Made by a program: the position numbers and the translations under genes
NCBI GenBank assembly: GCA_017626095.1
Contig: JAGAJL010000029.1
Location: 1-45,466, forward strand
Length of the DNA stretch: 45,466 nucleotides
Direction: 5' to 3'
Source: Lachnospiraceae bacterium
GTDB taxonomy: Bacteria; Bacillota; Clostridia; Lachnospirales; Lachnospiraceae
Notes under the pieces: model-generated
The model's database searches: none
Told to the model about the DNA's origin: nothing
Seen by the model: the letters and a program-made list of their open reading frames with translations, nothing else
Shown: positions 1 to 45,466 of the stretch, piece by piece
Numbering within the stretch: the stretch's first letter is position 1
Layout of the letters: the number at the start of each line of letters is the position of its first letter

Positions 1-331
1 CCGCTTCATACTTCGGTTTTCGGCATTTCTAAGCGGCATGCTCACAAAGTATTTATTAAATGCCCGGTTTCAAAACTCAGACTTCGTCTTCAGACAGTTG
101 AAACCGGGCATTATTTTTGTTCGCTTATGCCGCTAAGAAATACCAGAAAACCTCGCTAAATTCCGCGGGCAAAGATATATAATTTTTGTTTGGGCGACTG
201 GCTATGTCACCAAAGTTGCGAATAATAAAAAGTGAGAAACGATGGCAGAGATAAAAGTCTGCATCTAAGGTCAAACCCCCATATATCGCACTTTCGACAC
301 AAATATAGTGGGAACACAAATCCGAAAAGAG
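1..331 (+). repeat. Family A palindromic repeat, copy A1 (left end cut by window)
   Basis: This gene-free stretch is one long imperfect palindrome. The core hairpin (about 58-113) pairs AATGCCCGGTTTCAA with TTGAAACCGGGCATT around an AGAC-TTC-GTCT tip and is followed on the plus strand by a T-rich run. Outside it, left-arm TTCTAAGCGGCAT (about 28-40) pairs with right-arm ATGCCGCTAAGAA, leaving an A.A mismatch. The right arm continues to a terminal motif near 313-331 (AACACAAATCCGAAAAGAG) that recurs in copies A2-A4. Nearly the whole length matches A2 (5470-5953). The outer left arm lies outside the window. The element ends five bases from the dnaJ stop, so it forms the 3' flank of the heat-shock operon. 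No protein-coding gene is credible here. Confidence 0.85.
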
Positions 332-335
332 GGGT

Positions 336-1496
336 TTATTTAAAAAATCCTTTTTTCTTTTTACTGTCTTTGCTTTCTTTATTCTCCTTTTCAGTATGAT
401 TTTTTACCGCATTCAGAGAATTACCGGTTGCTTCATCGAATTTTTTCAATAAATCCTTTGCTTCGGCAGAAAGCTTTGTCGGAGTCTCAACGACCAAAGT
501 CACATAATGATCACCCCGGACATTTTTATCCCGTAAAGTAGGTACACCTTTTCCCTTCAGCCGGACTTTGGTATCTGTCTGGGTTCCCGGTTTCACTTCA
601 TAGGCTACACGTCCGTCAATGGTATCAATCAAAATTTCACCACCAAGGGCTGCTACCGCATACGACATGGGAACCGTAGAGAAAATATTATAATCCTGTC
701 GCTGGAAAATCGGATGTCTGGAAACCAGCACTTCAACCAACAGATCGCCTCTCGGCCCTCCGTTTGTGCCCGGCTCACCTTTATCACGGATACGGATACT
801 CTGTCCGTCATCAATTCCTGCCGGAACAGATATCTGAATTTTCTTTTTGCTCGCAATATATCCGGTACCATGACAGTCGGTACATCTTTCTTTTATAATT
901 TTACCGCTACCGCCGCAATCCGGACAGGTCTGTACGTTGCGGACCGTTCCAAAAAAGGATTGGCTGGTAAATACGATCTGGCCTTTTCCTCCACATTTCG
1001 GACATGTTTCTTTGGAAGTTCCCGGCTTTGCTCCGGTTCCGTGACAAGTCTTACATTCATCTTTCAGGGTCAATTCCAGATCTTTATCTACACCAAAGCA
1101 GGCTTCTTCAAAAGTCACCCTGACACTGGTACGGACATTGGCCCCCTTCATAGGGCCATTGCTTGCACGACGGCTTCCACCGCCAAACATTCCTCCGAAC
1201 AGATCACCGAAAATATCACCGAAATCCATACTGTTGAAATCAAAACCTCCGGCACCGCCGGCACCGTCAAACGCAGCATGACCAAACTGATCATATTGTC
1301 TCCGTTTTTCCGGATCGCTTAATACAGCATAGGCTTCGGAAGCTTCTTTAAATTTCTTTTCGGCTTCTGCATCACCCGGATTCATATCCGGGTGATATTT
1401 TTTAGCCAGAACACGATATGCTTTTTTAATTGCTGCGTCATCAGCATTCTTGTCAACACCGAGGACTTCATAATAGTCTCTTTTTTGTTCAGCCAT
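336..1496 (-). CDS. dnaJ: Chaperone protein DnaJ (Hsp40)
   Basis: This is the cytosolic co-chaperone that delivers unfolded clients to DnaK and stimulates its ATPase. The 386-residue protein has the full type I layout. The J domain (1-75) carries HPD at 35-37. A Gly/Phe-rich linker spans about 76-110. Four CxxCxGxG zinc repeats start at C148, C165, C191 and C205. The C-terminal client-binding domains follow, then a lysine-rich tail. Length is normal for the family. It is the last gene of hrcA-grpE-dnaK-dnaJ, six bases after dnaK, and should be co-transcribed and repressed by HrcA through CIRCE. A palindromic repeat abuts its stop codon. Confidence 0.98.
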
Positions 1497-1502
1497 AATA
1501 GA

Positions 1503-3407
<1,905 letters not shown>

Positions 3408-3474
3408 TTACCCGATTTATATAATTATTGTTTACTTTTTATTTTCAAAAGGATTGCTCCCTATGATTACTTTG

Positions 3475-3511
3475 TTTTATGTGATTATTTTATGTGATGG
3501 TTTTATGTGAT
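3475..3511. repeat. Three-copy 13-bp-period tandem repeat between grpE and dnaK
   Basis: TTTTATGTGAT occurs three times at exact 13-base spacing (starts 3475, 3488 and 3501). It sits in the 169-base gap between grpE and dnaK, upstream of dnaK on the minus strand, where it reads ATCACATAAAA. It could be replication slippage in AT-rich DNA or a multi-site operator. The regular spacing is clear; the function is unknown. Confidence 0.7.
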
Positions 3512-3558
3512 ATTTTTATCATTTCATAAATGTATTTTTCATTTATCTCATCATGCGT

Positions 3559-4251
3559 CTACTGTACTACAGCTACCATGCTGTGTCTTACCACCGTATC
3601 ACGATAGGTATAACCTTTTTGCAGTTCCTGTGCAATGACACCCGATTCGTATTCTTCTGATTCAACCTGCATTACCGCATTATGAAGATTGGGGTCAAAT
3701 TCAAGACCAACAGCTTCAATCGGTTTTACGCCAAGTGCTTCAAGCTCTGTCACAAGTTGCTTATAAATCTTATTCATGCCATCTGCAACCGGTGTATCTT
3801 TATCTTCTTCCGGGATCATGGCGAGACCTCTTTCAAAGTTGTCAATGACCGGAAGGATTTTTTCAATGACGCTTTTAGCACCGGTTTCAAACATTGCCGT
3901 TTTTTCTTTTTCACTCCGGTTACGGAAATTTTCGAATTCGGCAAGTTGTCTTTTTACCTTGTCTTCCAGTTCTTCGATTTTTTCCTGGGCTTTATCTTTT
4001 TTCTTATCCTTTTTGCCGAAGAATTTTTTTCCATCCTTATCTGTAGCACCTTCATCTGTCTGAGCATCTTTATTGTCTGCATCCGATGAAGCAGGCTCTT
4101 CTGTTTCTGCCCGGCAAGGATTTTCGGCTGTCACATCATCCGCTTTTGTCGCTTCTGCGCCAGCATTTTCTTCTGCGGTCGCTTCTGCATCCACATTTGC
4201 TGCACCTTCCGCCAGCTCTTCATCCACTTCTTTTTTCATATCTTCTGCCAT
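3559..4251 (-). CDS. grpE: Nucleotide exchange factor GrpE
   Basis: This is the exchange factor that releases ADP from DnaK. The first ~90 residues are acidic and Ala/Glu/Asp-rich, followed by a lysine cluster (KKFFGKKDKKKDK). A long helix starts near AQEKIEELEDKVKRQLAEF and continues through FRNRSEKEK, the region that dimerises. The C-terminal beta domain includes GVKPIEAVGLEFDPNLHNAV and the terminal VRHSMVAVVQ. At 230 residues it is slightly long for the family because of the disordered head. It lies eight bases downstream of hrcA in the CIRCE-controlled operon. Confidence 0.97.
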   Translation of the reverse strand: MAEDMKKEVDEELAEGAANVDAEATAEENAGAEATKADDVTAENPCRAETEEPASSDADNKDAQTDEGATDKDGKKFFGKKDKKKDKAQEKIEELEDKVKRQLAEFENFRNRSEKEKTAMFETGAKSVIEKILPVIDNFERGLAMIPEEDKDTPVADGMNKIYKQLVTELEALGVKPIEAVGLEFDPNLHNAVMQVESEEYESGVIAQELQKGYTYRDTVVRHSMVAVVQ

Positions 4252-4258
4252 ATCTATA

Positions 4259-5338
4259 CTACATATCCTTTCTGTTTTTTCCGTATAATTCTTCCATCTG
4301 GCTCATCAAAGTATGCATGGTATCCACAACTTTTTCGTAATCCATTCGCTTTGGTCCGATAATACCGATGGTACCTTTCATTCCTTCACCAAGCTCATAG
4401 GTGGCCGTCACCACACTACAGTCCTTCATGGCTTCTACCTGATTTTCATCGCCGATATAAATCTGGATTCCGCTTTTTTCTTCTTTTGATAAAGTATCCT
4501 GCACCAATGTTGAGAGCAGTTGTTTTTCTTCAAATGTATTGATAATTTCACTGGCTCTTTCCTGATCTGCCAATTCCGGATATTTAAAAATATTGTTTGT
4601 TCCGGATGTATATATCTGCAAATCGTCATCAGATTTAATGGAATCGGCTACAGCATCAATCACATCTCCCACAATATCACTGTGGATCCCCGCCTGCTGT
4701 TTTAATCTTGCAATCAGTCCCAGATTGATTTCTTCAATCGGAAGACCGTTTAAATGCGTATTCAACAGTATATTCAGCTTCAAGAGTGTCTCATCATCCA
4801 TTTCCTCGGAAACGTTTAAAATATTGTTTTTGATGATGTTTCCATTTAATACCACCACCGCAACCAGTTGTCTGGCATCCACACGGGAGAGCTGAATAAA
4901 TTTCAACTTATTGCCGCTGCAGCTCGGAGCCGAAATCATAGTCGCATAATTGGTGTTGACCGCAAGTGTTCTGGCAACCTGCTTTAACATGTGGTCCATC
5001 TTTTCTTCTTTTTCAACTAACAGCTCCTTTAGCTCTTCCACTTCTTTGTCGCGAGCCGAAATCCGGGCTTCCATATCGCTCATCATAGTATCTACATATA
5101 AACGATATCCTTTATCGGAAGGAATACGTCCTGCGGAAGTATGTGGCTGTATGATGTAGCCCATCTCTTCCAAATCTGCCATCTCATTGCGGATGGTTGC
5201 AGAACTGAGATTTAAATCGGTGTATTTGGAAATGGTACGACTACCAACCGGTTCTCCGGTTTCTAAATACGTTTTGATGATCGCCTGCAGGATCTTCATC
5301 TTTCTTTCATCAAGTTCCACTCCATCACTTCCTTCCAT
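4259..5338 (-). CDS. hrcA: Heat-inducible transcription repressor HrcA
   Basis: This repressor binds CIRCE operators and needs GroEL for activity in related Firmicutes. The N-terminal winged-helix region shows DERKMKILQAIIKTYLETG, then GSRTISKYTDLNLSSATIRN and the wing GRIPSDKGYRLYVD. The rest is the GAF-like dimerisation domain with the conserved GIIGPKRMDYEKVV near the end. Its 359 residues fit the family. It is the first gene of the operon and starts 20 bases after a perfect CIRCE element, so it represses its own transcription together with grpE, dnaK and dnaJ. Confidence 0.98.
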   Translation of the reverse strand: MEGSDGVELDERKMKILQAIIKTYLETGEPVGSRTISKYTDLNLSSATIRNEMADLEEMGYIIQPHTSAGRIPSDKGYRLYVDTMMSDMEARISARDKEVEELKELLVEKEEKMDHMLKQVARTLAVNTNYATMISAPSCSGNKLKFIQLSRVDARQLVAVVVLNGNIIKNNILNVSEEMDDETLLKLNILLNTHLNGLPIEEINLGLIARLKQQAGIHSDIVGDVIDAVADSIKSDDDLQIYTSGTNNIFKYPELADQERASEIINTFEEKQLLSTLVQDTLSKEEKSGIQIYIGDENQVEAMKDCSVVTATYELGEGMKGTIGIIGPKRMDYEKVVDTMHTLMSQMEELYGKNRKDM

Positions 5339-5357
5339 GGTCGCCTTTCATTTGTTG

Positions 5358-5384
5358 TTAGCACTCATCGAGTTAGAGTGCTAA
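5358..5384. promoter_or_regulatory. CIRCE operator (HrcA binding site)
   Basis: TTAGCACTC-N9-GAGTGCTAA is an exact match to the CIRCE consensus, with both 9-base arms perfect. It lies in the hrcA leader between the predicted promoter and the start codon, the classic site for HrcA repression of this operon. Confidence 0.98.
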
Positions 5385-5401
5385 TATCTTTTCTGTATTC
5401 T

Positions 5402-5430
5402 AACTTAGCACCACACACTTTTATTGTCAA
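5402..5430 (-). promoter_or_regulatory. Probable sigma-A promoter of the hrcA operon
   Basis: On the minus strand a perfect -35 TTGACA (5425-5430) is followed after 17 bases by TAAGTT (5402-5407), a weak -10. The predicted start would fall just upstream of CIRCE, placing the operator in the early transcribed region. The -35 is convincing. The exact -10 is less sure. Confidence 0.6.
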
Positions 5431-5469
5431 CAGATATTTTGCGTATTTTTTATTAAGAAATTATAAAAT

Positions 5470-5953
5470 CCTCTTTCGGATTTGTGTTCCTGATATAGAT
5501 TATTATAAAATGCGAATATATGGTTCTTGCAGACCGATTTTGCAGACGCCCTGCCGCGTTTCTCACAAAGTTCGCAATCTTTGCGGGATGGCAGTCGCCC
5601 TTACAGAAATATATATCTTTGCCGCTGCATACTTCGGTTTCCGGCATTTCTAAGCGGCATGCTCACAAAGTATATATTAAATGCCCGGTTTCAAAACTCA
5701 GACTTCGTCTTCAAACAGTTGAAACCGGGCATTATTTTTTGTTCGCTTATGCCGCTAAGAAATGCCAGGAAACCTCGCCAAATTTCGCGGGCAAAGATAT
5801 ATAATTTCTGTTAGGATGAGTGGCTATGTCCCCAAAGTTGCGAATAATAAAAAGTGAGAAACGTAGGCAGAGAATAAAGTCTGCAACTGAGGTCCAAAGA
5901 ACCATATATTCGCATTTTTATTAATAAACCCAGAAACACAAATCCGGAAAAGA
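5470..5953 (+). repeat. Family A palindromic repeat, copy A2 (complete long form)
   Basis: This complete 484-bp nested palindrome fills most of the gap between the hrcA operon start and the DUF6465-type gene. Outer ends pair TCGGATTTGTGTT with AACACAAATCCG (one-base differences). A second shell pairs GCGAATATATGGTTCTT with AAGAACCATATATTCGC. A third joins the GCAGAC/GTCTGC and AGAAATATATATCTTTG regions. The inner shell pairs TAAGCGGCAT with ATGCCGCTAA. The core hairpin (5680-5733) is AATGCCCGGTTTCAA / TTGAAACCGGGCATT with a T7 run on the plus strand. It matches A1 almost throughout. Short translations exist across it but lack coding character. Confidence 0.9.
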
Positions 5954-5957
5954 AAAA

Positions 5958-5985
5958 ACCGCAGGATAATTTCTTATCCTGCGGT
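5958..5985 (-). terminator. Intrinsic terminator of the DUF6465-type gene
   Basis: On the minus strand ACCGCAGGATAA pairs perfectly with TTATCCTGCGGT around a four-base loop, followed by a T6 run. It lies about 20 bases after the stop at 6006 and directly abuts repeat A2. Confidence 0.92.
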
Positions 5986-6005
5986 AGCTTCTGTCGTATT
6001 TTTGA

Positions 6006-6338
6006 TTAGATAGCAAAACTTCCGGTAATTTCTCCGTTTACTACATAATATGCGCGGCTGTCTTCCGGCTTAACATATAACTCAACACTCTTGAAATCTG
6101 CCGGTTTATTTCCCAAATCATATTTCCATACGTCTTTTGCGATTTTAATCAAATCATCATTGGTATATGATTTTCCGTCAAACTGTAAATGTACAACAGC
6201 TTTTGCTTCTGCTTTTTTCGCAGGTGCCTTTTTTGCAGGTGCAGCCTTCTTAACGGTTTCTTTTTTAACTTCCTCTTTTGCCACTACACTTTCTGCGGTT
6301 TCCGCTTTTACGGTTGCTTTTGCTTTCGTCTCTGCCAT
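6006..6338 (-). CDS. DUF6465-type small protein (unknown function)
   Basis: This 110-residue protein has an Ala/Lys/Glu-rich, probably disordered first half (KKAAPAKKAPAKKAEAK) and a compact C-terminal half. The second half has VHLQFDGKSYTNDDLIKIA, then VELYVKPEDSRAYYVVNG and the terminal EITGSFAI. That half matches my memory of the DUF6465 family found in Lachnospiraceae. I chose the ATG at 6338 because GGAGGAG lies a few bases before it; the upstream in-frame ATG overlaps that ribosome-binding site. The basic head suggests binding to nucleic acid or an acidic partner, which is only a guess. It is monocistronic, with its own terminator. Confidence 0.85.
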   Translation of the reverse strand: MAETKAKATVKAETAESVVAKEEVKKETVKKAAPAKKAPAKKAEAKAVVHLQFDGKSYTNDDLIKIAKDVWKYDLGNKPADFKSVELYVKPEDSRAYYVVNGEITGSFAI

Positions 6339-6513
6339 ATGCCTCTCCTCCTTCATTACACAAAAGATTCTTTTATGAAAAAGTTTATGTACTTTTCTAT
6401 AACAACAAGTTTAACCTAAAACAATAAGCATGTCAAATTATCCGAACATGGTTTTGTCTGATAATCCGCCAAAATTCTAATGATAAACAACACTCGGACA
6501 AAAAGGTTCTTCA

Positions 6514-7362
6514 TCAGCCAGCCATGATGTTGCTAACTGCAAAATATGCAATGACTAAAACACCGAGAACAATCCGATACCAGCCAAATACTTTGAAATC
6601 ATGCTTTTTGATATAATCCATTAAGAAGCGGATAACAAAAACGGATACCACAAATGCAACTATCATGCCGGTCAATAAAATAGCGATTTCCATTCCCGTA
6701 AAATGAAATCCGAATTTGACAATCTTTAACAGACTGGCACCAAACATAACCGGAATTGCTAAAAAGAATGTGAATTCGGCAGCTACTGTTCTGGATACTC
6801 CGATTAACAAAGCGCCTACGATTGTGGCACCGGATCTGGATGTTCCCGGAAAGATTGCTGCAATCAACTGAAACATTCCAATAATAAATGCAGTTTTATA
6901 AGTCAGATTTTTCAACTTGGTGATACTCGTTTTTTTATTACGGTTCACGTTTTCAATGATAATAAACAAAACACCGAATAAAATCAGCATAATCGCAACA
7001 ACCCACGGATTATACAAATACTGATCGATCAGATCATCAAATAGCAAGCCGACAATTGCAGCCGGAATGCATGCCGTTAATATTTTAAACCATAAAATAA
7101 AAACATTTTTTCTGACATAACCATGATGTTCTTCTGCCTTTTTTCCAAGATAAAACGGAAAAATCTTGTTCCAGTATAAAACAACAACCGCCATGATGGC
7201 ACCCAACTGGATGACAACTTCAAACATCGACCAAAACTCCGGTGTGACATCCAACGTCACAAATTCATTTAACAAAATCATATGTCCGGTACTGCTGATA
7301 GGAAGCCACTCCGTAATTCCTTCAACAATACCAAATAAAATCGCTTTCAAAATCTCAATCAT
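6514..7362 (-). CDS. uppP: Undecaprenyl-diphosphatase UppP (BacA)
   Basis: This membrane enzyme recycles undecaprenyl diphosphate to the monophosphate carrier for peptidoglycan and other envelope polymers, and raises bacitracin tolerance. The 282-residue polytopic protein has both family motifs: EGITEWLPISSTGH (14-27) and PGTSRSG (172-178). About eight hydrophobic segments are visible. It lies downstream of the MBOAT/SGNH pair on the same strand, separated by a 114-base gap filled largely by hairpin repeat C1, so it may be only partly co-transcribed. The link to envelope acylation is contextual. Confidence 0.97.
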   Translation of the reverse strand: MIEILKAILFGIVEGITEWLPISSTGHMILLNEFVTLDVTPEFWSMFEVVIQLGAIMAVVVLYWNKIFPFYLGKKAEEHHGYVRKNVFILWFKILTACIPAAIVGLLFDDLIDQYLYNPWVVAIMLILFGVLFIIIENVNRNKKTSITKLKNLTYKTAFIIGMFQLIAAIFPGTSRSGATIVGALLIGVSRTVAAEFTFFLAIPVMFGASLLKIVKFGFHFTGMEIAILLTGMIVAFVVSVFVIRFLMDYIKKHDFKVFGWYRIVLGVLVIAYFAVSNIMAG

Positions 7363-7388
7363 TTTTCATCCTTGTCCTTTTCTTTTTT

Positions 7389-7460
7389 GTGTTTTGCGGG
7401 TCCCAATCTCATACTGCTTCATGCAAGCATGAGCAGTATGACCTTTGGACCCTGGTATCA
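7389..7460 (-). repeat. Family C hairpin repeat, copy C1 (short form)
   Basis: A strong hairpin pairs GGGTCC (from 7398) with GGACCC (to 7452). Inside it TCATACTGCT and AGCAGTATGA pair around a CATGC/GCATG tip. The flanks GCAAAACA and TGGTATC match the ends of the first hairpin in C2 and C3. Relative to C2, the inner stem has changed on both sides (TTTT/AAAA to TGCT/AGCA), so pairing is preserved. Only the first hairpin of the longer C form is present. It sits between the SGNH-like gene and uppP. Confidence 0.8.
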
Positions 7461-7476
7461 GCATATGCTAACTTGT

Positions 7477-8403
7477 CTAGTTTGATGACAGATAGTCATT
7501 TAAATCATCAATTAACATCTTTGTGCGTATCTCTCTTCCTTCATTATTCAAGTGAAGATACGTATTATAAAACAGGTTCATATCCATTCTATAATCTTCA
7601 TAGCGTCCAATCAACGGAAAATCCAGACGCCTTTCAATCTCATCGGAAAACGCAATATATTTTTCCACATCAGGCGTATAGCCGGTGATCGGCGTGGGAT
7701 ATGGTGCAACCAGTAATGTGGCGCCTTTATCCTGCAATGTTTGATTTAACGCATTTAAACGGTCTATGGTTGCATCCCCGATAGCCGGAATGTGAACTTC
7801 TGACAATTCTTCTTCTGTTACAGCCAATGCCGGTCTGTCGTATATATTGTCTCCATATTCATTAAATTGCAGGCGGCTATATTCCGTCTGGCTGTCCATG
7901 TTTCCGATCCCCTGGCTCCACAAATCCAAACAATCTTTTAAATAAGTAGGATATGCTTTTATCATGGCAGGCCAGTCTTTTTTCCGGATGTACTTCCACA
8001 AATCCGGATGATTCTCAATAGTAATCCATGCTAACTCCGGATTTTTTATGATATCGCCATCATCAAAGTTGCTGTAACTGATGATCACAATATCTCCTTC
8101 ATGAATATTCTGAACCGCAGCCTGCTCATTAAACGGATTCCCAATTCCACCATGCATCCCCATGTTGACAACCGGCATATGCATAGCTTCCTGCAGCATT
8201 TCGGAATCCACGCCAAAGGCCCAATTGGAGTTGCCGACCAGAACAATTTTTGCTTCATCTATGGAACATAACCGTTCATTTTTATCAATCAAAGCAGCCT
8301 GATAATTTAACAAATACTGCGGCATCACAATTTTAAAACAGAATATCAGGATTAGCGCAAGCATTATCAGACATTTCACAAAGAAAACCAGTTTCTTTTT
8401 CAT
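7477..8403 (-). CDS. SGNH-like membrane-anchored protein, partner of MBOAT acyltransferase
   Basis: The 308-residue protein has a basic N-terminus and one membrane segment (about 5-28), then an extracytoplasmic domain. VLVGNSNWAFGVDSEML (55-71) resembles the first SGNH/GDSL block, with Ser at the GxS position. NMGMHGG near 80 could be block II. The C-terminal TYLHLNNEG (281-289) resembles the last block with its His. It follows an MBOAT gene by 42 bases, the pairing known for AlgI-AlgJ/X and DltB-DltD systems, where an SGNH protein completes O-acylation of an envelope polymer. The acylated polymer cannot be read from sequence. Catalytic residues are inferred by pattern, not alignment. Confidence 0.72.
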   Translation of the reverse strand: MKKKLVFFVKCLIMLALILIFCFKIVMPQYLLNYQAALIDKNERLCSIDEAKIVLVGNSNWAFGVDSEMLQEAMHMPVVNMGMHGGIGNPFNEQAAVQNIHEGDIVIISYSNFDDGDIIKNPELAWITIENHPDLWKYIRKKDWPAMIKAYPTYLKDCLDLWSQGIGNMDSQTEYSRLQFNEYGDNIYDRPALAVTEEELSEVHIPAIGDATIDRLNALNQTLQDKGATLLVAPYPTPITGYTPDVEKYIAFSDEIERRLDFPLIGRYEDYRMDMNLFYNTYLHLNNEGREIRTKMLIDDLNDYLSSN

Positions 8404-8445
8404 AAAATAATCATTTCCTCATTTCCGGCTTTTGCCAAGCACTTA

Positions 8446-9999
8446 CTAGAACTGGAAATAAATGAATTCCGTCTGCGTATATTCAAGTCCGTAAGCACCA
8501 TATACCAGTATCACAAACAACAATCCCAGATAGACAAGCCAACGAAACCACATTCCCTGGGATAGTACAATCTGAAATACGTTTGCGGGCCGTCCGGCCT
8601 GTCTGGCGCGACTTCCGCTCCGGTTTTGTACATCTTCTTTTGACATAAGATATATATGGTTCTTTAGGATATCAAAAGCAAATAATAGCAACATGGCAAA
8701 AATCAGAGCAACCAGTTGCTGCATGCTATATCCCATTCGGTTCACTGCCAGTCCGAATATTTTGGCCGGCTGCAGTGAAAGAACAATCTGTTTTAACATA
8801 TCAACTGCAATACCAAGGCTTTTAGCACGGAAAAACAACCAGGAAAAATCCACCAGGAAAAAAGTCACAACTCCGCAACCAAACCGATAACTGAAGCGAT
8901 CTTCCCTGACATGCAAATATTGCTTTACTTTTTGTCTGACCGCAACAGTCACATCCTGAATAATCAGATAGATACCATTAATAACTCCCCATACAACATA
9001 GGACCAGGACGCTCCATGCCACAAACCACTAACAAAAAATACAATAAATGTATTGACGTATTTCCGCATCTTTCCTTTACGGTTACCACCCAACGGAATA
9101 TAGAGATAATCTGTAAACCATCCGGTCAGGGAAATGTGCCAGCGTCTCCAGAAATCCTTTATGCTTGTTGCCTGATAGGGCGCATTGAAGTTTTCCATCA
9201 GGGTAAATCCCAAAACTTTTGCACTACCAATTGCCAGATAGGTATATCCACCGAAATCACAATAAATCTGGAATGCAAACATCATGGTCGCCAGAATGAT
9301 TTCGATACCGGCAAAAGCGGGATAATTTTCATAAACCGAATCAATGTATACAGCCAGATTATCTGCAATCATGATTTTCATAAACAGTCCCCAGAGCATC
9401 GTCAAAAGTCCCTCTCTGACACGATCTGTATCAAAACGATGTTCTTCATCGAACTGTTTTAACAGATTGGTACTTCTCTCAATAGGACCTGCAACAAGCT
9501 GCGGAAAAAACGATACAAAAAGCATATATCGAAACAGATTTTTTGTCGCTTTCGTCTTTTGGCGATACACATCCATGGTATATCCGAGTGCCTGGAAAAT
9601 ATAAAAAGAAATACCGACAGGCAAAAGAATATCTAATAATCCGATTTCATTGGAACCTCTTAATCCCAATATTCTATTGATATTAAGAATAAAGAAATTG
9701 ATATATTTATAGAAAAAAAGAATTCCGATATTGATCGCAAAACTAATCCCAAGTATCCATTTTGCAAAAGAAATATTCTCCTTCTCTATTGCTTTTTCAA
9801 TCAGAATTCCGGCAAGATATGTAACAAAAGTAGAACCAAAAAGCAGCAATGCGTATGCGGCATTCCAGTTCATATAAAAAAAGTAGCTGGCAACTAAAAG
9901 CCAGAAATTTCGTATTTCTTTATACTTTGCGGGAATTGCAAAATAGAACAATATAACAATTGGAAAAAATATCAGATAATTTAAGGAATTAAATAGCAT
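8446..9999 (-). CDS. MBOAT family O-acyltransferase (AlgI/DltB-like)
   Basis: This membrane-bound O-acyltransferase probably moves acyl groups across the membrane to an extracellular polymer. The 517-residue protein has about ten hydrophobic segments. The central signature DFWRRWHISLTGWFTDYLYI begins near 282 (H288), and the conserved active-site histidine is H328 in SGLWHGASWSYVVWG. PQLVAGPIER (166-175) is another family block. Length and motif order fit AlgI-type enzymes. The partner SGNH-like gene follows it, and a small membrane protein gene precedes it by 68 bases. Acetyl is the usual group for AlgI relatives and D-alanine for DltB. No dltA/dltC lies nearby, so O-acetylation is the better guess. 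Confidence 0.93.
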   Translation of the reverse strand: MLFNSLNYLIFFPIVILFYFAIPAKYKEIRNFWLLVASYFFYMNWNAAYALLLFGSTFVTYLAGILIEKAIEKENISFAKWILGISFAINIGILFFYKYINFFILNINRILGLRGSNEIGLLDILLPVGISFYIFQALGYTMDVYRQKTKATKNLFRYMLFVSFFPQLVAGPIERSTNLLKQFDEEHRFDTDRVREGLLTMLWGLFMKIMIADNLAVYIDSVYENYPAFAGIEIILATMMFAFQIYCDFGGYTYLAIGSAKVLGFTLMENFNAPYQATSIKDFWRRWHISLTGWFTDYLYIPLGGNRKGKMRKYVNTFIVFFVSGLWHGASWSYVVWGVINGIYLIIQDVTVAVRQKVKQYLHVREDRFSYRFGCGVVTFFLVDFSWLFFRAKSLGIAVDMLKQIVLSLQPAKIFGLAVNRMGYSMQQLVALIFAMLLLFAFDILKNHIYLMSKEDVQNRSGSRARQAGRPANVFQIVLSQGMWFRWLVYLGLLFVILVYGAYGLEYTQTEFIYFQF

Positions 10000-10012
10000 A
10001 ATTGTGTTCTTT

Positions 10013-10128
10013 CATCATGAATCATCATTGTTCATCGTTGATTATCGTTGATCATTGTTAATTATCGTTAATCGTCATTTTCATCATTTTCGTTTTTATC
10101 ATTTTCATTATATTCATTTTCATCTGTT
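10013..10128. repeat. Low-complexity AT-rich direct repeats at 3' end of a small membrane-protein gene
   Basis: Imperfect short repeats built on ATCGTTGAT, ATCATTGTT, AATTATCGTT and TCATTTTC run from the MBOAT upstream region into the 3' end of the preceding gene. They encode that gene's Asp/Glu/Asn-rich tail (NEYNENDKNENDENDD). The pattern suggests slippage-driven expansion at the gene's end. Confidence 0.55.
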
Positions 10129-10415
10129 GAAGCAATCTCTTCTGTGATTTCACTTTCTGCAAGTTCCTGCCCCATTTTGATGGTCGCAAAAAGAGCTACT
10201 GCCAAAGAACCGACAACCAAAACACCTGCACCCAAGATCACACCCGTCCATGTCATAATCGTTTCATTCATAAGTTTGGAATTCACAATCCCATACGCCT
10301 GATAGAGAATGTATAAAACCACCAGATAAATCATTGTGCACTTGCGCTTTGCAAGATTGCGCGCACCTTCGTCATATTGTTTTCCGGCTTCTTTTTTAAA
10401 AGATATTTTTTTCAT
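10068..10415 (-). CDS. Small membrane protein of unknown function, first gene of the MBOAT cluster
   Basis: I do not recognise a family. The 115-residue protein has a basic head (MKKISFKKEAGKQYDEGARN). It has two hydrophobic segments (about 28-45 and 58-83), then a strongly acidic, Asn/Asp/Glu-repetitive tail. A GGAGAG site precedes the ATG. It lies upstream of the MBOAT and SGNH-like genes on the same strand and shares their likely promoter, so a role in the same envelope process is possible. The tail is encoded by low-complexity DNA and may vary between strains. Confidence 0.65.
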   Translation of the reverse strand: MKKISFKKEAGKQYDEGARNLAKRKCTMIYLVVLYILYQAYGIVNSKLMNETIMTWTGVILGAGVLVVGSLAVALFATIKMGQELAESEITEEIASTDENEYNENDKNENDENDD

Positions 10416-10503
10416 ATTTTCTCTCCAACCACGACTATCTCTTTTTATTGAAATATACTCAAAACCAAATTAAGTATCGGCGTTTGTTTTGGCACTATCA
10501 TTA

Positions 10504-10532
10504 TTATCATACCGCGACCATACTCTGTTAGC
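10504..10532 (-). promoter_or_regulatory. Probable promoter of the small membrane protein-MBOAT-SGNH cluster
   Basis: On the minus strand TTGCTA (10527-10532), a 17-base spacer and TATGAT (10504-10509) give a reasonable sigma-A promoter about 90 bases before the start at 10415. Confidence 0.5.
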
Positions 10533-10565
10533 AAGTCAAAGAATACATAACTCAAATCCGAAAAA

Positions 10566-10617
10566 GGATAAAAAAAGAGAAAGATAACAGTTTAACCGTA
10601 CCTTTCTCTTTTCATCC
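10566..10617 (-). terminator. Intrinsic terminator of the sugar ABC transporter operon
   Basis: AAAGAGAAAG pairs with CTTTCTCTTT inside GGAT/ATCC ends, and the minus-strand copy runs into T-rich sequence. It lies about 46 bases after the stop of the last permease gene and upstream of the MBOAT cluster promoter. Confidence 0.75.
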
Positions 10618-10662
10618 TATGAGATAATTCAAAAAAATAAATTCAGCTTATATAATTATGCA

Positions 10663-11832
10663 TTATGCTTTGGTTTTGTCTTTGTTATTTAAAATTTCAA
10701 AAACAACTGCTGCCAAAAGTACGATACCCTTTACAACCTTCTGCCAGTTTGCATCAATACCCATCAAAGACATACCAAGGTTGATAACACCGATTAATGT
10801 TGCTCCGACAACCATGCCAAATACAGAACCGGAACCACCGTATGCAGATACACCACCGACTACGCAGGCTGAAATCGCATCCATTTCGTAGTTGGTTCCT
10901 GCGGTAGAGTTAGCAGCCTGAAATCTTGCGATTACAATATAAGAGCTGATAACCGTCAGAACTGCCATATTCAAATATGCCGTAAACATGATCTTCCTGG
11001 TATCAATACCTGACAATCTGGTTGCCTCCGCATTACCACCAATGGTATAGAAATAACGTCCCAATGTTGTCTTGGAAGTAATAAAGCTATATACCAGAAC
11101 GATAGCTGCCACCCAAACCAAAACAGTAGGAATACCACCTGCTTTTGCGAGTTTGTAAGCAAAAAGCATAATAACCGCAACCGAAAGAACGGATTTTACA
11201 ATCACAGCAGTCATCGAATCTGCCTCATAACCCTTTTTCAATTTGTTTGCTCTTGTCATGATATTGAGAACAACTACGATAATGCTTGCTATAATACCAA
11301 CTGTAATACAAACAACATTAATCTGACCAATCGGCGAACTGAAAATCTTTCCGGAAAAGGCATCCAAAAATCCGCTCGGGAAGGGAGCAATACTACCGGT
11401 AGAACTATTTGCACTCAACAGTGCGGTACCAAGACCACGGAAAGCAAGAAAACCTGCCAATGTTGCAATCCACGGCGGAACATTTAAATAGGCAATCAAA
11501 AAACCAAGAACACAACCGTATATGATACCAATTCCCATCATAAGTACGACTGCCAAAAATGGATTCATTCCTTTAACTACCATAAAGATACCGCCCATTG
11601 CTCCGATAAAGCAAACGAAGGAACCACAAGCCAAATCAATATTACCACCAGTTAACATACACATCAGCATACCTGTTGCCAATATATAAACATAAGCATT
11701 TTGTGTAATCAAAGCGTTGAAGTTTAATGCTTCAAACATCTGTCCATTTGTCATGATTGTGAAGAAAAGGAACACAAGAACAAGGACAATTAACATCGTA
11801 TTTTTTCTTAATACTGCTACTGCATTTTTCAT
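10663..11832 (-). CDS. Sugar ABC transporter permease 2 (MglC/XylH/GguB-like)
   Basis: This is a membrane subunit of a monosaccharide ABC importer of the BPD_transp_2 (ribose/galactose/xylose) type. The 389-residue protein has about ten hydrophobic segments. It has the family block GGNIDLACGSFVCFIGAMGG near 62-81, GGNAEATRLSGID in the ATPase-contact loop region, and GGVSAYGGSGSVFGMVVGA. It follows a homologous permease by 15 bases, and the two are clearly paralogous (matching GGN.-AT-LSGID and EMDAI.AC.VGG blocks). Transporters of this class normally use a homodimer of one permease, so the pair may form a heterodimer. It is the last gene of the operon. Confidence 0.93.
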   Translation of the reverse strand: MKNAVAVLRKNTMLIVLVLVFLFFTIMTNGQMFEALNFNALITQNAYVYILATGMLMCMLTGGNIDLACGSFVCFIGAMGGIFMVVKGMNPFLAVVLMMGIGIIYGCVLGFLIAYLNVPPWIATLAGFLAFRGLGTALLSANSSTGSIAPFPSGFLDAFSGKIFSSPIGQINVVCITVGIIASIIVVVLNIMTRANKLKKGYEADSMTAVIVKSVLSVAVIMLFAYKLAKAGGIPTVLVWVAAIVLVYSFITSKTTLGRYFYTIGGNAEATRLSGIDTRKIMFTAYLNMAVLTVISSYIVIARFQAANSTAGTNYEMDAISACVVGGVSAYGGSGSVFGMVVGATLIGVINLGMSLMGIDANWQKVVKGIVLLAAVVFEILNNKDKTKA

Positions 11833-11847
11833 GATTCATCCTCCTCC

Positions 11848-13014
11848 TTATTTCTTCTTCTTGGACATTACGTCAAAGATGATTGCGATCAACAATACAA
11901 GACCTTTTACTACCTTTTGATAGTTAGCTTCAACACCCATGATACTCATGCCCATGTTGATAACACCCATCAAAGTTGCACCGATTACAACACCGAAGAT
12001 ATTTCCTTCGCCGCCGTATGCAGATGCGCCACCTACGAAGCAGGCTGCAATGGCATCCATTTCATAGCCCTGACCGAATGTCGGCTGTGCGCCGCAAGCT
12101 CTTGCAACGGTCAGGATACCTGCCAGACCTGACATCAGTCCCATATTGATATAAGCAAAGAAGTATACTTTTCTGGGATCAATACCGGAAAGCTTTGTTG
12201 CCTTTTCATTACCACCAACTGCGTAAAGGTAACGTCCCATTCTTGTTTTAGAAGTAACATATCCGTAAGTTACTAAAACTAAAACAATCCAGATTAAAGA
12301 TGTCGGAATTCCTTTGTACTGTGCCAGTTCATAGAAAATCCAGATAACAACCGCACAGATAATAAACATTTTAATAATTTCTGTTGCCAACGGCGGAACT
12401 TCATAGTCTTTGGTTTTTGCACTGATTCTGTTTTTTAACACAAATGCCACATAAATAACAGCAATAATAATACCAACCAAAAGACAGGTAAGATTAAGAG
12501 AACCATTTCCGAATAAGTCAGGTACATAACAATCGGCTCCACCTCCAAATACATTCAAAAATGTGGTATTACTGATACCAACTGTCAAGCCCTGTAATAC
12601 AACATTTGACAAGCCTCTGAACGCATACATACCGGCCAATGTCGCAATGAATGGCGGCACCTTGATATAGGCAATCCAAAAGCCCTGCCAAACACCAACT
12701 AAAAGTCCTCCGACCAACATCACAATGACTGCAACCCAGACATTGACATTGTTTGCCATAATAACAGCACCGATACCACCGATAAAGCAGACAACGGATC
12801 CACACGCCAAATCGATATTACCACCGGTCAAAATACATAACAGCATACCTGCAGCTAATACGAATACATATGCATTCTGGGAAATCAAGTTATTAATATT
12901 CTGCGGATACAAAATTTTGCCGCCCGTTTTCCAATAGAAGAAAGCTACTACTAAAACAAGGGCAATTACCATTGTGTATTTTTTTAGAATATCTGTAATT
13001 TTTATTCCACTCAT
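11848..13014 (-). CDS. Sugar ABC transporter permease 1 (MglC/XylH/GguB-like)
   Basis: The 388-residue polytopic permease has the same family blocks as its downstream neighbour: GGNIDLACGSVVCFIGGIGA, GGNEKATKLSGIDPRKVYF and GGASAYGGEGNIFGVVIGA. It starts two bases after the ATPase gene stop, so translation is probably coupled. Paired with the downstream permease, it should form the translocation channel for a monosaccharide. The substrate cannot be fixed. The adjoining binding protein resembles ChvE/XylF-type proteins that bind xylose, galactose, glucose or arabinose. Confidence 0.93.
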   Translation of the reverse strand: MSGIKITDILKKYTMVIALVLVVAFFYWKTGGKILYPQNINNLISQNAYVFVLAAGMLLCILTGGNIDLACGSVVCFIGGIGAVIMANNVNVWVAVIVMLVGGLLVGVWQGFWIAYIKVPPFIATLAGMYAFRGLSNVVLQGLTVGISNTTFLNVFGGGADCYVPDLFGNGSLNLTCLLVGIIIAVIYVAFVLKNRISAKTKDYEVPPLATEIIKMFIICAVVIWIFYELAQYKGIPTSLIWIVLVLVTYGYVTSKTRMGRYLYAVGGNEKATKLSGIDPRKVYFFAYINMGLMSGLAGILTVARACGAQPTFGQGYEMDAIAACFVGGASAYGGEGNIFGVVIGATLMGVINMGMSIMGVEANYQKVVKGLVLLIAIIFDVMSKKKK

Positions 13015-13016
13015 TT

Positions 13017-14555
13017 CTATTCGCTCCTTCCTGATTGTAAAATGCTTGCCATGATATTAACCTGAGTTGCCTCACTGGCATCCATTTCACCAACAATTTT
13101 TGCTTCATTCATGATATAGATACGATCACTCATACCGATAACTTCCGGCAATTCGGAGGAAATCATGATTACTGATTTTCCTGCCGCTACCAAATCATTA
13201 ATGATACAGTAGATTTCATATTTGGCACCTACGTCAATACCTCTTGTGGGTTCATCCAAAATCAAGACATCCGGATCTGTAAACATCCATTTTGCTAGCA
13301 ATACCTTCTGCTGGTTACCACCGGATAAGTTTCCGACATTCTGTTCAACGGAAGGAGTTTTGGTCTTTAATTTATCTTTATATTCCACAGCCACCTGATA
13401 TTCTTTATCAATATCAATGACATTGCGGTTGCTGACTCCTGCCATATTGGCAAGAGAAGTATTGACACGAATTGGATTGGATAAAACCAGACCGTTGCCT
13501 TTTCTATCCTCTGTAACATAGGCAAGTTTTGCGTTAATTGCCTGTCGAGGATTTTTCAATACAACTTCCTTACCATTAATTGTCAGAGTGCCTGAGATAT
13601 TGGTTCCATAGGAACGTCCAAAAATACTCATTGCAAGCTCGGTACGACCTGCTCCCATCAATCCGTAGATACCGACAACTTCACCTTTTCTGACATTCAT
13701 ATGTACGTTATCCACAACAATTCGTTCGGGATATAACGGATGATGCACCGTCCAATTCTTTACTTCCATATTGATGTCACCGATTTTTACATCGTGACGT
13801 TTCGGGAAACGATCGGTAATCTCACGGCCAACCATTCCTTTGATAATACGGTCTTCATTGATTTCCATTTCATGACAGTTCATGGTTTCAATCGTAGAAC
13901 CGTCCCGGACAACCGTAATCTTATCTGCTACATATACAACCTCATTTAATTTATGAGTGATAATAATCATCGTCATGCCCTGTTTTTTAAACTCTAACAT
14001 CAAATCCAACAGAGCTTTGGAATCTGTTTCATTTAAAGATGATGTAGGCTCATCCAAAATCAACAGCTTGGCATTTTTGGCAAGCGCTTTGGCAATTTCC
14101 ACAAGCTGTTGCTTACCGGTACCAATCTCCTTTATGAGTGTACGTGAAGATTCGGACAAACCAACCATTTTCAGATATTTGTCAGCTTCACCATAGGTTT
14201 CGTTCCAGTTAATCGCATTTTTTCTTCCTCTTTCGTTACCGAGGAACATATTTTCACCGATGGACATCTGTGGAACAAGAGCTAATTCCTGATGAATAAT
14301 GACAATTCCTTTTCCTTCCGAATCTTTAATGTTATGGAACTGGCAGACTTCTCCGTTGTAGATAATATCGCCATCATAACTTCCATAAGGATAAATACCA
14401 CTCAGTACATTCATGAGCGTAGATTTACCCGCACCATTTTCTCCAACCAGTGCGTGGATTTCTCCCTCTTCAACCTGCAAATTTACATTGTCTAAAGCTT
14501 TAACACCGGGGAAGGTTTTGGTAATGTTTTTCATTTCAAGTAATATATTTGCCAA
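13017..14555 (-). CDS. Sugar ABC transporter ATP-binding protein, two nucleotide-binding domains
   Basis: This is the energising subunit of the monosaccharide importer (MglA/XylG/GguA type). The 512-residue protein fuses two ABC domains. The first has Walker [10 protein letters not shown] (38-46) and Walker [13 protein letters not shown], with a degenerate signature (EIGTGKQQ). The second has a degenerate Walker A ([10 protein letters not shown]), a full signature [16 protein letters not shown], and [15 protein letters not shown]. This asymmetry is normal for the group. The gene lies between the binding-protein gene and two permeases. The hairpin upstream (14618-14639) probably lowers its expression relative to the binding protein. 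Confidence 0.96.
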
Positions 14556-14617
14556 ACTTATCCCTCCAATTCAAAGAATCTTCTCATAGTCTCTTTTTAT
14601 ATATTTACTAGAATAAA

Positions 14618-14639
14618 CAGGCGGGTTATTACCCGCCTG
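14618..14639 (-). terminator. Intercistronic hairpin between binding-protein and ATPase genes
   Basis: A perfect 9-bp GC-rich stem (CAGGCGGGT / ACCCGCCTG) with a four-base loop is followed on the minus strand by a modest T-rich run. It lies about 30 bases after the binding-protein stop. Such hairpins in sugar ABC operons let the binding protein be made in excess, by partial termination or by protecting the upstream mRNA. Confidence 0.75.
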
Positions 14640-14670
14640 CTATAAACATTTTGAATATCAAACTTTGATA

Positions 14671-15759
14671 TTACTTTAACTGATCTTCTGTGTAGTATCC
14701 GGAGTCAATTAATAATTCTTTGTAGTTGTTTACATCTGCGAATACAGGCTGGCAAAGGTATGAAGGAATAACTCCTGTACCATTGTCATATGTTGTTGTA
14801 TCGTTAACATCAACTTCTTCGCCTTTTAAGATCTGACCTACCATCTTAACTACCTGGCTTGCAAGTGTACGAGTATCTTTAAATACTGACATAGACTGTT
14901 TTCCGGCAATCATGTTCTTTGTATTTTCAATATCGCAGTCCTGACCGGTAATAATCGGGTAATTTCCGTTGTAGTTTGCTGCTAAAGCATTTTCTACACC
15001 AAGCGCAGTAGAGTCATTTGAGCACAACCAAACATCTACGTTTGTACCATCTGAATAATATGAAGATAAGATATCCTCTGCTCTTTTCTGAGATACTTCT
15101 GTTGCCCATGTAGGAGTTGCGCACTCATCAAATGTCTGCTGACCTGAAACAACGTTTAATTTGCCTGATTCGATGTAAGGTTTTAATACATCATAAGCAC
15201 CATTGAAGAAGTAACCTGCATTGTTATCACCGGGGTCACCAGCTGTGATTTCAAGATTGAAAGGACCTGCTGCATTGTCAAGATCCAATGTATCTACTAC
15301 GTACTGGCCCTGAACGGTACCTACCATGTAGTTATCGAATGTTGCGTAATAAGAAACTGCATCTGAGTTCATTAATAAACGGTCATATGCAATTACAGGG
15401 ATATTGGCATCTTTAGCCATATCAAGAGCTTCACCAAGAGATGAGCCTTCGATTGCTGCGATAACTAATACATCTGCACCGCTTGAAATCATATTTTCAA
15501 TCTGTGAAACCTGTGTCTGAACATCGTTAGAAGCATACTGAAGGTCAACTTCGTAACCTGCTGCTTTTAACTCAGCTTCCATGTTAGAACCATCCTGATT
15601 CCATCTCTGTAAATCTTTTGTAGGCATTGATACACCGACTTTTGTGCCGCCTGCTGATGCTCCCTCACTTGAAGTTGTTCCAGCGTCTGAACCACATCCA
15701 ACTAATAAAGATGCAACTACAGCAACGCTCAATACTGCGCTAAGTAATTTCTTTTTCAT
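14671..15759 (-). CDS. Sugar-binding lipoprotein of the ABC transporter (ChvE-like)
   Basis: This extracytoplasmic receptor delivers a monosaccharide to the adjacent permease/ATPase. I chose the ATG at 15759 because GGGAGG lies nine bases before it and MKKKLLSAVLSVAVVASLL forms a signal peptide. The lipobox LVGC gives a lipidated Cys at 22. The mature 340-residue part is a type I periplasmic-binding fold. It has GVSMPTKDLQRWNQDG, IPVIAYDRLL and GQDCDIENTKNMI, which are close to ChvE and XylF patterns. It leads the transporter operon. A candidate operator lies upstream. Ligand is unknown; xylose, glucose, galactose or arabinose are the usual choices. Confidence 0.94.
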   Translation of the reverse strand: MKKKLLSAVLSVAVVASLLVGCGSDAGTTSSEGASAGGTKVGVSMPTKDLQRWNQDGSNMEAELKAAGYEVDLQYASNDVQTQVSQIENMISSGADVLVIAAIEGSSLGEALDMAKDANIPVIAYDRLLMNSDAVSYYATFDNYMVGTVQGQYVVDTLDLDNAAGPFNLEITAGDPGDNNAGYFFNGAYDVLKPYIESGKLNVVSGQQTFDECATPTWATEVSQKRAEDILSSYYSDGTNVDVWLCSNDSTALGVENALAANYNGNYPIITGQDCDIENTKNMIAGKQSMSVFKDTRTLASQVVKMVGQILKGEEVDVNDTTTYDNGTGVIPSYLCQPVFADVNNYKELLIDSGYYTEDQLK

Positions 15760-15833
15760 TTCTGAAATTCCTCCCTTTTTAAATATATACTTTTCAACCA
15801 AAGGAAACGATCTGCTTCCTTGTTACATTTATC

Positions 15834-15961
15834 AATATAGCACAAGGCAAATAGTAAATGTTTGCGAATTTCTGTAAATTTTTATGAGCGTGCACGAGCA
15901 AAAAGAGCGTGTCTAGCATTTTCTTGTCTGTTTCCTGTTTAAAAAGACAATTTTTTGCTAG
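15834..15961 (-). promoter_or_regulatory. Candidate activator site and promoter upstream of the sugar-binding lipoprotein
   Basis: In the 295-base gap before the transporter operon, two 17-base half-sites face each other (15913-15929 and 15945-15961). Each combines CTAGCA with TTGTCT at the same spacing (CTAGCA-N5-TTGTCT and its reverse complement), with 15 bases between. A TATATT box (15834-15839) has no good -35, as expected for an activated promoter. The half-sites would lie roughly 90-130 bases upstream of the start of transcription. YesN (17118-18716) is the obvious candidate binder. This is inference from pattern and context. Confidence 0.4.
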
Positions 15962-16054
15962 CATATGCCCTTCCTTGTAATCCTGCATCCCGTATCTCTA
16001 TATTGTGCTGCGGAAATATAACCTACTATATTTTGTCCATATATACTTCCGTCT

Positions 16055-17125
16055 TTATTGAGTATTTCCTACATTTAAATAAACATCCTCCCGCAAATGG
16101 AAGCCACTGTCAATGATGATCCTGTCCATGTTGGATGCATTTACAGCAACCGGCTCAAAGACAATTCCGGGAACAACATATTTTCCATCGGCCATGTAGA
16201 CATTGATTTTCTTCGGTGTTTTCCCTGCAATCAATTCCATGGTGCATTCCGCAGCGGTCTTTGCCTGTATTTCGACAGGCTTATATACGGTCATGAGCTG
16301 CGTTCCTTCTACTATGCGCTGGCAGGCTTCTAATTCCGCATCCTGTCCGGTAACGAGAATTTCTCCGGCTTTTCTCTTTTCTGCCAGTACACGGACCGTA
16401 TGTGCAGCCAGACTGTCATTGCCACACATAATGGCATCAATTTCATCCAAAATATCGGCATGCTCATATATATAATCGGATGCATATTCCGGCTTCCAGT
16501 TATCTGCATGCATCACATCTACAATCTCATTATTGTTTTCCTGCATGACTTTTGTAAATCCGGCATTTACCATGGAAACGTTATTGTCAGTCGTGGGACC
16601 GCCAAGGATCAAAACCTTTCCGTCCTTTACACCGGCTTTTACCAGTTCTTCTCCCATCATGCGGCCAACCGCTTCGTTGTCAAAAGAAATATATAAATCC
16701 ACATTTGCATTGTAAATCATACGGTCATAAGCAATGACGACAATGCCTTCATCTTTTGCCTTTTTCACAACCTCTGATAAACCATCCGAATCAACTCCCA
16801 CAATCAGAATGGCATCCATTTTTTTATCAATCAGGTACTCAATCTGGGCAATTTGCTGATTCACATCGCCGTTGGCATTTTGTACATTGACCTCCGCACC
16901 CAGTTCCTTTGCTGTTGTCACAAAAATATCCCGGTCTCTTTCCCAACGCTCAATCAGAAAAGAATCAAAACTAAAACCGATCTGAATTTTATCTTCCTGT
17001 TCTTCTTCTACCTCTTCCGTTTCCGGTTGCTTTTCACAGCCGGAAAGCAGACATATCATGATAACTGTTATGATAATACAAAAAATCCTTTTAATAAGAT
17101 TTCTACTTATTTTGGTTTTAACCAT
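16055..17125 (-). CDS. Second sugar-binding lipoprotein, linked to the two-component genes
   Basis: The 356-residue protein has a basic head, a hydrophobic signal and the lipobox LLSGC, then an acidic linker (ETEEVEEEQEDK). A type I sugar-binding fold follows, with FSFDSFLIERWERDRD, VVIAYDRMI and GQDAELEACQRIVEG. It resembles XylF/ChvE proteins and is paralogous to the transporter's own receptor (14671-15759). Its ATG overlaps the end of the response regulator by eight bases, so it is translated with the signalling genes rather than with the transporter. It could be an extra receptor for the permease or a ligand donor to the membrane sensor. Either role is inference. Confidence 0.9.
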   Translation of the reverse strand: MVKTKISRNLIKRIFCIIITVIMICLLSGCEKQPETEEVEEEQEDKIQIGFSFDSFLIERWERDRDIFVTTAKELGAEVNVQNANGDVNQQIAQIEYLIDKKMDAILIVGVDSDGLSEVVKKAKDEGIVVIAYDRMIYNANVDLYISFDNEAVGRMMGEELVKAGVKDGKVLILGGPTTDNNVSMVNAGFTKVMQENNNEIVDVMHADNWKPEYASDYIYEHADILDEIDAIMCGNDSLAAHTVRVLAEKRKAGEILVTGQDAELEACQRIVEGTQLMTVYKPVEIQAKTAAECTMELIAGKTPKKINVYMADGKYVVPGIVFEPVAVNASNMDRIIIDSGFHLREDVYLNVGNTQ

Positions 17126-18716
17126 TCTGGCTCTCCTTATACTCTGTCGGTGTCAATCCGACATTCTTTTTAAATGTCCGGCTGAAATAGTTAGGATCGG
17201 CATATCCTACCTGCGCACAGATTTCTTTCATGGATAAACCCGACCCGGACAATAATTCTTTGGCTTTTTCCATACGGATGGAAGTCAGAAATTCGATAAA
17301 GTTTTCCCCAGTTTCTTCTTTAAATATTTTGCTGAAATAATAGGGACTGATATCAACAGCTCTGGATACATCGTCAAGAGAAATTTCTTTTTGGAAATTT
17401 GCCTGAATATATGCTTTTGCCTGATTGATAATGCCTCCGGACTGCATTTCCATATTGTTTGCCACTTCCCGTACTGCCTGCCCCATTTTATCAATAAACC
17501 ACCCCCGTAGCATTTCCGAATCTGTCATTTCCATAATCGTAGGAAGATAATCCTGTCTCGACCGGAAGCGATAGGTTCTGCCGGTGGCATTGTAGCTGAT
17601 GGTCTCCGCTCTCAACACAAATTCCAACACTTTCAGTTTGATATCATAATCACAATCACCGTAATTTTCAATCATCCAGTCAAAATAACGGTTAACCGCA
17701 GTATGTTGTCTGTCCACATTACCTTTTCTGGTTTCCTCAAAGATTTCATGCTCCGTTTCAACCGGATAGTTTTCCTCATAATCACAAGTAATTGGGATAT
17801 CATCCACATGTGCCACGCTGCCATCTGTCTGAATCAGGGCACGCAGTGCTTCATTATAAGACTTCATGGAATCCCGAAGCTTTCCGATGGAGCCAAAACC
17901 CATGCGGAACGAAACATCGGTTCGTTTCCGCAGTTTCCGCACCAGTTCTCTGGCTTTATCGATCAGTTTAATACGCTCATTATAATCCAAGGTCGCTTTT
18001 TCGGATGGTATCAGGACAGCAATTTTATTTGCCATAACAGAGCCGATAATACATGGAAAATATCCTTTTACAATTTCACGCACCTCATGATAATGATTCT
18101 GAACACGTACGGATGTGCCTATGACGTTGGTCATATGATTGCCTTCCTGATTTTCACCAAAAACCAAAGCTCCCATATAACAATAATCCGCTTTTAATTC
18201 CAACAAGGCTTTAAAATTTTCAACATCTTCTTCAAAGTATTCCTGAAACAGAAGATTATAAATCAGACCATTTTCGATAATGGGAACGACGGTCTCCATC
18301 TTTTCCCGGATCATCAGTTCCTCACTTCTTTTTTCACGGTCCTTATCAATCATGGACATGGCCCGCTTTAAAACATCGATGATTTTACTCTTTTCCACCG
18401 GTTTATTGAGATATTCCAAAACCCCGAGATTAATCGCTTCTTTTGCATAATCAAATTTATCATATGCACTCATAACAACAAAAATGGTATTGGAATTATT
18501 GCGCCTGATTTCCTTCATAGCTTCAATTCCGTTAATCCCGGGCATCTGAATATCCATAAATGCAATATCCGGTCTGAAATGTTCAGCAAGCTCAATCACA
18601 TTTCTTCCGGTTTTTGCCGATTCAATCTGGCATGTATCCCCAAATTCTTTTTCTATGATAAAACGAAGTGAATCTATAACAATTCCTTCATCATCCGCCA
18701 ACATAATCTTATACAT
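17118..18716 (-). CDS. YesN-like response regulator with AraC-type DNA-binding domain
   Basis: This cytosolic regulator is phosphorylated by the adjacent kinase and likely activates the sugar transporter genes. The 532-residue protein has an N-terminal receiver with acidic pocket ADDE (7-10), phospho-acceptor D55 (FMDIQMPG) and conserved Lys in YLNKPVE. A ~250-residue middle region follows. The C-terminus is a double helix-turn-helix AraC domain (EISLDDVSRAVDISPYYFSK and EICAQVGYADPNYFSRTFKK). It overlaps the kinase gene by eight bases and the next lipoprotein gene by eight, so synthesis is tightly coupled. AAGGAGG precedes the ATG. Confidence 0.95.
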   Translation of the reverse strand: MYKIMLADDEGIVIDSLRFIIEKEFGDTCQIESAKTGRNVIELAEHFRPDIAFMDIQMPGINGIEAMKEIRRNNSNTIFVVMSAYDKFDYAKEAINLGVLEYLNKPVEKSKIIDVLKRAMSMIDKDREKRSEELMIREKMETVVPIIENGLIYNLLFQEYFEEDVENFKALLELKADYCYMGALVFGENQEGNHMTNVIGTSVRVQNHYHEVREIVKGYFPCIIGSVMANKIAVLIPSEKATLDYNERIKLIDKARELVRKLRKRTDVSFRMGFGSIGKLRDSMKSYNEALRALIQTDGSVAHVDDIPITCDYEENYPVETEHEIFEETRKGNVDRQHTAVNRYFDWMIENYGDCDYDIKLKVLEFVLRAETISYNATGRTYRFRSRQDYLPTIMEMTDSEMLRGWFIDKMGQAVREVANNMEMQSGGIINQAKAYIQANFQKEISLDDVSRAVDISPYYFSKIFKEETGENFIEFLTSIRMEKAKELLSGSGLSMKEICAQVGYADPNYFSRTFKKNVGLTPTEYKESQNG

Positions 18717-20217
18717 GGCTCTCCTCCTTTTCTTTCGGAATGGGAATGGAAATAATCACACGCGTTCCCTGATTTTTTCCCAGCGAAACGATCTCAAATA
18801 TATCATCTCTGTCATAAAAAAGCCGTAATCTGCTGATTACATTCTGTAATCCGATTCCGTTGGAATTTTCATCCAGATGGTTTTCAAAAGACTGATCCGA
18901 CATAATCTTTTCAATCGTTTCTTTTGAAATGCCGATCCCATTATCTTCCATCACCAGACGGGCAACACCTGCTTCCGTATCTTCGTATAATTCCACACGA
19001 ATGACACCTTGCCACGAAATCCCTCTGATCCCGTAATTGACACTGTTTTCAATTACAGGCTGCAAAATCATACTTGGAATCATCAGGCCGGTCAGTTTTT
19101 CATCAATATCTTTTTCATACTGAATCTCACCGGAAAACCGTACGTTTAAAATATAAATATAGGTATCTATCAATTCCAGTTCTTCCTTTAAAGAAACCGT
19201 ATCATGATCTTTTTTAATATTATATCGGAAAAACTGAGCCACATTCTGGACATATTCATAGGTTTTGTCCGCAGCTTCCATCATAGCAAGCTGGGCACCG
19301 GCATTTAATGTATTAAATAAGAAATGGGGATTAATCTGGGCCTGTAAGTATTTCAACTGCGCATCTTTTAAATGCGTTTCCATTTTTAATTCTTTTTCTT
19401 TTAATGCACGCTCATTGTCCATACTGGTACGAAGCCTACTGATGTAATTCCGGATACTGACAATCATCTGGTTAAAAGCATTACTTACGACTCCGATTTC
19501 ATCTTTGGAAGAAACCTCCAGCATATCGACATCCAGATTGCCGGCAGCAACTTCATCGGCCACTTGTGACAGTGCCGTCAACGGTCTGGTAATATCACGA
19601 ATTACCATTAAAACCAAAAAAACATTTGCGAAAGCGACGAAGATAAAAACAATCATGTTGACAACTTCCACATAGCGAAGCGCCTTCGACAAAGCCGTAT
19701 AATTCGTCGTATTATATTTAAACTGAGACATATTGAGGCTTCCGATATAGGACTTTAAGTATGCATAAATCGTAGCCGCTTCTTCATTATAGTATCTGTA
19801 TTTTTCAACATTTCTTCCGCGCTTCGCCTCAATGGCCAGCTCCGTGTAACTAAGATATTCTTCCGACATATTACGGATGTTTCTCTCCATACGCTGCACT
19901 TCACTACCTGTAACCTGATCCGATAAATTTTCCAGATGTGCGCTATATTCCTGATAAGATTTATAATAAGCATCCATCGAATCGGTCGTTTTGGTATTCA
20001 GATAACTGTTCATGTCACTTTGAACCTGATCCAGTAAATCGGAAAGTTGATTCAGATTAATATTACTGGTATAAATCTGATCCAGACGGTGCATCATGAC
20101 ATTGATATTGATATACATAAACAAATTGACTGCAAGCACCAGCAAGGTCGTTAAAAAATAGACTCCGACCAGTTTTTTCTGAATGGAAAGATTGTTGACT
20201 TTATCCCGAATTTTCAT
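18709..20217 (-). CDS. YesM/LytS-like sensor histidine kinase
   Basis: This is the membrane kinase partner of the downstream YesN-like regulator. Its 502 residues comprise a membrane segment (15-37), an extracellular helical region (about 40-183), a second membrane segment (185-207) and HAMP (208-262). The His_kinase-type dimerisation block has H298 in QINPHFLFN. The ATPase domain shows ILQPVIENSVNYG, DNGIGIS and GIGLQNVISRLRLFY. I start at the ATG at 20217: GGAAGGAG lies seven bases before it, and it shares a base with the previous stop (TGATG). Its extracellular part has no sugar pocket of its own, fitting a sensor that reads a partner binding protein. Confidence 0.94.
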   Translation of the reverse strand: MKIRDKVNNLSIQKKLVGVYFLTTLLVLAVNLFMYININVMMHRLDQIYTSNINLNQLSDLLDQVQSDMNSYLNTKTTDSMDAYYKSYQEYSAHLENLSDQVTGSEVQRMERNIRNMSEEYLSYTELAIEAKRGRNVEKYRYYNEEAATIYAYLKSYIGSLNMSQFKYNTTNYTALSKALRYVEVVNMIVFIFVAFANVFLVLMVIRDITRPLTALSQVADEVAAGNLDVDMLEVSSKDEIGVVSNAFNQMIVSIRNYISRLRTSMDNERALKEKELKMETHLKDAQLKYLQAQINPHFLFNTLNAGAQLAMMEAADKTYEYVQNVAQFFRYNIKKDHDTVSLKEELELIDTYIYILNVRFSGEIQYEKDIDEKLTGLMIPSMILQPVIENSVNYGIRGISWQGVIRVELYEDTEAGVARLVMEDNGIGISKETIEKIMSDQSFENHLDENSNGIGLQNVISRLRLFYDRDDIFEIVSLGKNQGTRVIISIPIPKEKEESHV

Positions 20218-21290
20218 CACTCTTCTCCTTCCAGATATTCATCGATGTTATCCTGGCCCACCACATACGTATCTACTGTATAATAATCGCTGACATAGCC
20301 TTCATCCAGATAGTCATTCAGAGCATTCACGCAATATTTTCCCATTTGTGCCGTATCCATTGAAATCGTAGAAAAGATAATCTCTTTCTGCACGGCATTT
20401 AAGATGGTATCCGAATCGTAATATCCGATAATATTGGTTTTTCCTACCCGGTTATAATCAATGACTGCCTGATAGGCACAATTGGTATGAATTTCATTCA
20501 GGCAGATTAAAATATCCGGAACCTCTTTCTGTCCGATAAAAATATCCCGAATCGATTCCTCTGCCGTAAAATCACCGGAATCATCCACAACATAGGTACT
20601 TACTGTCACGCGATTAACCATGGAACTGTTTTTTGCTATTTCTTCCTTAATTCCTGTCAGCAAAAGATTTTGTCCGGTGTTATCCGATTCCTTTCCAATC
20701 AATACCAGTACCGAAACGGGCGTATTTCCATTATACAAAGCTTCATTTTCCGCAAGCATATGACCAACCAGTTTTACCGTTTCTCTTCCATAGGTCTGAC
20801 CCAGACTATAGCGGCTGATTCCGACATAACTGATCCTGTCACTGTCGGAAATATCCTGTGAAACCGTTACAACCGGAATTCCGTTTTCGATTGCTTTTTC
20901 CATGCTTCTTTTTAATACAATATCATCTTCTCCCTCCAGAATAATTCCATCCACATCCGATGCAATGGCAATCTCCAAACGTTGATCCATACTGTATCCT
21001 GTTCCGATATTTCCTGCAAAAAGTTCCACAAAGGCATCTGAGTTTTCCCCTTCTGCTTTTGCTCCATTGTAAATGGATTGCCAGAAATCCGCACGGTCAT
21101 TGCTTGTAATCATGGCATAATATTTATCATATTTTCTGTATTCCTCTATTTCTTCCTGCAGATTGTTTTTATCATATTGCACACGGAAAATATAGACTCC
21201 CAGAAAGCTGATGGCAATCATCAATGCCAATAACAAGACAGGCGTAACGGTATAAAATTTCTTTTTGGAATTGTTCGAATCGGTTTTCAC
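20217..21290 (-). CDS. Membrane-anchored sugar-binding sensor protein (periplasmic-binding fold)
   Basis: This protein has a type I sugar-binding fold but no lipobox. A basic head is followed by one membrane segment (about 15-35) and a short coiled linker, so the binding domain is tethered outside. Typical blocks are NDRADFWQSIYNGAKAEG, DVDGIILEG, IPVVTVSQDISDSDRISYVG and TNIIGYYDSDTILNAV. I prefer the GTG at 21290 because AAAGGA lies seven bases upstream; an ATG at 21323 has no ribosome-binding site. It is the first gene of the coupled set with kinase and regulator. That layout matches the XylFII-LytS-YesN sensing systems known for xylose in clostridia. The ligand here is unknown. Confidence 0.88.
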   Translation of the reverse strand: MKTDSNNSKKKFYTVTPVLLLALMIAISFLGVYIFRVQYDKNNLQEEIEEYRKYDKYYAMITSNDRADFWQSIYNGAKAEGENSDAFVELFAGNIGTGYSMDQRLEIAIASDVDGIILEGEDDIVLKRSMEKAIENGIPVVTVSQDISDSDRISYVGISRYSLGQTYGRETVKLVGHMLAENEALYNGNTPVSVLVLIGKESDNTGQNLLLTGIKEEIAKNSSMVNRVTVSTYVVDDSGDFTAEESIRDIFIGQKEVPDILICLNEIHTNCAYQAVIDYNRVGKTNIIGYYDSDTILNAVQKEIIFSTISMDTAQMGKYCVNALNDYLDEGYVSDYYTVDTYVVGQDNIDEYLEGEE

Positions 21291-21436
21291 AATCGTATCC
21301 TTTCCATAGGTACAGTCAATCATTTTTCAATATTATATTTTTAAGCCAGCGCTTCAATCAGCATTTCAGTCAATGCATAATACTGTATTTTAATCGATAT
21401 TGTTATCGGAATAAAGTTCTTTCATATTTTCGGTAT

Positions 21437-22537
21437 TTAAACAATTTCTAACACTGCATCAATCATCCGCTTTCCATCTGCTTCAAATTCTCTTTTTACT
21501 TCAAAACCCAGTTTTTCGCAAAGCCTATCCGATGCAATATTTTCTTTTTGATATAAAACGCGAATCGACCTTAAGTCCATCTCTTTGCAATAATGAAGAA
21601 TAGAAGCGCAGACCTCAAATGCATATCCCTGCCTCTGGTAATCCTTGGCAATCACAAATCCGATCTCCGGCGTATCATAACCATCCCGCCATGCCAGACC
21701 GGCCCTTCCGATGATGGTATTGGTCTCTTTTAATACAATAACCCAAATTCCCAATCCGCAAAAACGGTATACCTGTTCAATATAATCACGGATATAAGTC
21801 CTCTCTTTTTCCCGGTCTTCATACAGATTTTCGGTATATTTGCTTACTTCCGGGTCCCGATACACCTCATATAAAGCATCCAAATCATCCTCCGTCATTT
21901 CGCGCAAAACACAGCGTCTTGTCTCCAGTATGGTCCATGGAATATGATAAAAGCGCTTATAGACATTGCAAAGGTACGCATAATCTATGCCTTCAAAATC
22001 TGTGATTGCATATGGAATTTGAGACATGGACTCCTCTTTATTTCCATCATGTAAATATAATAAAGAAGGAATTCCTTTTTCCTGAGCCAATCTGCATACA
22101 TCCGGAATGTCGGTAATGCAAAAAAGCGTTTTCATTGTGGCATCGTCATCATTACACAAAGGATCCGGTTGTTTTTCATGAAGTTGAAAATCAATCTCCA
22201 TCAAATCAATATTTGTTCGCTGCAAAAAAGCTTCAGGCAATTCATGTATTTTAACTGTCTCTATTCCCGAAAGATTTTCCTTCAGCCTATTCTTTTGTTC
22301 AGTAGAAACCATTGTTGAAAAAACGATCATGATACACGAAATACAAACCTCATAACTTTTTCCTGTCTCATCATTGGATTGTACTACTAAATGATCATCA
22401 AATTGTAATGCAGATTGCTCTTTTGATTGTTTGTCTGATTGCACTTCCGATGGTTTTCTTGATTTCGTTTCCGATTGTTTGTCTGACTGCGCTTCAAAAC
22501 GCTCTTGTAATCGTATTTCTGCTTTACTTTCTGACAT
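21437..22537 (-). CDS. GNAT-family N-acetyltransferase with an extra N-terminal domain
   Basis: The 366-residue protein has three parts. The head (about 1-50) is Gln/Ser/Lys/Glu-rich and repetitive (SDKQSETKS, SDKQSKEQS). The middle domain (about 55-205) has TLFCITDIPDVCRLAQEKG and PSLLYLH, which looks like a HAD- or Rossmann-like fold without visible catalytic residues. The C-terminal domain (about 210-366) is a RimJ/RimL-type GNAT, from RRCVLREMTEDDLDALYEVY to the acetyl-CoA loop DYQRQGYAFEVC and FEVKREFEADGKRMI. Middle-plus-GNAT proteins occur in Lachnospiraceae, to my knowledge. The acetylated target is unknown. It is transcribed away from cyclophilin. Confidence 0.85.
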   Translation of the reverse strand: MSESKAEIRLQERFEAQSDKQSETKSRKPSEVQSDKQSKEQSALQFDDHLVVQSNDETGKSYEVCISCIMIVFSTMVSTEQKNRLKENLSGIETVKIHELPEAFLQRTNIDLMEIDFQLHEKQPDPLCNDDDATMKTLFCITDIPDVCRLAQEKGIPSLLYLHDGNKEESMSQIPYAITDFEGIDYAYLCNVYKRFYHIPWTILETRRCVLREMTEDDLDALYEVYRDPEVSKYTENLYEDREKERTYIRDYIEQVYRFCGLGIWVIVLKETNTIIGRAGLAWRDGYDTPEIGFVIAKDYQRQGYAFEVCASILHYCKEMDLRSIRVLYQKENIASDRLCEKLGFEVKREFEADGKRMIDAVLEIV

Positions 22538-22660
22538 TTACGATTTATCTCCGGGCTGTTTCTTTACATCCGGTCATTTTTTCGCTAGAATAAGATAGAC
22601 TTCCGGACATAGTAACATTATATATGATTCCGGCAAAAGAAACAAACAGGAGGTATAAAA

Positions 22661-23182
22661 ATGGCACAAAATCCGATTGTTACCATTACCATGGAAAACG
22701 GCGATGTTATGAAGGCAGAATTATATCCTGAAATTGCACCGATTTCCGTAAACAACTTTATCAGTTTAATTAAAAAAGGTTATTATGACGGTCTCATTTT
22801 CCACAGAGTTATCCGTGGTTTTATGATTCAGGGCGGATGCCCCGAAGGAACCGGAATGGGTGGCCCCGGCTATTCCATCAAAGGTGAATTTTCACAAAAC
22901 GGTTTCAAAAATGACTTAAAACATACAGAAGGTGTTTTATCCATGGCAAGATCCATGATGCCTAATTCTGCCGGCAGCCAGTTCTTCATTATGCACAAAA
23001 CATCTCCACACTTAGACGGAGCATATGCTGCATTTGGCAAAATTACAGAAGGCATGGATGTTGTAAATAAAATTGCCGAAACACCCACCGATTATTCTGA
23101 CCGCCCTCTCGAGGACCAGAAAATCAAAGCCATGACAGTCGACACCTTTGGCATCGACTATCCCGAACCCGAGAAAATGTAA
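22661..23182 (+). CDS. Cyclophilin-type peptidyl-prolyl cis-trans isomerase
   Basis: This cytosolic foldase speeds proline isomerisation. The 173-residue protein lacks a signal peptide. It has the cyclophilin core FHRVIRGFMIQGG (catalytic Arg in FHRVI), GEF, LSMAR, NSAGSQFFI and HLDGAYAAFG. AGGAGG sits nine bases before the ATG. It is a single plus-strand gene facing amt. The large palindrome B1 starts 15 bases after its stop and lies between the two converging genes. Confidence 0.96.
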   Translation: MAQNPIVTITMENGDVMKAELYPEIAPISVNNFISLIKKGYYDGLIFHRVIRGFMIQGGCPEGTGMGGPGYSIKGEFSQNGFKNDLKHTEGVLSMARSMMPNSAGSQFFIMHKTSPHLDGAYAAFGKITEGMDVVNKIAETPTDYSDRPLEDQKIKAMTVDTFGIDYPEPEKM

Positions 23183-23197
23183 TCCCTTTTTACACCC

Positions 23198-23502
23198 GTC
23201 GGGCGCTTTGCCCTTGTCGGGATGCGAAACGGAGTGGGACGGGCTTGGACGATATCTGCCGAGTTCGGACTGCACAAATTTTTCTAGCACTTCTAAGAGG
23301 CAAAAAATACAAAGTACCGATTAAATGCCGGATTTCAAACGCAGACCTAAAGGTCTTTGAACGGTGAAATCCGGCATTAGTTTTTGTATTTTTTGCCTCT
23401 AAGAATTGCACGAAAAACTTGCCAAGTAGTCCATACTTCGGCAGATATCGTCCAAGCCCGTCCCACTCCGTTTCGCATCCCGACAAGGGCAAAGCGCCCG
23501 AC
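23198..23502 (+). repeat. Family B palindromic repeat, copy B1 (65-bp perfect arms)
   Basis: This 305-bp inverted repeat lies between converging cyclophilin and amt genes. The outer arms, 23198-23262 and 23438-23502, are perfect reverse complements over 65 bases and GC-rich, unlike the surrounding DNA. Inside, TTCTAAGAGGCAAAAAATAC pairs with GTATTTTTTGCCTCTAAGAA except for one A.A mismatch. The core hairpin pairs AATGCCGGATTTC with GAAATCCGGCATT around AGACC-TAAA-GGTCT. The architecture equals family A with different base pairs. No ORF of interest lies in it. Confidence 0.93.
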
Positions 23503-23522
23503 AACAATAAAAAACAGAACAA

Positions 23523-23549
23523 GCCCCGGATGGTGGAAGCATCCGAAGC
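23523..23549 (-). terminator. Intrinsic terminator of amt
   Basis: On the minus strand GCTTCGGATG pairs with CATCCGGGGC (two G.T pairs) around a seven-base loop, and a T-rich run (TTGTTCTGTTTTTTATT) follows. It lies about 45 bases after the amt stop and before the outer arm of B1. Confidence 0.8.
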
Positions 23550-23592
23550 CCGCCCTGTATATGTTAAACTAAGGGATTAGATAAACGCATGT

Positions 23593-25365
23593 TTATTCAA
23601 CGTCCTGTAATGCTGCAAAGTTTTCTTCTCCTGTACGGATTTTAACTACTTTATCAACATTGTATACGAAGATTTTGCCATCTCCGATATGTCCTGTATA
23701 GAGTGCTTTTTTCGCAGCTGCGATGACATCATCAACAGGAATAGCACTGACAACTACTTCGATTTTTACCTTGGGAAGTAAGGTTGCATCCACTTCAACA
23801 CCACGGTATTTCTCGCCGGCACCTTTCTGGATACCACAACCCATAACCTGTGTTACCGTCATGCCGGTTACACCAAGATCGTTCATTGCTTTCTTAACAG
23901 CTTCATATCTTGACAGTTTGGCAACAATAACGACTTTATAAATTCCGGAAGCAGGTACCAAATCAGGAGCTTTTGCAACAGAAACTGCTGCATTCTTAGC
24001 TGCTTCAGAAGCTTCGTCGTAATCATCTGTACCAAGATTGGTATTGGCATTTACTTCCATTGTCATGGTATTTGAAATATCCATGATAGAGAAGCCTGCA
24101 TATGCACTCGGTAAACCATGTTCTTTTGCATCCAAACCAATGATTTCTTCTTCTTCGGAAACTCTTAATCCAAAAATTGCTTTGATAACCAGGAATACGA
24201 TTATCATGGTAATAACTGCCCATGCTGCAACGGAAATAAATCCGATGAACTGTAATCCCAATAATTCAAATCCGCCGCCGTAGAACAGACCAACTAATTC
24301 TTTTCCGTCTGCATTGGCAATGCTGTAGCCGGGAGCAGAATTGGTTGCAAATAAACCAACTGCTAAAGTACCCCAGATACCATTCATGCAGTGAACAGCA
24401 ACAGCACCAACAGGATCATCAATATGTAATTTGTAATCTAACAGCCATACACCGAAGCAAACCAGTAATCCGGCAACAAAACCGATTGCAATTGCACCAA
24501 TACCATCTGTAACATCACAAGGAGCGGTAATTGCTACCAAACCTGCCAAAGATGCATTTAAGCACATGGAAACATCGGGTTTGCCATATTTAATCCATGT
24601 GAAAACCATACATGTTACAGTTGCAATTGCAGGTGCAATTGTTGTTGTAACAAAGATAGATCCAAGCTGTTCCAGACTTGTTGCTGCGGCACCATTAAAT
24701 CCATACCAACCTAACCAAAGGATGAATACACCAAGTGCACCAATCGGTAAGTTGTGACCGGGGAAAGCATTTACTTTAATAACTTTACCATCTTTATCTT
24801 TCTGGAATTTACCAATACGGGGTCCAAGAATTGCTGCACCAACTAAAGCAGCAAGACCACCAACCATATGGATGGCACAAGAACCGGCAAAATCATGGAA
24901 GCCTAACTGAGCTAACCAGCCGCCGCCCCAGATCCAGTGTGCTTCAATCGGATAAATCAAAGCGGAAATAACACCGGAGTATACACAATAAGATAAGAAT
25001 TTGGTTCTTTCAGCCATTGCTCCGGAAACGATGGTTGCTGTGGTTGCACAGAACACTAAGTTAAATACGAAGTTAGACCAATCGAAATTTGCATAGTTTG
25101 TGAAGATATCAAATCCGGGTTTACCGATAAAGCCCATCAAATCTTCTCCCAACAACAAGCTAAAACCGATTAAGATGAATGTTACTGTACCGATACAGAA
25201 ATCCATCAGGTTTTTCATAATAATGTTACCTGCGTTTTTGGCTCTGGTAAATCCGGCTTCCACCATGGCAAAACCTGCCTGCATCCAGAATACCAGTGCG
25301 GCACCGATTAAAAACCAGACACCGAACACCTGACCGTTAACGGCCTCGAAAATCTCTTCTGTCAT
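23593..25365 (-). CDS. amt: Ammonium transporter with fused C-terminal PII regulatory domain
   Basis: The 590-residue protein joins an Amt/Rh channel (about 1-410, 11 membrane segments) to a GlnB/GlnK-like domain (476-590) through a ~65-residue linker. The Amt part has the twin-His pore residues in SCAIHMVGG and GAVAVHCMNG, and DPVGA. The PII part has GMTVTQV, the T-loop KGAGEKYRGVEVDATL and PKVKIEVV, then TGHIGDGKIFVY. The T-loop keeps the Tyr equal to E. coli Y46 but has Val where the uridylylated Y51 would be. Direct covalent control is therefore unlikely, and ATP/ADP/2-oxoglutarate gating is more plausible. A consensus promoter and a leader hairpin precede it. Confidence 0.96.
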   Translation of the reverse strand: MTEEIFEAVNGQVFGVWFLIGAALVFWMQAGFAMVEAGFTRAKNAGNIIMKNLMDFCIGTVTFILIGFSLLLGEDLMGFIGKPGFDIFTNYANFDWSNFVFNLVFCATTATIVSGAMAERTKFLSYCVYSGVISALIYPIEAHWIWGGGWLAQLGFHDFAGSCAIHMVGGLAALVGAAILGPRIGKFQKDKDGKVIKVNAFPGHNLPIGALGVFILWLGWYGFNGAAATSLEQLGSIFVTTTIAPAIATVTCMVFTWIKYGKPDVSMCLNASLAGLVAITAPCDVTDGIGAIAIGFVAGLLVCFGVWLLDYKLHIDDPVGAVAVHCMNGIWGTLAVGLFATNSAPGYSIANADGKELVGLFYGGGFELLGLQFIGFISVAAWAVITMIIVFLVIKAIFGLRVSEEEEIIGLDAKEHGLPSAYAGFSIMDISNTMTMEVNANTNLGTDDYDEASEAAKNAAVSVAKAPDLVPASGIYKVVIVAKLSRYEAVKKAMNDLGVTGMTVTQVMGCGIQKGAGEKYRGVEVDATLLPKVKIEVVVSAIPVDDVIAAAKKALYTGHIGDGKIFVYNVDKVVKIRTGEENFAALQDVE

Positions 25366-25506
25366 AATTCATTCCTCCTCATTGAACAAAAAAATAAAGC
25401 CTATTACACACAACAGCCACGCCTTTGTGGTAACAAACTTTAACCCTTTGTTTACTATACTGAACATTTCTGTCCTTTTGTCTTTCTTTCTGAGTATCGG
25501 TATCTC

Positions 25507-25542
25507 AAAAAGAAAATGGGCACTGAATTTACTTCAGCGCCC
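25507..25542 (-). terminator. Terminator-like hairpin at the very start of the amt leader
   Basis: On the minus strand GGGCGCTGAA pairs with TTCAGTGCCC (one G.T) around GTAAA, followed by ATTTTCTTTTT. The stem begins only about eight bases after the predicted transcription start and lies about 140 bases before the amt ATG. It has all parts of an intrinsic terminator, but could instead be a 5'-end stabiliser. Confidence 0.7.
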
Positions 25543-25555
25543 TTGCTTAATGTCG

Positions 25556-25584
25556 AGTATAGAACATAACTTTTAAAAAGTCAA
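25556..25584 (-). promoter_or_regulatory. Sigma-A promoter of amt
   Basis: On the minus strand TTGACT (25579-25584), exactly 17 bases, then TATACT (25556-25561). This is the best promoter match in the window. It would produce a leader of about 185 bases carrying the hairpin at 25518-25542. Confidence 0.85.
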
Positions 25585-25626
25585 CCAAAAAAATTGTATT
25601 TATATTGATACAATTTATATACGTTT

Positions 25627-25684
25627 CTTTCTTATTATCTTTCTTATTATCTTTCTTATTATCTTTCTTATTATCTTTCTTATT
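25627..25684. repeat. 12-bp tandem repeat (CTTTCTTATTAT)
   Basis: Four exact, adjacent copies of CTTTCTTATTAT (25627-25674) are followed by a partial fifth. They lie about 40 bases upstream of the amt -35 box. Copy number of such perfect tandem repeats often varies by slippage. There is no spacer structure, so this is not a CRISPR. Confidence 0.9.
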
Positions 25685-26049
25685 TTTTCATATTTTTCCC
25701 TTTTCGGATTTATGTTACATGAAAATACATGATTTTAGCATAACTTTGAATTTCACAAAACATGAGAAAGTAGTTAAAAACCTTATAAAAGGGAGGATGC
25801 CGGGTCAACACTTGGTTGCCCGGCATTTATTATGAAAAAGTTTGTATAACATAATTAACACACTGATTAATCATTTATCTTATAGTCTTATTATATGTTA
25901 GGAAAATGACAAAACCATGTTATGTAAATTAAGTTTTTGAAACGAAATTGTAAATAAAATATGAACATCTACCTTTTCGTGCGTTTATCTTTACACATTT
26001 TCTAAGTTTATTGTCTGACACCAAAGGCAAAGTACGAACTTGAAACCCG
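25685..26049. other. Gene-free stretch between amt upstream region and repeat A3
   Basis: No credible gene was found. It holds a possible family A end fragment (CTTTTCGGATTTATGTT, near 25699-25715), an exact 20-base piece of family C (CACAAAACATGAGAAAGTAG, 25754-25773), and a lone 12-bp hairpin with one bulge (25797-25827, ATGCCGGG...CCCGGCAT). About 200 bases of AT-rich DNA without visible structure follow. It reads as a graveyard of repeat fragments. Confidence 0.6.
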
Positions 26050-26282
26050 CTCGGATTTGTGTTCCCAATATATATCTTTTCTGCCGACTTTTACGAGGTT
26101 TTGTGTCTTTCTTAGCGGCATAAGCGAACAAAAATAATGACCGGTTTCAACTGTCTGAAGACGAAGTCTGAGTTTTGAAACCGGTCATTTAATAATAATT
26201 TGTGAGCATGCTGCTTAGAAAGACTAAAAACCGAAGTACGAGGCAGAAAAGATATATATTGGGAACACAAATCCGAAAAGAG
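26050..26282 (-). repeat. Family A palindromic repeat, copy A3 (short form, inverted orientation)
   Basis: This 233-bp nested palindrome has perfect outer arms of 35 bases (26051-26085 and 26242-26276; TCGGATTTGTGTTCCC at the left end). The middle shell pairs AGCGGCAT with ATGCTGCT imperfectly and keeps the TTCTTAG/CTTAGAA-type mismatch. The core (26136-26189) pairs AATGACCGGTTTCAA with TTGAAACCGGTCATT, a G-C to A-T change on both sides relative to A1/A2. It is oriented opposite to A1, A2 and A4, with its T-rich side on the minus strand. It lies between amt and fba. Confidence 0.9.
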
Positions 26283-26292
26283 AAATTAAAAA

Positions 26293-26326
26293 GGCACCCC
26301 TGGAAATATTTTCATTTCGGGGCGCC
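26293..26326 (-). terminator. Intrinsic terminator of fba
   Basis: On the minus strand GGCGCCCC pairs with GGGGTGCC (one G.T), with GAAAT/ATTTC pairing further inside, followed by a T5 run. It lies about 60 bases after the aldolase stop. Confidence 0.82.
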
Positions 26327-26386
26327 CCATCTTTTTTTAAGCGCTATGCACTCTTTTTGAAATTATCATCCGTACAAGCGTCTAGA

Positions 26387-27253
26387 TTAAGCCTGTCCAA
26401 CAGATCCGAATAATTCCATTTTTTCTTTTACTTTAGCTTTGATTGCATCAAAACCGGGTGCTAATAACTTACGAGGATCAAATCCTTTTCCTTCTAAGTC
26501 TTTGCCTGCTTCGATGTATTTACGTGTAGCGTCTGCAAATACTAACTGGCATTCTGTATTAACGTTGATTTTAGCAACACCAAGGTCGATTGCTTTTTTG
26601 ATCATGTCATCCGGAATACCTGTACCACCGTGAAGAACTAAAGGAAGATCTCCGGTTTTCTGCTGAATAGCATCTAAAACGTCAAACTGTAATCCAGCCC
26701 AGTTTGCAGGATATTTTCCATGGATGTTACCGATACCTGCTGCTAAGAAGTCTACTCCTAAATCAGCGATCTGTTTGCATTCTGCAGGATCTGCACATTC
26801 GCCCATACCTACAACACCATCTTCTTCACCACCGATAGAACCAACTTCAGCTTCGATAGAGATTCCTTTGTCATGAGCGGCTTTTACTAATTCTGTTGTC
26901 TTTGCAATGTTTTCATCGATTGCGAAATGAGATCCGTCAAACATGATTGATGAAAATCCTGCTTCAATACATTTATAGCAGTGATCATATGAACCATGGT
27001 CAAGATGTACTGCTACGGGAACTGTGATGTTCTGGTCTTTGATTAAGCCATTAACCATACCCATAACAACATCGTAACCGCCCATATATTTGCCTGCGCC
27101 TTCAGATACACCGAGGATTACAGGTGAATTGCATTCCTGAGCTGTTAATAAGATAGCTTTTGTCCACTCTAAGTTGTTGATGTTGAACTGACCTACTGCA
27201 TAGTGGCCTGCTTTTGCTTTTTTGAGCATTTCTGTTGCTGAAACTAATGCCAT
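26387..27253 (-). CDS. fba: Class II fructose-bisphosphate aldolase
   Basis: This enzyme catalyses fructose-1,6-bisphosphate cleavage to dihydroxyacetone phosphate and glyceraldehyde-3-phosphate in glycolysis. It is zinc-dependent. The 288-residue protein has VAVHLDHGSYDHCYKCIEAG (catalytic Asp and first zinc His), EAEVGSIGGEEDG, GNIHGKYP (zinc His), LVLHGGTGIPDDMI (zinc His) and KINVNTE. CGGAGG precedes the ATG. The gene stands alone with its own terminator. Its promoter region carries an inverted repeat over the -10. It could also act on related ketose bisphosphates, but the closeness to glycolytic Fba proteins makes the main role likely. Confidence 0.97.
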   Translation of the reverse strand: MALVSATEMLKKAKAGHYAVGQFNINNLEWTKAILLTAQECNSPVILGVSEGAGKYMGGYDVVMGMVNGLIKDQNITVPVAVHLDHGSYDHCYKCIEAGFSSIMFDGSHFAIDENIAKTTELVKAAHDKGISIEAEVGSIGGEEDGVVGMGECADPAECKQIADLGVDFLAAGIGNIHGKYPANWAGLQFDVLDAIQQKTGDLPLVLHGGTGIPDDMIKKAIDLGVAKINVNTECQLVFADATRKYIEAGKDLEGKGFDPRKLLAPGFDAIKAKVKEKMELFGSVGQA

Positions 27254-27277
27254 TTTAAATTACCTCCGTTTATACTT

Positions 27278-27323
27278 TAAATACGCGCAATAAATACGCG
27301 CTCTTGCGCTTATTATAGCGCAA
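27278..27323 (-). promoter_or_regulatory. fba promoter region with operator-like repeats
   Basis: TTGCGC-N8-GCGCAA (27304-27323) is a perfect inverted repeat whose spacer contains TATAAT on the minus strand (27312-27317), so a bound protein would cover the -10. Just downstream TAAATACGCGC occurs twice, 13 bases apart (27278 and 27291). No good -35 was found. Confidence 0.5.
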
Positions 27324-27388
27324 ATTTTTTTAAAATGGAATATCTAATAAGAAAAACATATTAATTGTTTACACTTTTATACTGTTTT

Positions 27389-28339
27389 CTATTTACTATA
27401 AATTTCCGGCAGCTCTTCTTTCACATATCCTGCCCGTGCAACCGCCTCGACGGAAGGAATGATTAAATCCAAAGCCTGGAATTCATTTTTGATATTGACA
27501 ATCGCATGTTTTCCACCGTTTTCGCCGTCCAAAGTCCATGGAACATCTACCTGACACCGGAATTCAATCTGCTGAGCCTTAAAGCATTGCATATACTCCG
27601 AATCGACCTTATCATCCAAAATAGCGATAATAATCTGATTCAGTTCATTGATTTTTCGAGGACGTTTGATTAAACATACTTCAAAGTATCCGTCATTTAA
27701 ATCTACGGTCTTTCCTGTCAGCTTGGAGAAGCCTCCGACTGAACGGGAATTGGTTACCATTCCGTAAATATATTCTCCTTCGTACACCTGGTCATCGCAA
27801 AGAATCTTCATTTCATAACTGGTAACCGAGCTCAGTCGTTTTGCGCCTTCCAACAGATAAGCCGCATGTCCCAAAACATTTTTAATATGTTGGTCGGTTT
27901 CATAAGAAACATCTGTAAACAGCCCGAATGCCGCAACATAAATAAAATAGTTATCATTAAATCTGCCGGCATCGCATGGATAAAATCTGCCGTCCACGAT
28001 TTCTTTTGCCGCTTTTACCATATCATTGGAAATGCGGAGAGATCTTGCAAAATCATTGGTAGAGCCGGCCGGAATATATCCGATCGGAATTTTTTTATCC
28101 GATTGAAGCATTCCTGTAACAACTTCATCCATGGTCCCATCTCCACCACTGCAGACAATCAAATCATATTCGTTCGCCTTTTGAAGCACTACATTAGTGG
28201 CGTCCATACAAGCCTGTGTGGGATGAACCGTGACTTCATATCCGCCCTTTGTAAACACGTCAATAATATCAAGCAAATGATTTTTTATCATCGCTTTTCC
28301 CGCACGCGGATTGTAAATAAACAGCATTTTTTTATCCAA
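27389..28339 (-). CDS. Diacylglycerol kinase-like lipid kinase (DagK/YegS family)
   Basis: The 316-residue protein has the lipid-kinase catalytic core: MLFIYNPRAGKA at the start, VCSGGDGTMDEVVTGML (nucleotide loop) and GYIPAGSTNDFARSL. The C-terminal beta-sandwich follows. It probably phosphorylates diacylglycerol or a related lipid, recycling the glycerol part of membrane polymers. The only start with a well-placed site (AAAGGA, nine bases) is TTG at 28339; the next ATG, four codons in, is too far from it. A terminator separates it from the upstream Crh-like gene. Confidence 0.9.
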   Translation of the reverse strand: MDKKMLFIYNPRAGKAMIKNHLLDIIDVFTKGGYEVTVHPTQACMDATNVVLQKANEYDLIVCSGGDGTMDEVVTGMLQSDKKIPIGYIPAGSTNDFARSLRISNDMVKAAKEIVDGRFYPCDAGRFNDNYFIYVAAFGLFTDVSYETDQHIKNVLGHAAYLLEGAKRLSSVTSYEMKILCDDQVYEGEYIYGMVTNSRSVGGFSKLTGKTVDLNDGYFEVCLIKRPRKINELNQIIIAILDDKVDSEYMQCFKAQQIEFRCQVDVPWTLDGENGGKHAIVNIKNEFQALDLIIPSVEAVARAGYVKEELPEIYSK

Positions 28340-28372
28340 TCATCATCATCCTTTCTTTTACTATAATAAGAA

Positions 28373-28402
28373 AGGCTGTCGCAAATTTCTCTGCGATAGC
28401 CT
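28373..28402 (-). terminator. Terminator after the HPr-like gene
   Basis: AGGCTGTCGCA pairs with TGCGATAGCCT (one non-canonical pair) around an eight-base loop. The minus strand continues TTCTTATTATAG. It lies in the 89-base gap between the HPr-like gene and the lipid kinase gene. Confidence 0.6.
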
Positions 28403-28428
28403 AATCCTCATATTGTCGTAAGCTTACA

Positions 28429-28689
28429 TTAATTCTCTTTTCCGCTGATATAGTCTTCTAAACTGTCAACGGCTGCATTTTCATCTGTACCTTCGGCAAT
28501 AACAGTAACCTCTTCCCCTGCATTGAGTCCCAAACTCATCATTCCCATAATACTCTTTGCATTTACCTTTTTACCTTCTGCCTCAATGTAAATTTGGCTG
28601 TCAAACATGCTAGCTTTCTGAACAAGAACTGCGACTGGTCTTGCCTCTAGTCCGTTTGCCAATTGAATTTGCATAGATTTCTGAATCAT
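28429..28689 (-). CDS. Crh-like HPr paralogue lacking the phosphotransfer histidine
   Basis: The 86-residue protein has the full HPr fold, but the active-site block reads NGLEARPVAVLVQ: residue 15, the histidine phosphorylated by enzyme I, is Glu. The regulatory serine remains (S46 in VNAKSIMGMMSLG), the target of HPr kinase/phosphorylase. B. subtilis Crh likewise has Gln at 15, keeps S46, and lies next to whiA (yvcL), as here. The protein probably serves in carbon catabolite signalling with CcpA rather than in sugar phosphotransfer. hprK lies 3 kb away on the same strand. AGGAGG precedes the ATG. Confidence 0.93.
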   Translation of the reverse strand: MIQKSMQIQLANGLEARPVAVLVQKASMFDSQIYIEAEGKKVNAKSIMGMMSLGLNAGEEVTVIAEGTDENAAVDSLEDYISGKEN

Positions 28690-28700
28690 TCCTTGACCTC

Positions 28701-29645
28701 CTAATTAACCCTTAATCTCTCTGCAAGCTCACTTAACTTTCGTAATCTGTGATTAACGCCTGATTTTCCGACCGGCGGATCCATTAACTGAGACAATTCC
28801 ACCAGTGATGCTTCCGGGTAAGCCAGTCTTACCTCTGCCACTTGTCTCAGATTATCCGGAAGCTTGTGCAAGCCATAATTTTTCCGGATAAACATGATAT
28901 CTTCCACCTGCTTGGTCGCAGCATTTACCGTTTTTGCGATATTTGCTGTTTCGCAGTTTACTCTGCGATTTATAGAATTCCGCATATCCTTCATAATGCG
29001 GGTATTCTCAAGGTTCATAAGAGAAATATGTGCGCCCGTGATATTGAGCATATCCACAATTTCTTCTCCGTCTTTGATATATACTACATAATTCTTTTTC
29101 CGAAGTACCATCTTGGCACCGATGGAAAAGGTCTTAAGAATTTGAATGAATTCTTCTGCCATGTCTTCATGGTCAAACACAAACTCCATATGATAACCCT
29201 TTTCAGGATTACTCATGGAGCCGATTGCCAGATAGGTTCCCCTAATAAACGCGCGTCTGCAACAATCCTTTTTTAACAAAAGCTTATCCACGCAAGAACA
29301 AAGAAGCGGTTCTTCAGATTCTTTGTATTTCTTGATTGCCATCAGGACTTCTTTGATTTCATCCGGCTTTTCTATCTGAATCTCATAAGACAGTATTTTG
29401 GACGAAAAACTGTGTTTTCGTATCAGAATACCAGAATATATATTAAATGTTTTTTTAATCAATGTAAAGCACTTTGTTGCAATCGCTTTATTTTCCGCGG
29501 TAATTCCAATCACCATATGACCGGAATTGCTTTTTTTAACAAAACCGCAATAGGAAAAATAAGCTGCCAGTTCTGCTATCTGGCAATGCCTTCCATTGCC
29601 ATTAACCGATAACAGTTCTTCTTTCACATCTCCGGAAAAAGACAT
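28701..29645 (-). CDS. whiA: DNA-binding protein WhiA
   Basis: This conserved Gram-positive protein is linked to cell division and chromosome segregation. Its 314 residues comprise a degenerate LAGLIDADG homing-endonuclease-like N-terminal domain (including RRAFIRGTYLAIGSMSNPEKGYHMEF) and a C-terminal helix-turn-helix (EASLVELSQLMDPPVGKSGVNHRLRKL). It lies between murB (21 bases) and the HPr-like gene (11 bases) and is probably co-transcribed with both. In many Firmicutes rapZ and yvcK stand before whiA; both are missing here. Confidence 0.96.
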   Translation of the reverse strand: MSFSGDVKEELLSVNGNGRHCQIAELAAYFSYCGFVKKSNSGHMVIGITAENKAIATKCFTLIKKTFNIYSGILIRKHSFSSKILSYEIQIEKPDEIKEVLMAIKKYKESEEPLLCSCVDKLLLKKDCCRRAFIRGTYLAIGSMSNPEKGYHMEFVFDHEDMAEEFIQILKTFSIGAKMVLRKKNYVVYIKDGEEIVDMLNITGAHISLMNLENTRIMKDMRNSINRRVNCETANIAKTVNAATKQVEDIMFIRKNYGLHKLPDNLRQVAEVRLAYPEASLVELSQLMDPPVGKSGVNHRLRKLSELAERLRVN

Positions 29646-29666
29646 GTTCTCACATCCGCCTCTGTA

Positions 29667-30578
29667 CTAAAATTCACCGATCCGGATTACTTCCGGTTCT
29701 AACGTGACAAAAAAACGTTCTTTTACTCTTTCGGTTACTTCATCCATCAGTTCCGAAATATCTGCTGCCGTCGCATTTCCTTTATTAATAATGAATCCAC
29801 AATGCTTTTCGGATACCTGAGCTCCACCTATGCGAAACCCTCTCAAACCCGCATCCATAATCAGCTTTCCGGCAAAATAGCCTTCAGGCCGTTTAAAGGT
29901 ACTTCCCGCACTTGGAAATTCCAAAGGTTGTTTACTGCGGCGCTTTTCATTGAAATCTGCCATCTTAGCTTCAATTTCCGAAACGTTTCCTTCCTGTAAC
30001 ACAAGCTCCGTTTCTAAAACAATAAAAGGTCTGTTTTTAATAACACTGGTCCGATATCCAAAGTTCATAGTCTCGTTGGACAATACCATCACTTCACCGC
30101 TATCACTCAATACCGTAACCGACGCCACCACCTGTTTCATTTCCCCATCGTAGGCACCCGCATTCATAACGATGGCTCCACCTATTGTGCCGGGAATACC
30201 TGCGGCAAACTCCAGTCCGGTCAGCGAATGCTTTGCTGCTGTTTTTGATACAACTGTCAGCATGGCACCTGCCTGTGCCTTTATCCTTGTACCATCCACA
30301 ACTATATCGGAGAAACGCTTTCCCATGTGTAAGACTACGCCTCGAAATCCTTTATCTCCGACTAAAACATTACTGCCGTTTCCCAAAACAATATAATTTC
30401 TTTCGGTTTGTTTCAGATAACGTATGATGGATGATAACTCCTCCACGGTTCCGATTTCCACAAAACAATCAGCGCTTCCACCCACCCGGAAGGTTGTATG
30501 TTTATCCATCGGTTCATCTGAAAAAATATATTCACTTGGCACTTTTGTCTGCAAGAATTCAATTAATGCCGTATCCAA
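29667..30578 (-). CDS. murB: UDP-N-acetylenolpyruvoylglucosamine reductase MurB
   Basis: This FAD enzyme makes UDP-N-acetylmuramate for peptidoglycan. The 303-residue protein has VLGNGSNVLVGDKGFRG and GLEFAAGIPGTIGGAIVMNAG (FAD binding). It also has PSAGSTFKRPEGYFAGKLI with the catalytic Ser, RIGGAQVSEKHCGFIINKG, and a C-terminal Glu in LEPEVIRIG. This is the short type II form common in Firmicutes. The start is a TTG at 30578 with a weak upstream AAAGGGG; no better in-frame start is close. It precedes whiA. Confidence 0.96.
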   Translation of the reverse strand: MDTALIEFLQTKVPSEYIFSDEPMDKHTTFRVGGSADCFVEIGTVEELSSIIRYLKQTERNYIVLGNGSNVLVGDKGFRGVVLHMGKRFSDIVVDGTRIKAQAGAMLTVVSKTAAKHSLTGLEFAAGIPGTIGGAIVMNAGAYDGEMKQVVASVTVLSDSGEVMVLSNETMNFGYRTSVIKNRPFIVLETELVLQEGNVSEIEAKMADFNEKRRSKQPLEFPSAGSTFKRPEGYFAGKLIMDAGLRGFRIGGAQVSEKHCGFIINKGNATAADISELMDEVTERVKERFFVTLEPEVIRIGEF

Positions 30579-30673
30579 CTGTCTACTGCTGCCCCTTTAT
30601 TATGATTGTGTCCGGCCATGATATGCCAAGCCAGACAGATTATATAATATAGTATGATATAATAACGAAAATA

Positions 30674-30699
30674 TGATACCATGGTCAAAAAGTCATATT
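30674..30699 (+). repeat. Fragment of a family C repeat
   Basis: GATACCATGGTCAAAAAGTC matches the left end of C2 (41880 on) with one base difference and continues a few bases. It ends exactly at the glucokinase stop codon. The rest of the element is missing, so this is a truncated copy or remnant. Confidence 0.65.
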
Positions 30700-31635
30700 T
30701 TAATCCAATACTAATTTGGCTGCGCCGTAAATTCCTGCATCATTTCCCAATGTAGCCAGCGTAAACTGCACATCGCGGCTTGCATGGAATACATAAGGTG
30801 TATAGTTTTTATGAATATAATCCAGCAACACGTCTCCTGCCTTGGAAACACCGCCTCCGATTACAAACGCTTCCGGATTTACAACACATGCTATGGATGC
30901 AAGACCTTTTCCAAGATATTCGCCAAACTGCTCTGCGACTTCTATCGCTACTTCATCACCGGTTTTTACGGCATCCCAGACATCCTTTGCTGAAATTTCA
31001 CCGGCTTTTAAACAGGTTGCTTTGGTTGTTTTTGCCAGAGTACGGTTTGCCAGTCTGACAACACCGGTAGCAGATGCATACTGCTCCAGGCAACCCTGAT
31101 TTCCACATCCACAGGTTTCTGTCTCTTCATCATCGACATGAATATGACCGATTTCACCGGCAGCTCCCTTTGCACCGGTAAGTATTTTACCATCTATAAT
31201 AATTCCGCCGCCGACACCGGTTCCAAGGGTAACAACCACAATACTTTCAAATCCCTGTCCACCGCCTTTCCACATTTCACCAAGTGCGGCAACATTGGCA
31301 TCATTTCCACCTTTTACAGGTAAATCCAAAAGTTTGCCCAATTCTTCATTGATATTTAAAACACCCCAGCCTAAATTCACGCATTTGTGTACAACACCTT
31401 TTGCATCAACCGGTCCGGGCACTCCAATTCCGACACCCACAACATCTTCTTTGGAAATTGACTTTTCACTCATTTTTCCTTTTACTGCCTCTGCAATATC
31501 CGGTAAAACATTTACACCGCCATTTTCCGTACGGGTAATGATTTCCCATTTATCCAAAACATTTCCTTCTAAATCAAAAAGTCCCATCTTAATTGTTGTG
31601 CCGCCTACGTCAACACCAAAACTGTATTTTGCCAT
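30700..31635 (-). CDS. glcK: ROK-family glucokinase
   Basis: This enzyme phosphorylates glucose with ATP to glucose-6-phosphate. The 311-residue protein begins with the phosphate-binding FGVDVGGTTIKMGLFD. It has GIGVPGPVD and VVTLGTGVGGGIIIDG. The ROK signature includes the zinc motif CGCGNQGCLEQYASATG. AAGGAGA precedes the ATG. Other ROK kinases use different sugars, and ROK repressors carry an N-terminal helix-turn-helix that is absent here. The position between hprK and murB fits a glucose kinase for non-PTS sugar entry, matching the sugar ABC importer in this window. Confidence 0.93.
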   Translation of the reverse strand: MAKYSFGVDVGGTTIKMGLFDLEGNVLDKWEIITRTENGGVNVLPDIAEAVKGKMSEKSISKEDVVGVGIGVPGPVDAKGVVHKCVNLGWGVLNINEELGKLLDLPVKGGNDANVAALGEMWKGGGQGFESIVVVTLGTGVGGGIIIDGKILTGAKGAAGEIGHIHVDDEETETCGCGNQGCLEQYASATGVVRLANRTLAKTTKATCLKAGEISAKDVWDAVKTGDEVAIEVAEQFGEYLGKGLASIACVVNPEAFVIGGGVSKAGDVLLDYIHKNYTPYVFHASRDVQFTLATLGNDAGIYGAAKLVLD

Positions 31636-31768
31636 TGCTATTCTCCTTGATAATCTTATTATTTATAACATTTACTATTTTCTTACCTAATTGAAATTGC
31701 ATTTATGCATGAAACAGATATTCTGTATCTCACATCGCTCCATCCATATCCATCTGGATAAAGAATGA

Positions 31769-32701
31769 TTAGTCATCCCGTCTTTTAGCCAGATTATTCT
31801 GAACTCTGGTATATAATTCCTGTGCAGCATTATATCCCATCTTTTTCTGACGATGGTTAACTGCTGCTGACTCGCAGATAACCGCAAGGTTACGTCCGGG
31901 TCTGATGGGCAGTGTATGACATACCACCTTTTTGCCTAGATATTCTGTATATTCTTCCTCCAGACCAAGTCTGTCATATTCTTTGTCACGATCCCAGTCT
32001 TCCAGTTTGATAACCAGATCAATGGATGTCGTTTCTTTTACGGAAGAAACACCAAACAATGTTTTTACATCCACAATTCCGATACCGCGAAGTTCGATGA
32101 AGTATTTGGTAATCTCCGGTGCGCGACCAACCAGAGTATCATCACTGACTTTGCTGATTTCCACCACGTCATCACTAACCAGACGGTGACCTCTTTTGAT
32201 TAACTCAAGCGCTGCTTCTGATTTACCGATACCACTTTCTCCGGTAATCAGAACACCTTCACCATATACATCAACCAAAACACCATGAATGGAAATACGG
32301 GGTGCTAACTCTACATTCAGCCAGCGGATAATTTCAGCTGTAAAAGCACTCGTTGCCTGTTTACTCATAAGAAGCGGAATCTTTTTTTCAAGTGCTATCT
32401 TTAAAAATAATGGATCCGGTTGTAAATTACGACAAAATACAATCACAGGAATGGGACAGGACAATAACTGGTTGTAAATTTCCAGTTTTCTGTCATCGTC
32501 CATACTATCCATATATGTATATTCCACGAAACCGATAATCTGAAGACGGGTTGCTTCATAATGTTCAAAGTAACCTGCTAACTGCAACGCCGGTCTGTTG
32601 ATATCCGGCTGAATAATTTTGATATCTGAAATATCCAGCTCAGGAGTCAAATTTTCCAATTTAAATCTCTCAATAATCTTTGCTAACGATACACTTGCCA
32701 T
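31769..32701 (-). CDS. hprK: HPr kinase/phosphorylase
   Basis: This bifunctional enzyme phosphorylates and dephosphorylates Ser46 of HPr/Crh in response to glycolytic metabolites. I start at the ATG at 32701, preceded by AAGGAG, giving 310 residues, the family norm. A longer in-frame start at 32872 adds 57 residues unlike the family. The N-terminal domain includes SLAKIIERFKLENL. The kinase domain has Walker A GVLITGESGIGKSEAALELI, the signature IELRGIGIVDVKTLFGV, and the C-terminal LPIRPGRNLAVI. The 249-base gap before it carries no other gene. Its likely substrate, the Crh-like protein, is in the same window. Confidence 0.96.
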   Translation of the reverse strand: MASVSLAKIIERFKLENLTPELDISDIKIIQPDINRPALQLAGYFEHYEATRLQIIGFVEYTYMDSMDDDRKLEIYNQLLSCPIPVIVFCRNLQPDPLFLKIALEKKIPLLMSKQATSAFTAEIIRWLNVELAPRISIHGVLVDVYGEGVLITGESGIGKSEAALELIKRGHRLVSDDVVEISKVSDDTLVGRAPEITKYFIELRGIGIVDVKTLFGVSSVKETTSIDLVIKLEDWDRDKEYDRLGLEEEYTEYLGKKVVCHTLPIRPGRNLAVICESAAVNHRQKKMGYNAAQELYTRVQNNLAKRRDD

Positions 32702-32950
32702 GTTTCCTTCTCCTTGTTTTCCTTTAATGTGATGTACATATAAAAAATAAGTTCCGCTATATACGGATGGACTTATCACAACTGATACCGGGATATCATT
32801 CATACTTTGTACATAACCCCATAATATCCGCGGATTGTTTTGCACTTTTTGCGCAAGCAAACCGAAATACACTTGAAATCTATCCTAATCGGTTTTTCCC
32901 CTGATATCATTATGTTAAATATAGCATAGATTTTTTTCTACCGCAACGGA

Positions 32951-34810
32951 CTAGTCGTGAAAGAAACGGTAAATTTCTTCGGCCTGATTTTTGGTAATTT
33001 CCTTAACTGCAAGCAATGCATCAACATCCGCATTTTTAATTTCCTCTATTGTTTTAAAATGCCGCATAAGAGCCTTTCGCCTCGCCGGCCCAATTCCTTT
33101 GATGTCATCTAAAACCGAATGAATTCCCTCATTTCTGTGAAGGGATCTGTGATACTCAATAGCAAAGCGATGCGCTTCATCCTGCACCCTGGTAATCAGT
33201 TTAAATCCTTCCGAGTCTTTGGCAAGCGGTATTTCCTTTTGATTGAAATACAACCCCCGCGTTCTGTGGTGATCATCCTTTACCATACCACAAACGGGAA
33301 TATCAATATGAAGAGAATCCAATACTTCTTTCGCAATATTGACCTGACCGCGTCCGCCATCCATCAAAAGCAAATCGGGAAATTTGGTAAAACTGCCAAA
33401 GGCCTCGTCCAATTGTTTCTCTCTCATCTGTTGTTTTTCTTCCAGTCCGTGTACAAATCGTCTTGTCAGCACTTCCTTCATACAGGCGTAATCATTGGGA
33501 CCGTCGACCGATTTTATCCTGAATTTCCGATAATCACTTCTCTGCGATTTTCCTTTTTCAAAAACAACCATGGAACCAACATTTTGAAAACCACTGATAT
33601 TACTGATATCAAAAGCCTCTATCCGGTCTGCCTTTTCAATTCCGATTGCATTGGCAAGCTCTTTGGCGGCACCGATGGTTCTGCCTTCTTCCCGTCGTAT
33701 TCTTTCTTTATCATTGGAAAGGATAATTTTAGCATTTTTCGCGGCAAGCAAAATCAGCTTTTCTTTCTTTCCGATCTTCGGAACCTCTAAATAGACACGG
33801 GAGCCTTTACGCGAAGATAACCACTGCTCAATTAGCGATGCATCCTCAATTTCGGTCTGAAGCATAATTGTTTTGGGCAAATAAGGAGTCCCTGCATAAA
33901 ACTGCTTGATAAAATTTCCCATAATCTCATCGGGCGCAATCTCTGCAACATTAGTCATATAAAAATGCTCGCGTCCGATCAATTTTCCGCTTCTGACAAA
34001 AAAGACCTGAACAACAGCATCTGTTTCATCTGCTGCCATGGCAATTACATCTTTATCTTCTTCGGAGCTTTCCGTAATCTTTTGTTTTTGTGCAACCGAT
34101 TTTACACTATTATATAAGTCTCGGTAGCGGATGGCTTCTTCAAAATCCATCTCTTCACTGGCACGATTCATTTTTTCTTTTAAGTCATTTAAAATCGGAG
34201 CATAATGTCCGTTCAAAAATTCCAAAGCTCCTTCAATCTGCTGCCGGTATTCTTCCTGTGTGACATTGCCCGCGCAGGGTGCCGTACACTGTTTCATATG
34301 GTAATTTAAGCAAGGTCTTTCTTTGCCGATATCGCGTGGCAATACCTTACGACACGTTCGCAATCCAAATAGCTTATTCAATAATTCTATCGTATCTTTG
34401 ACTCCGGTAGCGCTTGTGTATGGTCCAAAGTATCTGGATTTGTCCTTTTTCATGTTTCTTGAAAAAACAAGCCTCGGAAAAGGTTCGCCCATGGTAACTT
34501 TAATGTAGGGATACGTCTTGTCATCTTTTAGTAACGTATTATATTTGGGACGATGTTCTTTGATCAGATTGTTTTCCAAAACCAGAGCTTCCAGCTCTGA
34601 ATCCGTCAAAATATACTCGAAATAATCAATCTGTGAAATCATCCGCTCAATCTTTGGTGTTCTGTTAGCCATCGTACGAAAATACGAATGTACTCTTTTA
34701 TTTAAATCAATTGCTTTTCCGACATAAATGATTGTATCATGCTTATCATGCATCAGATAAACACCCGGATTATGCGGAAGCTTCTTTAATTCTTCTTGAA
34801 TATCAAACAT
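32951..34810 (-). CDS. uvrC: UvrABC system protein C
   Basis: This nuclease subunit makes both incisions in nucleotide excision repair. Its 619 residues comprise a GIY-YIG domain (PHNPGVYLMHDKHDTIIYVG, 12-31), a UVR motif near 200 (EEMDFEEAIRYRDLYNSV), an RNase H-like domain (FDISNISG and LLMDGGRGQVNIA) and a C-terminal helix-hairpin-helix (DDIKGIGPARRKALMRHF). Length and order are standard. AAGGAAAAA precedes the ATG. It lies between ftsH and hprK. Confidence 0.98.
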   Translation of the reverse strand: MFDIQEELKKLPHNPGVYLMHDKHDTIIYVGKAIDLNKRVHSYFRTMANRTPKIERMISQIDYFEYILTDSELEALVLENNLIKEHRPKYNTLLKDDKTYPYIKVTMGEPFPRLVFSRNMKKDKSRYFGPYTSATGVKDTIELLNKLFGLRTCRKVLPRDIGKERPCLNYHMKQCTAPCAGNVTQEEYRQQIEGALEFLNGHYAPILNDLKEKMNRASEEMDFEEAIRYRDLYNSVKSVAQKQKITESSEEDKDVIAMAADETDAVVQVFFVRSGKLIGREHFYMTNVAEIAPDEIMGNFIKQFYAGTPYLPKTIMLQTEIEDASLIEQWLSSRKGSRVYLEVPKIGKKEKLILLAAKNAKIILSNDKERIRREEGRTIGAAKELANAIGIEKADRIEAFDISNISGFQNVGSMVVFEKGKSQRSDYRKFRIKSVDGPNDYACMKEVLTRRFVHGLEEKQQMREKQLDEAFGSFTKFPDLLLMDGGRGQVNIAKEVLDSLHIDIPVCGMVKDDHHRTRGLYFNQKEIPLAKDSEGFKLITRVQDEAHRFAIEYHRSLHRNEGIHSVLDDIKGIGPARRKALMRHFKTIEEIKNADVDALLAVKEITKNQAEEIYRFFHD

Positions 34811-34911
34811 GGCTTTTTCCTTATGAAAAATATTGAATGATTATGATGTTTGGGATTACTGTATTGCCAAACAATGCAAAACATCGAACTATTACAAAGT
34901 ATCATATTATA

Positions 34912-34936
34912 AAAGGAGCTCTTTAAAAGCTCCTTT
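34912..34936. terminator. Intrinsic terminator between ftsH and uvrC
   Basis: AAAGGAGCT pairs perfectly with AGCTCCTTT around seven bases. The minus strand continues with T-rich sequence, fitting termination of ftsH. The plus strand also has a T7 run a few bases later, so it could act in both directions. Confidence 0.8.
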
Positions 34937-34987
34937 CGTATTTTTTTCTATAATTCTTCAAATATCATTCCAACAACTGATTATATA

Positions 34988-37321
34988 TTATTTCTGCACA
35001 GTTTCCGAATCTGGCGCGGAAACATCTGAACTGTCATTATCCTGAGTCAGTGAATTTTTACTCTGGTTCGAATCAACTTGTGCCGGCCGGATTTCTTCCT
35101 GAGTGTCATCTGTCTGAACAGTCTGCATCTCTTTTTGATTGTCATCTTTCTGCACAGATTGACTTTCTTCCTGCTTGTTATTCTCCGAAACAGATTTTTC
35201 TTTCTTGATATTGTCCTTTCGAATATCAGTAAGAACTTCCCTAAAATCCATCATTTCCGGCTGTTTTTTCTTTTCTTTGTTCTCTTTTTCTATGACATCT
35301 GTCTCGCTCTCAGATACTTTCTCCAATGTTTTCTCTGCAGCTTTTTCTGCTATTTTCTCATCAGCCTTTTCCGGCTCATTCTTTTTTTTCAGCTTTTTAT
35401 CATCATCTTTAACCGGAACCGGAATTCCCTTTTCTTTGCAATAGATTTCCATGAATTCTTTTCCGGTAATGGTTTCTTTTTCGATCAGATGAGCAGCAAT
35501 CTTATCCATAATAGCTCTGTTTTCTTTAATCATGGTCTTTGCTTCTTTATAGCAGGACTTTAACAGTTTCATGACTTCTTCATCCACAGCTGCCGCAGTT
35601 ACGTCGGAACAGTTCATGGAAGTACGTCCGTCTAAATACTGGCTTTCCACAGTTTCTAATCCCATCAGACCGAAATGCTTGCTCATACCATAACGGGTAA
35701 TCATGCTTCGTGCAAGGCTTGTTGCCTTTTCAATATCATTGGAAGCTCCGGTTGTAACCGTATCAAACACAACATCTTCTGCCGCACGACCTCCAAGCAG
35801 GCCGACAATCATATCATGCAGCTCTGCTTCCGTATTGAGGTATTTTTCCTCTTCCGGAACCTGCATAACATATCCCAATGCTCCCATGGTCCTGGGTACA
35901 ATGGTGATTTTCTGTACCGGCTCGGAATTTTTCTGAAGTGCCGCAATTAACGCATGACCAACTTCGTGATAAGAAACAATCTTTCTTTCCTGCTGGCTCA
36001 TGATACGGTCTTTCTTTTCTTTACCAACCAAAACAACTTCAACCGCACCGAATAAATCTTTTTGGGAAACAGCTTTACGTCCTTCTTTAACCGCATTTAT
36101 CGCGGCTTCATTTACCATATTGGCAAGATCGGCACCGACAGCGCCGCTTGTTGCCAGTGCGATTTCATCCAAATCAACGCTTTCATCCAAAAGCACATCC
36201 TTGGAATGAACCTTTAAAATATCTACACGGCCCTTTAAATCCGGTTTTTCAACAATAACCCGACGGTCAAAACGGCCGGGACGAAGCAATGCCTTATCCA
36301 GGATTTCCGGTCTGTTCGTCGCTGCCAAAATCAGAATCCCCTTAGAAGAATCGAAACCGTCCATTTCAGACAATAACTGATTTAAGGTCTGTTCTCTTTC
36401 TTCATTACCGCCACCGTACTTAGAATCACGGCTTCGTCCGATAGCATCAATTTCATCGATAAAAATGATACAAGGTGCATTTTTATTGGCTTCCTTAAAT
36501 AAATCTCTGACACGGGAAGCTCCCACACCTACGTATAATTCCACAAAATCAGATCCGGTTAATGAGAAGAACGGCACATGGGCCTCACCTGCAACAGCTT
36601 TTGCCAAAAGTGTCTTACCGGTACCGGGAGGACCTACAAGCAAAGCACCCTTGGGAAGTTTGGCACCAATCTGTGTATATTTGGCAGGATTATGAAGAAA
36701 ATCCACAACTTCCTGCAGGGATTCCTTGGCTTCTTCTTCACCTGCAACATCCTTAAACGTAACACCGGTTTCTTTTTGCACATAAACCTTTGCCTTGCTT
36801 TTTCCGACTCCCATCGGACCATCTCCTCCGCCCATCTTTTTCATGAGGAAGGTCAACAGCAGATATAAAATCAATGCCGGTACAATCCAGGTTAAAATAA
36901 AGTTTAAAACCAAACCGGAATTATCCGGGATTTCTTTCTTGTATTCAACATCATTCTCGTCCAAAATCTGATACAGATTGTCATCTTCTAAATTACCGGT
37001 ATAGTAAGTGACCGGATTCGCAGTCCTTGTCGAAATAACGGGCTTATTGTTTGCGTCAACCTTTTTCTCCTTTGGCGTAATCTCAATTTCCGTGTCCGTA
37101 ATAAGCACGCTTTCCACTTCACCGGCTTTTACCATTTTTAAAAATTCGCTATAAGATATTTCCGAATCGGAGCCTGACATCAAACTCATAAAAAAGCTCA
37201 TTCCCATAATTGTGATTAAGACTGCAATCAGCAACATAAAAAGGCTTTGCTTTTTCTGAGGCCCGTTCTGATTATTATTTTGATTATTTGGGTTATTATT
37301 CTGATTATTTTGATTATCCAT
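34988..37321 (-). CDS. ftsH: ATP-dependent zinc metalloprotease FtsH with long charged C-terminal tail
   Basis: This membrane-anchored AAA+ protease degrades misfolded membrane proteins and regulators. I start at the ATG at 37321 (AAGGAG, eight bases upstream), giving 777 residues. An Asn/Gln-rich head is followed by two membrane segments around a ~110-residue external region. The AAA domain has [19 protein letters not shown] and the second region of homology [20 protein letters not shown]. The zinc site is HEVGH, where HEAGH is usual. After the protease domain comes a tail of about 135 residues rich in Lys, Glu, Gln and Asp, much longer than the family needs. Confidence 0.97.
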
Positions 37322-37443
37322 TGAAATTCTCCTTAGAAAGTCTGTCCTTATTATAAATTTTGCATTGTTATAAATCAATACAAACATTTTGAAATTTCTG
37401 TGCTCAGTTTCTGAATTTTCTATAAACTCTCAGAACTGAACAG

Positions 37444-37550
37444 GCAGTTGAAACCGGTCATTGTTTTGTTCGCTCATGCCGCTAAGAAAAACACGAAACC
37501 TCGTAAAAGCCGGCAGACAAAGATATATTTTGGGAACACAAATCCGAAAC
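37444..37550 (+). repeat. Family A half element, copy A4
   Basis: Only the right half of a family A unit is present. It carries the right core strand CAGTTGAAACCGGTCATT, GCTCATGCCGCTAAGAAA, ACGAAACCTCGTAAAAGCC, and the end motif GGGAACACAAATCCGAAA. The core strand has the GGTCATT variant seen in A3. Without a left arm it cannot fold like the others. It lies in the divergent ftsH-pyrG gap, about 65 bases before the pyrG -10. Confidence 0.85.
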
Positions 37551-37615
37551 GTGAGTTTTTAAAAAAATTCTGCAAAAAATCCATACTCATTCTAGATTTT
37601 AGAATTGACTCATTG

Positions 37616-37621
37616 TATAAT
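37616..37621 (+). promoter_or_regulatory. Probable -10 box of pyrG
   Basis: A perfect TATAAT lies 26 bases before the pyrG ATG. Its -35 partner at 17 bases is poor (TAGATT). An alternative TTGACT-N17-TATGTT pairing overlaps it but would start transcription at the ribosome-binding site. No anti-terminator or pyrimidine-attenuator structure is visible in the short leader. Confidence 0.5.
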
Positions 37622-37647
37622 ACTGTGTATGTTAGGAGGACTAGTTT

Positions 37648-39255
37648 ATGGCAGTTAAGTACGTATTCGTAACTGGTGGTGTCGTATCCGGATTAGGAAA
37701 AGGCATTACCGCAGCATCTTTGGGCAGACTCTTAAAAGCACGTGGTTACACTGTGACAATGCAGAAGTTTGATCCTTACATCAATATTGACCCCGGTACC
37801 ATGAATCCAATTCAGCATGGCGAAGTATATGTTACCGACGATGGAATTGAGACAGACCTTGACTTAGGTCATTACGAAAGATTTATTGATGAAAATCTTG
37901 ACAAAAATTCCAACGTTACCACCGGTAAAGTATACTGGTCTGTATTACAGAAAGAACGTCACGGAGATTATGGCGGTGGTACTGTTCAGGTTATCCCTCA
38001 TATTACCAATGAGATTAAAAGCCGTTTTTACCGGAATGACAAAGACGATGAGATGCATATCGCAATCATCGAAGTCGGTGGAACGGTCGGCGACATTGAA
38101 AGTCAGCCGTTTTTGGAATCCATTCGTCAGTTTCAGCATGAGGTTGGACATGAAAATGCCATTCTCATCCATGTTACCCTGATTCCTTATCTGAGAGCAT
38201 CAGAAGAGATGAAAACAAAACCTACACAGGCTTCTGTCAAAGAGCTTCAGGGCATGGGGATTTGGCCGGACATCATTGTCTGTCGGAGTGAGCATCCGCT
38301 TGATGCGCAGATCAAAGACAAGATTGCTCTGTTTTGTAATGTTCCAACCCATTGTGTCTTGCAGAATCTGGATGTTCCTTATTTATATGAAGCTCCGCTT
38401 GCAATGGAAAAGGAAAAGCTTGCAGATGTTGTCTGCAAAGCCCTGCATTTAGACTGTAAAGAACCGGATTTATCTGACTGGATTCAGATGGTAGATTTAT
38501 TGCACAATCCCAACCATGAAGTAACGGTTGCTCTGGTAGGAAAATATATTCAGTTGCATGATGCCTATTTAAGTGTCGTAGAGGCATTAAAACACGGCGG
38601 CATTTATGCGCGTACAACCGTCAATATCAAGTGGATTGATTCCGAGACCGTTACGGATGATACCGTTTCGGAGCTGTTAGGCGATGTTGATGGCATCTTA
38701 GTTCCCGGAGGTTTTGGTTTCCGCGGTATAGAAGGAAAAATTACAGCGATAAAATATGCGCGTGAACACAAGGTTCCGTTTTTAGGACTGTGTCTTGGCA
38801 TGCAGCTTTCTATCGTTGAGTATGCCCGAAATGTCATCGGCTATTCTGATGCACATACCGTAGAATTTGATCCCGATACCAAACATCCCGTTATCTCTCT
38901 CATGCCGGATCAAAACGGCGTAGTAGATATCGGAGGTACTTTAAGACTTGGCTCTTATCCTTGTATTCTGGATAAAGATTCACTGGCTTATCGGCTATAC
39001 GGAAGCGAAACCATTCATGAAAGACACAGACATCGCTATGAAGTCAACAATGATTTCCGCGAAGATTTAACGAAAAACGGACTTAAGCTTTCCGGCATTT
39101 CTCCGGACGGTCGTATTGTCGAAATGTGTGAGCTTCCTACGCATCCGTTTTTTATTGCAACACAGGCTCATCCCGAGTTTAAATCGAGACCAAACAGACC
39201 GCATCCCTTATTCAGGGGCTTTGTTGAGGCGGCATTAAAACATAGTCAACTATAA
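37648..39255 (+). CDS. pyrG: CTP synthase
   Basis: This enzyme converts UTP to CTP using glutamine and ATP. The 535-residue protein has the amidoligase domain from [20 protein letters not shown] through [15 protein letters not shown] and [10 protein letters not shown]. The C-terminal glutaminase domain has the nucleophile Cys in [18 protein letters not shown] and the His/Glu pair in [24 protein letters not shown] precedes the ATG. It is followed after 11 bases by a DUF1846 gene, so the two are likely co-transcribed. Confidence 0.99.
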
Positions 39256-39266
39256 GGAATATATAC

Positions 39267-40757
39267 ATGAAAAAAGGATTTGATAACAACAAATATCTTT
39301 CCATGCAATCTGAGCATATCCGTGAAAGAATCAAAAAATTTGATAATAAACTTTATTTGGAATTCGGCGGTAAATTATTTGACGATTACCATGCATCCAG
39401 AGTATTACCCGGATTTGAGCCCGATTCCAAATTGCAGATGCTCTTACAATTAAAAGATCAGGCAGAAATCGTGATTGTCATCAGTGCCGAAGATATTGAA
39501 AGCAACAAAATTCGCGGCGACTACGGAATCACCTATGATCTTGACGTGTTACGACTCATCGATGCCTTTTCAAGCAGAGGTCTTTTTGTCGGCAGTGTCT
39601 GTCTGACAAAATATGCTGCACAGCCCCAGGCTGAATTATTCGAAAAAAAATTGCATGATCTTGGTATCAAATCCTATCGTCATTATAAAATTTCAGGCTA
39701 TCCCAATGATGTCGCAAAAATCGTAAGTGACGAAGGCTACGGAAAAAATGATTATATTGAGACTGAACGACCTTTAGTCGTCATCACGGCACCCGGACCC
39801 GGAAGCGGAAAAATGGCAACCTGCCTTTCCCAGCTTTATCATGAATACAAGCGTGGAATCAAAGCCGGATATGCCAAATTCGAAACTTTCCCAATCTGGA
39901 ACATTCCGTTAAAGCATCCGGTTAACTTAGCTTATGAAGCAGCAACCGCAGACTTAAATGATGTCAATATGATTGATCCTTTTCACTTGGAAGCCTACGG
40001 CCAGACTACCGTAAACTACAATCGTGACATTGAAATTTTTCCGGTTGTGGAATCCATGCTTGAAATGATTTCCGGCGAAAGTATCTATAAATCTCCTACA
40101 GATATGGGAGTTAATATGGCCGGCAATTGTATTGTAGACGATGAAGCCTGTCGTGAAGCCTCCAAATGTGAAATCGTCCGCAGATATTATAAATGTTTGT
40201 GCGAGCAACGCATCAGCGGTGTAGCTAAAGATGATTTATATAAACTGGAGTTATTGATGAATCAAGCCGGTATTTCCACATCCTATCGTCAGGTTGTAAC
40301 AGCGGCTGCACAAAGGTCAGAGCAGACCGGAGGTCATCCGGCTGTCGCCATAGAATTGCCCGACGGAAAAGTCGTTACAGGAAAAACCGGAAATCTTCTC
40401 GGCGCCTCCGCATCAGCTTTATTAAATGCTTTAAAAGAACTGGCCGGAATTGATCATGAAGTGGATTTAGTATCCGCAACATCCATTGCACCTATTCAGA
40501 AGCTGAAAACAGATTATTTAGGAAGCCGCAATCCCCGTCTTCATACCGACGAAATACTGATTGCTCTTTCCACTTCCGCCGCAGATAATGCGCTTGCTGC
40601 CAAAGCTTTGGAGCAGCTTCCGAAATTGAACGGATGTGATGCGCATTCCACTGTCATCCTGTCTTCTGTCGATGATAAAATGTTCAAAAGACTTGGTATT
40701 CAGTTAACCTGTGAGCCACGCTACGAAGAGGAAGAAAGATTGTACCATAAATCTTAG
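39267..40757 (+). CDS. DUF1846 family protein
   Basis: The 496-residue protein matches the DUF1846 family of anaerobes and Firmicutes. It starts KKGFDNNKYLSMQSEHIRER and includes KLYLEFGGKLFDDYHASRVL near 28-47. A nucleotide-loop-like APGPGSGKMATCLSQLYHEY lies near 172-191. The reaction is not known to me. That loop and the fold class suggest ATP use. It is tightly linked to pyrG (11 bases), which hints at a nucleotide-related role but proves nothing. The transcript ends at hairpin repeat B2, whose first bases include this gene's stop codon. Confidence 0.9.
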   Translation: MKKGFDNNKYLSMQSEHIRERIKKFDNKLYLEFGGKLFDDYHASRVLPGFEPDSKLQMLLQLKDQAEIVIVISAEDIESNKIRGDYGITYDLDVLRLIDAFSSRGLFVGSVCLTKYAAQPQAELFEKKLHDLGIKSYRHYKISGYPNDVAKIVSDEGYGKNDYIETERPLVVITAPGPGSGKMATCLSQLYHEYKRGIKAGYAKFETFPIWNIPLKHPVNLAYEAATADLNDVNMIDPFHLEAYGQTTVNYNRDIEIFPVVESMLEMISGESIYKSPTDMGVNMAGNCIVDDEACREASKCEIVRRYYKCLCEQRISGVAKDDLYKLELLMNQAGISTSYRQVVTAAAQRSEQTGGHPAVAIELPDGKVVTGKTGNLLGASASALLNALKELAGIDHEVDLVSATSIAPIQKLKTDYLGSRNPRLHTDEILIALSTSAADNALAAKALEQLPKLNGCDAHSTVILSSVDDKMFKRLGIQLTCEPRYEEEERLYHKS

Positions 40758-40872
40758 CAAAGTAACTATTAAATGCCGGATTTCAAACGCAGACCTAAAG
40801 GTCTTTGAGCAAAGAAATCCGGCATTATTTTTTTATATTTCTGAAACAAAAAATTGCACGAAAAGATGCCAA
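40753..40872 (+). repeat. Family B repeat, copy B2 (reduced), acting as terminator
   Basis: The core hairpin (40772-40826) pairs AATGCCGGATTTC with GAAATCCGGCATT around AGACC-TAAA-GGTCT and is followed by a T7 run on the plus strand. It is therefore also the intrinsic terminator of pyrG-DUF1846. Left flank CTTAGCAAAGTAACTATTA and right flank AATTGCACGAAAA match B1, but the long outer arms are absent. The element lies between converging genes, as B1 does. Confidence 0.88.
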
Positions 40873-40890
40873 TTTATTGACCTCTAATCC

Positions 40891-41778
40891 TTATATTACA
40901 GGATGAAAAACCATACAATATCCGGCTTCAAATTTCTCCTGCGCTTTTAAACACTGTATGTATTCTCTTTTTGAGATATCCCCTGAGAAACCGGTGTCAT
41001 CACTTCTTCCAAACCATGGTTCAATACAAACAAACGGTGCATTTTTACCTTCCGGAGACCAGATTGCAAACAATGGTGTATCAAATATAACATCTACAAT
41101 CTGCTTTCCCTCGGAATCTGCAATTCCAACTTTCCCGGTCTGATTTCCTTCTATCATATAGGTACATCTGTCAAAGAATCCATCTGTTATAGTCGCATAT
41201 CCGTCAGTCAGAGGTAAAATCAAATCTTCTTTTACAGCCAGGCCGGTATCCAATGTATTTCCATGATGATGAATTTCAGATACACCATCAAAGGTCAGGC
41301 GGTAACCTGTCTTTTTGTTTTCACCATGCACCGGACACAAAAATGCCGGATGAGCACCAATGGAAAAATATAAATCAGATTCTGCTGGATTTTCTACCTT
41401 CCACAATACTTCCACCTGATCCCTTGTCAAACGATATCCGATAGAAAGGATAAAAGCAAATGGAAACTTTTTCAATGTCTCATCATTGGATTTTAAACAA
41501 AACCAGATTTCTTCCTCTGTCTGCGAAACCAAACTATGCTCCATATCCCTTGCAAATCCATGCTGACCCATGGGATAATCCTTTCCCTGCCAGCTAAATT
41601 TTTTATCCTTCATACTTCCGACAAAAGGAAACAAAACCGGAGAGGTCCTTCCCCAAAATTTTTTATTACCATACCACATATATTCCCGATTGTTGTCTTT
41701 ACGGATCACTGATTTTAATTCTGCTCCAAAAGAATCAATCTCAACTTTCAAAATATCATTTTCTAAAAAATATCTCAT
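40891..41778 (-). CDS. Aldose 1-epimerase family protein (GalM-like)
   Basis: The 295-residue protein has the beta-sandwich pattern of galactose mutarotase relatives. It includes NREYMWYGNKKFWGRTSPVL and FPFVGSMKDKKFSWQGK, then YPMGQHGFARDMEH with the conserved His-Gly-Phe. FSIGAHPAFLCPV supplies a second catalytic His, and CIEPWFGRSDD the conserved Glu. It probably interconverts sugar anomers. Its length and motifs are closer to the YeaD/LacX-like branch than to long GalM. GGGAGG precedes the ATG. The gene is single, with repeats on both sides. Confidence 0.9.
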   Translation of the reverse strand: MRYFLENDILKVEIDSFGAELKSVIRKDNNREYMWYGNKKFWGRTSPVLFPFVGSMKDKKFSWQGKDYPMGQHGFARDMEHSLVSQTEEEIWFCLKSNDETLKKFPFAFILSIGYRLTRDQVEVLWKVENPAESDLYFSIGAHPAFLCPVHGENKKTGYRLTFDGVSEIHHHGNTLDTGLAVKEDLILPLTDGYATITDGFFDRCTYMIEGNQTGKVGIADSEGKQIVDVIFDTPLFAIWSPEGKNAPFVCIEPWFGRSDDTGFSGDISKREYIQCLKAQEKFEAGYCMVFHPVI

Positions 41779-41877
41779 AGTTACCTCCCGCTAACTCATA
41801 TTGTTTTGTCTTACACATTTCTGTGTTGCACAAATCCATTTCATACATGCTTTTTGCTTGTTTTATATTTCTATTTT

Positions 41878-42063
41878 TTGATACCATGGTCAAAAGGTCA
41901 TACTTTTCATGCTCGCATGAAAAAGTATGACTTTGGGACCCACAAAACATGAGAAAGTAGCCCGATTAGGGCGGATTTCGAATGTTTTAGGATTGCGAGA
42001 GCACAAAGTGCGTAGCAATCCGTTGGTATCATGGGGTCAAAATACCTTTTGACCCCAACATCA
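41878..42063 (+). repeat. Family C repeat, copy C2 (long form, three hairpins)
   Basis: This gap between aldose epimerase and HD genes holds three hairpins in a row. Hairpin 1 (41888-41940) pairs GGTC with GACC and GTCATACTTTT with AAAAGTATGAC. Hairpin 2 (41990-42021) pairs GGATTGC with GCAATCC. Hairpin 3 (42033-42056) pairs GGGGTCAAAA with TTTTGACCCC perfectly. GATACCA at the left (41880) is mirrored by TGGTATC (42024-42030). C3 is the same unit inverted. Short translations across the unit (such as PTDCYALCALAILKHSKSAL) recur in both copies but reflect repeat sequence, not a gene. Confidence 0.88.
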
Positions 42064-42096
42064 TTTTTTATTTCTATAATTAACAAGATACCTGTC

Positions 42097-42708
42097 TCAG
42101 CAACCCTCATTCACATCATCGATAATTTGTCCCTGTTCTACATGCGGATTGATAAAATTGTTATATGCATATTCCCATAATTTTCCAGAGCCTTCTTTGG
42201 TTCGCTCATTACGACCCAAAATCTGGCTGATTTTTACCTTTTTTTCTGCCCAGGATTTTCCGTCGGATGCATGATTTAACATCGTTGGTTGTACATTATC
42301 CATGGTATGCGCAAATTTTGCTTCAGCACTTTCCCATGCCTCAAATTCTTCCCATAATCCTCTCAGGTATTGCCCCTGATCCTCAGGAAGTATTCCAAAA
42401 AGTTTATTAGCCGCCGCTAATTCTCTTTCCTTTTGCGTCTTTTTTGCTTCTTCATCATATGCATAGGTATCACCTGCATATATTTCTACTAAATCATGTA
42501 TCAAAAGCATACTGACTGTCTTTAATACATCGATTTTTTCATTGGAGTATTCGCTCAAAAGCAATGTCATAATCGCCATATGCCAGGCATGCTCCGCATC
42601 GTTTTCCTTACGACTCGCATCAGCAAGATAGGTTTGACGGCCGATTTTCTTCTCTGCATCAATCAATCTGCAGAATTCCATTTGTTTTTGCAGTCGATTG
42701 TCATCCAT
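42097..42708 (-). CDS. HD-domain phosphohydrolase (YfbR/HDDC2-like)
   Basis: The 203-residue protein has the HD metal-binding pattern. The first His lies in NDAEHAWHMAIMTLLL, the HD pair in VSMLLIHDLVEIYAGDTYAY, and a later Asp in FAHTMDNVQPTML. This arrangement matches the HD_3/YfbR group, whose known members are 5'-deoxynucleotidases, so nucleotide dephosphorylation is the likely role. The start lies three bases after the stop of the DUF1292 gene, so the two are translated from one message. Confidence 0.88.
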   Translation of the reverse strand: MDDNRLQKQMEFCRLIDAEKKIGRQTYLADASRKENDAEHAWHMAIMTLLLSEYSNEKIDVLKTVSMLLIHDLVEIYAGDTYAYDEEAKKTQKERELAAANKLFGILPEDQGQYLRGLWEEFEAWESAEAKFAHTMDNVQPTMLNHASDGKSWAEKKVKISQILGRNERTKEGSGKLWEYAYNNFINPHVEQGQIIDDVNEGC

Positions 42709-42711
42709 GCA

Positions 42712-42990
42712 TTAATCCTCCATTTCCATATATGCCTTCGCGATTCTTTCATAATCCAGTGCATTTGATATTTTCTCAGCCTTGAATCCATCTTCCGTAA
42801 TGTGGCAACGGTAAATATACTGCCCTTCATCATCAATCGCATCATCTTTCACCAAAGCTGCAACAATATAGTTTTTCTTCTCAAACTCAAATTCATCCAC
42901 AACCGCCATCTCCACTTCACTGCCATCCTTTGCGGTTATGGTAAAAGTAACATATTCTCCAAAATCTGAAGTATTATTTAATTCATCCAT
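42712..42990 (-). CDS. DUF1292 domain protein
   Basis: The 92-residue protein starts with an acidic lead and has the DUF1292 pattern: VTFTITAKDGSEVEMAVVDE, then KKNYIVAALVKDD and a C-terminal helix ending YERIAKAYMEMED. Function is unknown in the family, to my knowledge. It lies directly upstream of the HD phosphohydrolase gene with three bases between. A weak GGGAG site precedes the ATG. Confidence 0.85.
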   Translation of the reverse strand: MDELNNTSDFGEYVTFTITAKDGSEVEMAVVDEFEFEKKNYIVAALVKDDAIDDEGQYIYRCHITEDGFKAEKISNALDYERIAKAYMEMED

Positions 42991-43163
42991 TTGTAAAATA
43001 CTCCCTTCTTTTATTTATATTTTAATCATTACCAATTCTGTCATATTTCCTGATGCGTTTTGGCTATTCCCGGATAATTCGAAGCATTCCCGGCCATTTC
43101 TAATTATTATAAGAAATATCATTTTTCCATTATTATTCTTTTGATGATTAAGTATGAAAGATA

Positions 43164-44141
43164 TCATTGTCTCCCAGAGATAATATTTCCATTATTATGA
43201 AGAATGCTCAAAATCGAATGCTCTACCATATCAGAAATCGCATTCTCTGTATAAAACGCCATGTGCGGCAGCATCAGAACATTGGGTAAGTCTTTTAGAA
43301 TAGACATCTCTCTGTGAGCAATATTCTGATATTTATAATCACCGTAAAAAATACCCAGTTCATTTTCAATGACATCCAGCGCGGCAGCTCCGACTTTACC
43401 ACTTTCAAGGGAATCCAGAAATGCCGGGGTATCAATGATACTTCCTCTCGCCGTGTTGATTATAACCACACCGTCCTTCATCATTTTCAGGCTCTCTGCA
43501 TTTACCATATGAAAACTACTTTCCGTTGCCGGTGTATGAAATGTTATCACGTCACTTTCACAAAATAACTGTTCCAAAGAAACATAAGAAGAATATTTCT
43601 TTGCTTCCTCATTTTGATAAGGGTCATAAGAAATCAGACGACATCCAAAACCGGAGAGATTTCGAAGCACATGGGTCCCAATTTTGCCGGTCCCCACAAC
43701 GCCGACGGTTAAATCCTTGATTTCCCTACCGATATTGCCCGGTAACGAATAATCCATTCCCTCTGCTCTTTTTATAATCGATTTCATCTTGCGTAAAGCC
43801 ATCAAAATCAGCATGACGGTATAATCCGCTACGCTTCCTGTCGAATATGTCACATTACTGACCGCCATTTTGTGTTTTTTTGCAGCTTCTAAATCAATAT
43901 GGTCAAATCCGATGGTTCTGGTCGAAATATGTTTTACTCCTTCTTTTTCCCAGATAGCAATGATTTCTTCCGTAATTGGCTGGGTAATGACACTGACCCC
44001 CTCGCAACCGGCTGCCAGATGTGCATTTTCCACACAAGGTACAGCCCGGATTGGAACAATTTCCACACCGTATTGTTTACTGAATTTTTCAAAATATGGT
44101 GCCTCATCAAAATCCCTGTAATTATATGCTGCTATTTTCAC
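43164..44141 (-). CDS. D-isomer 2-hydroxyacid dehydrogenase (D-lactate dehydrogenase-like)
   Basis: This NAD-dependent enzyme reduces a 2-oxoacid, most simply pyruvate to D-lactate. The 325-residue protein has the Rossmann motif TVGVVGTGKIGTHVLRNLSG. The catalytic Arg lies in INTARGSIIDTPAF, the Glu in DVIENELGIFYG and the His in LMLPHMAFYTENAI. It resembles LdhA and VanH; no vanA-type ligase is nearby, which favours a fermentative role. The start is a GTG at 44141 with AGGAGG eight bases upstream. It is flanked by inverted family C repeats together with the HD and DUF1292 genes. Confidence 0.93.
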   Translation of the reverse strand: MKIAAYNYRDFDEAPYFEKFSKQYGVEIVPIRAVPCVENAHLAAGCEGVSVITQPITEEIIAIWEKEGVKHISTRTIGFDHIDLEAAKKHKMAVSNVTYSTGSVADYTVMLILMALRKMKSIIKRAEGMDYSLPGNIGREIKDLTVGVVGTGKIGTHVLRNLSGFGCRLISYDPYQNEEAKKYSSYVSLEQLFCESDVITFHTPATESSFHMVNAESLKMMKDGVVIINTARGSIIDTPAFLDSLESGKVGAAALDVIENELGIFYGDYKYQNIAHREMSILKDLPNVLMLPHMAFYTENAISDMVEHSILSILHNNGNIISGRQ

Positions 44142-44176
44142 TGCATTTTCCTCCTAAATCACATAAATAAATATAA

Positions 44177-44361
44177 TGATGTTGGGTCCAAAAGGTATTT
44201 TGCCCCCATGATACCAACGGATTGCTACGCACTTTGTGCTCTCGCAATCCTAAAGCATTCGAAATCCGCCCTAATCGGGCTACTTTCTCATGTTTTGCGT
44301 GTCCTAAAGTCATGCTTTTTCATGCAAGCATAAAAAGTATGACCTTTTGACCTGGTATCAT
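44177..44361 (-). repeat. Family C repeat, copy C3 (long form, inverted relative to C2)
   Basis: This unit is the reverse complement of C2 over its whole length, with scattered differences. It contains the same three hairpins (GGATTGC/GCAATCC near 44219-44250 and GTCATGC/GCATAAA-type pairing near 44310-44343) and the same ends (TGATGTTGGG and TGGTATCA). Its hairpin nearest 44190 is less perfect than in C2. Together with C2 it brackets a 2.1-kb block of three genes. The remainder of the 363-base gap holds the terminator at 44412-44433. Confidence 0.88.
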
Positions 44362-44411
44362 ATTATTACTCCCTATCACGAATATGAATTATTTTAGCAC
44401 TATTTCCATAT

Positions 44412-44433
44412 GAAAAAAATATCTTTACAAGAT
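44412..44433 (-). terminator. Terminator downstream of the formate/nitrite-type channel
   Basis: On the minus strand ATCTT pairs with AAGAT around three bases and is followed by ATTTTTTTC. A longer pairing of AAGATAAT and CTCCCA with TGGGAG and ATTATCTT between the stop (44505) and this point may extend the structure. Confidence 0.6.
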
Positions 44434-44504
44434 AATACTCCCAAAGCGAATCGGATAAACCAAATTACCGTGGGAGTCATTATAATAAGCCTTATTATCT
44501 TTTT

Positions 44505-45290
44505 CTATTTTTCTTTCCGCAAATAAATTGCCCAATACATCAATCCTACAAATGAACCGCCAACTATATTTCCAAGCGTTACCGGTATTTCATTGTTTAC
44601 AAAAAAAGTTAACCAGTTTAATCCGTCTGCTCCAATACCATATTCATTCATAGACATAATTCCTGCAGGAATATAATACATATTCGCAACACTGTGTTCA
44701 TATCCGCAAATGACAAAAATCATTATAGGTAAAAAAATTGCTATTACTTTTCCTCCTACATCTTTTGCAGCAAATCCCATCCATACAGCGATACAGACCA
44801 GAATATTACACATAATACCACGAATAAATGCATCAGAAAATGTCAATGAAGTCTTTGCAGCCGCTGTACTGACAGCGAATTCAGCCATTCCATTGTTAAA
44901 GAGTGAAAATGTATGTCCATATACAAGCATTGCGCATACTAAAAGTCCACCAACCAGATTACCCAAATAAACAATTAGCATATTACGAATCATCTCACGT
45001 ATTTTAATCGTTTTCGCCATACATGGAATAATCAACAAACAGTTTCCTGTAAACAATTCACTTCCTGCCAAAATAACCATAGCAAGACCTCCGGGGAAAA
45101 TACATCCGGAAATTAATTTTGCAATAGAAGGAGTTTCAACAGATACAACTGCAATAGAAGCACCGGCTCCTGCAATTGCAATAAACATTCCTGCCATAAT
45201 TGCCAAGAGAAATGTCTTTAGAAAAGACATTTTTACTTTTCCCTCTCCAATTTCCAAATAATTCTTTGCGATTTCTGCTGGTGAATTCAT
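44505..45290 (-). CDS. Formate/nitrite transporter (FNT) family channel
   Basis: This is a membrane channel for small monovalent anions such as formate, nitrite or lactate. I start at the ATG at 45290, preceded by GGAGG with seven bases between; this gives 261 residues. Six hydrophobic segments are visible. Family blocks are PSIAKLISGCIFPGGLAMVI, GSELFTGNCLL and YLGNLVGGLL in the first half, and GNIVGGSFVGLMYW near the end. Formate export is a common task in fermenting Lachnospiraceae, so formate is a reasonable substrate, but sequence alone does not fix it. The neighbouring D-lactate-type dehydrogenase makes lactate another option. Confidence 0.92.
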   Translation of the reverse strand: MNSPAEIAKNYLEIGEGKVKMSFLKTFLLAIMAGMFIAIAGAGASIAVVSVETPSIAKLISGCIFPGGLAMVILAGSELFTGNCLLIIPCMAKTIKIREMIRNMLIVYLGNLVGGLLVCAMLVYGHTFSLFNNGMAEFAVSTAAAKTSLTFSDAFIRGIMCNILVCIAVWMGFAAKDVGGKVIAIFLPIMIFVICGYEHSVANMYYIPAGIMSMNEYGIGADGLNWLTFFVNNEIPVTLGNIVGGSFVGLMYWAIYLRKEK

Positions 45291-45404
45291 TAGTTTTCCT
45301 CCATAGTATAAAAAACTCATTTTTTATTATAACATTCCTTTTATTATCTTACCACTCACATTAAACAAGATTTTGATTGTGAAAATTTGTCAGCTTACTG
45401 CTTA

Positions 45405-45466
45405 TCAGGGTAAAAACATAGCAATAATAGGAATCGTAATAATACTGAATAATGTACTTACTACAC
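45405..45466 (-). CDS. C-terminal end of a membrane protein (cut by window edge), AEC-transporter-like
   Basis: Only the last 19 codons are inside the window (VVSTLFSIITIPIIAMFLP then TGA). The hydrophobic stretch with STLFS and TIP resembles the end of AEC-type transporters (malate/auxin-carrier family), which usually finish with a segment of this kind. The rest lies beyond the right edge. The gene would be upstream of the FNT gene on the same strand. Confidence 0.45.
   Translation of the reverse strand, partial: VVSTLFSIITIPIIAMFLP

What the first reader, a model, noticed from the sequence alone, without database searches (positions are those of the whole stretch)
5470..5953. A 484-bp nested palindrome with at least four concentric arm shells (family A, long form)
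A2 folds from end to end: outer TCGGATTTGTGTT/AACACAAATCCG, then GCGAATATATGGTTCTT, then GCAGAC and AGAAATATATATC segments, then the GCGGCAT shell, then a 15-bp core hairpin. The copy at 1-331 matches it nearly throughout, including unpaired bases, so the whole length is kept and not just the hairpin. Known interspersed bacterial palindromes (REP, ERIC, BOX, RUP) are shorter. No transposase or coding capacity is visible. It may be a non-autonomous mobile element or a structured RNA.
Basis: seen in the sequence. Interest (0 to 1): 0.72.

Follow-up and report, generated by a model that had tools for sequence, protein, structure and literature searches.

The report
Self-copying giant hairpin repeats in bacteria
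A 484-base DNA hairpin belongs to a family of more than a hundred related hairpins scattered between the genes of closely related gut bacteria; it looks like a small hitch-hiking transposon whose two arms seem to overwrite each other, so that the hairpin shape is kept while its sequence, size and the direction of its middle change.

Summary
In detail: 5470-5953 folds end to end (-231 kcal/mol, z -21). It is the long form of an interspersed family with a 224-228 bp short form (26051-26276). A covariance model gives 138, 126 and 130 matches in three sibling genomes (capped search, not deduplicated); six other genomes of the genus give 0 or 1. Copy A1 is cut only by the contig edge. Copies lie close behind gene ends (median 17 nt). 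Two exact empty sites show a 9-bp target duplication: MITE-like, but no transposase was found. What stands out is behaviour at shared sites: the core is inverted in 26 of 78 orthologous copy pairs (17 of 43 sites); forms swap at a fixed site (484 vs 227 bp here); paired positions change together far above chance (48 vs 5.2 expected), transversions included. That fits replication template switching between arms, a known process, plus exchange between copies. A G-U bias on one strand leaves RNA-level selection open. Verdict: new variant of a known kind (MITE-like palindromic repeat). The arm and core turnover is the interesting part; it rests on draft, probably metagenome, assemblies and needs long-read confirmation.

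The parts
5470..5953 (.). long-form element (target): concentric hairpin between the DUF6465 gene (6006-6356, -) and hrcA (4259-5338, -)
   Evidence: fold and self-complementarity; same site holds a 98% identical long form in G008 and a 227-bp short form in G002; flanking genes by Pfam
5476..5490 (+). left terminal inverted repeat TCGGATTTGTGTTCC
   Evidence: pattern hit, 0 mismatches
5933..5947 (+). right terminal inverted repeat GAAACACAAATCCGG
   Evidence: pattern hit, 2 mismatches
5512..5607 (.). left long-form arm (from GCGAATATATGG), absent from short forms; right counterpart about 5804-5915
   Evidence: comparison by eye of long and short copies
5608..5803 (.). core shared by long and short forms
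   Evidence: BLASTN alignment of the short form, 85%
5680..5733 (.). apical hairpin AATGCCCGGTTTCAA ... TTGAAACCGGGCATT with a highly conserved loop
   Evidence: conservation and pairs
1..331 (.). second long-form copy (A1), cut by the contig start; left part on contig C18:1-267
26051..26276 (.). complete short-form copy, 35-bp perfect outer arms
37441..37547 (.). half copy of the short form with one terminal repeat
23187..23513 (.). related hairpin (family B): core related to family A, different outer stem; few copies
40758..40864 (+). second, partial family-B copy

Best explanation
This is one copy of a MITE-like, non-coding DNA element family carried by three sibling Lachnospiraceae species. 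Copies inserted into A+T-rich DNA near gene ends with a 9-bp target duplication, presumably through a transposase supplied in trans (inferred, not found), and at least 43 insertions are old enough to be shared between siblings. At each site DNA copying between the two arms (template switching on the hairpin during replication) keeps the arms complementary and flips the core between them; exchange between dispersed copies swaps short and long forms at a fixed site. Shown: multi-copy family, terminal repeats, two exact empty sites, joint changes of paired bases, core inversions, form swaps (all in assembled sequence). Inferred: the transposase, template switching as the agent, exchange between copies as the source of form swaps.
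For: Copy number: 69 BLAST clusters in the held parts of the own genome, of which I set apart two family-B pieces and one doubtful one; model matches 138, 126, 130 in G000, G002, G008, only 150 candidates scored in each, not deduplicated. Terminal repeat: 88 hits with up to 2 mismatches against 2 for the reversed control. Empty sites: G000:C46:34326 vs G008:C11 (ATATTTTAT on both sides) and G002:C2:121906 vs G000:C41 (ATTTTTAAT on both sides). Placement: 62 convergent, 66 tandem, 19 divergent of 147 copies; median 17 nt to 3' gene ends (n=190), 100 nt to 5' starts (n=104). Core inverted in 26 of 78 orthologous pairs, 17 of 43 sites; without fragments 23 of 69 pairs, 15 of 36 sites; median flank identity 93.5-94.2%. 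Core type differs firmly in 6 of 69 pairs, four sites, the target among them. Paired positions: 48 double changes vs 5.2 expected inside elements, 68 vs 9.8 with 30-nt flanks. One pair per site: 7 of 22 pair-to-pair double changes are transversions, against 24 of 100 single changes, so doubles look like copied singles. Family B: at one site G000 and G006 share core and flank while their outer stems are largely unlike and each is well paired. Arm homogenisation and spacer inversion by template switching: PMC8604942 (passages seen), PMC8794818 (abstract and start of introduction).
Against: No transposase or autonomous partner: in the contexts of lone terminal-repeat hits that I read (not every hit) there were remnants or apparent chance hits. 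Of the 29 site comparisons only two are clean empty sites; in the others the partner still holds an element or a remnant, or differs in ways I could not resolve. The genome-wide duplication signal over 39 sites is weak (excess 0.63 matches of 9; p 0.002 at the best of 100 offset pairs, uncorrected); a third absence gives only a degenerate duplication. Single transitions are biased to G-U on the short-form strand (53 vs 23, one pair per site), which plain arm copying does not predict. No reads were available; G002 and G008 appear to be metagenome assemblies.
Confidence: 0.6

Rival explanations
1. A structured RNA (terminator-like, 3'-end or independent small RNA) under selection for pairing; joint changes come from selection, not from arm copying.
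For: Covariation in 29 short forms: 31 of 80 pairs with changes on both sides against 9.9 in shuffles; G-U over A-C bias on one strand (68 vs 34; 53 vs 23); short-form strand folds better in 48 of 57 own-genome copies; conserved apical loop; position behind genes. At C24:76190 the element-free G008 allele carries a terminator-like hairpin instead (seen by eye).
Against: Double changes have about the same transversion share as single ones (7 of 22 vs 24 of 100); no orientation bias in tandem gaps, 34 vs 32; core inverted in a third of orthologous pairs; lengths from about 190 to 484 bp; no Rfam match over the element reaches a gathering score; found in few species.
Confidence: 0.22
2. Assembly artefact: palindromic, multi-copy sequence was put together wrongly, giving false inversions and form swaps.
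For: Ten contig ends of the own genome lie in copies; contigs C18 and C48 share 120 end bases inside the element; G002 and G008 correspond to records titled MAG, and the own genome (55 contigs, 86.6% complete) is probably one too.
Against: Flanks on both sides are orthologous at the compared sites, so copies are not joins of different loci; the longest perfect arm has median 21 bp and maximum 47 bp over 142 copies, well under 120 bases, so arms alone should not confuse the assembly; 52 of 78 pairs agree in orientation.
Confidence: 0.12
3. Programmed inversion: a site-specific recombinase flips the core as a switch.
For: Inverted cores at 17 of 43 sites.
Against: Joint arm changes and form swaps are not explained. 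Inversion breakpoints were not mapped and no recombinase was looked for, so it is untested.
Confidence: 0.05

Closest known systems
Bacterial MITEs and small mobile palindromes (Correia/NEMIS, RUP, ERIC, YPAL/RU-2; review PMC2229807, passages seen)
   Same: Non-coding, intergenic, terminal inverted repeats, target duplication, about a hundred copies (RUP: 107 bp, 108 copies in that review).
   Different: That review speaks of units under 200 bp, most with a TA end motif; here 226 and up to 484 bp, other ends, concentric shells, and core inversion and form swapping at fixed sites. Sequence comparison with those elements was not done.
Rfam RF01699 Clostridiales-1 RNA
   Same: Also an interspersed, highly paired repeat in these species (46, 115, 15 and 37 matches at E <= 0.001 in G000, G002, G006, G008, some under the cut-off).
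   Different: The target does not match it.
Quasipalindrome template-switch mutation (PMC8604942 passages, PMC8794818 abstract and start of introduction)
   Same: Arm homogenisation and spacer inversion are the outcomes described there.
   Different: What I saw there concerns short repeats in yeast genes and stems of RNA genes; here hairpins of about 190-484 bp at many sites of a bacterial genome.

Membership tests
MITE (non-autonomous DNA transposon) | No coding capacity | tested here: met
   ORFs of 70 aa or more over it are 91, 94 and 95 aa; none has a Pfam match
MITE (non-autonomous DNA transposon) | Terminal inverted repeats | tested here: met
   GGAACACAAATCCGA, 88 hits vs 2 control; 39 sites with both ends at up to 4 mismatches each
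MITE (non-autonomous DNA transposon) | Target-site duplication at precise insertions | tested here: met
   9 bp at two empty sites, degenerate at a third; genome-wide signal weak
MITE (non-autonomous DNA transposon) | High copy number | tested here: met
   138, 126 and 130 model matches, not deduplicated
MITE (non-autonomous DNA transposon) | Autonomous relative with the same ends | tested here: inconclusive
   None in the stretches read; a similar end CCCTTTTCGGAATTGTGTA recurs in other genera but no transposase was tied to it
REP, ERIC, BOX, RUP | Sequence homology to these repeats | not tested
   No reference sequences compared
Clostridiales-1 RNA (RF01699) | Score over Rfam gathering cut-off | tested here: not met
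   No match at 5470-5953
Any RNA family of Rfam 15 | Gathering match over the element | tested here: not met
   Best is a microRNA precursor model (MIR6224) at 33.4 bits, cut-off 171
Intrinsic terminator | G+C-rich stem followed directly by a T run | tested here: inconclusive

The most novel reading that the evidence does not exclude
A class of genomic repeat in which palindromy itself, not sequence, is the inherited character: arms are rewritten from each other so often that at one site the core stays while most of the outer stem is replaced on both sides (family B, G000 vs G006), cores flip within the divergence of sibling species, and forms are swapped like cassettes between sites.
Probability: 0.4. 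Interest if true: 0.75.

Novelty: new variant of a known kind. Interest (0 to 1): 0.58.

Why it matters
Compensatory base changes are usually read as proof of a selected RNA structure. Here a large family of hairpins, with 43 sites found so far to be shared by sibling species, gives a natural experiment in which paired changes seem to arise largely by copying between arms. It would let the rates of arm copying, core inversion and exchange between copies be measured, and it warns against calling such repeats functional RNAs from covariation alone; Rfam's Clostridiales-1 'sRNA' is also an interspersed repeat in these genomes.

Tried and rejected
Autonomous element with a 4-kb cargo at G000:C15:17799-22090: two half copies with ordinary-looking genes between them, no transposase recognised by eye. 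Contig ends C26/C27 as halves of an insertion sequence: only a small remnant hairpin. Phage and plasmid records: no BLASTN match to the long form; viral contigs were searched only for one exact 20-base end pattern, no match. A1 site in G002 and G008 as an empty site: rejected, both keep what look like arm remnants, so deletion. Intrinsic terminator scan: uninformative for long loops. Copy-specific outer stems as captured host flank: at C33 and C37 they look by eye like diverged shells. Literature: eight searches (two of them on template switching) listed no paper that I recognised, from titles and abstract starts, as describing this family; only open-licence papers are held. PMC2864571 passages only list Clostridiales-1 in a table. 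A mistake of mine: the labels of loci L325-L332 are shifted by one place because one requested contig was shorter than asked; the two empty sites used involve L318 and L323, which are labelled rightly.

Full report
Observation. The element at 5470-5953 pairs end to end, MFE -231.3 kcal/mol, z -21.3, none of 100 shuffles as good, and aligns to its own reverse complement at 70% over 5471-5952. It lies between a DUF6465 gene and hrcA (Pfam); a terminator-like hairpin for the DUF6465 gene is at 5985-5958. Three ORFs of 91-95 aa overlap it; none has a Pfam match.

The family. The window is contig C48 of a 2.74-Mb assembly. A search with the long form gave 84 alignments from 40 scored of 139 candidates; with the short form 58 from 40 of 129. 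In the own-genome stretches held then, clustering gave 69 places (two in the window belong to family B and one is doubtful). A covariance model built from 17 cores gave 138, 126 and 130 matches at E <= 0.001 in G000, G002 and G008, with 150 candidates scored in each; the counts may be too low for that reason and were not deduplicated. In the six other genomes of the genus it gave none in four and one each in G004 and G006. The BLASTN match in G006 is a family-B hairpin and that in G004 is 24 nt. With BLASTN of the short form, 5 of 299 family genomes had a match, only two candidates being scored per genome: G000, G008 and three matches of 24-35 nt. Kin by inference: G002 has the same places and scores as G009, the genome of L098 (JAFOEY010000027, titled a cattle-colon MAG), and G008:C12 has the contig length of L099 (CAMEJJ010000012).

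Anatomy. Short forms are 220-228 bp as aligned: TCGGATTTGTGTTCCC AATATATATCTTTG, then the core. Long forms align over about 395-484 bp and carry roughly 95-120 more bases per arm between the terminal repeat and the ATATATATC segment; intermediate copies of about 190-310 bp carry part of these arms. Two core types go mostly with short/intermediate and long forms: among 142 copies of at least 180 bp, long-type 52, short-type 88, undecided 2; 26 fragments were set aside. Ten contig ends of G000 fall in copies, and the break between C18 and C48 cuts A1.

Insertion. One search compared 29 site pairs where I had predicted an orthologous place. Two are clean empty sites: G000:C46:34326 is absent from G008:C11, with ATATTTTAT on both sides; G002:C2:121906 is absent from G000:C41, with ATTTTTAAT on both sides. 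Both put the ends at TCCCTTTTCGG-type sequence. In the others the partner holds an element or a remnant, or differs in ways I could not resolve; at C24:76190 the element-free G008 allele has a terminator-like hairpin instead (by eye). A further absence, G000:C11:10501 vs G008, fits a duplication only with mismatches. Over 39 sites with both terminal repeats, flanking 9-mers match a little better than permuted ones (excess 0.63 of 9; p 0.002 at the best of 100 offset pairs, not corrected). The A1 site in G002 and G008 keeps arm remnants. Copies lie near gene ends: 62 convergent, 66 tandem, 19 divergent of 147 copies of at least 100 bp with 500 nt on both sides, orthologues included, genes called by a simple script, 3 copies flagged inside an ORF; background gaps, which include element-bearing ones, were 77, 250 and 62.

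Behaviour at shared sites. From 168 clusters at E < 1e-8 in held stretches of G000, G002 and G008 I matched flanks and obtained 78 orthologous copy pairs in 43 sites, 17 of them in all three genomes; four orthologous intervals held no element. Copies without a partner were mostly not tested for absence, since only stretches around copies were held. Median flank identity is 93.5-94.2%. The core is inverted relative to the flanks in 26 of 78 pairs, 17 of 43 sites; without fragments 23 of 69 pairs, 15 of 36 sites. At the target site G000 and G008 hold the long form, G002 a short form with short-type core in the same orientation. Core type was scored different in 9 of 69 pairs; two of these involve an undecided copy and one a copy with a deleted core, leaving six firm pairs at four sites. 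At C24:60838, G008 has a short-type left arm and a long-type right arm (by eye). The orthologue is the best-matching core of the other genome in 39 of 69 pairs, ties counted, which fits exchange between copies.

Joint change of arms. Across 29 short forms, 31 of 80 pairs have changes on both sides (shuffle mean 9.9) and 98.3% of cells pair; slid controls pair at 25-44% (the rows are related and the structure was derived from them, so these are not probabilities). Between same-orientation orthologues of like length, fold-based counting gave 47 double-changed pairs against 5.7 expected in 32 copy pairs, 39 of the 47 still paired, with single changes 71 pair-keeping and 113 breaking. Fold-free counting gave 48 against 5.2 inside elements and 68 against 9.8 with 30-nt flanks, in 38 copy pairs. 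With one pair per site (23 sites): 22 pair-to-pair double changes, 7 transversions; 100 single changes from a pair, 24 transversions. A stepwise route through G-U should make transversion doubles rare, so copying between arms is the better reading; the numbers are small. At C33:14979 three genomes have three different but self-complementary outer stems. In family B, G000 and G006 share core and flank with mostly unlike, well-paired outer stems, and G002 and G008 carry the hairpin inverted to the flanks.

Against a pure copying view. Single transitions leave A-C more often than G-T on the long-form strand, 81 vs 46 in all pairs and 53 vs 23 one pair per site, i.e. G-U on the short-form strand; over all copies 283 vs 129, and 156 vs 104 in rarely affected columns. 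The short-form strand folds more stably in 48 of 57 own-genome copies. This suggests some RNA-level constraint or a strand-biased mutation process; I cannot tell which. The core is not oriented with transcription in tandem gaps (34 vs 32).

Known kinds. PMC2229807 (passages) describes bacterial MITE-like repeats under 200 bp, most with terminal repeats and target duplications. PMC8604942 (passages) and PMC8794818 (abstract and start of introduction) describe template switching as a cause of arm homogenisation, spacer inversion and hairpin maintenance. The family here is like a MITE in anatomy and like template-switched quasipalindromes in evolution; no transposase was found, so membership in a named transposon family is not claimed.

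Limits. No reads were available, and the genomes are draft, probably metagenome, assemblies. Neighbour genes were called by a simple script. Several alignments were judged by eye. labels for L325-L332 are shifted by one. With three genomes most changes are not polarised. On checking, confidence in the best explanation was lowered from 0.62 to 0.60 and the odds of two rivals raised slightly, because only 2 of 29 compared sites are clean empty sites and the firm core-type swaps number six pairs, not nine.

Noticed in passing
window 41879-42031 (+) and 44209-44360 (-); also 7326-7460: Rfam Clostridiales-1 'sRNA' (RF01699) is an interspersed repeat here: 46, 115, 15 and 37 matches at E <= 0.001 in G000, G002, G006, G008, none in the other five genomes of the genus, a number of them at contig ends. 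The two window copies lie in a 190-nt inverted pair around about 2 kb.
   Followed up: partly
window 23187-23513; L369: Family B hairpin: same core and site as in G006 but largely unlike outer stems, and inverted in G002 and G008.
   Followed up: partly
L382, L385, L386, L364 and other hits: CCCTTTTCGGAATTGTGTA or a close variant recurs in several other genera of the family, some near contig ends; possibly the end of a related insertion sequence. No second end within the four loci read.
   Followed up: partly
G000:C18:355241, C51:73930, C26:27219, C27:12044: Tiny remnants in which little more than the terminal repeats is left as a short hairpin.
   Followed up: no
G008 allele of site G000:C24:76190 (L326): Where G000 and G002 carry an element, G008 has a terminator-like hairpin AATCAAGGCAG...CTGCCTTGATT instead (by eye).
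   Followed up: no
window 25620-25689: 12-base tandem repeat TTATTATCTTTC.
   Followed up: no
window 5360-5386: Inverted repeat TTAGCACTC...GAGTGCTAA upstream of hrcA, resembling the CIRCE operator (recalled).
   Followed up: no
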